Assembly: GCF_014859555.1 (NCBI RefSeq)
Contig: NZ_JACUTY010000012.1
Coordinates: 1-44,312 of the forward strand
DNA from: Thiomicrospira sp.
GTDB taxonomy: Bacteria; Pseudomonadota; Gammaproteobacteria; Thiomicrospirales; Thiomicrospiraceae
Direction of reading: 5' to 3'
DNA length: 44,312 bases
Part shown: one piece after another, positions 1 to 44,312 of the stretch
Numbering within the stretch: position 1 is the first letter of the stretch
How the letters are laid out: every line of letters starts with the position of its first letter
Program-made: the position numbers and the translations under genes
Notes under the pieces: generated by a model
What the model was told of the DNA's origin: nothing
The model's input: the letters and a program-made list of their open reading frames with translations, nothing else
Database searches by the model: none

Positions 1-2
1 AT

Positions 3-116
3 GCTCTGCATGAAGCGGGGTTCTTTGAGGGTCGAGGTGAAGGCATAACCGAACCCAAAAAACTCAACACGCATATTCAAACCTATTTCAAACTTAGAAC
101 CCAACACCCCGTGTAA
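3..116 (+). CDS. 3' end of an unrecognised ORF (partial)
   Basis: An open frame runs in from the window edge and stops with TAA at 114-116, giving 37 codons. The peptide includes EAGFFEGRGEGITEP and ends in QHPV. Its composition is ordinary for a protein, but it is too short to assign to a family. It lies upstream of the small ORFs, excisionase and integrase on the same strand, so it may be the last gene of another module of the same integrated element. It could also be a chance open frame. Confidence 0.3.
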   Translation, partial: ALHEAGFFEGRGEGITEPKKLNTHIQTYFKLRTQHPV

Positions 117-166
117 ATATTTTTCATGGGGTCTACTTTAGTTTGACCTGTCTGCACAATCTGCTC

Positions 167-180
167 CAACGACGTCGTTG
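167..180. repeat. 14-bp perfect palindrome upstream of element ORFs
   Basis: CAACGACGTCGTTG is a perfect inverted repeat about 30 bases before the ATG at 211. It lies in the only non-coding gap of the element (117-210). A dyad in this position could be an operator for a DNA-binding protein of the element. That role is inference, and no second copy was seen nearby. Confidence 0.35.
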
Positions 181-210
181 TCTATATCAACAACTAATTG
201 GAGACAGATC

Positions 211-438
211 ATGTCTAGTAAAGAAATAACTAACAAAGCTAAACCAAGTCGAGCCGCTCGCGAGGATAGGGATGCAGGCGTTCCGCCGCACCCTACCCGC
301 GCGGGTGGCAACAGCGGTGCCTCACCTAGTAACACAGCACCTGCAAAATACAATAAGAACCAGCAACACATCTCACCTTTGCGTTGTGCCGTGGATAGTT
401 TATTGGATTGGATACAATCCAAACCTAACTCAAGTTAA
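211..438 (+). CDS. Hypothetical small protein, possibly the N-terminal part of a frameshifted gene
   Basis: The start ATG at 211 is preceded by GGAGACAGATC, a good ribosome binding site. The 75-residue product has a basic, low-complexity N-terminus rich in Pro, Gly and Ser, then a more structured stretch, AVDSLLDWIQSKP, and stops at 438. I do not recognise a family. From about 430 the next frame continues with convincing protein sequence as far as 778. This ORF and that one may therefore be a single gene of roughly 185 residues broken by a frameshift near 420-436, or two overlapping genes. Confidence 0.4.
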   Translation: MSSKEITNKAKPSRAAREDRDAGVPPHPTRAGGNSGASPSNTAPAKYNKNQQHISPLRCAVDSLLDWIQSKPNSS

Positions 439-778
439 CCCTGATGACACCAACGCCTCACGTTGGCCAATTCACCCCGCTTGGCAAGAAGTGATTCTGG
501 CTTGTGCTTGTGAAACGGCTAAACCCTTAAAGCGTGTACGCAAAGAACGCCTGCCTCTAGATAAAACCCTGTTCATTAATGGACTCGGTGCCATCAGTTC
601 GTTTATGGCGCGTGAAGGTATCACTGATCTATCAGAAGCCTTTGGTGAGTTTATCGCCCATGCGGATAAATATCACACCGAATACAGAGGTTCAGATATT
701 AGCGAATATCTGCAAGACAAAGCCGAAGAAAAAGGACGTCGATATAACAAGCCTTTTAAGGAGCCAAGCCATGAATGA
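272..778 (+). CDS. Hypothetical protein of the integrated element (start uncertain)
   Basis: Only the part from about 440 onward looks clearly coding: SRWPIHPAWQEV, then LDKTLFINGLGAISSFM, then an acidic/basic C-terminus. The first 50 residues from the ATG at 272 are the shifted frame of the ORF starting at 211 and have an unlikely composition. GTG codons at 386 and 491 are other possible starts. The stop TGA at 776-778 overlaps the ATG of the excisionase-like gene (771), so the two are probably co-transcribed. I do not recognise a family. It is probably an accessory or regulatory protein of the mobile element. Confidence 0.45.
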   Translation: MQAFRRTLPARVATAVPHLVTQHLQNTIRTSNTSHLCVVPWIVYWIGYNPNLTQVNPDDTNASRWPIHPAWQEVILACACETAKPLKRVRKERLPLDKTLFINGLGAISSFMAREGITDLSEAFGEFIAHADKYHTEYRGSDISEYLQDKAEEKGRRYNKPFKEPSHE

Positions 779-1115
779 ACGCCTTAAAACGCTGACACTT
801 CAACAAGTGGCCGAGCTTCTACAGGTTAACCCTGAAACCGTAAGACGCCATGCACAGGCTGGAAAAATCCCCTGTGCCAAGCTTGGGTCTAAATGGGTTT
901 TTATCGAACAAGACGTTGCACAATACCTCAGAAACCAATATTCTAAAAAGGTCGGTGTTGCGCGAGTCGTTGACAATAATGAGGAATCACTATGTCAATA
1001 TACAAGCGCGGAAACATCTGGTGGCTTGAATTTATTGCACCAGACGGAAGACGAATACGCCGCTCAACTAAAACTAGGAAAAAACGAGAAGCGCAAGAAT
1101 ACGAAGCAACGTTAA
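771..1115 (+). CDS. Excisionase-like helix-turn-helix DNA-binding protein
   Basis: The start ATG at 771 follows AAGGAG with good spacing. Residues about 8-57 form a MerR/Xis-type winged helix: LTLQQVAELLQVNPETVRRH, a Lys-Ile-Pro turn, then a Leu-Gly-Ser-Lys-Trp wing and a final Val-Ala-Gln-Tyr-Leu helix. This is the usual layout of HTH_17/excisionase domains. Members direct site-specific recombination by bending DNA at attachment sites. The basic C-terminal third (from 992) overlaps the integrase gene by 124 bases in another frame, as xis and int genes often do. The role as recombination directionality factor is inferred from the fold and from the neighbour. Confidence 0.75.
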   Translation: MNERLKTLTLQQVAELLQVNPETVRRHAQAGKIPCAKLGSKWVFIEQDVAQYLRNQYSKKVGVARVVDNNEESLCQYTSAETSGGLNLLHQTEDEYAAQLKLGKNEKRKNTKQR

Positions 1116-1954
1116 AAGCCGATTTATGGCGGGTTTACCAACTCGGTGAAAAACCCCGCCTATCTTGGAAAGAAGCGGTTGTGAGATTTTTGCGTGAAAC
1201 CCAAAACAAAGACCGACAGAATGAGCTCAATTTATTTCGATATCTTGATCCCTTTCTGGGGAATTTGATGTTGGATCAAATCAGACGGATGCATGTAGAC
1301 GAAATCATTCATAAAAGATTGTCTGAAGGCGTTTGCAATGCCACCGTTAATCGTTTGCTCCAAAAGTTGAGAGCCGTATTAAATAAGGCAAAAAAGGAAT
1401 GGGAGGTCAAATGTGATCCCCCATTCATTAAGTTACTTAAAGAACCGAAAAAACGTGTTCGCTGGCTAACACAAGCCGAAGCCAATCGACTTATGTTAGC
1501 TTTGCCGCCCCACTTAGCCGATATGATGGCCTTTTCATTAGAGACAGGCTTGAGAGAATCAAACGTTACCCTGCTCCGTTGGGATCAGGTTAATCTCTCT
1601 CAACGCATTATCTACATTGAAGGGGACGACATACTTAAAACTGAAAAGGCCTTTGTTGTGCCGCTTTCAGATAGAGCTGTCGAAATCATAAACAACTGTG
1701 GGTGCAATAATCCGACGCGCGTGTTTACTTATAAAGGTGAACCCATTCGTCGAGCAAACGGCAAAGCGTTCCGAAATGCCTGTCAAAAAGTGGGCATTGA
1801 AGATTTTCGTTGGCACGATCTCCGCCATACATGGGCGACGTGGCATGTTCAACGAGGAACACCGCTAGAAGTTCTGCAAGAGTTAGGAGGATGGTCTGAT
1901 TATAAAATGGTGAAAAGATACGCTCATTTTAGTCATGACCACCTAAGAAAATAG
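992..1954 (+). CDS. Tyrosine recombinase / phage-type integrase
   Basis: This 320-residue site-specific recombinase has an N-terminal basic arm-binding region (Tyr-Lys-Arg-Gly start), a SAM-like core-binding domain at about 55-140 and a catalytic domain at about 155-320. The catalytic residues are visible: Arg188 in ETGLRESN, a Lys at about 216-219, His275 and Arg278 in HDLRH, Trp301 in GGW at the second-His position, and nucleophile Tyr310 in KRYAHFS. A GAGG ribosome binding site precedes ATG 992. The gene ends 113 bases from, and points toward, the 3' end of tRNA-fMet, the usual position for an integrase next to its attachment site. It is intact, so the enzyme may be active. Confidence 0.93.
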   Translation: MSIYKRGNIWWLEFIAPDGRRIRRSTKTRKKREAQEYEATLKADLWRVYQLGEKPRLSWKEAVVRFLRETQNKDRQNELNLFRYLDPFLGNLMLDQIRRMHVDEIIHKRLSEGVCNATVNRLLQKLRAVLNKAKKEWEVKCDPPFIKLLKEPKKRVRWLTQAEANRLMLALPPHLADMMAFSLETGLRESNVTLLRWDQVNLSQRIIYIEGDDILKTEKAFVVPLSDRAVEIINNCGCNNPTRVFTYKGEPIRRANGKAFRNACQKVGIEDFRWHDLRHTWATWHVQRGTPLEVLQELGGWSDYKMVKRYAHFSHDHLRK

Positions 1955-2012
1955 GTAGAAATACCTACAAAAAACCCCACAATTTCCCCCACAGTGGTGA
2001 AATTTGGACAAT

Positions 2013-2062
2013 AAAAAAGCCCGATTCTCAAGAGCTGTAACTCATTGAAAAATCAGGCTTTT
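2013..2062. terminator. Bidirectional terminator between integrase and tRNA-fMet
   Basis: The arms GCCCGATT (2019-2026) and AATCAGGC (2051-2058) pair with one G-U pair. A six-A run precedes the left arm and TTTT follows the right arm, so the hairpin can stop the plus-strand integrase transcript and the minus-strand tRNA transcript. The loop is long and holds a smaller GAG/CTC dyad. Confidence 0.65.
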
Positions 2063-2067
2063 ATTAT

Positions 2068-2144
<77 letters not shown>

Positions 2145-2214
2145 TTAATTGATGTGCGTATTATACTGGCTGACAGTAAGAATACAAGCCTTTATTTAGT
2201 TTAATTTAATAGGC

Positions 2215-2538
2215 TTATTTCTTGGCCTTATCTAGGAACATTTTTAGGTTGTAGCGGTAGATAAACCCTGGGAATGAAAAGATCATAAAGAGGAACAGGT
2301 TAATCACATAAAACTCCCATTGCTGGGATGCTATGTTGCCCATGGTGCTGTATTCCAACCATATACCAACCAACCCAACACTGACAAGATATACCAACCA
2401 TTCAACTAAACTCAACCAAAGCGCTTTGGGTTTGTCCATTGATACGACAATAAAAAGTCTGTTCGGTAATATCCAAGGCACGTTTGCCATTACGATGGCT
2501 AAAAACAACAATATCCATACAGCTTGATCAACACTCAT
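2215..2538 (-). CDS. DUF2818 family membrane protein downstream of nuoN
   Basis: This 107-residue protein has three or four hydrophobic segments (about 5-24, 40-62, 75-95) and a basic C-terminus ending DKAKK. It starts MSVDQAVWILLFLAIVMANV and contains an Asn-Val-Pro-Trp turn. Size, composition and position directly after nuoN match the DUF2818 family, which accompanies complex I operons in beta- and gammaproteobacteria. The function is unknown, and a link to complex I assembly or activity is suggested only by synteny. A 16-bp palindrome separates it from nuoN. Confidence 0.75.
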   Translation of the reverse strand: MSVDQAVWILLFLAIVMANVPWILPNRLFIVVSMDKPKALWLSLVEWLVYLVSVGLVGIWLEYSTMGNIASQQWEFYVINLFLFMIFSFPGFIYRYNLKMFLDKAKK

Positions 2539-2565
2539 CTTCTATTTCCTTCTTAATACAAATAA

Positions 2566-2581
2566 GGCGCCATATGGCGCC
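2566..2581. terminator. 16-bp palindromic hairpin between nuoN and the DUF2818 gene
   Basis: GGCGCCATATGGCGCC is a perfect palindrome followed on the plus strand by CTCTTTTAT and on the minus strand by TTATTTG. It lies in the 76-base gap after nuoN. It could be a partial terminator that lowers expression of the last gene, or an mRNA-stabilising stem-loop. Confidence 0.45.
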
Positions 2582-2614
2582 CTCTTTTATACGTTTAGCT
2601 AGGCTTTGGCGTTA

Positions 2615-4057
2615 TTAAACAAGTAAGCTGTTATAAGCTACACTCATCAACCAAGCTGGCATTAAACCTAACACTAATAACGCTAACGAAAACACACTGA
2701 CAGCAACCGCCATTTCTTTTGTGGTGGCCTTCAGTTCACCCTCTACCTCGGCACTATCGAAATACATGACCTTCACGACTCTTAGGTAGTAGAATGCGCC
2801 GGCAACGGCGGTAACGACACCCACAATCGCCAACCAAACGAATCCGGCTGTAATCACTTCTTGCAGAACCACTAGCTTAGCATAGAACCCAATAAATGGC
2901 GGAATACCCGCCATGGAGAACATAATAATAAGCATCATAGCGGCTAACCATGGATTACGTTGGTTTAGGCCTTTAAAGTCCTTAATTTCGTCAAATTCAA
3001 AACCGGTTCGCGCGAGGGCAATAATCATACCGAACGCAGCCACACTGGTTAAGGCATAAACTAATACATAAAACATAGCCGCCGAATAACCTTCCGGCGT
3101 GGCGGCAATAAAGCCTAGCAATAAAAAGCCAATGTGTGCAATCCCTGAATAAGCCAATAGGCGTTTGAAATTGGTTTGCGCAATCGCAATCACCGTACCC
3201 ACTACCATCGACAACACGGCCATGATAATCAGCAATGGTTGCCAATCAATCACCAGGCCTGGTAGGCCATCGACTAATAAGCGATAGACGATCGCAAACG
3301 CGGCAATTTTGGGTGCGGCACCAATAAACAGAGTAACCGCAGTTGGTGAGCCGTGATACACGTCTGGCACCCACATATGGAATGGAACCGCACCAAGCTT
3401 AAAGCCTAAACCGATCACAATGAACACAACGCCGAAAGCCAGCACGACAGAGTCGGCTTTACCGGCTTCAACAATCGCTTTTACTTCGGGTATGGTTAAG
3501 CTGCCGGTCGCACCGTAAATCATGGATAAACCATACAACAATAGACCAGTAGCCAGCGCACCCAACACGAAATATTTAATCGCGGCTTCGGTGGCTTTAC
3601 TTGAATCACGTTGCATCGCAATCATCGCATACATAGCAAGCGACATGATTTCTAGACCGACAAATAAGGTTATAAAGTTATAAGACGACACCATGACAAA
3701 CATGCCCAGAATCGCAAACAAGCCCAGCGTGAAAAATTCACCTTTATAAAAATCGTTTTGCTTTAAGTATTCTCTTGAAAACAAAAACACACCCAAGGAC
3801 ACAATAACGATAAATATTTTTAACACATCGGCAAACGCATCACGTACAAAACTCTGATCAAACGTCACCACTGTATCTGTCGTAAAGCTGGCTAATATTA
3901 ATACGCCCACCAACAACAAAGTGAACTGAGTTGCATAGTAAGTCGCATTAACATAACGCTTAGACCATACCGTGTCTGCAATGAGAATAAACGACGCCAG
4001 CGCTAGGAGCACAATCTCAGGAACGGCTGGCATAAAATCTGGAATAACAAAATTCAT
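2615..4057 (-). CDS. nuoN: NADH-quinone oxidoreductase subunit N
   Basis: This 480-residue polytopic subunit is one of three antiporter-like proton-pumping units in the membrane arm of complex I. About 14 transmembrane helices are visible. The family signatures are present: a Glu in a helix of the GLEIMSLAMY stretch (about 135-145), a pump Lys in the KYFVLGALATG helix, and GFKLGAVPFHMWVPDVYHG with the conserved Lys and His. The length matches NuoN (E. coli 485). It lies 25 bases after nuoM. A copy of the ACCAGGCCTGGT palindrome encodes Pro-Gly-Leu at 3252-3263, in a less conserved loop. Confidence 0.97.
   Translation of the reverse strand: MNFVIPDFMPAVPEIVLLALASFILIADTVWSKRYVNATYYATQFTLLLVGVLILASFTTDTVVTFDQSFVRDAFADVLKIFIVIVSLGVFLFSREYLKQNDFYKGEFFTLGLFAILGMFVMVSSYNFITLFVGLEIMSLAMYAMIAMQRDSSKATEAAIKYFVLGALATGLLLYGLSMIYGATGSLTIPEVKAIVEAGKADSVVLAFGVVFIVIGLGFKLGAVPFHMWVPDVYHGSPTAVTLFIGAAPKIAAFAIVYRLLVDGLPGLVIDWQPLLIIMAVLSMVVGTVIAIAQTNFKRLLAYSGIAHIGFLLLGFIAATPEGYSAAMFYVLVYALTSVAAFGMIIALARTGFEFDEIKDFKGLNQRNPWLAAMMLIIMFSMAGIPPFIGFYAKLVVLQEVITAGFVWLAIVGVVTAVAGAFYYLRVVKVMYFDSAEVEGELKATTKEMAVAVSVFSLALLVLGLMPAWLMSVAYNSLLV
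3252..3263. repeat. ACCAGGCCTGGT palindrome in nuoN
   Basis: Exact 12-bp palindrome, read as Pro-Gly-Leu-Val in nuoN. Confidence 0.85.
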
Positions 4058-4082
4058 AGTTTTGACTCACCTAATCTCATAG

Positions 4083-5597
4083 TTACAGTTTTGATGTGGT
4101 TGCTTGAATTAATAAGTTATCAACCGAGCTATGCATCACTTCTAACAGTGGGTTGGGCCACACACCCAACAAAATAATTACAAAGGCTAAGGTCGCCATA
4201 ATCGCAAACTCACGACGATTAAGGTCTTGCAACTTGGCCACCTCTTCATTTGCGACAGATCCAAAAATCACTCGTTTGATCATCCATAAGGTGTAAGCCG
4301 CACCCACAATAAGTGTAGTAGCCGCCAACACACCAAACCATACATTGGCCTTAAATGCGCTTAAGATAACCATAAACTCACCAACGAAACCTGAAGTACC
4401 CGGTAGCCCAGCATTTGCCATAGCAAACAAGACGGCAAAGAACCCAAACCAAGGCATGGTATTAACTACCCCACCATAAGCGCCAATTTCACGTGTGTGC
4501 ATACGGTCATAAAGCACGCCAATCGCTAAGAACATAGCACCAGAGATAAAGCCGTGCGAGATCATTTGAACCATCGCACCTTCCATACCTAGAGCCGCAC
4601 CTTGCACGTCGCCAGTTTTACTGACAATGCTATACACTAAAAAGATCCCTAATGTAACGAAGCCCATATGCGCAATCGATGAATAGGCGACCAGTTTTTT
4701 CATGTCAGTTTGAATCAAGGCAACAAATGCAATGTAAACAATCGCAATCAGAGATAAACCAATAATTAACCAATCCAATGTCATAGACGCATCTGGCGTA
4801 ATCGGCAAACTAAAGCGTACAAAACCATAGCCCCCCATCTTCAACATTATCGCCGCTAGTACAACCGAACCGGCGGTAGGGGCTTCAACGTGGGCATCCG
4901 GCAACCAAGTATGAACCGGGAACATCGGAATTTTGACCGCAAACGCAATTAAGAAGGCTAAGAAAATCAAGATTTGCGCCGTCATACCGATTGGCATGGC
5001 GTGGAAATCGAGAATTGAGAAGCTACCTGATTGGAAAAACAGGTATAAAAACGCGACCAACATGAAGACCGAACCCAAAAAGGTATAAAGAAAGAACTTT
5101 AAAGTTGCATATACACGCTTTGGTCCGCCCCATTTACCAATAACAATAAACATCGGTATCAACAAAGCTTCCCAGAATACATAAAACAGGATTGAGTCTA
5201 GGGCAGTAAAGACACCAATCATCAAGCCCTGCATGATCATGAATGCACCCATGTATTGCTCTACACGATCTTTAATGACCGTCCAGGCGGAAGCAATCAC
5301 CAGCACTTGGGTGAAGGTAGTCAATAACACCAACGGCATGGATAGACCGTCAACCCCCAAGAAATACTCAATATTGTATTGCGGAATCCAACTGACACGC
5401 TCAACAAACTGCATCGCTGAGGTCGTGGTATCAAATGCCACATACAGCGGCAAGGATAGGATGAAGGTTAACACCGCCGCACCCAAAGAGAACCATTTAG
5501 CGAACCCTGGGTTATTGCGACCTGCAAACAATACAATCAAACCCGCAATGATCGGTAACCAAATAAGGGTACTGAGAATCGGATAGCCTAAAGACAT
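4083..5597 (-). CDS. nuoM: NADH-quinone oxidoreductase subunit M
   Basis: This 504-residue antiporter-like membrane subunit of complex I is close to E. coli NuoM (509). Key elements are FYVFWEALLIPMFIVIGKWG with the conserved Glu, KFFLYTFLGS with the helix-7 Lys, and KIPMFPVHTWLPDAHVEAPT, the typical Lys/His segment of proton_antipo_M domains. About 14 transmembrane helices are seen. It drives one of the proton channels and contacts NuoN and NuoL. It follows nuoL by 32 bases in the same operon. Confidence 0.97.
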   Translation of the reverse strand: MSLGYPILSTLIWLPIIAGLIVLFAGRNNPGFAKWFSLGAAVLTFILSLPLYVAFDTTTSAMQFVERVSWIPQYNIEYFLGVDGLSMPLVLLTTFTQVLVIASAWTVIKDRVEQYMGAFMIMQGLMIGVFTALDSILFYVFWEALLIPMFIVIGKWGGPKRVYATLKFFLYTFLGSVFMLVAFLYLFFQSGSFSILDFHAMPIGMTAQILIFLAFLIAFAVKIPMFPVHTWLPDAHVEAPTAGSVVLAAIMLKMGGYGFVRFSLPITPDASMTLDWLIIGLSLIAIVYIAFVALIQTDMKKLVAYSSIAHMGFVTLGIFLVYSIVSKTGDVQGAALGMEGAMVQMISHGFISGAMFLAIGVLYDRMHTREIGAYGGVVNTMPWFGFFAVLFAMANAGLPGTSGFVGEFMVILSAFKANVWFGVLAATTLIVGAAYTLWMIKRVIFGSVANEEVAKLQDLNRREFAIMATLAFVIILLGVWPNPLLEVMHSSVDNLLIQATTSKL

Positions 5598-5629
5598 GAA
5601 ATCGTTTTCCTTTTCTTATTATTCTCTAA

Positions 5630-7609
5630 TTACCAAAGCGCCCAGATCAATAGGCCTAAAAGACCAAAGATCATGACAAAAGCATAGTGGTACATATAAC
5701 CAGTCTGAGACTCTCTAAACATGGTCGCCATATCCGATACACGACGGACCGTACCGTTAACCATCCCTGTATCAATCACACGCATATCAATAGAGCGCCA
5801 GAAGAACCGACCCAGACGGAGTGATCCTTTAACAAACACGATGTCGTTAAAACGATCAAACCCATAGGCATTCTCTAGCACATAATTGGCACGGGTACAC
5901 TTGCTTTGTATCCAAGCCGGTATATCAGGTCGCTTCATGTAGAACAGCCATGCTAATGCCACACCAGCGAGTGCGAGCCAAACTGGTAAGGTCATAAAGC
6001 CATGCATAATAAAGCCTAAAACGTTATCAAACTGGGTTGCATAAATATTGGCCAACACATCATGCGACGGTAATACCGTAATCGCATCGGCGAAATAGCG
6101 GCCAGACAACACAGGTTCAATCATGAACCAGCCTAATACAACCGATGGGATCGCCAATAAGATTAATGGCACGGTGACCACTTTTGGTGACTCATGAATC
6201 TTATGCGACTTCACATAATCACTTTCTTCACCGTGGAATACCAAGAAGAACATTCTAAAGCTATAGAAAGCCGTGACAAACACCCCCATCAACAGCAAGG
6301 TATAGGCAAAACTTGAGCCCCACGAATCGGTTTGATTAACCGCTAATAAGATACTGTCTTTCGAGAAGAAGCCTGAAAAGCCGGGAAAGCCAATCAGTGC
6401 TAATGACCCTAATAACACGGCCCAATAAGTGACCGGCATGTGTCTTTTCAAACCACCCATCTGACGAATATCTTGAATATGATGCATGGCTATGATCACA
6501 GAACCCGCCGCCAAGAATAATAAGGCTTTAAAGAACGCATGCGTTAGCACATGGAACATACTTGCGGCGTAAGCCGATGCACCCAGAGCCGCCGTCATAT
6601 AACCCAACTGAGAAAGTGTTGAATAAGCAACCACACGTTTAATGTCGTTCTGGATAATACCCAACAAGCCCATCATGAATGCAGTTAAGGCACCTACTAC
6701 TAAAATAAAGGCTAATGCGGCTTCTGACATTTCATAAGCGGGTGATAAACGCGCCACCATAAAAATACCAGCGGTAACCATGGTCGCCGCGTGGATCAAA
6801 GCTGAAATAGGCGTTGGACCTTCCATCGACTCTGGCAGCCAAACATGTAATGGCATCTGGGCAGACTTGCCCATCGCGCCTATAAACAACAGAATAACCA
6901 TCACGGTGATGACCGACCATTCAAGACCAGGAATAAAACTCATCATGGTATGTTCATGTTCTGCTAGGCGATCAAAGAACTCTTGATAGTCGAGGGTGTT
7001 GAAGTACACAAACACCATTGCGATACCCAAAATAAAACCAAAGTCACCCACCCGGTTAACTAAAAAGGCTTTCAGGTTAGCCGTAATCGCCGATTCGCGT
7101 TTCATGTAGAAGCCAATCAATAGATAAGATACGAGTCCCACCGCTTCCCAGCCAAAGAATAGCTGAAGGAAGTTGTTCGCCATAACCAATGACAGCATTG
7201 AAAAGGTAAACAGTGACAAGTAACTAAAGAAACGCTGATAGTAAGCGTTGCTGTGATCGTAATCTTCATCATGATCCATGTACCCAATGGTATAGATATG
7301 AACCATTAAGGATACAAAGGTCACCACCAGCATCATCGTCGCGGTTAAGCTATCGACCAAAAAGCCGATTTCGAAACGGATACCGTCACTGACCATCCAA
7401 GTGTAGAGGGCCGCGTTATAAACTTCTGCACCATTAAAGACGTATTCAAAAAACACGTAAGCCGATAGCACAGTAGAGACCACGACACTGAAAATAGTGG
7501 CGCTGTGTGCGCCTCGACGGCCAATTTTACGACCAAACAAACCCGCAGCTATCGAGCCAAAAAGCGGCGATAGTAATATGACGGTAAGAATAAAATGCAA
7601 CATTTCCAT
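5630..7609 (-). CDS. nuoL: NADH-quinone oxidoreductase subunit L
   Basis: This 659-residue protein is the distal antiporter-like subunit of complex I. The N-terminal proton_antipo_N region (about 65-120) contains a YMDHDEDY-type motif. The proton_antipo_M domain includes FGWEAVGLVSYLLIGFY and KSAQMPLHVWLPESMEGPTP. The C-terminal third holds the long amphipathic lateral helix and a final transmembrane anchor (about 640-659), the features that separate NuoL from NuoM and NuoN. The length is normal for NuoL. Only 6 bases separate it from nuoK. Confidence 0.97.
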   Translation of the reverse strand: MEMLHFILTVILLSPLFGSIAAGLFGRKIGRRGAHSATIFSVVVSTVLSAYVFFEYVFNGAEVYNAALYTWMVSDGIRFEIGFLVDSLTATMMLVVTFVSLMVHIYTIGYMDHDEDYDHSNAYYQRFFSYLSLFTFSMLSLVMANNFLQLFFGWEAVGLVSYLLIGFYMKRESAITANLKAFLVNRVGDFGFILGIAMVFVYFNTLDYQEFFDRLAEHEHTMMSFIPGLEWSVITVMVILLFIGAMGKSAQMPLHVWLPESMEGPTPISALIHAATMVTAGIFMVARLSPAYEMSEAALAFILVVGALTAFMMGLLGIIQNDIKRVVAYSTLSQLGYMTAALGASAYAASMFHVLTHAFFKALLFLAAGSVIIAMHHIQDIRQMGGLKRHMPVTYWAVLLGSLALIGFPGFSGFFSKDSILLAVNQTDSWGSSFAYTLLLMGVFVTAFYSFRMFFLVFHGEESDYVKSHKIHESPKVVTVPLILLAIPSVVLGWFMIEPVLSGRYFADAITVLPSHDVLANIYATQFDNVLGFIMHGFMTLPVWLALAGVALAWLFYMKRPDIPAWIQSKCTRANYVLENAYGFDRFNDIVFVKGSLRLGRFFWRSIDMRVIDTGMVNGTVRRVSDMATMFRESQTGYMYHYAFVMIFGLLGLLIWALW

Positions 7610-7615
7610 CTAGCC

Positions 7616-7921
7616 TTACCCCTTCAGTGAACCAAGATCATCAACATTAATGCTGTTTCGATTACGAAACACCAACACAATGATGGCTAAACCAATCGCG
7701 GCTTCGGCCGCCGCCACGGTTAAAATAAAGAAAACAAAAATCTGGCCCGATACATCATTTAAGAAATAGGAAAATGCGACCAGGTTTGTGTTAACCGCTA
7801 ATAACATTAGTTCAATCGACATCAATAAAATAATGACGTTTTTTCGGTTCAGGAAAATCCCCGCCATACTCAGAGTGAAGAGTATGGCGCTAAACACCAG
7901 ATAATCAGACAGTGCAACCAT
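7616..7921 (-). CDS. nuoK: NADH-quinone oxidoreductase subunit K
   Basis: This 101-residue membrane subunit of complex I has three transmembrane helices. The two conserved membrane glutamates are present: one in the [11 protein letters not shown] helix (about residue 37) and one in [13 protein letters not shown] (about residue 73). Both are needed for proton transfer in the family. Its ATG overlaps the nuoJ stop codon (TAATG at 7919-7923), so translation is probably coupled. Confidence 0.97.
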
Positions 7922-8559
7922 TACTCGTCCTCCTTTTTTTTCTTAATCGGTTCTTCTTTGGTGGCTTTCATTTTGACCATTTTAAAGCGGTCTTTTGCCT
8001 GTACTTTAACTTGCTTGTCGATGTCTTGATACAAAACCTCATGCGTAGGTCGGCGGCGAATGGTTAGAGCAATTGCCGCTACAATACCCACTAACAACAG
8101 TACGGCCGCTAATATAAAGGCATAGGCATGAACGGTGTAAAGCTGCAACCCTAACATGGTGGTATTGCTATGGTCAGCGGAGAATTTAATCGGTTCACCG
8201 GTCTTATCTAATCCGAAATGGGCTGGGCCCAGAACCATGTACATCATGGCAAAAATTGCGACCGATGCCAGTACACCAATGGGTAAATAGCGGGTAAAGC
8301 CTTCTTTAAGTTTTACTAAGTTAATATCCAGCATCATAACAACAAACAGGAACAACACCATCACGGCACCTGCGTATACCAGAATCAGCACGATACCTAA
8401 AAACTCGGCTTGCGCCGTAATCCACACCCCTGCCGTCGCAATAAATGCCAAAACCAACCATAACGCCGCTTTAACCGGGTTATTAACACTGATCATCATT
8501 AAAGAAGCAATCACCGCAATACCGGCTAATACATAAAATATAAGTTGTTCAAAAGTCAT
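7921..8559 (-). CDS. nuoJ: NADH-quinone oxidoreductase subunit J
   Basis: This 212-residue membrane subunit has five predicted transmembrane helices. [17 protein letters not shown], the signature helix of NuoJ/ND6 with its pi-bulge region, lies at about 60-77. The soluble tail after residue 165 is long and ends in a highly charged lysine/glutamate run, a common variable feature of proteobacterial NuoJ. It lies between nuoI (20-base gap) and nuoK (overlapping). Confidence 0.96.
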
Positions 8560-8579
8560 AAAATCAAATTCCTGTAGAT

Positions 8580-9071
8580 TTAACGGTACTTAGCATCCGC
8601 AGCTCGATCGGCTGCGATTTGGGCTTCATGCTTGTCACCAAACGCTAACAACTTATCTTTCGTCATAATGTGTTGACCACGCTCATCGAACGCATATTCA
8701 AATACCCGTGTTTCGACAACGGCGTCAACTGGACAAGCTTCTTCACAAAACCCACAGTAAATACACTTAAACATATCAATATCGTAAACCGTGGTGCGAC
8801 GCGAACCATCACTACGTTCTTCGGCTTCAATCGTAATTGCGTTAGCCGGACAAACTGCTTCACACAATTTACACGCGATACAGCGCTCTTCACCGTTGGC
8901 ATAACGACGCAAAGCGTGGTGACCACGAAAACGCGGCGACATAGGTGTTTTTTCTTCTGGATAACGAACCGTTATTTTCTTTTTAAAAAAGTACTTACCC
9001 GTTACCGCCAGACCTTTAAATAACTCGATGAGACCAAAGGTCTTAACCTGATGTTTTAAAAATGCAATCAT
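8580..9071 (-). CDS. nuoI: NADH-quinone oxidoreductase subunit I (8Fe ferredoxin)
   Basis: This peripheral-arm subunit carries clusters N6a and N6b. Two CxxCxxCxxxCP motifs are complete: [12 protein letters not shown] (Cys 64, 67, 70, 74) and [12 protein letters not shown] (Cys 103, 106, 109, 113). An N-terminal amphipathic region anchors it at the membrane. I chose ATG 9071, which has GAGG seven bases upstream, over the TTG at 9077. The product is 163 residues, normal for a proteobacterial NuoI. It lies just after nuoH (the gap includes the ribosome binding site). Confidence 0.97.
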
Positions 9072-9084
9072 GTTCAAACCTCAC

Positions 9085-10146
9085 TCAATTAAACCAGGGG
9101 CCAATGCTGAAGTAATGCATTAAACCAACTACAAATACCCAAACGATGGTGACAGGAATCAATACTTTCCAGCCCAAACGCATCAACTGGTCATAACGAT
9201 AACGTGGGAAAGTCGCACGGAACCACAAGAAACAGAAGAGTAAAAAGGCGACTTTTAAGAACAGCCAAACAAAACCTGGAATCCAAGCGGTTAGCGGATC
9301 AAGCAGGATAATGCCTTCAAATGGCGAATACCAACCCCCCAAGAACATAATCGCGGTCATGAACGAGATTAGAATCATCATGGCGTATTCTGCCAACATG
9401 AAAATACCAAATGTAATCCCTGAGTATTCGACATGGAAGCCAGCAACGATTTCGGCTTCGCCTTCAACCACGTCAAATGGCGCGCGGTTTGTTTCGGCTA
9501 AGCCCGAAATAAAATACACCGCAAACATAGGAAGCAATGGAATCCAGTACCAGTTCCAAAATCCACCTTGCTGTCCATGTACGATTTCGGTTAAGTTCAT
9601 ACTACCAGCAACCATTAGAACCGTGACTAACGCAAAGCCCATCGCAATTTCATAGGATATTTTTTGAGCTGAACCACGCAAAGCGCCTAAGAATGCATAC
9701 TTAGAGTTTGATGCCCAACCAGCAATAATCACACCGTAAACAACAATTGACGAAACCGCTAATACATACATCACGCCTACATTCAAATCGGATGCGACCA
9801 CACCTTCATCAAACGGAATAACCGCCCATGCCGCAATCACTGGGGCAAAGGCTAAAATTGGTGCGATAAGAAATAGATAAGCATTTGACTCGGTTGGTCT
9901 AATCACCTCTTTCATAATAAGCTTGATGACATCTGCAAACGGTTGCAATATGCCATAAGGCCCAACCCTGTTCGGCCCCATTCTGACCTGCATAAAACCA
10001 ATAACTTTACGCTCAGCTAGAGTCAAAAATGCCACGGCCAAAATAACCGGTACAACAACAATCAAAACTTGAATCACCAAGGTGATCATAATAGCCAACC
10101 AATCCCATAAGAAAACGCTTAGCCAGCTTTCTAAAGCATTAAACAT
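9085..10146 (-). CDS. nuoH: NADH-quinone oxidoreductase subunit H
   Basis: This 353-residue membrane subunit lies at the junction of the two arms and forms part of the quinone chamber. Signatures are [20 protein letters not shown] (about 45-64) and the Glu-rich loop [20 protein letters not shown] (about 219-238), both typical of NuoH/ND1. Eight or nine transmembrane helices are visible. It lies 14 bases after nuoG. Confidence 0.97.
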
Positions 10147-10160
10147 ACACTTTTCCTTTA

Positions 10161-12278
10161 TTATTCAGGTTGACTAATATGACGCGCATCGGCATCCGGC
10201 GTGGCTTGCAAGGCAGGCGAACGACGAACCAAGGCATCTACCGAGTAAGGCGATACGAAATCAATGCTGTTAGCTGGTGTGATTTTATCTACCAACCCAA
10301 CGCTTAAGCTTTCATAATCAGCCGACTTCACTTCTAAATTAAGCGCCTGAATCTCCGTTAAAATCTCGTTGGTGTTGACATAGTCAAAACCGCTTTGATC
10401 AAACATATTGCCTAAAACCCGTAGAATTTTCCAAAGGGGTTTTGCTTCTGGCTTGGCATTTGCCACCATTTTGAAGCTTTGCCAGTCCCCTTGTGCATTG
10501 ATGTAAGTGCCGGCATTTTCGGCAAACATAGCCATAGGTAACATAAAGTCTGCGTAACCACGTTGTGTAACACTGTCAAAACCTGTGACGTTAATAACCA
10601 ACTCAGCATTTTGCATGGCTTTAAGTGCATCCATCCCGCGCATCGCATCTTGTTCAGGTTCGACACCCAGGTTAATGAATACCTTTTTACCTTCTGCTAA
10701 CCAATCATTAAGATTGTCTGCTGAGTGCTCAGTTAACAACAGGCTAGCGCCTTGTGTGTTGGCAGACATTGGCAGATCACTGAAAACACTGCCAGTAACC
10801 TTGGCTAATAACGCGGCTAAACGCGATAAGATCGAGTAGTTTTCATCCATCTGTGCGCGCTGACCCAGCATCACACAAGCTTTGTCGGCGTTTAATAAAG
10901 ATTCGGCTATCGCTTTATGTTGATCCGATGGCTTAACATCAGACAACCAGGCCTGGTTGTCTGATTTAGTCAATTCAACGGCGGCCTTGGTAATCGCAGC
11001 TAAGTCTTCGACCATATCTGGCGCGACAAGCTCATTTGCTACCTTGTAGTTATAGTCCAATACAATTGGGTTAAGCGTATTGATTTGCGCCCCGGCTAAA
11101 TGCGCTTTACGCACTCGGTTATTAAGCAAAGGCAACTCTTTTCTTAAGTAAGAGCCAACCATAAAGACTGAGTTTAAGTTTTCAATGTCTCTAAATGACT
11201 GCCCCAGGGAAGGTTTAACACCAGCGCCGTCACCACGGAAATCTTGCTGACGAAGTCGTGATTCGATGGCACACACACCTAAACCGTTAAATAACTTTTT
11301 AGTTAAATACAGCTCTTCCAGTGTCGCATTCGGGGAAACCAATACAACCACCTCTTCTGGCTTGGCCAGATAAGGCTTTAACTTGACGACCAAATGTTCT
11401 AAGGCCGATTCCCACTCTAACTGCTGCCAACCTGCATCAGTTTTTAACATAGGCGAAGATAAACGATCTACCGAATTAAGGGCTTCATAAGAATAACGAT
11501 CCCGATCTGAAATCCAGGTTTCGTTAATGGCTTCATTTTCGGCTGGCACCACGCGCATTACTTCATTTTTACGTGTGTGCACTAAAATATTTGATCCCAC
11601 ACTGTCATGTGGTGAAATGGTGGCATGAGCAATCAATTCCCAAGCACGGGCTTTGTAACGAAAAGGTTTCGACGTTAAGGCACCAACAGGACATAAATCA
11701 ATCATGTTACCCGACAGCTCTGAACCGATTGATTTTTCAATATAAGTTCCAATTTCCATCCATTCGCTACGACCCGTTACTCCTAACTCTTTTAAGCCGG
11801 CAATTTCCTGTCCAAAACGTACACAACGTGTGCAGTGGATACAACGAGTCATATCGGTTTGAATTAACGAGCCTACATTGCGATCACCTACAATTCGTTT
11901 GGCTTCAGAATAACGTGAAATATCATCACCATAATCCATCGCAACATCTTGTAGCTCACACTCGCCACCTTGGTCACAAATTGGACAGTCCAATGGGTGG
12001 TTAATTAACAAAAACTCCATAACGGATTTTTGAGCGGCAATCGCTTTTGGAGAACGTGTGTTAACACGCATACCGTCTGTCACCGGTGTGGCACAAGCCG
12101 GGATCGCTTTAGGCGCGCCCTCGACCTCAACTAAACACATACGACAGTTTGCTGCGATAGAAAGTTTTTTGTGGTAGCAAAAGCGTGGGATAGCTATCGA
12201 TGCGCCATCGGCTACATCAATTAACATTTCTCCCTCACGAGCTTCTACAACCTGACCATTTATCTCGACTTTTACCAT
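10161..12278 (-). CDS. nuoG: NADH-quinone oxidoreductase subunit G
   Basis: This 705-residue iron-sulfur subunit is shorter than E. coli NuoG (about 900). The [2Fe-2S] ligands are Cys34, 45, 48 and 62. The His-Cys3 cluster ligands are His94, Cys98, 101 and 107. The second [4Fe-4S] ligands are Cys146, 149, 152 and 196. The molybdopterin-like domain follows. At the place where E. coli has the N7 cysteines (start of that domain, about residue 225) there are none ([18 protein letters not shown]), so cluster N7 should be absent, as in many proteobacteria and mitochondria. A 28-bp perfect palindrome centred on ACCAGGCCTGGT lies within the gene at 10938-10965. Confidence 0.97.
10938..10965. repeat. 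28-bp perfect palindrome containing ACCAGGCCTGGT in nuoG
   Basis: The 12-bp core lies at 10946-10957. The flanks ATCAGACA and TGTCTGAT extend the dyad to 28 bp without mismatch. Read on the minus strand as Ser-Asp-Asn-Gln-Ala-Trp-Leu-Ser-Asp. Confidence 0.85.
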
Positions 12279-12308
12279 AATTCTTAACCTAATATTCGAC
12301 GCTTAAAT

Positions 12309-13589
12309 TTAAGCGCGGTCGAAAATACTGCATCCGTGATCAATATAATGACGGAACTCATGTTCAAAATGTTGCAAGAAGCTTGTCACCGGGATCGCCG
12401 CTGCATCTCCTAAACCACAAATTACGCGCCCCATAATTTTGCCCGAGACGTCTTTTAATGTTTCTATATCTTCTGGACGCCCTTTGCCCTGGCGGATGCG
12501 GTGCACAACACGATACATCCAACCCGTACCTTCACGGCATGGCGTACATTGACCGCATGATTCGTCATAATAGAACCAGGTCAAACGCTCTAAGGCTTTT
12601 ACCATATCTGTTTGGTTATCCATAATAATGACCGAGCCCGCACCAAGGAATGAACCCGCTTTGGCAATTGAGTCATAATCCATCGTCATGGCTAAAGCTT
12701 TATCGGCTGGTAATACGGCGGTTGAAGAACCACCCGGAATAACCGCTTTCAATTCGCGCCCTTGCCAAACACCACCTGCTAGTTCAAGTAAATCTTTAAA
12801 AGACGTACCCAGTGGAATTTCAAAGTTACCCGGTTTTTCAATATGGCCTGACATGGAGAAGAGCTTGGTTCCGCCCGCATTCGGTACGCCAAGTTTGGCA
12901 AACCAGTCGCCTCCTTTGGCTAAAATCATCGGAATCGAAGCTAGGGTCTCTGTGTTATTGATCGTAGTTGGACGCCCATATACGCCATAACTGGCCGGGA
13001 AAGGAGGCTTAAATCTTGGCTGGCCTTTTTTACCTTCCAAGGATTCAATCAAGGCGGTTTCTTCACCACAAATATAAGCACCCGCACCCTGGTGGGCGTG
13101 AAGATCAAAATCGTAACCTGACCCTAAGATATTCGTACCAAGCAAGCCAGCTTTTCGTGCTTGCGTAATGGCACCGGTAAAACGTTCATAAGGCTCCCAA
13201 AACTCACCACGAATGTAGTTGTAACCAGTATTGGCTCCAATTACATAACCTGCGATCATCATGCCTTCGATTAGCTGATGTGGGTTATAACGCATAATGT
13301 CACGATCTTTAAACGTACCTGGTTCACTTTCATCCGAGTTACAAACAATATACTTTGGGCCTGGTGCTTGACGGTTCATAAAACTCCATTTCAAGCCAGT
13401 TGGGAAACCAGCACCACCACGACCACGTAAATTAGAGGTCTTCACTTCGTCAATAATTTCTTGCGGGCTCAATTCACCGGCCAGAACTTTTTTCCAAATC
13501 TGGTAGCCACCTTGCGCTATATATGTGTTGATATCCCACGAGTTTTCTAGATGGTTATTGCGATAACAACAAAGATTTAATTCAACCAT
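12309..13589 (-). CDS. nuoF: NADH-quinone oxidoreductase subunit F (FMN/NADH-binding)
   Basis: This 426-residue NADH dehydrogenase subunit holds FMN and cluster N3. The FMN/NADH-binding glycine loop [12 protein letters not shown] is at about 54-65. The iron-sulfur ligands are in [11 protein letters not shown] (about 345-355) plus the Cys in [12 protein letters not shown] near 391. It pairs with NuoE and NuoG in the peripheral arm. It starts 2 bases after nuoE, and the length is normal (E. coli 445). Confidence 0.97.
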
Positions 13590-13591
13590 AA

Positions 13592-14095
13592 TTACTCCAA
13601 GTTATCCAATATTTCATCTAGTCGAGCTTCCGTGAGGTCTTCATAATAGACCTTACCTAACTGCATCATCGGTGCACCACCACATGCACCTAAACACTCA
13701 ACCTTTTTGATTGAAAACTTGCCGTCTGCGGTGACTTCGCCCACCCCGACACCCAGTTTTTTCTGGAGGTGTTCAAGCAATTCATCGCTGCCGCGCAACA
13801 TGCAAGAAATATTTGTACACAAACAAATCTTATGACGCCCCACGGGCTTATGCTCAAAGTTAGAGTAAAAAGTGGCGACTTCATAAACTGAAATAGCGGG
13901 CATCTCTAAGTAGTTAGCCACCTGATCCATTAAATCACGTGTTAAATGCCCACCATTCACCTCTTGGACAATACGTAAAGACGCAATCACAGCGGATTGC
14001 TTTTGATCGTCTGGATATCGAGCCAACCAACGATCAATACGGGTTTTAACATCCCCTTGAATGATGTTACTACTTCCTGAACTAACCGTGCTCAT
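13592..14095 (-). CDS. nuoE: NADH-quinone oxidoreductase subunit E
   Basis: This 167-residue thioredoxin-like [2Fe-2S] subunit carries cluster N1a. The ligands are in [11 protein letters not shown] (two Cys) and [13 protein letters not shown] (two Cys), the C-x4/5-C and C-x3-C pattern of the family. The N-terminal helical bundle includes [16 protein letters not shown]. The start codon overlaps the nuoD stop as ATGA (14092-14095), so translation is likely coupled. Confidence 0.97.
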
Positions 14096-15345
14096 CGATC
14101 AATCTCCCCAAATACAATATCCTGCGTACCGATAATCGCGACTACGTCTGCAATCATGTGACCTTTTGCCATTTCATCCAAGGCGGCAAGGTGTGGAAAA
14201 CCGGGTGCGCGTACTTTTAAACGATAAGGTTTGTTTGCACCATCCGACACCATGTAAATCCCAAACTCACCCTTAGGATGTTCAACTGCACTATACACTT
14301 CGCCTTCAGGGACGATAAATCCATCGGTGAACAGTTTGAAATGATGAATGAGCGCTTCCATATTTGATTTTGCATCTTGTCTAGAAGGCGGCGTAACTTT
14401 GTGGTCGTCGGCAATAACGCGACCTGGGTTTTTCTTTAACCAGTCCACACATTGCTTGATGATTTTGTTAGATTCGCGCATTTCTGCGACGCGTACCAAG
14501 TAACGATCATAACTATCGCCCGTTTTACCAACTGGAATATCAAAATCTAACCGATCATATACTTCGTATGGCTGAGTTTTGCGTAAATCCCATGCAATTC
14601 CAGAACCACGCAACATCGGACCGGTAAAGCCCAATTGCAAAGCACGCTCTGGTGATACGATACCGATATCAACCGTTCGCTGCTTCCAAATACGATTATC
14701 GGTTAATAAAGTCTCATATTCATCAATATAGCCCGGGAAGCGTTCAGTAAAAGCTTCAATAAAATCGAGCAACGAACCTTCACGGGTTTCGTTTAACTTA
14801 TCGAGGTTTTTACCCTTGTGCCATTCAGATTCACTGTATTTTGCCATCGTATCCGGTAAATCACGATATACGCCACCTGGACGATAATAGGTCGCGTGCA
14901 TTCTCGCACCCGATACCGCTTCATAGCAATCCATCAAGTCTTCACGCTCACGGAAAGCATATAAGAAAACGGTCATCGCACCAATATCTAAGGCATGCGC
15001 ACCTAACCACATTAAATGATTTAGAACGCGTGTAATTTCATCAAACATAACGCGAATATATTGCGCACGTTCGGGAACCTCAACACCTAACATTTTTTCA
15101 ATCGCCATCACATAAGCATGTTCATTTGACATCATGGATACATAGTCCAAACGATCCATATAGCCTATTGATTGATTATAGGGTTTATATTCAGCCAGTT
15201 TTTCAGTACCACGGTGTAATAGTCCGATATGGGGGTCAGCGCGTACAATGGTTTCACCATCTAACTCAAGCACAAGGCGTAGCACGCCGTGAGCTGAAGG
15301 ATGCTGAGGACCAAAGTTAAGGGTATAGTTGCGAATTTCAGGCAT
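14092..15345 (-). CDS. nuoD: NADH-quinone oxidoreductase subunit D
   Basis: This 417-residue 49-kDa-type subunit lines the quinone-binding site with NuoB. It has the family motifs [22 protein letters not shown] (here starting at Asn10), [12 protein letters not shown] and the C-terminal [16 protein letters not shown]. It is separate from nuoC, not fused as in E. coli. It lies 24 bases after nuoC and overlaps nuoE by 4 bases. Confidence 0.97.
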
Positions 15346-15369
15346 AGCTATCTCAATCCTTATCAGAAC

Positions 15370-16023
15370 TTAGTTGCGAATGACTCGTGGTACATTCACT
15401 CTATTCTCAATACTTACTGGTTCGTATACAACTCGACCTTTTTCAGAGTCGTAGCGCATTTCTACATGACCAACAAGTGGAAAATCTTTACGCAATGGAT
15501 GCCCTACAAAACCGTAATCTGTCAAGATACGACGTAAGTCTGGGTGTCCACTAAATAAAATACCGAATAAATCAAATGCCTCACGTTCAAACCAATTGGC
15601 AGATGACCAAACATCCACTACTGAGTCTACAATAGGTTGTTGACTATTAGTTGGCGAGGTCTTAACACGAATACGCAAATTGTTTTGAATTGATAATAAA
15701 TGATAAACAACCGCAAACCGGCGCTCAGGATACAAATTTTCGGTGTCAGCCGCGACATCAAAATCAAATACCCCTCGACTAAAACCTGAATTGCTCGCTT
15801 GTGCACTTTCCCAATTCGCCTGACCATAACTTAAATAATCAACACCACAAAGATCAACAAGCAGTTCAAAACCTAGCTCATCTCGCATTCTAGTCAATAG
15901 AGACTTAGTGTCCTCTGGTGCAAGTTCGATGGTTAATTCGTCGAACTCAATTTTCATATTGACTAAACGATCGCCAATCAGTTCATTCACACGTGTTTGC
16001 AAATCTAATACAGACTGTTTCAT
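15370..16023 (-). CDS. nuoC: NADH-quinone oxidoreductase subunit C
   Basis: This 217-residue 30-kDa-type subunit of the peripheral arm has the diagnostic stretch [24 protein letters not shown] (shown here in part) at about 140-165, then a Gly-His-Pro-Leu-Arg-Lys-Asp-Phe-Pro segment. The central acidic loop includes [20 protein letters not shown], a modest insertion. It is a free subunit, not fused to NuoD. Confidence 0.96.
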
Positions 16024-16056
16024 AAAATTCTACCGTTGTTACCTAGGTTGAACACA

Positions 16057-16533
16057 CTATCTAGCGATCGTATTGGTGCTGCGGATTTTATTTTGGAGCT
16101 GGATGATTCCGTACAACAACGCCTCGGCGGTTGGTGGGCATCCCGGAACATAAACATCAACCGGTACAATGCGGTCACAACCTCTTACGACCGAATAGGA
16201 ATAGTGATAATAGCCACCGCCATTTGCACAAGAACCCATAGAGATCACCCAACGCGGTTCCGCCATCTGGTCATAAACCTTTCGCAAAGCTGGGGCCATT
16301 TTATTAACTAACGTGCCCGCAACAATCATGACATCCGACTGACGTGGGCTGGGGCGAAAGATAATACCAAAGCGATCCAGGTCATAACGTGCCGCGCCAG
16401 CATGCATCATCTCCACCGCACAGCAAGCGAGACCAAAGGTCATCGGCCACATTGAGCCCGTTCGAGCCCAATTAATGAGCTTATCAGCCGAGGTGGTGAT
16501 TACACCTTCTTTCAATACGCCTTCTATTCCCAT
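16057..16533 (-). CDS. nuoB: NADH-quinone oxidoreductase subunit B
   Basis: This 158-residue subunit carries cluster N2, the last electron donor to quinone. It has the adjacent cysteine pair in [10 protein letters not shown], the Cys of GSCANGGG and the Cys-Pro-Pro of [12 protein letters not shown] chose ATG 16533 because AGGGGGCGC lies just upstream. The longer frame would need a GTG at 16554. The gene overlaps the nuoA stop by about 10 bases. Confidence 0.97.
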
Positions 16534-16880
16534 TCTAGCGCCCCCTTTCTCCACTCATAAATAAAGCCCACAACCAATAAAGACAGGAAAACAGCCATTG
16601 ACAACAGTCCAAATAAGCCGATTTCATCTAAAACAATGGCCCATGGGAATAAAAATGCAATTTCGAGGTCAAAAATAATAAACAGAATGGCGACCAAATA
16701 GAAACGCACATCAAACTTCATGCGTGAATCTTCAAAGGCTTCAAAACCACACTCGTAGGGAGAGTTTTTTTCTGAATCTGGTCTACTTGGTGCCAACACA
16801 AAACTCATGACGAGTGGGCCGATACCAAACAGTACACCCAAAACAATAAACGCCAGTATTGGCAAATAGTTTTCTAGCAT
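16524..16880 (-). CDS. nuoA: NADH-quinone oxidoreductase subunit A
   Basis: This 118-residue membrane subunit has three transmembrane helices and begins the operon. The conserved loop between helices 1 and 2, [20 protein letters not shown], holds the family Cys near the quinone site. The following helix contains the [16 protein letters not shown] signature. AGAGGTGGG lies upstream as ribosome binding site. The tRNA-Leu gene ends only 59 bases before the start. Confidence 0.97.
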
Positions 16881-16939
16881 CGGTTAACCCACCTCTTCTA
16901 GTATTAATAATAAGCTGGACTGTTCCGGCTTATAAAAAA

Positions 16940-17024
16940 TGGTGCCGATGGCCGGACTCGAACCGGCACAGCTTTCGCCACTACCCCCTCAAGATAGCGT
17001 GTCTACCAATTTCACCACATCGGC
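16940..17024 (-). tRNA. tRNA-Leu (anticodon GAG)
   Basis: The minus strand gives an 85-nt class II tRNA starting GCCGATGTGG, with anticodon loop TTGAGGG between stems CTATC and GGTAG. It has a long variable arm, T-loop GGTTCGAGTCC and an encoded CCA. The acceptor stem GCCGATG/CATCGGC is fully paired. It lies 12 bases after secG, matching the conserved gammaproteobacterial pair secG-leuU. Confidence 0.95.
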
Positions 17025-17036
17025 TAGTGTTAAAAA

Positions 17037-17357
17037 TTAATTTGGAACCACAGGTGCATCCGAGCGAGAATCGTCTTCTGGAATTGAGGTCGTTTGCTCA
17101 GATACCACACTTTTGTAACCTTTTACTTCTTTGCTGGCAATGTAGGCCAATGACAAACTGGTAATAAAAAACAAGGTGGCTAACACAGCCGTTGTTCTAG
17201 ACAAGAAATTGGCTGAGCCACGGCTACCGAAAACAGATTGTGACGAGCCGCCACCAAAGCTTGCACCGGCATCTGCACCCTTACCCTGCTGTAAAAGAAC
17301 GAGGACAATCAACACAAAGGCGATCAAAATGTGGATTGCTAAAATTATTTCGAACAT
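17037..17357 (-). CDS. secG: Protein-export membrane protein SecG
   Basis: This 106-residue subunit of the SecYEG translocon has two transmembrane helices (about 3-21 and 53-72). The cytoplasmic loop carries the family signature [17 protein letters not shown] followed by Ser-Gln-Ser-Val-Phe-Gly-Ser. The C-terminal tail is polar and acidic. The gene overlaps tpiA by 13 bases and is followed by tRNA-Leu, as in Pseudomonas-type arrangements. Confidence 0.96.
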
Positions 17358-18115
17358 GCGTCACCTGCTGCTTCACATATGGCTAAAAAATCAGCTGCAT
17401 TTAATGATGCGCCGCCAATTAGGCCGCCATCAATATCAGTCTGGGAGAACAACTCTTTTGCATTATCTGGCTTAACGCTGCCACCATACTGAATGATTAA
17501 GTTTTTGGCAACAGAGTCATTCTGGTTAGCTACAAGACCACGTATAAAGGCGTGTACATCCTGCGCTTGTTGGGGTGAAGCGGTCATACCGGTTCCAATC
17601 GCCCATACTGGCTCATAAGCGACCACTATGTTAGTGAAAGACTCAACACCCACTTTATCCAAAACGGCTTGCATCTGTGCACTTACAACTTGTTCAGTAA
17701 CATTCGACTCACGTTCTTGCAAGGTTTCACCCACGCACAGAATAGGGGTTAAGCCTTCTGCCAATGCAATAGACACCTTATTGGCGACTTGCTCATCGGT
17801 TTCTGCATACAAGGTACGGCGCTCTGAGTGACCAACAATTACGTAATCGCAACCGACATCTTTCAACATTAAGCCTGTAATTTCGCCTGTAAAGGCACCT
17901 TGCTCTGCAACGTCAGCCATATTTTGGCCACCCACCGCAACCGAACAATTAGCTAAGGTTTGTTTTACATAATCTATATAAACAGATGGAGGGCACACAG
18001 CCATATCCACTGTGTCTAAACGCTCAGCGCGCTCAACCAGCTCTGTTAACAATGTTTGGATCATGGCTTTTGAACCATGCATTTTCCAGTTTCCAGCTAC
18101 AAACGGTCTTCTCAC
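17345..18115 (-). CDS. tpiA: Triosephosphate isomerase
   Basis: This 256-residue TIM-barrel enzyme interconverts dihydroxyacetone phosphate and glyceraldehyde 3-phosphate. Active-site residues are Lys11 (AGNWKM), His96 (VIVGHSERR) and Glu167 ([11 protein letters not shown]). The phosphate-binding loops are present (YGGSV, and Gly-Gly-Leu-Ile-Gly-Gly-Ala-Ser near the end). The start is a GTG preceded by GGAGAGAG. It lies between glmM and secG, with a likely promoter just upstream at 18144-18172. Confidence 0.97.
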
Positions 18116-18143
18116 TCAACTCTCTCCACCAAAAAGTCCGACA

Positions 18144-18172
18144 ATATTAGCGGCTTTAAATCAAAAAAACAA
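18144..18172 (-). promoter_or_regulatory. Candidate sigma-70 promoter for tpiA-secG-tRNA-Leu
   Basis: On the minus strand TTGTTT (18167-18172) and TAATAT (18144-18149) are spaced by 17 bases in the 68-base gap between glmM and tpiA. The spacing and the -10 element are good, the -35 is moderate. The transcript would start about 20-25 bases before the tpiA GTG. It could also supply tRNA-Leu and part of the nuo transcription. Confidence 0.45.
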
Positions 18173-18183
18173 TATTGACAATT

Positions 18184-19524
18184 TTATGAAAACGCTTTCT
18201 TAACAAGTACTGCCAGCTTTTCTACGTAGTTTGAAACCACTTCCTGCTCCGAGGCTTCAACCATCACACGAACCAATGGCTCGGTACCGGAAGCCCGAAT
18301 CAACACACGAGCTTGCCCAGCATAGGTTGTATTAAACGCTTCAATTGCCTTAACTAATTCAACATCTGAATTTAAATCAAACGGCTTTACTACCTTAACG
18401 TTAACTAAACTCATGGGATACTTTTCAACGCCTTCTAGCAATTGAGATAAGCTTTTACCACTTGACTGCATCACACCTAAAACTTGCAACGCCGCGACAA
18501 TACCATCACCGGTTGATGACTTATCCAAACACAATATATGGCCTGAACCCTCCGCGCCGAGCAGCCAACCTCTTTGTTTTAGTTCTTGCATAACGTAGCG
18601 GTCGCCAACATTTGCACGCACAAACTCTAACCCGCGCTGTTTAAGTGCATTTTCAATCCCGAGGTTGGTCATTAAGGTGCCAACCACGCCAGCTTGCTGT
18701 GCATAGGATTGCGTGGCTAGAATATAAAGCAAATCATCGCCATCTAAAACACGGCCGCTATTGTCGACTATCATTAAGCGATCACCGTCGCCATCCAGTG
18801 CAACGCCTAAATCCGCGTTTTCTTGTTTAACCTTCTCAATTAACGCCGCCAAATCTGTTGCGCCACAACCTTGATTAATATTTAAACCATTTGGTTTATC
18901 ACCCATCGAGGTCACTTTTGCGCCTAACTCTTCAAATACGTGAGGTGCCACCTGGTAAGTCGCGCCATGTGCGCAATCGACAACTAAATGCAAGCCATCT
19001 AATCGCTTACTAAGAGAATAGGTGCTTTTACAGTATTCGATATAACGGCCTGGCGCATCAGAAATGCGCTGAGCACGCCCTAAAGTCGCCAATTCTTCCA
19101 GCTGACTATTGATCAACATAGGTTCATCAAATGCCGCTTCAATCGCTAGCTCCATTTCATCCGAAATTTTTAATCCGCTTTCATTAAAAAACTTAATACC
19201 ATTGTCATAGTGTGGGTTATGTGACGCACTAATCACAATACCAATATCGGCATGAAAAGTTCGAGTTAAATAAGCCACAGCAGGCGTCGGCATTGGGCCT
19301 AGCAGTAATACATCAATTCCAGCATAAATCAAACCGGCCTCTAACGCAGACTCGAACATATAACCTGAAATACGCGTATCTTTACCAATTAAAACCTTAG
19401 AAGCCCCGCGAGCCTTAAGTACACGCCCGGTAGCCCAACCTAGTTTTAAAACTTGATCAGGCGTCATTAAGCCTTGACCTACTCGGCAACGTATTCCATC
19501 TGTTCCAAAGTACTTTTTATTCAT
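18184..19524 (-). CDS. glmM: Phosphoglucosamine mutase
   Basis: This 446-residue alpha-D-phosphohexomutase makes glucosamine 1-phosphate for UDP-GlcNAc, the precursor of peptidoglycan and LPS. It has the substrate-entry segment FGTDGIR (6-12), the phosphoserine loop ISASHNP with Ser101, the metal-binding loop DGDGDRLMIV (about 241-250) and the C-terminal phosphate-binding RASGTEPLVRVM (about 407-418). It lies between folP and tpiA, as expected for this cluster. Confidence 0.97.
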   Translation of the reverse strand: MNKKYFGTDGIRCRVGQGLMTPDQVLKLGWATGRVLKARGASKVLIGKDTRISGYMFESALEAGLIYAGIDVLLLGPMPTPAVAYLTRTFHADIGIVISASHNPHYDNGIKFFNESGLKISDEMELAIEAAFDEPMLINSQLEELATLGRAQRISDAPGRYIEYCKSTYSLSKRLDGLHLVVDCAHGATYQVAPHVFEELGAKVTSMGDKPNGLNINQGCGATDLAALIEKVKQENADLGVALDGDGDRLMIVDNSGRVLDGDDLLYILATQSYAQQAGVVGTLMTNLGIENALKQRGLEFVRANVGDRYVMQELKQRGWLLGAEGSGHILCLDKSSTGDGIVAALQVLGVMQSSGKSLSQLLEGVEKYPMSLVNVKVVKPFDLNSDVELVKAIEAFNTTYAGQARVLIRASGTEPLVRVMVEASEQEVVSNYVEKLAVLVKKAFS

Positions 19525-19548
19525 TGTTTAATTCCAGTCTTAGCGAGT

Positions 19549-20382
19549 TTACAACTCGTTGCTACTTAAAGCCTTGGCCAGACTTAACGCCTGTGCCGTT
19601 TCCAATACATCATGCACACGTACAATTTTGGCTCCGCGCTGAACTGACAACAAAGCCGCAACAACACTACCCAGCATGCGCTGTTCAACAGGTATGCCGC
19701 CTAATAATTCAGCAATCATGGTTTTGCGCGACACCCCCACTAATATGGGATAACCTTGTGGCGTCGATTCAGTTAAATGTTGAAACAAGGTTTGATTATG
19801 TTCAAGGCTTTTGCCAAAACCAAACCCCGGATCAAGCACCAAGCGTTTTTTGTTGATACCCGCGCGCTCACAGACTTCAATTCGTGCTTTCAAAAAGTCA
19901 TGCACTTGCGTTAGTACATCGTTGTAAACCGGTTTGTCCTGCATATCCAAAGGCTGACCTTGTTTATGCATCAAACAAACTGCCGCATCCGTTTTTGCTA
20001 GCAGTTCCAGTGCACCTTCAGCTTGCAGCGCATTGACATCATTCACCATGTCGACACCTAACGCGAGCGATGCACGCATCACCTCCGTTTTATAGGTATC
20101 AATCGACACCCAACAATCGGAATACTGCTTAACCAGTTCAATCGCAGGCAGGACTCGGTTTTCCTCTTCGGCAAGGCTAACAGCTAAAGCACCAGGCCTG
20201 GTGGATTCACCACCGATATCAATAATATGCGCGCCTTGTTCGGCCATAGCCTCAATGCGCCGAATCAACTGATCTTGCCTAGTATAACGCCCACCATCCG
20301 AAAACGAATCCGGTGTTACGTTTAGAATACCCATGATTAGTGGCTCGGTTTTATCACCTTGTAAGTAATCAACCAAATTCAT
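19549..20382 (-). CDS. folP: Dihydropteroate synthase
   Basis: This TIM-barrel enzyme joins p-aminobenzoate to dihydropterin pyrophosphate in folate synthesis and is the sulfonamide target. Signatures are ILNVTPDSFSDGG (about 19-31), GGESTRPGA (about 57-65), the Asn of VNDVNAL, DPGFGFGK and GVSRKTMI. ATG 20382 is preferred over a GTG at 20394. One ACCAGGCCTGGT palindrome encodes Thr-Arg-Pro-Gly of the invariant loop at 20191-20202. A terminator separates it from ftsH. Confidence 0.96.
   Translation of the reverse strand: MNLVDYLQGDKTEPLIMGILNVTPDSFSDGGRYTRQDQLIRRIEAMAEQGAHIIDIGGESTRPGALAVSLAEEENRVLPAIELVKQYSDCWVSIDTYKTEVMRASLALGVDMVNDVNALQAEGALELLAKTDAAVCLMHKQGQPLDMQDKPVYNDVLTQVHDFLKARIEVCERAGINKKRLVLDPGFGFGKSLEHNQTLFQHLTESTPQGYPILVGVSRKTMIAELLGGIPVEQRMLGSVVAALLSVQRGAKIVRVHDVLETAQALSLAKALSSNEL
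20191..20202. repeat. ACCAGGCCTGGT palindrome in folP
   Basis: Exact 12-bp copy, read as Thr-Arg-Pro-Gly in the invariant pterin-binding loop of folP, which is the in-register codon phase. The protein motif here is universal in the family, so only the choice of synonymous codons makes the palindrome. Confidence 0.85.
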
Positions 20383-20394
20383 AAAAACACCCAC

Positions 20395-20454
20395 AAAAAA
20401 GCCCTAGTTGGCTTAATGGGTTAAGTTAACAGCCAGTAAGACAAATAGGGCTTT
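20395..20454 (-). terminator. Rho-independent terminator after ftsH
   Basis: On the minus strand GCCCTA (from 20451) pairs with TAGGGC (to 20401), followed by a six-T run. An internal TGGCT/AGCCA stem extends the structure. It lies 15 bases after the ftsH stop and just before folP. Transcription of folP-glmM would then need read-through or its own promoter. Confidence 0.75.
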
Positions 20455-20468
20455 AGCTAATCGCTAAA

Positions 20469-22412
20469 TTAATGAAGCTTGGGTTCGGCACCTGCCGGCT
20501 TTTCAGCTTCACCCGTCAGGTCATCCGATACCATTTCCGGTGCATTCGCCTCTGGTTCAGTTGATTTAACTGGTGAAGTTGGCTCATCCCAATCTTTTGG
20601 GGCACCAGGTTCACGACCTTCCATAATATTTTTGATCTGTTCGGCATCAATTGTTTCGTATTGCATTAAGGCCTCGGCCATAATCTCAAGTTTATCTTTG
20701 TGCGTTGTTAGAATATCTTGCGCACGCTTGTAATTATTATCAATCATTCGACGAACTTCGCTATCAATCAATTTAGCCGTTTCATCGGATACATGGCTGC
20801 TACGCGAACTGGATCCCAAGAAATTCTGCTCTTCTTCCTCATACAACAAGGGACCTAACTTATCCGACAAGCCCCACTTGGTGACCATACTGCGCGCCAA
20901 CTTTGTAGCACGCTCAATATCGTTACTGGCCCCAGTGGTGACAGCGTCCGAGCCAAAAGTCATCTCTTCTGCGATACGACCACCATACAAACTTGATAAC
21001 TGACTTTCAAGTTTACGCTTGCTGTAACTCCAAGAATCTTCTTCCGGTAAATACATGGTGACACCCAGCGCACGACCCCGCGGAATAATACTGACTTTAT
21101 AAACGGGATCATGTTCTGGCACAAGATAACCAATAATCGCATGGCCGGCTTCATGATAAGCCGTGAGACGTTTTTCAGCCTCACTCATCACCATGCTCTT
21201 GCGCTCAACCCCCATTAGGATTTTATCCTTAGCACGCTCAAAGTGATTTTGAGTAACAACTCTGTCGCCTAAGCGCGCAGCAAACAAGGCGGCTTCGTTA
21301 ACCAAGTTAGCTAAATCTGCACCTGAGAAGCCAGGCGTTCCACGTGCGATTAAGGCCGGTTTAACATCATCCGAAAGCGGTACTTTACGCATATGTACTT
21401 TTAAAATTTGCTCACGACCACGTACATCCGGCAATCCAACCGTTACTTGACGGTCAAAACGACCTGGACGCAACAAGGCCGGGTCTAATACATCAGGACG
21501 GTTAGTAGCGGCAATAACAATCACGCCTTCATTACCTTCAAAGCCATCCATTTCAACCAACATTTGGTTTAGAGTTTGTTCGCGCTCGTCATTTCCGCCA
21601 CCCATGCCTGCCCCACGACTACGACCTACCGCATCAATTTCATCAATGAAAATAATACAAGGTGCATGTGCCTTGGCTTGTTCAAACATGTCACGCACAC
21701 GTGAAGCACCCACACCCACAAACATTTCAACAAAGTCAGAACCAGAAATGGTGAAAAAAGGCACCTTGGCTTCACCAGCAATCGCTTTTGCCAATAATGT
21801 TTTACCGGTACCGGGTGGGCCAACCATCAATACACCACGTGGAATTTGACCACCTAAGTTCTGATATTTCTCTGGATCTCGCAAAAAATCGACCAATTCA
21901 GACACTTCTTCTTTGGCTTCATCTGCGCCCGCCACATCATCAAAATTTACCTTAACTTGATCTTCTGACAGCATTCGAGCTTTGCTTTTACCAAACGACA
22001 TTGGGCCACCTTTGCCACCCATGCCGCCGCCCATAGAACGCATAAAGAATATCCAGATCGCAATTAGCAACAGCATTGGAAACCACGAAATGAAAATCTG
22101 CATCAATAAGCTTTGCTTTTGCGGCGCCTGTGAACTCACTGTTACACGGTTACCAAGCAAGTCACCCATCAAACCTGCATCGCCCGGATTGTAAGTAGTA
22201 AAAGCTTCACCTGATGAGTAAACACCTCGAATAGTTGCCCCTTCGATATTGACACTACTCACACGACCGTCACGGACTTCATCAATAAACTTAGAATAAT
22301 CCAAGCGACTTGATGTCTGATAATTTGATGAGCCAAAGTGATTAAACACCGACATCAAAATTAAGGCGACGGCCGCCCAGATCAGTAAATTTTTTAGCAT
22401 ATCGTTTTTCAT
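20469..22412 (-). CDS. ftsH: ATP-dependent zinc metalloprotease FtsH
   Basis: This 647-residue membrane-anchored AAA+ protease degrades misassembled membrane proteins and regulators. It has two N-terminal transmembrane helices (about 7-23 and 105-125) flanking a periplasmic domain. Walker A is GPPGTGKT (about 199-206) and Walker B IIFIDEID (253-260). The second region of homology ends RPGRFDR. The zinc motif HEAGH has ligands His420 and His424 and catalytic Glu421. The C-terminus is acidic and Pro/Glu-rich. A good promoter with an extended -10 lies upstream (22471-22499), so the gene can be transcribed independently of rlmE. Confidence 0.98.
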
Positions 22413-22470
22413 TTAGTTTCCCTTAAAAACCATGCTAAGCATGATGTTTTAATTATGTCATATAAGGAGA

Positions 22471-22499
22471 ATCATACCATGCACACAAGACACGAGCAA
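22471..22499 (-). promoter_or_regulatory. Promoter of ftsH with extended -10
   Basis: On the minus strand TTGCTC (22494-22499) and TATGAT (22471-22476) are separated by exactly 17 bases. TG sits one base before the -10, which is an extended -10 pattern. It lies in the 143-base gap between rlmE and ftsH. The leader also holds a CATGC/GCATG hairpin (22431-22443) next to the ribosome binding site AAGGGAAAC. Nothing else clear lies in this gap. Confidence 0.5.
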
Positions 22500-22555
22500 A
22501 AAGAAGCATAAGTTTTTATTATGGCCGAATAAACTTTACACACTCGACGCCCGAT

Positions 22556-23173
22556 CTACTTCTTACCTATCCCAAGTACATAAATCTCTTTGCTCCGAGG
22601 TCTCGATGCTTTAGGTTTTCGGCTGATTACCTTCATATAGTCGGTTCTCATGTTTTGCAAGAGCTGATCAAAACCTTCACCCTGAAATACCTTGATAACG
22701 ACCGTGCCGTTTTTCTTTAATACTTGACTAGCCAGCTCTAGCGTTAACTCAACCAAATGCATTGCCCGAGGAATATCTACCGCTTTATTACCGCTCATAT
22801 TCGGTGCCATGTCCGACATAACAAGCCCTACATCACGACCATCCAATGCATCTAACAAGTTCTGATAAACCTCATCTTCGCGAAAATCACCTTGTATAAA
22901 ACTAACCCCCGCATAAGGATCGACCGGCAATATATCTAACGCAAACACATGACCTGTCTCGCCGACTTGCTGGGCAGCCCATTGTGACCAACCGCCTGGT
23001 GCGGCGCCAAGGTCGACCACCACCAGGCCTGGTTTAAATAGTTTATCTTTTTCATCTAGCTCTTGCAGCTTATAAATGGCGCGTGAACGCCAGCCATCTT
23101 TTTGAGCTTGCAATACATAAGGGTCATCAAAATGTTCTTGTAACCAGCGTGCGCTGGATTTGGTTCTGGACAT
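22556..23173 (-). CDS. rlmE: 23S rRNA 2'-O-methyltransferase RlmE (RrmJ/FtsJ)
   Basis: This 205-residue SAM-dependent enzyme methylates U2552 in the A-loop of 23S rRNA. It has the SAM-binding motif VVDLGAAPGGWSQ (52-64). The catalytic K-D-K-E set is present: Lys35 in RAIYKLQ, Asp in MSDMAPN, Lys in VVIKVFQGEG and a Glu near RSKEIYVLG. Neighbours yhbY (divergent) and ftsH (downstream) match the E. coli order. A palindrome copy at 23022-23033 encodes Lys-Pro-Gly-Leu-Val before the SAM motif. Confidence 0.97.
   Translation of the reverse strand: MSRTKSSARWLQEHFDDPYVLQAQKDGWRSRAIYKLQELDEKDKLFKPGLVVVDLGAAPGGWSQWAAQQVGETGHVFALDILPVDPYAGVSFIQGDFREDEVYQNLLDALDGRDVGLVMSDMAPNMSGNKAVDIPRAMHLVELTLELASQVLKKNGTVVIKVFQGEGFDQLLQNMRTDYMKVISRKPKASRPRSKEIYVLGIGKK
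23022..23033. repeat. ACCAGGCCTGGT palindrome in rlmE
   Basis: Exact 12-bp copy, read as Pro-Gly-Leu-Val just before the VVDLGAAPG motif. One flank extends as CCTGGTGGTGGTC on the minus strand. Confidence 0.85.
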
Positions 23174-23258
23174 ATTCGTTTGGTTCTCGCTGATTTAGTT
23201 CTCGGACAAGTTTTTTTTCATTTAAAATAGCTTTTTTAGCTTTTGAGTAGCCACCAAC

Positions 23259-23567
23259 ATGAAGACCGATCCAACTTTATCCCCAAACCAAAAGAAATTC
23301 TTACGTGGCATTGCTCACGGACTGAATCCCGTCATTATTATTGGCTCGCAAGGCGTGACCGATAGTTTAATGGCCGAGCTAGACAAGTCATTACAGCATC
23401 ATGAATTATTAAAAGTTAAGATGGCAGCCGGTGAGCGTGAAGATCGCAAAGCGATTATCGACCATGTGATTTCGCACACCAAAGCTAAACTGGTACAAAC
23501 GGTTGGCAAAATGTTTGTTATTTATCGTGCGCGTGCCAAAAACCCTGAGTTGGTGTTGCCTAAATAA
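23259..23567 (+). CDS. yhbY: CRM-domain RNA-binding protein YhbY
   Basis: This 102-residue CRM-domain protein associates with pre-50S ribosomal subunits. It has LSPNQKKFLRGIAHGLNPVI at the N-terminus, the conserved Gly-Ser-Gln-Gly loop, and LDKSLQHHELLKVKM in the second half. It is transcribed away from rlmE, as in enterobacteria. Its stop codon lies inside the hairpin shared with metZ. Confidence 0.95.
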   Translation: MKTDPTLSPNQKKFLRGIAHGLNPVIIIGSQGVTDSLMAELDKSLQHHELLKVKMAAGEREDRKAIIDHVISHTKAKLVQTVGKMFVIYRARAKNPELVLPK

Positions 23568-23591
23568 TTCAGCCCTTAGGCAGAATTATTT
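23562..23591. terminator. Shared bidirectional terminator of yhbY and metZ
   Basis: AAATAATTC (23562-23570) and GAATTATTT (23583-23591) form a 9-bp stem. Inside it GCC-CTTA-GGC forms a second stem after an A-A mismatch. The yhbY stop (23565-23567) and most of the metZ stop (23590-23592) are part of the structure. The outer A/T arms supply the T-rich end for transcripts in both directions. Confidence 0.7.
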
Positions 23592-24768
23592 AGATCAATT
23601 GATCTAATCCGCGCTGTAAATCGGCTTGAATATCAGCATAATTTTCAAGCCCAACTGACACTCTAACCAGGTTGTCGGTAATGCCAGTGGCTAAACGCTC
23701 TTCGGCTGCCACTCTAGAATGTGTGGTGGTCGCAGGATGTGTGATACTGGTTTTTACATCACCTAAATTGGCCGTAATAGACAACATCTGAGTGGCATCA
23801 ATAACTGACCAGGCCTGCTCGCGCCCACCTTTAATACGAAAACTCACCAACGCGCCGCCAGCGGATTGCTGTTGTTGCGCTAAGGCATATTGTGGGTGAG
23901 ATACTAATCCTGGGTAAAACACTTTTTCTACCGCTGGGTGTTCGCTTAGCCAAGTCGCCAGTTTGTGCGCACGTAAACAATGGGCTTCCATACGAACACT
24001 AAGCGTTTCCAATCCTTTGATAAAAATCCAGGCGTTAAACGGGCTCATGCTTGGTCCTGCAGTACGTATCACACCTCGCACCTCCTCCCCCACCAGTTTT
24101 TCTGAGCCGATGACCGCACCGCCTAAGCAGCGCCCCTGGCCATCTAAAAACTTGGTAGCCGAATGAATCACAATATCCGCACCCAGCTTTAAAGGTTGCT
24201 GCAAAATCGGCGTGCAAAGACAGTTATCCACTACCAAGAGTGCGTTATGCGCTTTTGATAGTTCCGCCAAATAGCGAATATCCGCAATTTCAGTTAGAGG
24301 GTTAGAAGGCGTTTCTAGAAACAGGGCTTTGGTATTGGGCTTAATCGCCGACCACCAGGCCTGGTGGTCAGATTGTGGCACAAATGTTACATCAATACCA
24401 AACTTGGCAAAGTATTTAGTAAACAGCACTTTGGTGGTGCCAAAAATACTGCTGGAAGAAACAATATGATCACCACTTGAAAGCAGCCCCATAAAGGTCG
24501 ACAAAATCGCCGCCATGCCAGAAGCGGTCGCGACACAAGCTTCCCCCCCCTCCATTAGCGCTAAACGTTTTTCAAAAGTACGTACTGTTGGATTAGTAAA
24601 GCGAGAGTAAACATTACCCGGCACTTCGCCACTAAAGCGATCGGCGGCTTGTTGCGCACTCTCATATACAAAACTGGAGGTCGGAAAAATGGCCTCACTG
24701 TTCTCTTGCTCATGGGTTCGTTCGTACCCCGAACGAATGGCTAAGGTTTCTAACAAAAATTCGTCCAA
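23590..24768 (-). CDS. metZ: O-succinylhomoserine sulfhydrylase
   Basis: This PLP enzyme of the Cys/Met metabolism family makes homocysteine directly from O-succinylhomoserine and sulfide. It has SRFTNPTVRTFEKRLALMEGG, SGMAAILSTFM, the PLP-lysine motif IHSATKFLDGQGRCLGG and the C-terminal Arg region SITHPATTTHSR. I chose TTG 24768: it lies one base after the purF stop and has AAGGA seven bases upstream. That gives 392 residues, normal for the family. ATG 24810 is the alternative, but it overlaps purF. Position after purF matches Pseudomonas. It carries an exact and a near-exact palindrome copy and a G8 tract. Confidence 0.92.
   Translation of the reverse strand: MDEFLLETLAIRSGYERTHEQENSEAIFPTSSFVYESAQQAADRFSGEVPGNVYSRFTNPTVRTFEKRLALMEGGEACVATASGMAAILSTFMGLLSSGDHIVSSSSIFGTTKVLFTKYFAKFGIDVTFVPQSDHQAWWSAIKPNTKALFLETPSNPLTEIADIRYLAELSKAHNALLVVDNCLCTPILQQPLKLGADIVIHSATKFLDGQGRCLGGAVIGSEKLVGEEVRGVIRTAGPSMSPFNAWIFIKGLETLSVRMEAHCLRAHKLATWLSEHPAVEKVFYPGLVSHPQYALAQQQQSAGGALVSFRIKGGREQAWSVIDATQMLSITANLGDVKTSITHPATTTHSRVAAEERLATGITDNLVRVSVGLENYADIQADLQRGLDQLI
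23808..23819. repeat. Near-exact palindrome copy (ACCAGGCCTGCT) in metZ
   Basis: One mismatch (GGT to GCT) from the 12-bp palindrome. Read on the minus strand as Glu-Gln-Ala-Trp-Ser. It lies 546 bases from the exact copy in the same gene. Confidence 0.6.
24354..24365. repeat. ACCAGGCCTGGT palindrome in metZ
   Basis: Exact copy that extends to a perfect 20-bp palindrome (24350-24369, GACCACCAGG and its complement). Read as His-Gln-Ala-Trp-Trp in a variable surface segment. Confidence 0.85.
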
Positions 24769-24769
24769 T

Positions 24770-26293
24770 TTAGTGTCCTTGATTATGTAAACCAATGGTT
24801 TCTGGTGCATTGTTTTTTTTGTTTTCTTTTGCGCCATCGTTACGAGCGTTGGCAATACTTTCTAAATAGGCTTCAGAAATATCACCCGTGACGTATTCGC
24901 CGCTAAAACAAGAGGTATCAAAACAGGATATCTGCTTACTGCCGACACCCACCGCTTCAACCAAATCCGATAGGTCTTGATAAATCAGTTTATCGGCTCC
25001 AATAAAAGCCGCCACCTCTTCTTCAGTTCGGTTACTCGCAACCAGTTCTGTGGCGGATGGCATATCAATACCGTACACATAAGGATATCTTACAGGTGGC
25101 GCAGCAGAGGCAAAATAAACTTTGTTTGCACCGGCTTCACGAGCCATTTGCACAATTTCACCCGAGGTTGTACCACGTACAATCGAGTCATCAACCAGTA
25201 ATACGTTTTTGCCTTCAAACTCCAAACCAATAGCATTGAGTTTTTGACGTACCGATTTTTTACGCTGAGTTTGTCCCGGCATAATAAAGGTACGACCGAT
25301 GTAGCGGTTTTTTATAAAACCTTCACGATAAGGCAATTTGAGTTTTTCGGCCAACTGTAAGGCGGCCGTTCGGCTGGTATCTGGAATTGGCATCACCACA
25401 TCAATATCGTAATCGGCCCAAACACGCTGAATTTTTTCGGCCAGTTTTTCACCCATACGTAAACGTGACTTATAGACTGAAATATCATCAATCATAGAAT
25501 CTGGACGCGCAAAATAAACAAACTCGAAAATACAGGGCGAATATTTAGGGTTGTCGTGACACTGTTCAAAATAAATTTCGCCACTTTCCATCACCACCAC
25601 CGCTTCGCCCGGAGCTAAATCTCGATAGTGTTTAAAACCCAGCCCATCTAAAGCCACGCTTTCTGAAGCCACAATATAATCGATGCCACCTTTAGGGTTG
25701 CTACGCTGACCAACGATAATCGGGCGCAGAGCAAACGGATCGCGAAACGCTAACATACCAACACCGGAAACCAAACCTATGGCGGCATAGCCACCTCGCA
25801 CACGTTTGTGCAATCGACGTATCGCGCTGAAAATATCGTGTTGATCTACAAACAACTTCTGCTGTTTCATCAACTCGTGAGCAAATACGTTCAACAACAC
25901 TTCAGAATCAGAATTGGTGTTGAGATGACGTTGATCTTGTTGGTAAATTTCCTGGCTTAACTGTTCTGCATTAGTTAAGTTACCGTTGTGCCCCATCACG
26001 ATGCCATAGGGTGAGTTCACATAAAACGGTTGCGCTTCGGAACTAGATGAAGAGCCTGCGGTTGGATAACGTACATGACCAATACCTGTTGAGCCATGCA
26101 AATCACGCATATGACGAGTATGAAACACGTCCTTAACTAACCCATTATCTTTGCGTTGGAAAAACCGCCCGTTGTCATGGGTTACAATTCCCGCAGCATC
26201 CTGCCCACGATGCTGCAAAATAGTTAACGCATCATAGAGCTCTTGATTAACCGGTTCACTACTCGCCGAGACAATTCCGACAATACCACACAT
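24770..26293 (-). CDS. purF: Amidophosphoribosyltransferase
   Basis: The first committed enzyme of purine synthesis transfers glutamine-derived ammonia to PRPP. The glutaminase nucleophile is the Cys right after the start (MCGIVGIV). This fixes the start at ATG 26293, because the Cys must become the N-terminus, and excludes the GTG at 26305. Other motifs are LQHRGQDAAGI, NGNLTNA, the PRPP loop VLLVDDSIVRGTTSGEIV (about 360-378) and the tail region CFDTSCFSGEYVTGDI. The usual upstream neighbour cvpA is missing; a terminator-like hairpin lies upstream instead. Confidence 0.97.
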   Translation of the reverse strand: MCGIVGIVSASSEPVNQELYDALTILQHRGQDAAGIVTHDNGRFFQRKDNGLVKDVFHTRHMRDLHGSTGIGHVRYPTAGSSSSSEAQPFYVNSPYGIVMGHNGNLTNAEQLSQEIYQQDQRHLNTNSDSEVLLNVFAHELMKQQKLFVDQHDIFSAIRRLHKRVRGGYAAIGLVSGVGMLAFRDPFALRPIIVGQRSNPKGGIDYIVASESVALDGLGFKHYRDLAPGEAVVVMESGEIYFEQCHDNPKYSPCIFEFVYFARPDSMIDDISVYKSRLRMGEKLAEKIQRVWADYDIDVVMPIPDTSRTAALQLAEKLKLPYREGFIKNRYIGRTFIMPGQTQRKKSVRQKLNAIGLEFEGKNVLLVDDSIVRGTTSGEIVQMAREAGANKVYFASAAPPVRYPYVYGIDMPSATELVASNRTEEEVAAFIGADKLIYQDLSDLVEAVGVGSKQISCFDTSCFSGEYVTGDISEAYLESIANARNDGAKENKKNNAPETIGLHNQGH

Positions 26294-26325
26294 GAATTTG
26301 CTCACTTATCTTAGATGTAAATCAA

Positions 26326-26357
26326 AAATTCCCAGCCACTGTCGAAACAGTCGGCTG
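26326..26357 (-). terminator. Hairpin terminator between the SPOR gene and purF
   Basis: On the minus strand CAGCC-G-ACTGT, loop TTCG, ACAGT-GGCTG forms a 10-bp stem with one bulged G, capped by a UUCG tetraloop. GGAATTTTTG follows. It lies in the 94-base gap before the purF ATG. This suggests that the upstream array ends here, at least in part, and that purF has its own promoter. Confidence 0.6.
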
Positions 26358-26387
26358 ACTAAAAACTTGTTTGAAGTATTCTACCCA

Positions 26388-27056
26388 TTATCGAATTTGA
26401 ACAATCGCAGAATTCGTAACTAATTCTTTATCCAACTCGGCTTTAGCCTCTTCAGCTTCTTGCAAGCTTGGAAACGGCCCTACCCGAACCGTGTAAATTT
26501 TTTGGGTCTTGGTAGAAAAATCACCAATTGTTACGGTATAACGCATTTCCAACACACCCAATGTCTTATTAGCCGACTCAATCGAATTATAAGAGGCTAC
26601 CCGCACTAACCAAGCGGGAGATTTATCTTCCGAAGGCAGTACGGGCTCTTTAATATCTTGCGACTTAGCCGTGGCGGTGGATTTATCTAAAATCTCGGTG
26701 TTAGCATCCTGTTGTTTTTTAGATTCAATTGACTGTTTAGCCTGAGTCGGTTGCGATGGCGCAGTGGGTGATGAGACGTTGGTCTGAATATCTCTGCCTA
26801 AAGATGGCGTGACTTCAGATTCCGACTTTTTATTTGAACGGATAGCGCTGCTGTCATCTAGCTTGTTTGAGGTTGACTTTTTAAACTGGTTATCCATTTT
26901 TGCCGTCGGCGACACTGAATCATCAGGAGTTGAATACAACCAAGGTTGTGCTTTTTCATAGTCAACCGGATTAGCATACCAACTTGGCACCAATATAATC
27001 AGCAGTGCCAGCCAAATGACCGCACCGGTTATCCTATATTTTGTTAACTCATCCAT
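26388..27056 (-). CDS. SPOR-domain membrane protein (DedD-like)
   Basis: This 222-residue protein has a short cytoplasmic N-terminus, one transmembrane helix (about 12-26) and a long low-complexity Ser/Lys/Gln-rich periplasmic linker (about 40-145). A C-terminal SPOR domain (about 145-222) carries WLVRVASYNSIESANKTLG and VGPFPSLQEAEEAKAEL. SPOR domains bind denuded peptidoglycan at the division septum. Position after folC corresponds to dedD of E. coli. It overlaps folC by 13 bases. Confidence 0.88.
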   Translation of the reverse strand: MDELTKYRITGAVIWLALLIILVPSWYANPVDYEKAQPWLYSTPDDSVSPTAKMDNQFKKSTSNKLDDSSAIRSNKKSESEVTPSLGRDIQTNVSSPTAPSQPTQAKQSIESKKQQDANTEILDKSTATAKSQDIKEPVLPSEDKSPAWLVRVASYNSIESANKTLGVLEMRYTVTIGDFSTKTQKIYTVRVGPFPSLQEAEEAKAELDKELVTNSAIVQIR

Positions 27057-28324
27057 TCTGTCAACTCTGCCATTGCTTGTGAAACGGTAACAAAAGAGCC
27101 ATAGATCAAAACCCGACTTTCGTTTGATTGGCGTGCGCAGGTGACGGCTTCAGCCATAGAATTGAAAGCTAGCTGACATTCCGCTCCCACGCCGGCTAAT
27201 CTTAACACCTCTTGAAGCCGGGCTAAAGGTGCAGAACGTTCAACCTGTAAATCTACCAGTAACCAGTGACTAGCATAAGGCTTAATTTGTGACACCATCG
27301 CTTCAATGTCTTTATCAGCCAAGGCTGAAAAAACAACCAGGTATTTAGTTTGTTCCGGTTGCCGTTTTAAGTGGTTAGCTAAAACATCAACCGACTGTGA
27401 ATTATGCGCCACATCTAACAACCAGGCCTGGTGGTCAAGTTGAATAGTTTGCAAACGCCCAGGGTGCTGTATTTGTTTTAAGCCTTGCTCATAAGCGACT
27501 TGATCTATTGTTAACCTAGCTTGAGTCTTTAATAAAGCCAACACACCCGCGGCGTTTTGCAACTGAAACAAACCCGCTAAGTTAGGCAGAGGTAAGGTTA
27601 TTGATTGATCAGCTATTTTGAAAACCCAGTCATCAGAGTCAACATTAAAGCCATAATCACGCCCCAGTAACTTTAAATCAACATGCAATTTTTCAGCGTA
27701 ATCGACCACAGTTTTTGGTGGATTCGGGTCCGAACACACCGTCAATCCGTTTGACCGCATAATGCCGGCTTTTTCAAAACCGATTTTTTCACGATCCGAG
27801 CCTAACCACTCAATATGATCTACATCAATTGCCGTTAATAAACAAGCTTGAGCATCTACAATATTTACCGCATCCAAACGGCCACCCAAACCAACTTCAA
27901 GTACTACTATGTCCAAGGCTGATTGTTTAAATAGAACGAGAGCGGCTAAGGTGGCAAACTCAAAGTAGGTCAGCTTGATGCCTTGGCGGGCTTTTTCAAT
28001 CCTGTCAAACGCCACCACAATCTGCTGATCAGAAACTGGTTGCGCATTTAACTGAATACGTTCATTAAAACGTAAAATATGAGGTGACGTGTAACTCCCC
28101 ACTTTATAGCCCGCTGCACTCAAGATCGCCACCAGCATCGCAACACTGGAACCTTTACCATTGGTTCCTGCAACGGTAATTACATAGGGTGCAGGGGTCA
28201 AAACATCAAGCTGTTTGGCAACCTCACGCACTCGATCAAGCCCGAGTTCGATTTCTTGAGCGTGCAACTGAAGCAGCCAGTTTAACCAATCAGTTAAACC
28301 GCTGTGAATGGTGGGTAGATTCAA
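27044..28324 (-). CDS. folC: Bifunctional folylpolyglutamate / dihydrofolate synthase
   Basis: This 426-residue Mur-ligase-type enzyme adds glutamate to folates and makes dihydrofolate. It has the ATP loop VAGTNGKGSS (about 52-61), SPHILRFNERIQ, the GLGGRLDAVN motif and LLDVAHN (about 305-311). The start appears to be TTG at 28324, with AAGAGA upstream. No ATG is available in frame near the N-terminus. A palindrome copy at 27421-27432 encodes His-Gln-Ala-Trp just before LLDVAHN. It lies 9 bases after accD. Confidence 0.95.
   Translation of the reverse strand: MNLPTIHSGLTDWLNWLLQLHAQEIELGLDRVREVAKQLDVLTPAPYVITVAGTNGKGSSVAMLVAILSAAGYKVGSYTSPHILRFNERIQLNAQPVSDQQIVVAFDRIEKARQGIKLTYFEFATLAALVLFKQSALDIVVLEVGLGGRLDAVNIVDAQACLLTAIDVDHIEWLGSDREKIGFEKAGIMRSNGLTVCSDPNPPKTVVDYAEKLHVDLKLLGRDYGFNVDSDDWVFKIADQSITLPLPNLAGLFQLQNAAGVLALLKTQARLTIDQVAYEQGLKQIQHPGRLQTIQLDHQAWLLDVAHNSQSVDVLANHLKRQPEQTKYLVVFSALADKDIEAMVSQIKPYASHWLLVDLQVERSAPLARLQEVLRLAGVGAECQLAFNSMAEAVTCARQSNESRVLIYGSFVTVSQAMAELTEWMS
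27421..27432. repeat. ACCAGGCCTGGT palindrome in folC
   Basis: Exact 12-bp copy, read as His-Gln-Ala-Trp immediately before the conserved LLDVAHN motif, flanked on one side by GGTC. Confidence 0.85.
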
Positions 28325-28333
28325 TTTAATCTC

Positions 28334-29185
28334 TTATTGATTCATTAAAATCCGTGCCATAGAGGCTAACTCTTTAGTGAGCTGATGACGATGAATAATA
28401 CGATCAATCGCGCCATGTTCTAACAAGAACTCACTGCGCTGGAAACCTTCCGGTAATTTTTCACGCACGGTTTGCTCAATAACGCGCGGACCCGCGAAAC
28501 CTATCAGGGCTTTCGGTTCGGCAATATTTAAGTCTCCCAACATCGCAAAGCTAGCGGATACGCCACCCATGGTTGGATCGGTCATGACTGAAATATAAGG
28601 TAAACCTTGCGCTCTTAAACGACCCAAAGCCGCACTGGTTTTCGCCATCTGCATTAATGAAAATAAAGCTTCTTGCATGCGCGCCCCACCACTCGCCGAG
28701 AAACACACCATTGGACAACGACGAGCAATCGCCTCGTTCACAGCACGAACAAACTTCTCGCCCACAACCGACCCCATTGAGCCACCCATATATTTAAACT
28801 CAAATGCGGCCGCAACCACTTCGAGTCCGTCAATGGTGCCAACTTGAGTTATCAAGGCGTCTTTTTCACCAGTTGCTCTTTGCGCCGCGACAATACGATC
28901 TTTATATTTTTTCTGATCACGAAACTTCAGAGCGTCAACGGGGGAGACATCGGCCGAGATTTCAGTAATTTTACTGCTTTCATCAAAAAAGGCTTTTAAA
29001 CGTTTACGTGCGCTCAAGCGCAAATGGTGGTCGCACTTTGGACACACCTCATCGTTACGCTCAACTTCAGAACGATACAGCACACTTTCACACTTTGGGC
29101 ATTTCATCCAAAGTCCTTCTGGCACCGATTTCTTCCGTTCCGTTACTTGTTTAATACTGGGTAAAATTTTCTCAAACCAACTCAC
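28334..29185 (-). CDS. accD: Acetyl-CoA carboxylase carboxyltransferase subunit beta
   Basis: This 283-residue subunit transfers carboxyl from biotin to acetyl-CoA together with AccA. The N-terminal zinc ribbon has Cys29, 32, 48 and 51. The crotonase-like domain carries [35 protein letters not shown] and a [10 protein letters not shown] segment. The start is GTG, sharing GTGA with the trpA stop and preceded by AAGGGAGA. The trpA-accD-folC order is conserved in gammaproteobacteria. Confidence 0.97.
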
Positions 29186-30009
29186 AATACTTCTCCCTTA
29201 TCAGCTTGATCTAAAGCATGTCGAAACACACGCATTTGTTTAATCAAAGCCTGTTTAATTGCTAACAAACCTTCTTGCTGATGCTGTTCAATCAAGCTCA
29301 CTAAGGCCGAACCGATAATCACAGCCTCGCCAACTTGCGCCATTTGATAGGCCGATTCGGCATCTCGAATACCAAAACCAATACCGACCGGCAAATCAAC
29401 CTGTTGTTTGAGTAAGTCAACCTGAGTTCGTACATTACCGACATCCAGTTTTCCTGTTCCGGTTACACCTTTTAACGAAACATAATAAACAAATCCGCTA
29501 CCTTGCTCAGCAACCGCCTTTAACCTTGACTTGGGGGTGGTTGGCGAAACTAAAAACACACGATCAAGATGATGTTTCGCTAACACTTCAGTATAACCGG
29601 CGGTTTCCTCAGGTGGCATATCAACCGTCAACACCCCATCCAATCCTGCCAGCTCCGCCTGCTGGGCAAAGTGTTCAAACCCCATGGCTTCAACCGGATT
29701 TAAATACCCCATCAATAAAACAGGGGTTTCATTGTCGGTTTCTCGAAACTGTTTAACAACCGATAAAACCTGTTTCAAACTCATATTATGCTTTAAGGCG
29801 CGTTCAACAGCCTTTTGGATAACCGGACCATCCGCCATCGGGTCTGAAAAAGGCACACCCAACTCAATTAAATCTGCCCCCTCTTCTACCATCAGCTTCA
29901 TCAATTCAAGTGTCGCGGTGGGTTCTGGATCTCCAGCGGTGATATAAGGGATTAAAGCGGTTCGATTTTCGGCTTTTAATTGCGCTAAACGGGTTTTAAT
30001 TCTATTCAT
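29182..30009 (-). CDS. trpA: Tryptophan synthase alpha subunit
   Basis: This TIM-barrel subunit cleaves indole-3-glycerol phosphate and passes indole to TrpB. Catalytic Glu49 and Asp60 lie in [16 protein letters not shown]. The phosphate-binding glycines are in GIGFGI and IIGSALV. From ATG 30009 the N-terminus ([12 protein letters not shown]) fits family length. In-frame ATGs at 30018, 30021 and 30042 are possible, the last overlapping trpB. The stop overlaps the accD start. Confidence 0.95.
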
Positions 30010-30022
30010 ATTATTCATCATT

Positions 30023-31228
30023 TCAGAAATCAAACCCTTCAATTTTGCCTATGGTGTTCATGTCTTTATCGCCACGTCCCGACAAGTTAATAATAATGGT
30101 TTGATCTGGGCGCATAGTCGGCGCCAGCTTAGTCGCATAAGCTAACGCATGACTGGTTTCTAACGCTGGAATTATGCCTTCCATATGCGTTAAATCTCGC
30201 CAGCCTTGTAAAGCTTCATCATCAGTAATCGCGACAAATTCAGCCCGACCAATATCCTTTAACCAAGCCAACTCAGGGCCCACACCAGGATAATCTAGAC
30301 CCGCTGAAATAGAATGAGTACCCGAAATTTGTCCGTTTTCATCTTGCATCAGATAGGTACGGTTACCGTGCAACACACCGGGCTTACCTTTACATAAAGG
30401 CGCCGCGTGTTGCCCCGTCTCCAAACCATGCCCTCCCGCTTCAACACCGTATATTTTTACCGACTCATCCGGTAAAAAGGCGTGGAACAAACCCATCGCA
30501 TTCGATCCGCCGCCCACACAGGCAATAAGCGCATCGGGTAGTTTGCCTTCTTTTTGCAGAATTTGCTCACGCGCTTCACGACCAATAATGGATTGAAAAT
30601 CACGTACCATCATTGGGTAAGGATGGGGGCCCGCCACGGTGCCGATAATATAAAAGGTATTGTCAACATTGGTTACCCAGTCACGCATCGCTTCATTCAA
30701 GGCATCTTTGAGTGTACGTGTGCCCGATTCGACGGCAACGACTTTAGCGCCCAGCATTTTCATTCGAGCTACATTGGGAGCTTGACGCACTACATCGTCG
30801 GCCCCCATGTAAACCACACATTCTAAACCTAAACGTGCGGCCACTGTCGCACTCGCTACGCCATGCTGACCAGCACCAGTTTCAGCTATAATTCGAGTCT
30901 TGCCGAGCTGTTTAGCCAACAAAGCCTGACCAATCGTATTATTTATTTTGTGCGCGCCAGTATGGTTTAAGTCTTCTCGTTTTAAATAAATTTTGGCCCC
31001 ACCGAGACTTTCACTCCAGCGCTTCGCATAGTAGAGAGGGCTGGGGCGCCCGACATAATCCTGATAGTCAGCTTTCAGCTGCTCCAAAAAGTCAGGATCA
31101 TTTTTAATTTTTTGGTATTGCTGTTTAAGCTCTTCGAGTGGTGCCATCAATGTTTCTGGGGCAAACACACCACCATATGGGCCAAAATGGCCATTCTCGT
31201 CTGGAAATTGAGCGTAATCAATCGTCAT
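30023..31228 (-). CDS. trpB: Tryptophan synthase beta subunit
   Basis: This 401-residue PLP enzyme condenses indole with serine. The PLP lysine is Lys94 in HTGAHKINN. Further motifs are [11 protein letters not shown] (catalytic Glu), the phosphate loop VGGGSNAMG and LSGRGDKDM near the end. It lies 28 bases after trpF. No trp leader peptide or attenuator is seen upstream. Confidence 0.98.
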
Positions 31229-31256
31229 TTAATCATCCATTATCATCTAGGTTTTT

Positions 31257-31880
31257 TTACAGGGTAGCCTGAATAAAGTCGGCTATTTTTTGAGCCGATT
31301 TTATGCCTTTTTTTATCTCAACGCCGCCACTGACATCCAGTGCCCAAATATTTGGGATACCCAACGCGGCTTTAACATTTTCAGGCGTTAAACCACCTGC
31401 CAATATAAGGGGTTTGACCGAATCCTTAGGGAACAATTTCCAATTAAAAACCTCTCCCGTCCCCCCTGGCACGCCAGGCTTGTATGTGTCGAGCAATAAA
31501 GCTTGAGCGTCTTTGTAAGTCTCCGCAAAGTGCATCACATCCGTATCGGCTTGCATCGCCACCGCTTTGATGTAGGGCCGAGAAAAACGGCCACAAAACT
31601 CAGCCAGCTCATTTCCATGAAATTGCAATAAATCTACTTTAACTTCATTAATAACCTGCTCAACCAATAACGCGTCGGCATTCACAAATAAAGCGGTAGT
31701 TGTCACAAAAGCCGGTAAATTTTGAACAATGAGTTTAGCTTGCTCAACGGTCACCGATCTGGGACTGGGTTCATAGAAAACCAAACCAATCGCATCGGCT
31801 CCGGCGCAAGCCGCCGCTAGGGCATCTTCTGGACGTGTGATACCGCACACTTTTACCCTGACACGTTTCATTATTGCCAT
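31257..31880 (-). CDS. trpF: Phosphoribosylanthranilate isomerase
   Basis: This 207-residue TIM-barrel enzyme performs the Amadori rearrangement of tryptophan synthesis. General base Cys12 lies in VKVCGITRPEDA. The general-acid Asp is in LLDTYKPG-type context, and the closing segment ALDVSGGVE is present. ATG 31880 has GAGG upstream and overlaps truA by 10 bases. ATG 31871, overlapping the truA stop as TAATG, is the alternative start. The gene is separate from trpC, as in Pseudomonas. Confidence 0.96.
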   Translation of the reverse strand: MAIMKRVRVKVCGITRPEDALAAACAGADAIGLVFYEPSPRSVTVEQAKLIVQNLPAFVTTTALFVNADALLVEQVINEVKVDLLQFHGNELAEFCGRFSRPYIKAVAMQADTDVMHFAETYKDAQALLLDTYKPGVPGGTGEVFNWKLFPKDSVKPLILAGGLTPENVKAALGIPNIWALDVSGGVEIKKGIKSAQKIADFIQATL

Positions 31881-32653
31881 AAAACCTCATTCAACGAAGC
31901 CTGCGGTATCGCAAACTCTTGTGGGTAAAATGCGTTGACAAAATATAGGCCGGTAGCCGGTGCGGTTATTGTCGCTTTGGTTCTGTCTTGCAACACTAAT
32001 AAGTCTGCCACCCATTCAACTGGCGCGTCAACTCTTCCAACTTGCATCAAAGTTCCGGCAATGTTTCGCACCATGTGATGCAAAAAAGCATTGGCTTTTA
32101 TGTCTATAAAAACAAAATCACCCCGCCGTGTTACCTTCACAAAATCAATCTCTCGGCGTGCGTGGCTAGCTTGGCATTGAGCGGCTCTAAAAGATGAAAA
32201 ATCAAACTCACCCACCAAAGCTTGAGCCGCCTGGTGCATAAGGGTTTCATCTAAAGGTTTGCGCTCCCAGGTGACCCGATCACTTAATACCGCACTGCGA
32301 ACAGGCCGATTAAAGATAACATATCGATACTGGCGCGCAAATGCACTAAACCGTGCATGAAAATCCTTGCCAACCCGTTTCACCCAGCTAATCCGAATAT
32401 CGGCTGGCAAATGTGTATTCACGCCTTCTAGCCAAGATCTTTCAGATCGCTCAACAGGTGTTTCAAAATGAATCACCTGCCCTATCGCATTCACACCCGT
32501 ATCCGTCCGACCCGCACATACAACTTCAATCGATTCCGCCGCAATCCGACTCAGTGCTCGCTCTACAAAAGCCTGAACTGAATCACAATGATGTTGACGC
32601 TGCCAACCACAGTAGTGTTTCCCTAAATACTCGACACCCAACGCCCACTTCAT
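31871..32653 (-). CDS. truA: tRNA pseudouridine(38-40) synthase TruA
   Basis: This 260-residue enzyme makes pseudouridine in the tRNA anticodon arm. Catalytic Asp51 lies in CAGRTDTGVNAIGQVIHF. Other motifs are the N-terminal GVEYLGKHYCGWQRQ and FLHHMVRNIAGTLMQVG. It lies 8 bases after asd. In many gammaproteobacteria fimV sits between the two, but here there is no room for it. Confidence 0.97.
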   Translation of the reverse strand: MKWALGVEYLGKHYCGWQRQHHCDSVQAFVERALSRIAAESIEVVCAGRTDTGVNAIGQVIHFETPVERSERSWLEGVNTHLPADIRISWVKRVGKDFHARFSAFARQYRYVIFNRPVRSAVLSDRVTWERKPLDETLMHQAAQALVGEFDFSSFRAAQCQASHARREIDFVKVTRRGDFVFIDIKANAFLHHMVRNIAGTLMQVGRVDAPVEWVADLLVLQDRTKATITAPATGLYFVNAFYPQEFAIPQASLNEVLWQ

Positions 32654-32661
32654 TTATGAAA

Positions 32662-33681
32662 CTACAAGTATTTTTCGATCAATACTTCAGCAATTTGCAC
32701 GGTATTGGTCGCCGCACCTTTACGCACATTATCGGCAACAACCCATAGATTCAAACCACATTCAACCGTAATATCTTCACGAATACGACCAACATATACT
32801 GGATTAGTATCAGCCGCATCCGATACGGCCGTCGGGTAACCACCATCCACATGTTCATCAATCACCACCAGGCCTGGTGATTTCTGCAATAACTCACGTG
32901 CTTGCTGAGCTGTAATTTTTTGTTTTGTTTCGATATGAATGGCTTCACTGTGACCAAAGAAAACAGGGACTCGAACCGCAGTTGGGTTGACTTTAATAGA
33001 CTCGTCACCAAAAATCTTTTTGGTTTCCCAAACCATTTTCATTTCTTCTTTGGTATAGCCGTTTTCCATAAACACATCAATTTGTGGAATACAGTTAAAC
33101 GCAATTTGCTTCGGATAAACTTCAATTTCAACTGGCTTAAGATTCATAATGTCAGCTGTTTGCTTAGCCAACTCTTCAATCGCTTCTTTACCCGTTCCTG
33201 ATACCGCTTGATAGGTAGCCACGTTAATGCGATCAATGCCCACGGCATCATAAATCGGCTTTAGAGCCACCATCATTTGAATGGTTGAGCAATTTGGATT
33301 CGCAATTATGCCACGCTTTTTATAACCGGCAATCGCATCAGGGTTCACTTCAGGTACGACTAGAGGGATATCGTCGTCATAACGAAATTGTGAGGTATTA
33401 TCTACCACAACACATCCTGCTGCAGCGGCTTTCGGGGCATAAATAGCAGACACACTTGCACCGGGTGAAAATAACCCAATCTGAGCTTTTGAGAAATCAA
33501 ATGTCTCCAGGTCTAATACCTCAACCCACTCACCTTTGAATTCAATTTTTTTGCCTGCAGAGCGACTGCTTGCCAGAAGGTACAGGTTTCCTATCGGAAA
33601 ATCACGCTCCTCTAGTACTTTTAAAATCGTCTCACCTACGGCACCGGTGGCGCCAACTACTGCGACATCAAATTTTCTCAT
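32662..33681 (-). CDS. asd: Aspartate-semialdehyde dehydrogenase
   Basis: This 339-residue NADP enzyme reduces aspartyl phosphate and supplies lysine/diaminopimelate, threonine and methionine. It has the Rossmann loop VVGATGAVGETIL (8-20), nucleophile Cys131 in NPNCSTIQMM, the VSGTGKEAIEEL segment and the substrate His in RVPVFFGHSEAIH. A palindrome copy at 32867-32878 encodes Ser-Pro-Gly-Leu-Val-Val. It lies between the bactofilin gene and truA. Confidence 0.97.
   Translation of the reverse strand: MRKFDVAVVGATGAVGETILKVLEERDFPIGNLYLLASSRSAGKKIEFKGEWVEVLDLETFDFSKAQIGLFSPGASVSAIYAPKAAAAGCVVVDNTSQFRYDDDIPLVVPEVNPDAIAGYKKRGIIANPNCSTIQMMVALKPIYDAVGIDRINVATYQAVSGTGKEAIEELAKQTADIMNLKPVEIEVYPKQIAFNCIPQIDVFMENGYTKEEMKMVWETKKIFGDESIKVNPTAVRVPVFFGHSEAIHIETKQKITAQQARELLQKSPGLVVIDEHVDGGYPTAVSDAADTNPVYVGRIREDITVECGLNLWVVADNVRKGAATNTVQIAEVLIEKYL
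32867..32878. repeat. ACCAGGCCTGGT palindrome in asd
   Basis: Exact 12-bp copy, read as Pro-Gly-Leu-Val in asd. Flanks extend the dyad to TCACCAGGCCTGGTGA. Confidence 0.85.
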
Positions 33682-33715
33682 AAGAAACTCAACCTATCCT
33701 TTGCTTTACGCTTTG

Positions 33716-34192
33716 TTATGCTTTTTTCTCGTCTAAATCCGACTCTTCATCTTTGTTGGAATCCGATTCCTGACCAAACTTTGGCCTCTCAATTTGCGCC
33801 GGTTTTTCGTCTTCAACACCTACGATAATACCGCTTTCACTTAACTCTCGGCTTTGGCCAATAAATTTGCCGCCGGTTTCAATAGTTAATTCGCCACTAA
33901 TTAACTCGCCGACTAACTTGCCCGTTTCTAATATTTCAATACGTTCACAAGCTACTTTACCTTCTAATTTTCCACTTAGAAAAATTGAACGCGCCTTAAT
34001 TAAACCATTCAAACTGCCGTTCTGGCCAATTGAAATATCGTAACTGGTTTCAACAATACCGTCGATGTGGCCATCAATATGCAGCGCTCCCTGCAAATCG
34101 ACAATTTCACCGTTTACTGAACATCCCTCAGCAATAATTGTTTTTCCACCTTCTCGACTTGGTTTCTGATCGCCTGACTTAAAGATCCCCAT
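33716..34192 (-). CDS. Bactofilin-family cytoskeletal protein
   Basis: This 158-residue protein has a short disordered N-terminus, a central DUF583/bactofilin beta-helix (about 20-120) with regularly spaced Gly-Ile/Leu turns (IDGHIDGIVETSYDISIG, LSGKLEGKVACERIEIL), and an acidic Asp/Glu/Lys C-terminal tail. Bactofilins polymerise without nucleotide and organise local cell-wall synthesis or cell shape. The N-terminal 26 codons overlap the end of the M23 peptidase gene by 79 bases. Bactofilin/M23 pairs are known to act together on the wall (Helicobacter, Caulobacter), and the same partnership is inferred here. Confidence 0.9.
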   Translation of the reverse strand: MGIFKSGDQKPSREGGKTIIAEGCSVNGEIVDLQGALHIDGHIDGIVETSYDISIGQNGSLNGLIKARSIFLSGKLEGKVACERIEILETGKLVGELISGELTIETGGKFIGQSRELSESGIIVGVEDEKPAQIERPKFGQESDSNKDEESDLDEKKA

Positions 34193-35070
34193 GGTATACC
34201 CTCTACTTTATCAAAAATACTATCGTAATCTTCCAACCCCCACTGCACAAACGGTGCGGGATTTAATTTACGCTGAACAAAATTTACTTCATAGTGTAGG
34301 TGAGGTCCAGTAGAAACGCCGGTAGATCCAACGCCCCCAATTAAGTCACCCTTATTAACAAACTGGCCTGTTTTGACATTGAGTGTATGCAAATGACCAT
34401 AAAAGGTTTTAAACCCATAAGCATGACTCAAAATGATGAGGTTGCCATAACCACTACTGCGATGATACCCAGCATATTCAACAACGGCATCGGCCGTTGC
34501 TAACACCGGTGCACCTCGTTCACCACGGTAGTCAATACCGTAATGAAATTCACGCGTGCCTCTAACCGGGTGGGTTCGCCAACCATAGCCACTGGTTACC
34601 CCTCTAAACACGCCTACAGGGCGTCCATTTGGAATATGATCCAGCATAATTTGCTTTTCAAGCGTGGTTAACTGAGTCAATTTAACTCGCTCAATGATTG
34701 GCGAATCTAGTTCGGGCTGTACACCAATCAACTCTTCTAAGCCTTGCAATGTCTGGTCTAAAAACCCGACTTGCTTGATCTTTTCTTCGAGCTCATTAAC
34801 CAGCAGTGCTTTTTCCTCAACCAGATTAGAGTACTCATTTTGGCGTTCGTCAAGCGCCCTTAAAAAAGACATTTCAGCTTGGCGTTTTAACGTCTGAATT
34901 TCTTCGACTTCTTTATTTAGCCACCAAATAGAACCCGCCCCACCGGTAACCACTAAGAAAAAGACGATCAGCAACACCCAGACAAACTTTTTAACAAACT
35001 GACTGAACGAGTAATGACGTGCACCGTGCACATCCGTTATCGTAATTGTAAAATGCTGTCTAGAAGACAT
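34114..35070 (-). CDS. Membrane-anchored M23 family peptidase
   Basis: This 318-residue protein has a cytoplasmic N-terminus, one transmembrane helix (about 28-50) and a periplasmic coiled coil (about 53-115). The LytM/M23 domain (about 150-275) has all zinc and catalytic residues: His176 and Asp180 in HYGID, and His257 and His259 in GPHLHYE. An active DD-endopeptidase is therefore expected. The C-terminal 26 codons overlap the bactofilin gene. It lies 3 bases after leuB, unusual company for a wall hydrolase, and may be expressed with the leucine genes. Confidence 0.92.
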   Translation of the reverse strand: MSSRQHFTITITDVHGARHYSFSQFVKKFVWVLLIVFFLVVTGGAGSIWWLNKEVEEIQTLKRQAEMSFLRALDERQNEYSNLVEEKALLVNELEEKIKQVGFLDQTLQGLEELIGVQPELDSPIIERVKLTQLTTLEKQIMLDHIPNGRPVGVFRGVTSGYGWRTHPVRGTREFHYGIDYRGERGAPVLATADAVVEYAGYHRSSGYGNLIILSHAYGFKTFYGHLHTLNVKTGQFVNKGDLIGGVGSTGVSTGPHLHYEVNFVQRKLNPAPFVQWGLEDYDSIFDKVEGIPWGSLSQAIRNQVEKVEKQLLLRDVQ

Positions 35071-35073
35071 CTA

Positions 35074-36150
35074 TTATCCTAAGGCCTTAACAACCGCTGA
35101 TCCCATCTCTGATGTAGATACTTTCTGCATACCTTTCGAATAGATATCACCAGTTCTGAGTCCTTGATCTAAGACTTTACTTACCGCCTGCTCAATCTTA
35201 ATCGCTAAATCTTCACGCCCCAAGCTGTATCGCAACATCATTGCGGCAGACAAGATAGTTGCCAATGGGTTAGCCAGGTTTTGCCCCGCAATGTCTGGTG
35301 CAGAGCCATGACTTGGCTCGTACATGCCTTTGTTGTTTGCATCTAATGACGCGGAAGGTAACATGCCGATTGAACCAGTCAGCATAGACGCTTCGTCTGA
35401 CAAAATATCACCAAACATATTACCGGTAACAATCACATCAAACTGCTTCGGATTACGCACCAGCTGCATAGCGGCATTATCAACATACATATGTGACAGC
35501 TCAACGTCTGGATATTGCTGAGCTAAGTCCGTCATCACCTCACGCCATAACTCCGTCACCTCTAGTACGTTAGCTTTATCGACAGAACATACCTTTTTAT
35601 TGCGTTTCATCGCCGCTTGAAATGCTACGTGCCCAATACGCTCGATTTCTGACTCTGAATACACATAGGTGTTGTACCCCTGACGTTCACCATTTTCTAG
35701 CGTACGGATACCACGTGGTTGACCAAAATAAATCCCGCCCGTTAACTCCCGAACGATCAAAATATCTAAACCGGACACCACTTCGGGCTTAAGTGAAGAA
35801 GCATCCGCTAGCTGTGGGTATAAAAACGCTGGACGCAAGTTAGCAAACAACCCCAGCCCTGAACGTAAACCTAACAAGCCTTTTTCAGGGCGCACAGAAA
35901 TATCAAGTGTTTCCCACTTATAACCGCCGACCGCACCAAGCAGAATGGCGTCAACATCACGCGCCATCTGCATTGTTTCTTCTGGCAAAGGATGGCCGCT
36001 GACATCATAAGCCGCGCCCCCTACTAGACCACTAACCATGTCAATATCTAAACCATGATTCGCTTTAAGTGCTTCCAAAACATTGACCGCTTCTGCAACG
36101 ATTTCTGGGCCAATACCATCACCTGGCAATAACAATACTTTTTGTGTCAT
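35074..36150 (-). CDS. leuB: 3-isopropylmalate dehydrogenase
   Basis: This 358-residue NAD enzyme oxidises and decarboxylates 3-isopropylmalate in leucine synthesis. It has the N-terminal [15 protein letters not shown], the Arg-rich substrate segment [15 protein letters not shown], metal-binding aspartates in the [22 protein letters not shown] region, and [13 protein letters not shown] for cofactor binding. It lies 24 bases after leuD. Confidence 0.98.
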
Positions 36151-36174
36151 TTATACTTTCCTACTAATCTTGAT

Positions 36175-36819
36175 TTATGCGAACAACCACGGTGTTTTTT
36201 CACGCATTTTTTGCTCGTATGCCTTTATGTTTTCTGCATGCACTAAGGTTAAGCCAATATCATCCAAGCCATTTAATAAACAATGACGTCTAAAGGCATC
36301 AACTTCAAAGTCGATAACCTGTCCAGCTGGCGTCACAATCTGCTGCTGTTCTAAATCGACCGTTAGCTCATATCCTTCTTTAGACTCAACCGCTTTAAAC
36401 AAATCATCTACTTGCTTTTCAGGCAGAGGAATCGGCAAGATGCCATTTTTAAAACAATTATTGAAAAATATATCTGCAAAGCTGGGCGCAATTACGACAT
36501 CAAAGCCGTAATCCTTTAAAGCCCAAGGCGCATGTTCACGGCTTGAACCACAACCAAAATTTTCTCGTGCCAATAAAATTTTAGCGCTTTGATAACGTGG
36601 CTGGTTCAACACAAAATCTGGATTTAGCGGACGCTGCGAGCTATCCTCTCCGGGTTGCCCCACATCTAAGTAACGCCATTCGTCAAACAGGTTAGGCCCA
36701 AATCCGGTGCGTTTAATTGACTTCAAGAATTGTTTAGGAATAATCGCATCCGTATCGACATTTGAGCGATCCAATGGTGCAACAATAGCTGTTAGCTTAG
36801 TGAATTGATTCATACTCAT
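36175..36819 (-). CDS. leuD: 3-isopropylmalate dehydratase small subunit
   Basis: This 214-residue swivel-domain subunit of isopropylmalate isomerase has [21 protein letters not shown] (in part) near the N-terminus and the [16 protein letters not shown] motif at about 88-103. It partners LeuC. The start overlaps the leuC stop as ATGA. A second ATG two codons downstream (36813) is possible. Confidence 0.97.
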
Positions 36820-38243
36820 AACGACACTCCCATCATTTCGCGCACATCCACAAAATGACCCGCTACCGCTGCAGCGGCCGCCATTTGTGGACTAACTAAG
36901 TGAGTACGTCCACCGGCACCTTGACGCCCTTCAAAGTTACGATTCGAAGTAGAGGCACAATGCTTCTGCGGAGGCAAACGATCAGCATTCATCGCTAGAC
37001 ACATTGAGCAACCCGGATTACGCCACTCAAATCCGGCTTCAATAAAGATCTTATCCAAGCCTTCAGCTTCAGCCTGCTGCTTAACTCTGCCCGATCCAGG
37101 CACCACCAAGGCTTGCTCAATATTAGGTGAAACTTTACGGCCTTTTACGATATTCGCCGCAGCTCGCAAATCTTCCATACGCGAGTTAGTACATGAACCA
37201 ATAAATACATAATCTATTGCGATATCTGTAATCGCCATATTAGGTTTTAGCCCCATGTAGTCAAGTGCGCGTCTAATGCCACCAGCCTTAACAGGGTCGG
37301 CTTCTTTGGCCGGGTCAGGTACCACGGAATTAACACTGGCTACCATTTCAGGAGATGTTCCCCAGCTCACCTGAGGCTCAATATTTGAGCCATCCAGTTC
37401 AATCACCTTGTCAAAAACCGCATCCAAATCAGATTTAAAATTTGACCAATAAGCCACCGCCGCATCCCAATATTCTTCTTTAGGGGCAAAATGTCGACCT
37501 TTTACATAATCTATTGTTTTGTCATCTACCGCCACCAGGCCTGCTCTTGCGCCAGCTTCAATCGCCATATTACAAACCGTCATACGTCCTTCAACCGACA
37601 TATCTCGCATGACCTGACCACCAAATTCAATTGCACAACCATTACCGCCAGCTGTACCAATCTTACCTATAATAGCTAACACCACGTCTTTAGGTCCAAC
37701 ACCTGGTTTTAATACACCGTCGACCCTAACCAACATGTTTTTCATTTTCTTTTGAATTAAGCACTGGGTCGCTAATACATGCTCGACTTCAGACGTACCA
37801 ATGCCATGCGCCAATGCACCTAAAGCACCATGGGTTGATGTATGAGAATCGCCACACACCACAGTCATACCTGGTAAGGTGGCGCCAGATTCAGGGCCGA
37901 CAACATGCACGATCCCTTGGCGAACATCGCCCATGCCATATTCAGTAATGCCGAATTCTTTAGTATTGGTTCCCAAAGTTTGAACTTGAATACGCGAGAT
38001 CGGATCTTTAATGCTCGACACCCCACCTGTCAGCTCAGTAGTTGGCACGTTATGATCGGGGGTAGCCAGGTTTGCTGAAACACGCCACGGCTTACGCTTC
38101 GCTAAACGCAGGCCTTCAAAAGCTTGAGGCGAAGTTACTTCATGCAATAATTGCCGATCAATATAGATCAAGGCGGTACCGTCTTCTTCCTGACGAACTA
38201 CATGCGCATCCCACAACTTGTCATAGAGCGTTTTTGCTAACAT
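36816..38243 (-). CDS. leuC: 3-isopropylmalate dehydratase large subunit
   Basis: This 475-residue aconitase-like subunit holds a [4Fe-4S] cluster. Ligands are visible in [16 protein letters not shown] (one Cys) and [11 protein letters not shown] (two Cys). Also present are [22 protein letters not shown] and TPDHNVPTT at the N-terminus. It is the first gene of the long minus-strand array. A one-mismatch palindrome copy lies at 37534-37545. Confidence 0.98.
37534..37545. repeat. Near-exact palindrome copy (ACCAGGCCTGCT) in leuC
   Basis: Same single substitution as the metZ near-copy at 23808. Read as Ala-Gly-Leu-Val on the minus strand. Confidence 0.6.
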
Positions 38244-38321
38244 TGGTTTTCCGTATCCATTTAATACTTGAACGGACTAAACACATTCCGCCACAAGCTA
38301 AAGTCTAAAAAATAGTTTCGA

Positions 38322-38327
38322 ATTATA
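38322..38327 (-). promoter_or_regulatory. -10 element of a candidate leuC promoter
   Basis: The minus strand carries a perfect TATAAT about 80 bases before the leuC ATG, in the 148-base divergent gap between leuC and queE. No -35 with standard spacing is convincing. No leader peptide or attenuator with leucine codons was seen in the gap. Confidence 0.35.
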
Positions 38328-38391
38328 ACATTTTGAAACTTTTACAACGTAGTAAAATATCATCAATTCAAACCAAACCTTGCGAAAAAAA

Positions 38392-39027
38392 ATGAGTTAT
38401 CAGATCAAAGAAGTATTTTATTCCCTACAGGGCGAAGGTGTACATACTGGGCGGCCGGCTATTTTTTGCAGATTTAGCCAATGTAACTTATGGACAGGCC
38501 GTGAACAAGATCGAGATAGTGCGATTTGTTCATTTTGTGACACCGATTTTGTCGGTACAGATGGCCAAAATGGTGGCCGTTTTGCTGATGCCAAGGCGTT
38601 AACCCAACACTTATTAAGTTTCTGGCCAAAATCAACCCAAATCCACCCTTTTGTCGTATTAACAGGGGGGGAACCCTTATTACAGGTTGACCAAAACCTG
38701 GTAGATGAGCTACACAAATATAAGATTGAAATCGCAATTGAAACCAATGGCACAAAACTCCCTCCAAAAGGAATCGACTGGATATGTGTTAGCCCTAAAG
38801 CTGGCGCACCTTGGATTTTGACCGAAGGTGATGAACTTAAATTAGTTTACCCACAGATCGGATTATTGCCCAACCACATCTCAATCACAGGCTTTAACCA
38901 CTTTTACTTACAACCCATGGATGGAGCAGATCAGGCAAAAAATCTTAAGTCTGCAATAAGTTTCTGTCTTCAACACCCTGAGTGGCGTCTAAGCTTACAG
39001 ACTCACAAAATAATGAATATTGACTAG
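38392..39027 (+). CDS. queE: 7-carboxy-7-deazaguanine synthase QueE
   Basis: This radical SAM enzyme makes 7-carboxy-7-deazaguanine in queuosine biosynthesis. From ATG 38392 it begins MSYQIKEVFYSLQGEG. The cluster cysteines are Cys31, 46 and 49 (CNLWTGREQ..., then CSFCDTDFVGTDG), a C-x14-C-x2-C spacing. This spacing is known for one QueE subgroup, in place of the canonical Cx3Cx2C. VLTGGEPLLQ and ETNGTKLPP follow. A TTG at 38380 would add four residues. The methyltransferase gene follows after 12 bases. Confidence 0.95.
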   Translation: MSYQIKEVFYSLQGEGVHTGRPAIFCRFSQCNLWTGREQDRDSAICSFCDTDFVGTDGQNGGRFADAKALTQHLLSFWPKSTQIHPFVVLTGGEPLLQVDQNLVDELHKYKIEIAIETNGTKLPPKGIDWICVSPKAGAPWILTEGDELKLVYPQIGLLPNHISITGFNHFYLQPMDGADQAKNLKSAISFCLQHPEWRLSLQTHKIMNID

Positions 39028-39039
39028 AAGTTTAAATCT

Positions 39040-39633
39040 ATGTGGAATCAAAAATTTGACCGAGAAGATTATTTATACGGTACAGAGCCAAACGATTTCT
39101 TGCGTGCCGCTTCCCAGAAGCTGACCCCCAATAGCAACATACTTTGCATTGCGGAAGGCGAAGGACGTAACGCCATTTTTTTGGCCAAGCTAGGCCACCA
39201 AGTCACCGCAGTCGATGCTTCCGAGATTGGTCTAAACAAAGCCCAGCAACTTGCTAAACAAGAAAACGTAATCATCCAAACCTTAGTCGCCGACCTAGCC
39301 GAATTTGACATGGGTCAATCTAAATGGGATGCCATTATTGCCATTTTTTGCCACCTACCCCCCACATTGAGGAAGCAAGTGCATGGCAATATTGTCACGG
39401 CACTCAAATCCCATGGCGTTTTTATCGCTGAAGCCTATAGTAAAAAACAACTTGAACACAGCACGGGTGGCCCGAAAGACTTGGATTTATTAATGGATTT
39501 AAATGAGGTTAAACTCGAATTGCTCGGCCTAGACTGGTCGCACGCCACAGAAACTCAAAGAGAAATACTAGAAGGCACTGGACACACGGGCATTGGTGAA
39601 GTTATTCAACTGATTGGACTAAAAACACACTGA
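39040..39633 (+). CDS. Class I SAM-dependent methyltransferase (TehB/thiopurine-like)
   Basis: This 197-residue protein starts MWNQKFDREDYLYGTEPNDF, the typical opening of small methyltransferases related to TehB. The SAM-binding loop ILCIAEGEGRNAIFLAKLG (about 34-52) has Glu-Gly-Glu-Gly-Arg-Asn, and AVDASEIGL follows for ribose binding. The substrate is unknown. It is probably co-transcribed with queE and ends 10 bases from the convergent motB. Confidence 0.85.
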   Translation: MWNQKFDREDYLYGTEPNDFLRAASQKLTPNSNILCIAEGEGRNAIFLAKLGHQVTAVDASEIGLNKAQQLAKQENVIIQTLVADLAEFDMGQSKWDAIIAIFCHLPPTLRKQVHGNIVTALKSHGVFIAEAYSKKQLEHSTGGPKDLDLLMDLNEVKLELLGLDWSHATETQREILEGTGHTGIGEVIQLIGLKTH

Positions 39634-39643
39634 CAAAACGTCA

Positions 39644-40339
39644 CTATAATAAATTGCCAGTCTTATCAATCATAATAATGACCCGGCGATTCAATGAGCG
39701 TCCGTAGGGCGTATCATTAGGCGCAACGGCATCGTTATCAGCACGCCCCTCAATGTAAACCAATTCCCGATTAACCCCCATATAAATAAAGGTTCGCCCT
39801 ACAGTGGCCGCACGCGAAGCCGATAACTCCCAGTTTGACGGGTATTGCAATGTATTAATAGGTACACTGTCTGTATAACCTGTAATACGAATAGTCTGAC
39901 CACGCCCCGCCAAAGTTTCGCCAAGTAACTCCAATTGCAAGCGAGTTCGGTCGTTGATCGTGGCGCGCCCACTTTCAAAAAAGCTGTCAGATTTCAAGGT
40001 TATCTTCGTATATTCAGGCGTATCTTCAATTTCAATATCTTTTACATTTACTTGACTCATCGCCCGCTGAATTTCTAGTGTAGTCGCTGGTGGCTTCAGG
40101 TCTAACGGATTCAACTCGCTGCCACGGATACTTGCGTCTTGCTCCACCTCTTTAGAAGATTTATCGCCCAACATTGACTGTACAAATGCATCCCTATCAC
40201 CTGGGTCAACAACCGAAACTAGCCACATCACCAAGAAAAAAACCATCAAAACGGTCATTAAATCGGCTAATGCAATCTTCCAAGAACCGCCATGGGCCCC
40301 ACCACCTTCATCGTGCCCTCCACCGCGACGACGAGACAT
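39644..40339 (-). CDS. motB: Flagellar motor stator protein MotB
   Basis: This 231-residue stator subunit has a basic, Gly-rich N-terminus and one transmembrane helix (about 22-43) with the proton-binding Asp26 in ALADLMTVLMVFFLVMWL. A plug/linker and an OmpA-like peptidoglycan-binding domain (about 110-228) follow, with ITGYTDSVPIN and NWELSASRAATVGR. It is short for MotB (E. coli 308), with a reduced linker. It lies 24 bases after motA. No other flagellar genes are in the window. Confidence 0.93.
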   Translation of the reverse strand: MSRRRGGGHDEGGGAHGGSWKIALADLMTVLMVFFLVMWLVSVVDPGDRDAFVQSMLGDKSSKEVEQDASIRGSELNPLDLKPPATTLEIQRAMSQVNVKDIEIEDTPEYTKITLKSDSFFESGRATINDRTRLQLELLGETLAGRGQTIRITGYTDSVPINTLQYPSNWELSASRAATVGRTFIYMGVNRELVYIEGRADNDAVAPNDTPYGRSLNRRVIIMIDKTGNLL

Positions 40340-40363
40340 ATTAAACTCCCTGCCTAGTATTCA

Positions 40364-41206
40364 TTAATTGCTCCGCGGAATATCATATTCTGGCGGAATA
40401 CGTTGACGCGCAACTTCAACCGCAAGGTTTGGCGATACACCATTTGCATAAGCGGCAATAAAAGCCGCGGTCATTTCGAGTAATGAACGATCCTGTCGAT
40501 TCATTATTTCCAATGCATGAGTAAAAGGAGCCACCAGTGCAAAGGCAAAAAAGATACCTGCCAAGGTACCAACTAAAGCCGCGCCCACAGATTGGCCGAT
40601 TAGAGCCACATCCATTTCACCACCCAGCAATGTCATTGTTAAAATTACGCCCATAATCGCCGCCACAATACCAAACCCGGGTAACCAGTCTGCGATTTTG
40701 CCGGTAGCTTTGGGTAATTCCATCATCGAATTATAAATACCATCAATTTGATCCAATAAATGATCTTCAAAATGCTGGCTTTGCGGTGGGTTCAACAACA
40801 AATAACTAAAATTATCGACAATGAATTTACGCAGTGCTTTATGCTTCATCACCAATGAATAATGACTGAATATCGGACTGACCCCAGGATTCACAACATG
40901 CTTTTCGAGCGCTAACATGCCACTGGCACGCGCCGTTCTTGCTAACTCCTCAAGCAATCCAATCGTTTCTGCATACAAACGTTTATTAACCTTATCGCCC
41001 GCAAACACACGACCAGCACTCTTAAAAGCTTCAAGCCAAATATACATGGGTGTCGATACCATAAAGGCCCCTATCGCCACACCCAAAATGATGACCAATT
41101 CAGAGGGATGCCAAATTGAAGCTAGGTTTCCACCCATTAACTTAAAGCCGCCAAGAAAGCTTAAAAATATAACTAAGATCCCGAGGGGTTTTGCAAAAAT
41201 ACTCAT
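40364..41206 (-). CDS. motA: Flagellar motor stator protein MotA
   Basis: This 280-residue, four-transmembrane stator subunit forms the ion channel with MotB. It has the family opening ILVIFLSFLGGFKLMGG, the charged cytoplasmic loop (about 75-160) that contacts FliG, LPGFGIVAAIMGVILTM with the conserved Pro near 170-187, and a final helix with LVGTLAGIFFAF. The length and the C-terminal PPEYD tail resemble proton-type MotA. Confidence 0.94.
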   Translation of the reverse strand: MSIFAKPLGILVIFLSFLGGFKLMGGNLASIWHPSELVIILGVAIGAFMVSTPMYIWLEAFKSAGRVFAGDKVNKRLYAETIGLLEELARTARASGMLALEKHVVNPGVSPIFSHYSLVMKHKALRKFIVDNFSYLLLNPPQSQHFEDHLLDQIDGIYNSMMELPKATGKIADWLPGFGIVAAIMGVILTMTLLGGEMDVALIGQSVGAALVGTLAGIFFAFALVAPFTHALEIMNRQDRSLLEMTAAFIAAYANGVSPNLAVEVARQRIPPEYDIPRSN

Positions 41207-41233
41207 ATATAACCATTCACCGAGTTAAGTCAT

Positions 41234-41252
41234 ATCCAAGCCGAGCTTGGAT
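41234..41252. repeat. Hairpin between parC and motA
   Basis: ATCCAAGC, loop CGA, GCTTGGAT forms a perfect 8-bp stem in the 104-base gap. No T-run follows on the minus (sense) strand, so it is a poor terminator for parC. It may be an mRNA 3' stem or a protein-binding dyad upstream of motA. Confidence 0.4.
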
Positions 41253-41310
41253 AGCAGGTTTTATTTTAATCACTTTTATAAATCAGAACAAAGCAACAGA
41301 TATGCCATCC

Positions 41311-43539
41311 TTACTGAGACAAACGTACTTCTGTGACTTTCTTCAAGGTTCTCGGTAGCGGAATACCTCGCTTAGCTCTTTCAGACAGTGCCTCTTCAAG
41401 AGCCGTTACACCTAATGTTTTAACGTAATCCCCAGCCACAAAGTCCAATTTTGAACCTGGCTCGCAAGCAAATACAGCTATAACACTCTCGTCTTTGGCT
41501 AATTGAATTAGCTTATTGCCTTTACCCTTTGCCAACTCAGGCAGCTCATCCGATAAAAACACTAACAATCTAGGTTCAGACGTAACGATCACCACCCAAT
41601 TTCCAGCTTTAACACCACAGGGCGCCAACACTTCCGACTTGGCCGGCAGACTTAAAATCGCCTTGCCGGATTTATTTTTTGAAACTAAGTTATCCAAGCT
41701 TGTAATAAAACCATAACCCGCCGTAGAAGCCAACACAAACTTCTGTTTGGGATCCCCCATAATTACCTGGGTAACTCGCGCCCCGGCAGGCAAACTTAAT
41801 CGACCACTTAATGGCTCTCCATGACTTCTTGCCGAAGGTAAACTATGACCCGGCAAGCTATAACTGCGTCCAGTAGAATCAAAAAACACCGCCATTTGCC
41901 GACTCTGTCCAAAGGCTTGGGCGGCAAAATCATCGCCTGATTTATAAGCCAGCTGGCGGCCATCTACATCATGCCCTTTTGCGGCCCTGACCCAACCATT
42001 ATCCGACAACACAACCGTAATTGGTTCAGATGGTAATAAATCTTGTTCGCTCATAGCGCGTGCCGCATCAACCTGAAGCAGAGGTGAGCGACGCTCATCG
42101 CCATAGGCTTCTGCGTCAGCCAACAACTCTTTCTTAACCTGGCTTTTAAGCCGTGTTTCACTGGAAAGAATTCGCTCGAGCTTTTGACGCTCGGCTTCCA
42201 GCTCGGCTTGCTCACCACGAATCTTCATTTCTTCTAGACGTGCTATGTGACGTAATTTCAGCTCTAGAATCGCTTCCGCCTGAATATCACTTAAACCAAA
42301 GCGCTCCATTAAGGCTGGCTTGGGCTTATCTTCTTCACGAATAATTGCAATGACTTCATCAATATTTAAAAAGGCAATTAATAAGCCATCTAAAATATGT
42401 AAACGATCCAGTACTTTATCTAATCGATACTGTAAACGGCGGCGCACAGTTTCAACACGATAAGACAACCACTCAAGCAACATACCTCGTAAGTGTTTAA
42501 CTTGCGGGCGGCCATTTAAACCAATCACATTTAAATTGACCCGATAACTGCGTTCAAGATCGGTACTAGCAAATAAATGCAACATCGTGGCATGTACGTC
42601 AATACGCTTAGAACGCAACTCAATCACTAAACGCGTCGGGTTTTCATGATCCGACTCATCTCGCAAATCAACCACCATTGGCAATTTTTTCGCGCGCATT
42701 TGATTCGCAATCTGCTCTAAAACTTTAGCCCCAGACACTTGAAACGGCAGCGCATTCACAACCACACTTAAATCGTCTTCAACCTCATAAGCCGCGCGCT
42801 GGCGTACTGAGCCATGCCCCGTTGTATAGAGCTGAGCCAACTCTTCTTTTGGTGTAATAATTAAAGCTTCATTCGGATAATCGGGGCCGGGAACAAATTC
42901 AAATAACTCGGCATCCGTTAAGTTTGGGTTTTCAATCAAAGCAATGCAGCCGGACACAATTTCGCGCAAATTGTGTGGCGGTATATCGGTAGCCATCCCC
43001 ACCGCAATTCCTGAGGTACCATTAAGCAATATATGTGGCACTCTAGCTGGTAAAACCAACGGTTCATCCAACGTACCATCAAAGTTGGGCGCCCAATCAA
43101 CCGTTCCTTGAGCGACTTCATCGAGTAATAGTTGCGCAAACTTAGACAACCTGGATTCGGTGTAACGCATGGCTGCAAACGATTTTGGATCATCGATCGA
43201 ACCCCAGTTCCCTTGTCCATCAACCAGTGTGTAACGAAATGAAAAATCTTGCGCCATCAACACCATGGCTTCATAACAAGCACTGTCACCGTGTGGATGG
43301 AACTTACCTAGCACATCCCCCACAGTACGAGCCGACTTCTTATATTTTGACGTCGCTTTTAAACCCAGCTCTGACATCGCATAGATAATCCGTCGCTGCA
43401 CCGGCTTTAAGCCATCACCAATATGAGGCAAAGCGCGATCTAAAATCACGTACATGGCGTAATCGAGATAAGCCTTCTCGGTGAAGTGCGCCACGCTTTG
43501 CTGCTCCACTCCCTCGTAATTGATGATTTGCTGAGACAC
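41311..43539 (-). CDS. parC: DNA topoisomerase IV subunit A
   Basis: This 742-residue type IIA topoisomerase subunit decatenates daughter chromosomes with ParE. The winged-helix active site has Tyr126 in [11 protein letters not shown]. The quinolone-determining region is [16 protein letters not shown] with Ser86 and Glu90, both of the sensitive type. The C-terminal beta-pinwheel is short (about 495-742), as in ParC rather than GyrA, and no full GyrA-box is seen. The start is GTG with AAGGAG upstream. It lies 2 bases after the small metal-binding gene. Confidence 0.95.
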
Positions 43540-43541
43540 AC

Positions 43542-43820
43542 TTACTCCTTAGTCATTTTTCCGATTGCACAACTAACAAATGATTTGGCTTTGGCCCCTG
43601 CAGCACCCAAACCTTCCAATGATCCTACTTCAGGATAGCCCATGCTTTTAAGCTGCAATTTTACCTGATCAATTAATTCGTTTTCAGAAGAAAACGAAAT
43701 TTGGCCTTGTTCAACATCAACCGCAACGTCGGACAAGCCATCCAAAGCGGACAGCTTAGACACAATTGAATGCGCACAACCCCCACATTTTATATTGTCA
43801 ACTTCTAATCTATGTTGCAT
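43542..43820 (-). CDS. Heavy-metal-associated (HMA/CopZ-like) domain protein
   Basis: This 92-residue protein has an HMA fold at about 1-65 with the metal-binding motif [10 protein letters not shown] (Cys12, Cys15), as in copper chaperones and the N-termini of metal P-type ATPases. A 25-residue C-terminal extension contains one more Cys ([10 protein letters not shown]). ATG 43820 has AAGGTG upstream; the longer frame needs TTG. No transporter gene is adjacent, so whether copper or another thiophilic metal is bound cannot be told. It is probably co-transcribed with parC. Confidence 0.88.
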
Positions 43821-43862
43821 AGTAATCACCTTCAATTATTTATTTATTAAGAATCAATCATT

Positions 43863-44222
43863 ATGTCAAATCATAAACCACACTCAAACTCTGAGTATCG
43901 CCATAATAAACGAATAACCACCCATCGACCAATTATCTTAAACCATCAAAACCTAAGCTTAGGTTTAACGATGATAAATTTATCTCTGACAGGACTGGGG
44001 GCAACTGGTCCCATCAAATTAAACGCCAATGATCTGGTTGAATTGCGTTTAAGTTTGCCATTTTATGACGAGTTTATTGAACTAAAACTCAATGCACGCC
44101 TTGTTCACAGCACTCCTGTTCGGGGACAATTTTTGATTGGGGTGGATTTTGACGCCATCAGTTCACACCAGCAACGCATTATTTCAAACTTCATTGATAG
44201 TCATGCAAAATCACAACTTTGA
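43863..44222 (+). CDS. PilZ-domain protein (probable c-di-GMP receptor)
   Basis: This 119-residue single-domain PilZ protein has both c-di-GMP binding motifs: RxxxR (Arg13, Arg17) and NxSxxG in INLSLTGLG (Asn39, Ser41, Gly44). A beta-barrel follows, ending LIGVDFDAISSHQQRIISNFI. Such proteins control motility or surface behaviour, and nearby motAB offers a possible but unproven partner. It diverges from the HMA gene across a 42-base gap. Confidence 0.9.
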   Translation: MSNHKPHSNSEYRHNKRITTHRPIILNHQNLSLGLTMINLSLTGLGATGPIKLNANDLVELRLSLPFYDEFIELKLNARLVHSTPVRGQFLIGVDFDAISSHQQRIISNFIDSHAKSQL

Positions 44223-44312
44223 TTGAAAATAATCCACTTACCTTTACAGCCTCACCATCCCTATTTATTTGCTCAATCTGCTCAATCTGCTCAATCTGCT
44301 CAATCTGCTCAA
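44191..44312 (-). CDS. Possible 3' end of an unrecognised minus-strand gene (partial)
   Basis: An open frame enters from the right edge on the minus strand. It reads Ile-Glu-Gln repeats from the 9-bp tandem array, then NRDGEAVKVSGLFSIKVVIL, and stops with TGA at 44191-44193. It would overlap the end of the PilZ gene by 32 bases. A plus-strand frame from TTG 44223 is also open to the edge, reading Ala-Gln-Ser repeats. I cannot tell which, if either, is real. Confidence 0.2.
   Translation of the reverse strand, partial: EQIEQIEQIEQIEQINRDGEAVKVSGLFSIKVVILHDYQ
44271..44312. repeat. Tandem 9-bp repeat reaching the window end
   Basis: GCTCAATCT is repeated 4.67 times without mismatch and is cut by the end of the sequence, so the true copy number is unknown. 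The 9-base unit preserves reading frame. All examined frames stay open through it. Confidence 0.9.

Follow-up and report, generated by a model that had tools for sequence, protein, structure and literature searches.

A putative Csd1-CcmA-type peptidase-bactofilin gene pair with a long conserved overlap between leuB and asd in Thiomicrospira and its relatives

Background

The closest described relatives of the locus analysed here are csd1 and ccmA of Helicobacter pylori, which encode an M23 peptidase and a bactofilin. In the accessible part of the report on this system, the two genes overlap by 82 nt, each can be deleted and complemented with the expression of the other unaffected, and loss of csd1 or csd7 results in curved rods (PMC9507126). 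According to the same authors, conservation of overlapping csd1-ccmA genes extends to several Campylobacterota and Pseudomonadota with curved or helical cells (PMC9507126), and the arrangement as such was therefore already known. A second system is LmdC-BacA, for which the text available to us reports a 17-bp lmdC-bacA overlap in Hyphomonas neptunium, hairpin mutants of LmdC that lose recruitment by BacA in Rhodospirillum rubrum, and an increase in R. rubrum cell curvature when bacA, lmdC or both are deleted (PMC10945521). The membrane-targeting peptide of BacA is given as MFSKQAKS (PMC12448750).

Long overlaps between genes on the same strand have a poor reputation. Palleja et al. (2008) examined 338 genomes and regarded each of the 715 co-directional overlaps of more than 60 bp as an error; the longest co-directional overlap accepted as genuine in that survey is holD-rimI of enterobacteria, at 32-56 bp (PMC2478687).

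The window examined here, a stretch of 44,312 nucleotides from Thiomicrospira sp. (Thiomicrospiraceae; contig NZ_JACUTY010000012.1), carries an M23 peptidase gene and a bactofilin gene that overlap by 79 nt. A search of the open-access literature returned no paper containing both 'bactofilin' and 'Thiomicrospira', and no experiments on the pair in this family of sulfur-oxidising bacteria were found in the literature.

Gene order and transcription of the locus

The genes of the region lie on the minus strand in the order leuC - leuD - leuB - M23 peptidase - bactofilin - asd - truA - trpF - trpB, the identities of trpF and trpB resting on recognition and position. The features discussed below are as follows.

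36816..38243, minus strand: leuC, named by recognition and position
36175..36819, minus strand: leuD, named by recognition and position
35074..36150, minus strand: leuB, with 3 bases between its end and the M23 start; NCBIfam equivalog cut-off passed
34114..35070, minus strand: Csd1-type M23 peptidase gene, 318 aa, ATG start (ORF, Pfam, profile and Foldseek relatives)
35008..35049, minus strand: M23 N-terminal cytoplasmic beta-hairpin, residues 8-21, a putative bactofilin docking element (model and motif)
34726..35007, minus strand: M23 long helix, residues 22-115, transmembrane segment and coiled coil (model; the split between the two is our estimate)
34258..34548, minus strand: M23 catalytic domain, residues 175-271 (Pfam and alignment)
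34199..34204, minus strand: predicted Shine-Dalgarno-like AGAGGG for the bactofilin, internal to the M23 gene
34189..34191, minus strand: M23 Trp294 codon TGG; the bactofilin ATG starts 1 base upstream
34114..34192, minus strand: dual-coding overlap, 79 nt (M23 C-terminal helix; bactofilin N-terminal tail and first strand)
33716..34192, minus strand: bactofilin (CcmA-type) gene, 158 aa, ATG start (ORF, Pfam, model, Foldseek)
34169..34192, minus strand: bactofilin N-terminal peptide MGIFKSGD, entirely within the overlap, a candidate membrane-targeting sequence by analogy to BacA
33851..34141, minus strand: bactofilin polymerisation domain, residues 18-114, a predicted beta-helix (Pfam and model)
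32662..33681, minus strand: asd, beginning 34 bases past the bactofilin stop; NCBIfam equivalog cut-off passed
31871..32653, minus strand: truA, immediately downstream of asd

The match to the Pfam Bactofilin family scores 73.8 bits (cut-off 27.9) over residues 18-114, and that to Peptidase_M23 scores 109.7 bits (cut-off 28.7) over residues 175-271. The identities of the two genes and their position between leuB and asd, as given in a preliminary description of the locus, thus agree with the reading frames, Pfam and the NCBIfam equivalog cut-offs.

Promoter-like matches in the region are not clearly above the number in shuffled sequence (19 versus 14.0, sd 4.2), and the gene strand holds no promoter-like site scoring above 9 of 12. 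Because the genes are packed and no such site is present, linkage of the leu genes, M23, bactofilin and asd through a single mRNA is likely; co-transcription would then extend from leuC. Terminator-like matches exceed shuffled sequence (12 versus 6.8, sd 2.5), an excess that is of no help to the single-mRNA reading; the six such sites on the gene strand are all within genes.

Structure and family of the two proteins

In its AlphaFold2 model (mean pLDDT 82.9, pTM 0.58), the M23 protein is built of strands at residues 8-13 and 16-21, a helix at 22-115, the catalytic domain and, encoded by the overlap, a helix at the C-terminus (residues 295-317); confidence is low for the N-terminal hairpin (block pLDDT 47, 56, 74). 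The residues of the HxxxD and HxH motifs (H176, D180, H257 and H259), which we take to be zinc ligands as in the M23 family generally, are invariant in an alignment of 33 rows. A Foldseek search with the model returned Csd1/Csd2 entries as its best nine chains, with 5j1l at rank 1 (41% identity), and a profile search likewise placed 5j1l_A best at E 7.4e-61, the first other protein following at 3.7e-36. The molecule name of 5j1l in the PDB is 'ToxR-activated gene (TagE)', the entry title is Csd1-Csd2, and the title of the associated paper gives the source as H. pylori. One scan of a viral contig set found no relative of the window's M23 protein, and a viral origin was rejected.

The bactofilin is predicted to adopt a beta-helix fold, with a core pLDDT above 90 and Foldseek matches to 6rib and 2n3d. 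Residues M1, G2 and F4 are invariant in 31 rows. Resemblance of the N-terminal MGIFKS to the MFSK of BacA is loose only, and MGIFKSGD is a candidate membrane-targeting peptide by analogy.

Two quick trees were built from rows picked by their likeness to the M23 protein, and the trees therefore test grouping rather than frequency. In the M23 tree (50 rows, orphans included) the Csd1-type rows are on one side of a branch with support 96, and in the bactofilin tree (50 rows) the long-overlap bactofilins are on one side of a branch with support 91. Both trees group the window's rows with Campylobacterota and Vibrionaceae rows, and both place the window's family on one side of a branch, with weak supports of 31 (M23) and 37 (bactofilin).

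Comparison with described systems

With the H. pylori genes the window shares a Csd1-type M23 peptidase, a CcmA-type bactofilin, and a long same-strand overlap in the same phase (82 nt published versus 79 nt). The Helicobacter loci sampled here (L104, L105 and L110) also possess the hairpin motif and a bactofilin start locked to a Trp codon. The window differs in having leuB and asd as neighbours and no Csd2-like gene upstream. A second M23 gene lies upstream in the three Helicobacter loci but is absent there from the remaining ten outside pairs, and is therefore taken as a feature of Helicobacter and not as defining for the module; Csd5 is described as Helicobacter-only (PMC9507126). By sequence, predicted fold, tree position and overlap phase, the pair is assigned to the Csd1-CcmA module, which agrees with the suggestion in the preliminary description that scaffold and enzyme form a pair.

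LmdC-BacA resembles the pair in having a membrane-anchored hairpin M23 peptidase beside a bactofilin, and probably works in the same way. It differs in its short overlap in another phase: the two Hyphomonadaceae pairs in our sample overlap by 20 and 26 nt in phase 2 and are on another branch in both trees. A Nitrospirota MAG (L115) that is also outside the Csd1 branch has an early ATG that would create an overlap of 107 or 119 nt in phase 2, the next start leaving a 1-base gap. Another bactofilin of Gammaproteobacteria (L002, L003, L006, L007, L009 and L016; rows trimmed) shares the bactofilin domain and is on a different branch, with no same-strand M23 match within the roughly 3-kb loci examined.

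The overlap is conserved and constrained

In the window, the M23 and bactofilin reading frames share bases 34114-34192 in different frames. The sample of the order comprised 62 genomes, all from one family, and the overlap is found in each of the 57 genomes that have a bactofilin over the cut-off, at lengths of 79-127 nt. Measured lengths, for 57 pairs in 56 genomes (G070 contributing two), are 79 (17 pairs), 91 (19), 97 (2), 100 (17) and 127 nt (2); the 57th genome, G069, has an overlap of 100 nt and was counted beside the measured pairs, its draft M23 gene being frame-broken. Eighteen further pairs came from Campylobacterota, Fusobacteriota, a Methylococcaceae MAG, Vibrionaceae and other gammaproteobacterial families. 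In each of the 57 pairs of the order and the 18 from outside it, the bactofilin begins 1 base before an M23 TGG (Trp) codon; the Trp scored in a pair was, among those matching a loose W motif, the one closest to that start. The overlap is in phase 1 in 75 of 75 pairs. The corresponding residue, W294, does not vary in either of two alignments, one of 33 rows and one of 12. With the bactofilin start fixed, differences in overlap length come from movement of the M23 stop.

Synonymous change is about halved where the frames coincide. Over the 57 pairs, synonymous pair differences in the M23 frame are 0.289 in the overlap (25 columns) versus 0.567 elsewhere (231 columns), and in the bactofilin frame 0.263 (16 columns) versus 0.583 (87 columns); rank tests that take columns as units and ignore relatedness give p 2.4e-7 and 7.8e-7, respectively. 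Both frames of the overlap are therefore very likely under selection. The bactofilin start codon is ATG in 56 and GTG in 1 of the 57 order pairs, and in none do codons 2-17 offer an alternative. Five of the 57 have ATG as codon 30, within the domain and still within the M23 gene, and the sole alternative among codons 2-40 of the window's bactofilin is codon 33. A wrongly called bactofilin start, named in the preliminary description as what would undo its reading of the overlap, is on these sequence data very unlikely, and the 79-base overlap reported there is genuine.

Translation of the bactofilin

Within the M23 gene, the stretch that precedes the bactofilin start is predicted to pair with the 3′ end of the 16S rRNA at a mean energy of -7.27 kcal/mol, versus -2.52 kcal/mol at random M23 positions in the same frame. 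Energies of -4 or lower are reached by 98% of the 57 order pairs (one miss), versus 23% of background positions, and by 16 of 18 bactofilin starts outside the order (two misses). In 54 of 57 order pairs the predicted Shine-Dalgarno match of the bactofilin is better than that of the M23 gene itself; energies at the M23 start of some outside loci were left unused, as the positions there are match edges. These energies are predictions, and may in part reflect M23 codons. A strong private match within the M23 gene argues for independent initiation, which appears likelier than stop-start coupling. By the same predictions scaffold output would probably exceed enzyme output.

Placement between leuB and asd

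Within the order, asd follows the pair, or an M23 gene alone, at 59 of 59 M23 loci, and leuB precedes M23 at 58 of 59, the exception being a contig cut 70 bases before M23. The placement, which the preliminary description proposed to inspect in relatives, is thus kept at these loci. For comparison, 23 genomes of the class were searched for asd; the 20 outside the family gave 15, which were then searched for leuB. Both genes were found in 11 of these, and in 9 of the 11 they are directly adjacent, with 17-90 bases between matches. The leuB-asd junction is hence usual in the class, as the preliminary description had it, and the pair is better called an insertion into that junction than a replacement of it.

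A survey of 369 genomes of the class (E <= 1e-55; no more than 6 candidates were scored in any one genome, which makes the count a lower bound) found a Csd1-type M23 gene in at least 9, four in the window's family and five in others. All five non-family genomes have an overlapping bactofilin (79-94 nt). One of them, G115, which belongs to another order and is the single genome sampled from it, likewise has the pair between leuB and asd; for the other four of the five, as for 13 of 13 outside pairs, no leuB or asd was found in the locus DNA examined. The placement in G115 may reflect common descent with the window's order or a second insertion, a leuB+asd tree and the bactofilin tree being compatible with either.

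The downstream side of asd also differs from that in most of the class. FimV is a polar, wall-binding hub protein. A model of the FimV core matched 17 of 21 other class genomes and had no match in the window's family (36 genomes). Of the 13 genomes in which both fimV and asd were found, 11 have the core downstream of asd at a distance of no more than 1.2 kb, and two have the genes on different contigs. In the window, asd adjoins truA and fimV is absent from that spot, unlike in most other class genomes. That FimV was lost next to the site where a shape module was gained may be coincidence.

Loss of the bactofilin, the hairpin and cell shape

Several lineages appear to have retained the M23 gene and lost its partner. 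G005, a genome of the same genus, has an intact M23 gene that encodes 324 aa, including the catalytic residues; asd starts 93 bases past the stop of this gene with no bactofilin in between, nor is there a bactofilin over the cut-off anywhere else in the genome. A PF04519 match of 22.6 bits, below the cut-off and in a 5058-aa frame, was rejected as a bactofilin. The hidden frame within the end of the M23 gene reads VGFFSSGSASTGSKNGKTIIAEGGRV..., where the sister G007 has MGIFSSSRSSTGSKNGKTIIAEGVRV...; beyond it, short stretches are similar to later portions of the G007 bactofilin gene and to its end. The bactofilin of G005 was therefore probably lost recently, the overlap preserving its N-terminus. 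The old overlap of G005 has 4 unique synonymous changes in 30 codons versus 1 and 1 in two sisters, numbers too few to count, set beside 41, 35 and 46 (G005 and the two sisters) in 291 codons outside it; they lean toward relaxed constraint, as expected after loss of the bactofilin.

In G060, from another genus and 99% complete, no bactofilin match was found in the genome; its M23 protein lacks the hairpin, has a coiled-coil part that aligns poorly, and is on a long branch (1.13 versus a median of 0.2). Two Photobacterium species (L108 and L109) have a Csd1-type M23 without the hairpin, and a search of their genomes (completeness unstated) gave no match to a bactofilin. Bactofilin and hairpin are thus both absent in two lineages. 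In L111, a Magnetococcales MAG, the hairpin scores weakly and no bactofilin exceeds the cut-off, a PF04519 match of 22.6 bits having been rejected. Three further genomes without a bactofilin (G012, G018 and G068) were not counted as losses, being incomplete (85, 95 and 83%): the M23 gene of G018 is cut by the contig end, the M23 ortholog was not found in G012 (a weak paralogue only), and in G068 the ortholog was not found and half of asd is missing. Retention of M23 in the absence of a bactofilin in G005 and G060 indicates that the enzyme is useful without the scaffold.

A hairpin motif trained on bactofilin-bearing rows, with the tested row left out, was found in all 75 M23 proteins that have a bactofilin partner and in 2 of the 5 that do not (Fisher p 1.2e-4, relatedness ignored). 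This count was made on reading frames left untrimmed, with a different choice of training rows, and was preferred after the results were seen. On trimmed rows the counts are 72 of 75 versus 3 of 5 (p 0.03), weaker because three Helicobacter N-termini were trimmed and the hairpin-less L109 falls just above the threshold. As the five bactofilin-less rows represent about four lineages, and one of the two hairpin keepers, L111, scores weakly, the association of bactofilin loss with hairpin loss is suggestive. It fits the accessible account of R. rubrum LmdC, in which hairpin residues are needed for recruitment by BacA (PMC10945521).

G005 is putatively Thiomicrospira (Thioalkalimicrobium) cyclica ALM1, the cells of which are open ring-shaped in the part of the source consulted (PMC4891895). 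Rod-shaped cells are described for a Thiomicrorhabdus strain, as for other members of its genus (PMC10608990), and most genomes of presumed Thiomicrorhabdus carry the pair; the pair alone therefore does not make a curved cell. For the sister T. pelophila, a limited literature search found no statement of cell shape. The ring shape of the bactofilin-less species may, as a hypothesis by analogy, be linked to the loss. Such a link fits the raised curvature of the R. rubrum bacA deletion, and concerns one species in which the M23 gene is retained.

Discussion

The overlap, the dual-frame constraint, the fixed start, the internal Shine-Dalgarno match and the family membership were all computed here, and together we read them as a Csd1-CcmA-type shape module, with welded genes and a scaffold translated by separate internal initiation, a reading that we hold to be quite probable. 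The 2008 verdict on overlaps longer than 60 bp (PMC2478687) is a reason for regarding the overlap as an annotation artefact with the true bactofilin start downstream of the M23 stop. With no start codon in codons 2-17 of any of the 57 pairs, ATG or (once) GTG at the called start, constraint on both frames, one start position in all 75 pairs, and an 82-nt counterpart in H. pylori in which each gene can be removed and restored on its own (PMC9507126, accessible text), that explanation is scarcely credible. Assignment to the alphaproteobacterial LmdC-BacA type would be favoured by the shared domain plan, hairpin and adjacency (PMC10945521, as far as accessible), and a long overlap could exist outside the Csd1 branch, in L115; but the two Hyphomonadaceae pairs and the published 17-bp overlap are in phase 2, as are both possible overlaps of L115, against phase 1 in 75 of 75, and both trees join the window to Campylobacterota and Vibrionaceae rows. 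On phase and trees LmdC-type membership was rejected, and we regard it as highly improbable.

Classical translational coupling, in which ribosomes finishing the M23 gene would re-initiate on the bactofilin, was the reading of the preliminary description, and has in its favour the overlap itself, the packed genes and the closely coupled expression proposed by the authors for H. neptunium lmdC-bacA with its short overlap (PMC10945521, accessible part). A start 79-127 nt before the M23 stop, however, would require the finishing ribosome to travel far backwards, nearly all pairs have a strong Shine-Dalgarno match of their own, and the independent deletion and complementation of csd1 and ccmA in H. 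pylori (PMC9507126, accessible part) also speak against it, so that tight coupling is unlikely; a weaker coupling, through unfolding of the mRNA, may still operate. A further proposal in that description, that proximity to asd ties diaminopimelate supply to wall shaping, is consistent with a place kept across the order and recurring in G115. It is countered by a leuB-asd junction that is usual even without the pair, by the outside pairs and most non-family class pairs, whose examined DNA holds neither gene, and by shared transcription, which would suffice to explain the placement; the proposal comes down to adjacency and seems to us a good deal less probable than coupling.

Under the preferred reading, that of a Csd1-CcmA-type module with internal initiation, the bactofilin would polymerise on the inner face of the membrane by way of its short N-terminal peptide, and the filament would bind the M23 peptidase, itself anchored in the membrane, at its cytoplasmic beta-hairpin, confining DD-endopeptidase action to part of the envelope and so setting curvature. 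The bactofilin start would be built on a conserved M23 Trp codon and served by a strong ribosome-binding site of its own within the M23 gene, such that a single mRNA would yield the enzyme and a separately initiated scaffold, the latter probably in excess. Polymerisation, hairpin binding, endopeptidase activity and the role in shape are known from relatives, and we infer all function in the window's organism from them.

More tentatively, the Csd1-CcmA overlap may have arisen once, long ago, as a dual-coding device, and may have been retained or transmitted as a unit in at least three phyla because its internal start and ribosome-binding site fix the ratio of scaffold to peptidase; after loss of the bactofilin the hairpin would decay later, and T. 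cyclica would represent an early natural deletion, its open rings arising from an unsteered Csd1-type peptidase much as bacA deletion raises curvature in R. rubrum. This broader picture is possible, and we doubt it more than we favour it.

The Csd1-CcmA overlap was known, and the M23-bactofilin pair is by its sequence a further member; the start fixed across phyla, the evidence from constraint and ribosome-binding sites, the order-wide placement between leuB and asd and the staged losses were not met in the literature consulted. Like holD-rimI, the pair is a genuine co-directional overlap, but it is longer and spans phyla, and the set as a whole speaks against equating overlaps of more than 60 bp with misannotation as a general rule. 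It provides a well-supported long co-directional overlap in a class once deemed wholly misannotation, with the start codon in the same place across phyla. Natural losses of the bactofilin at different stages, one in a species named for its rings, would make the effect of a bactofilin on its M23 peptidase testable outside pathogens.

Variation among loci encoding Csd1-type M23 peptidases

Bactofilin genes are not a constant companion of Csd1-type M23 peptidase genes. At the locus of a genome from the same genus (L053, G005, which we take to be Thiomicrospira cyclica), remnants of a lost bactofilin gene are found at positions 2370-2562, and the N-terminal codons of the bactofilin survive in a hidden frame of the M23 gene. 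The genome from another genus of the order (G060) encodes a Csd1-type M23 protein (L089, 1138-2145) that forms a long branch and does not possess the N-terminal cytoplasmic β-hairpin proposed as a bactofilin docking element; a search of this genome for bactofilin gave no match. The hairpin is likewise missing from the Csd1-type M23 proteins of two Photobacterium loci (L108, 3773-4777; L109, 3794-4777), and bactofilin was searched for and not found in the corresponding genomes. Other loci carry a second bactofilin frame or gene. In the gammaproteobacterial genome G139, two consecutive bactofilin frames (L197, 2321-3238) lie downstream of the M23 gene, the first of which overlaps it by 91 nt, and in Propionigenium maris (L099, 3213-3581 and 4819-5232) an extra bactofilin gene is located upstream of the M23-bactofilin pair.

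Other features of the window

An apparent overlap of 86 nt (24770-24855) involves two frames that we take to be an amidophosphoribosyltransferase-like gene and a TTG-started sulfhydrylase-like gene. In contrast to the bactofilin overlap, it is probably an artefact of the ORF rule setting a start too early. Close to the contig start (272-1954), what we recognize as an excisionase-like frame precedes one that resembles a phage-type integrase, and a presumed MotA/MotB-like pair adjoins a parC-like gene (39644-41206).

At the asd-truA junction (32653-32662), 8 bases separate the two genes. The FimV core (TIGR03505) was matched in none of the 36 genomes of the window's family; it is present in 17 of 21 gammaproteobacterial genomes outside that family, mostly directly downstream of asd.
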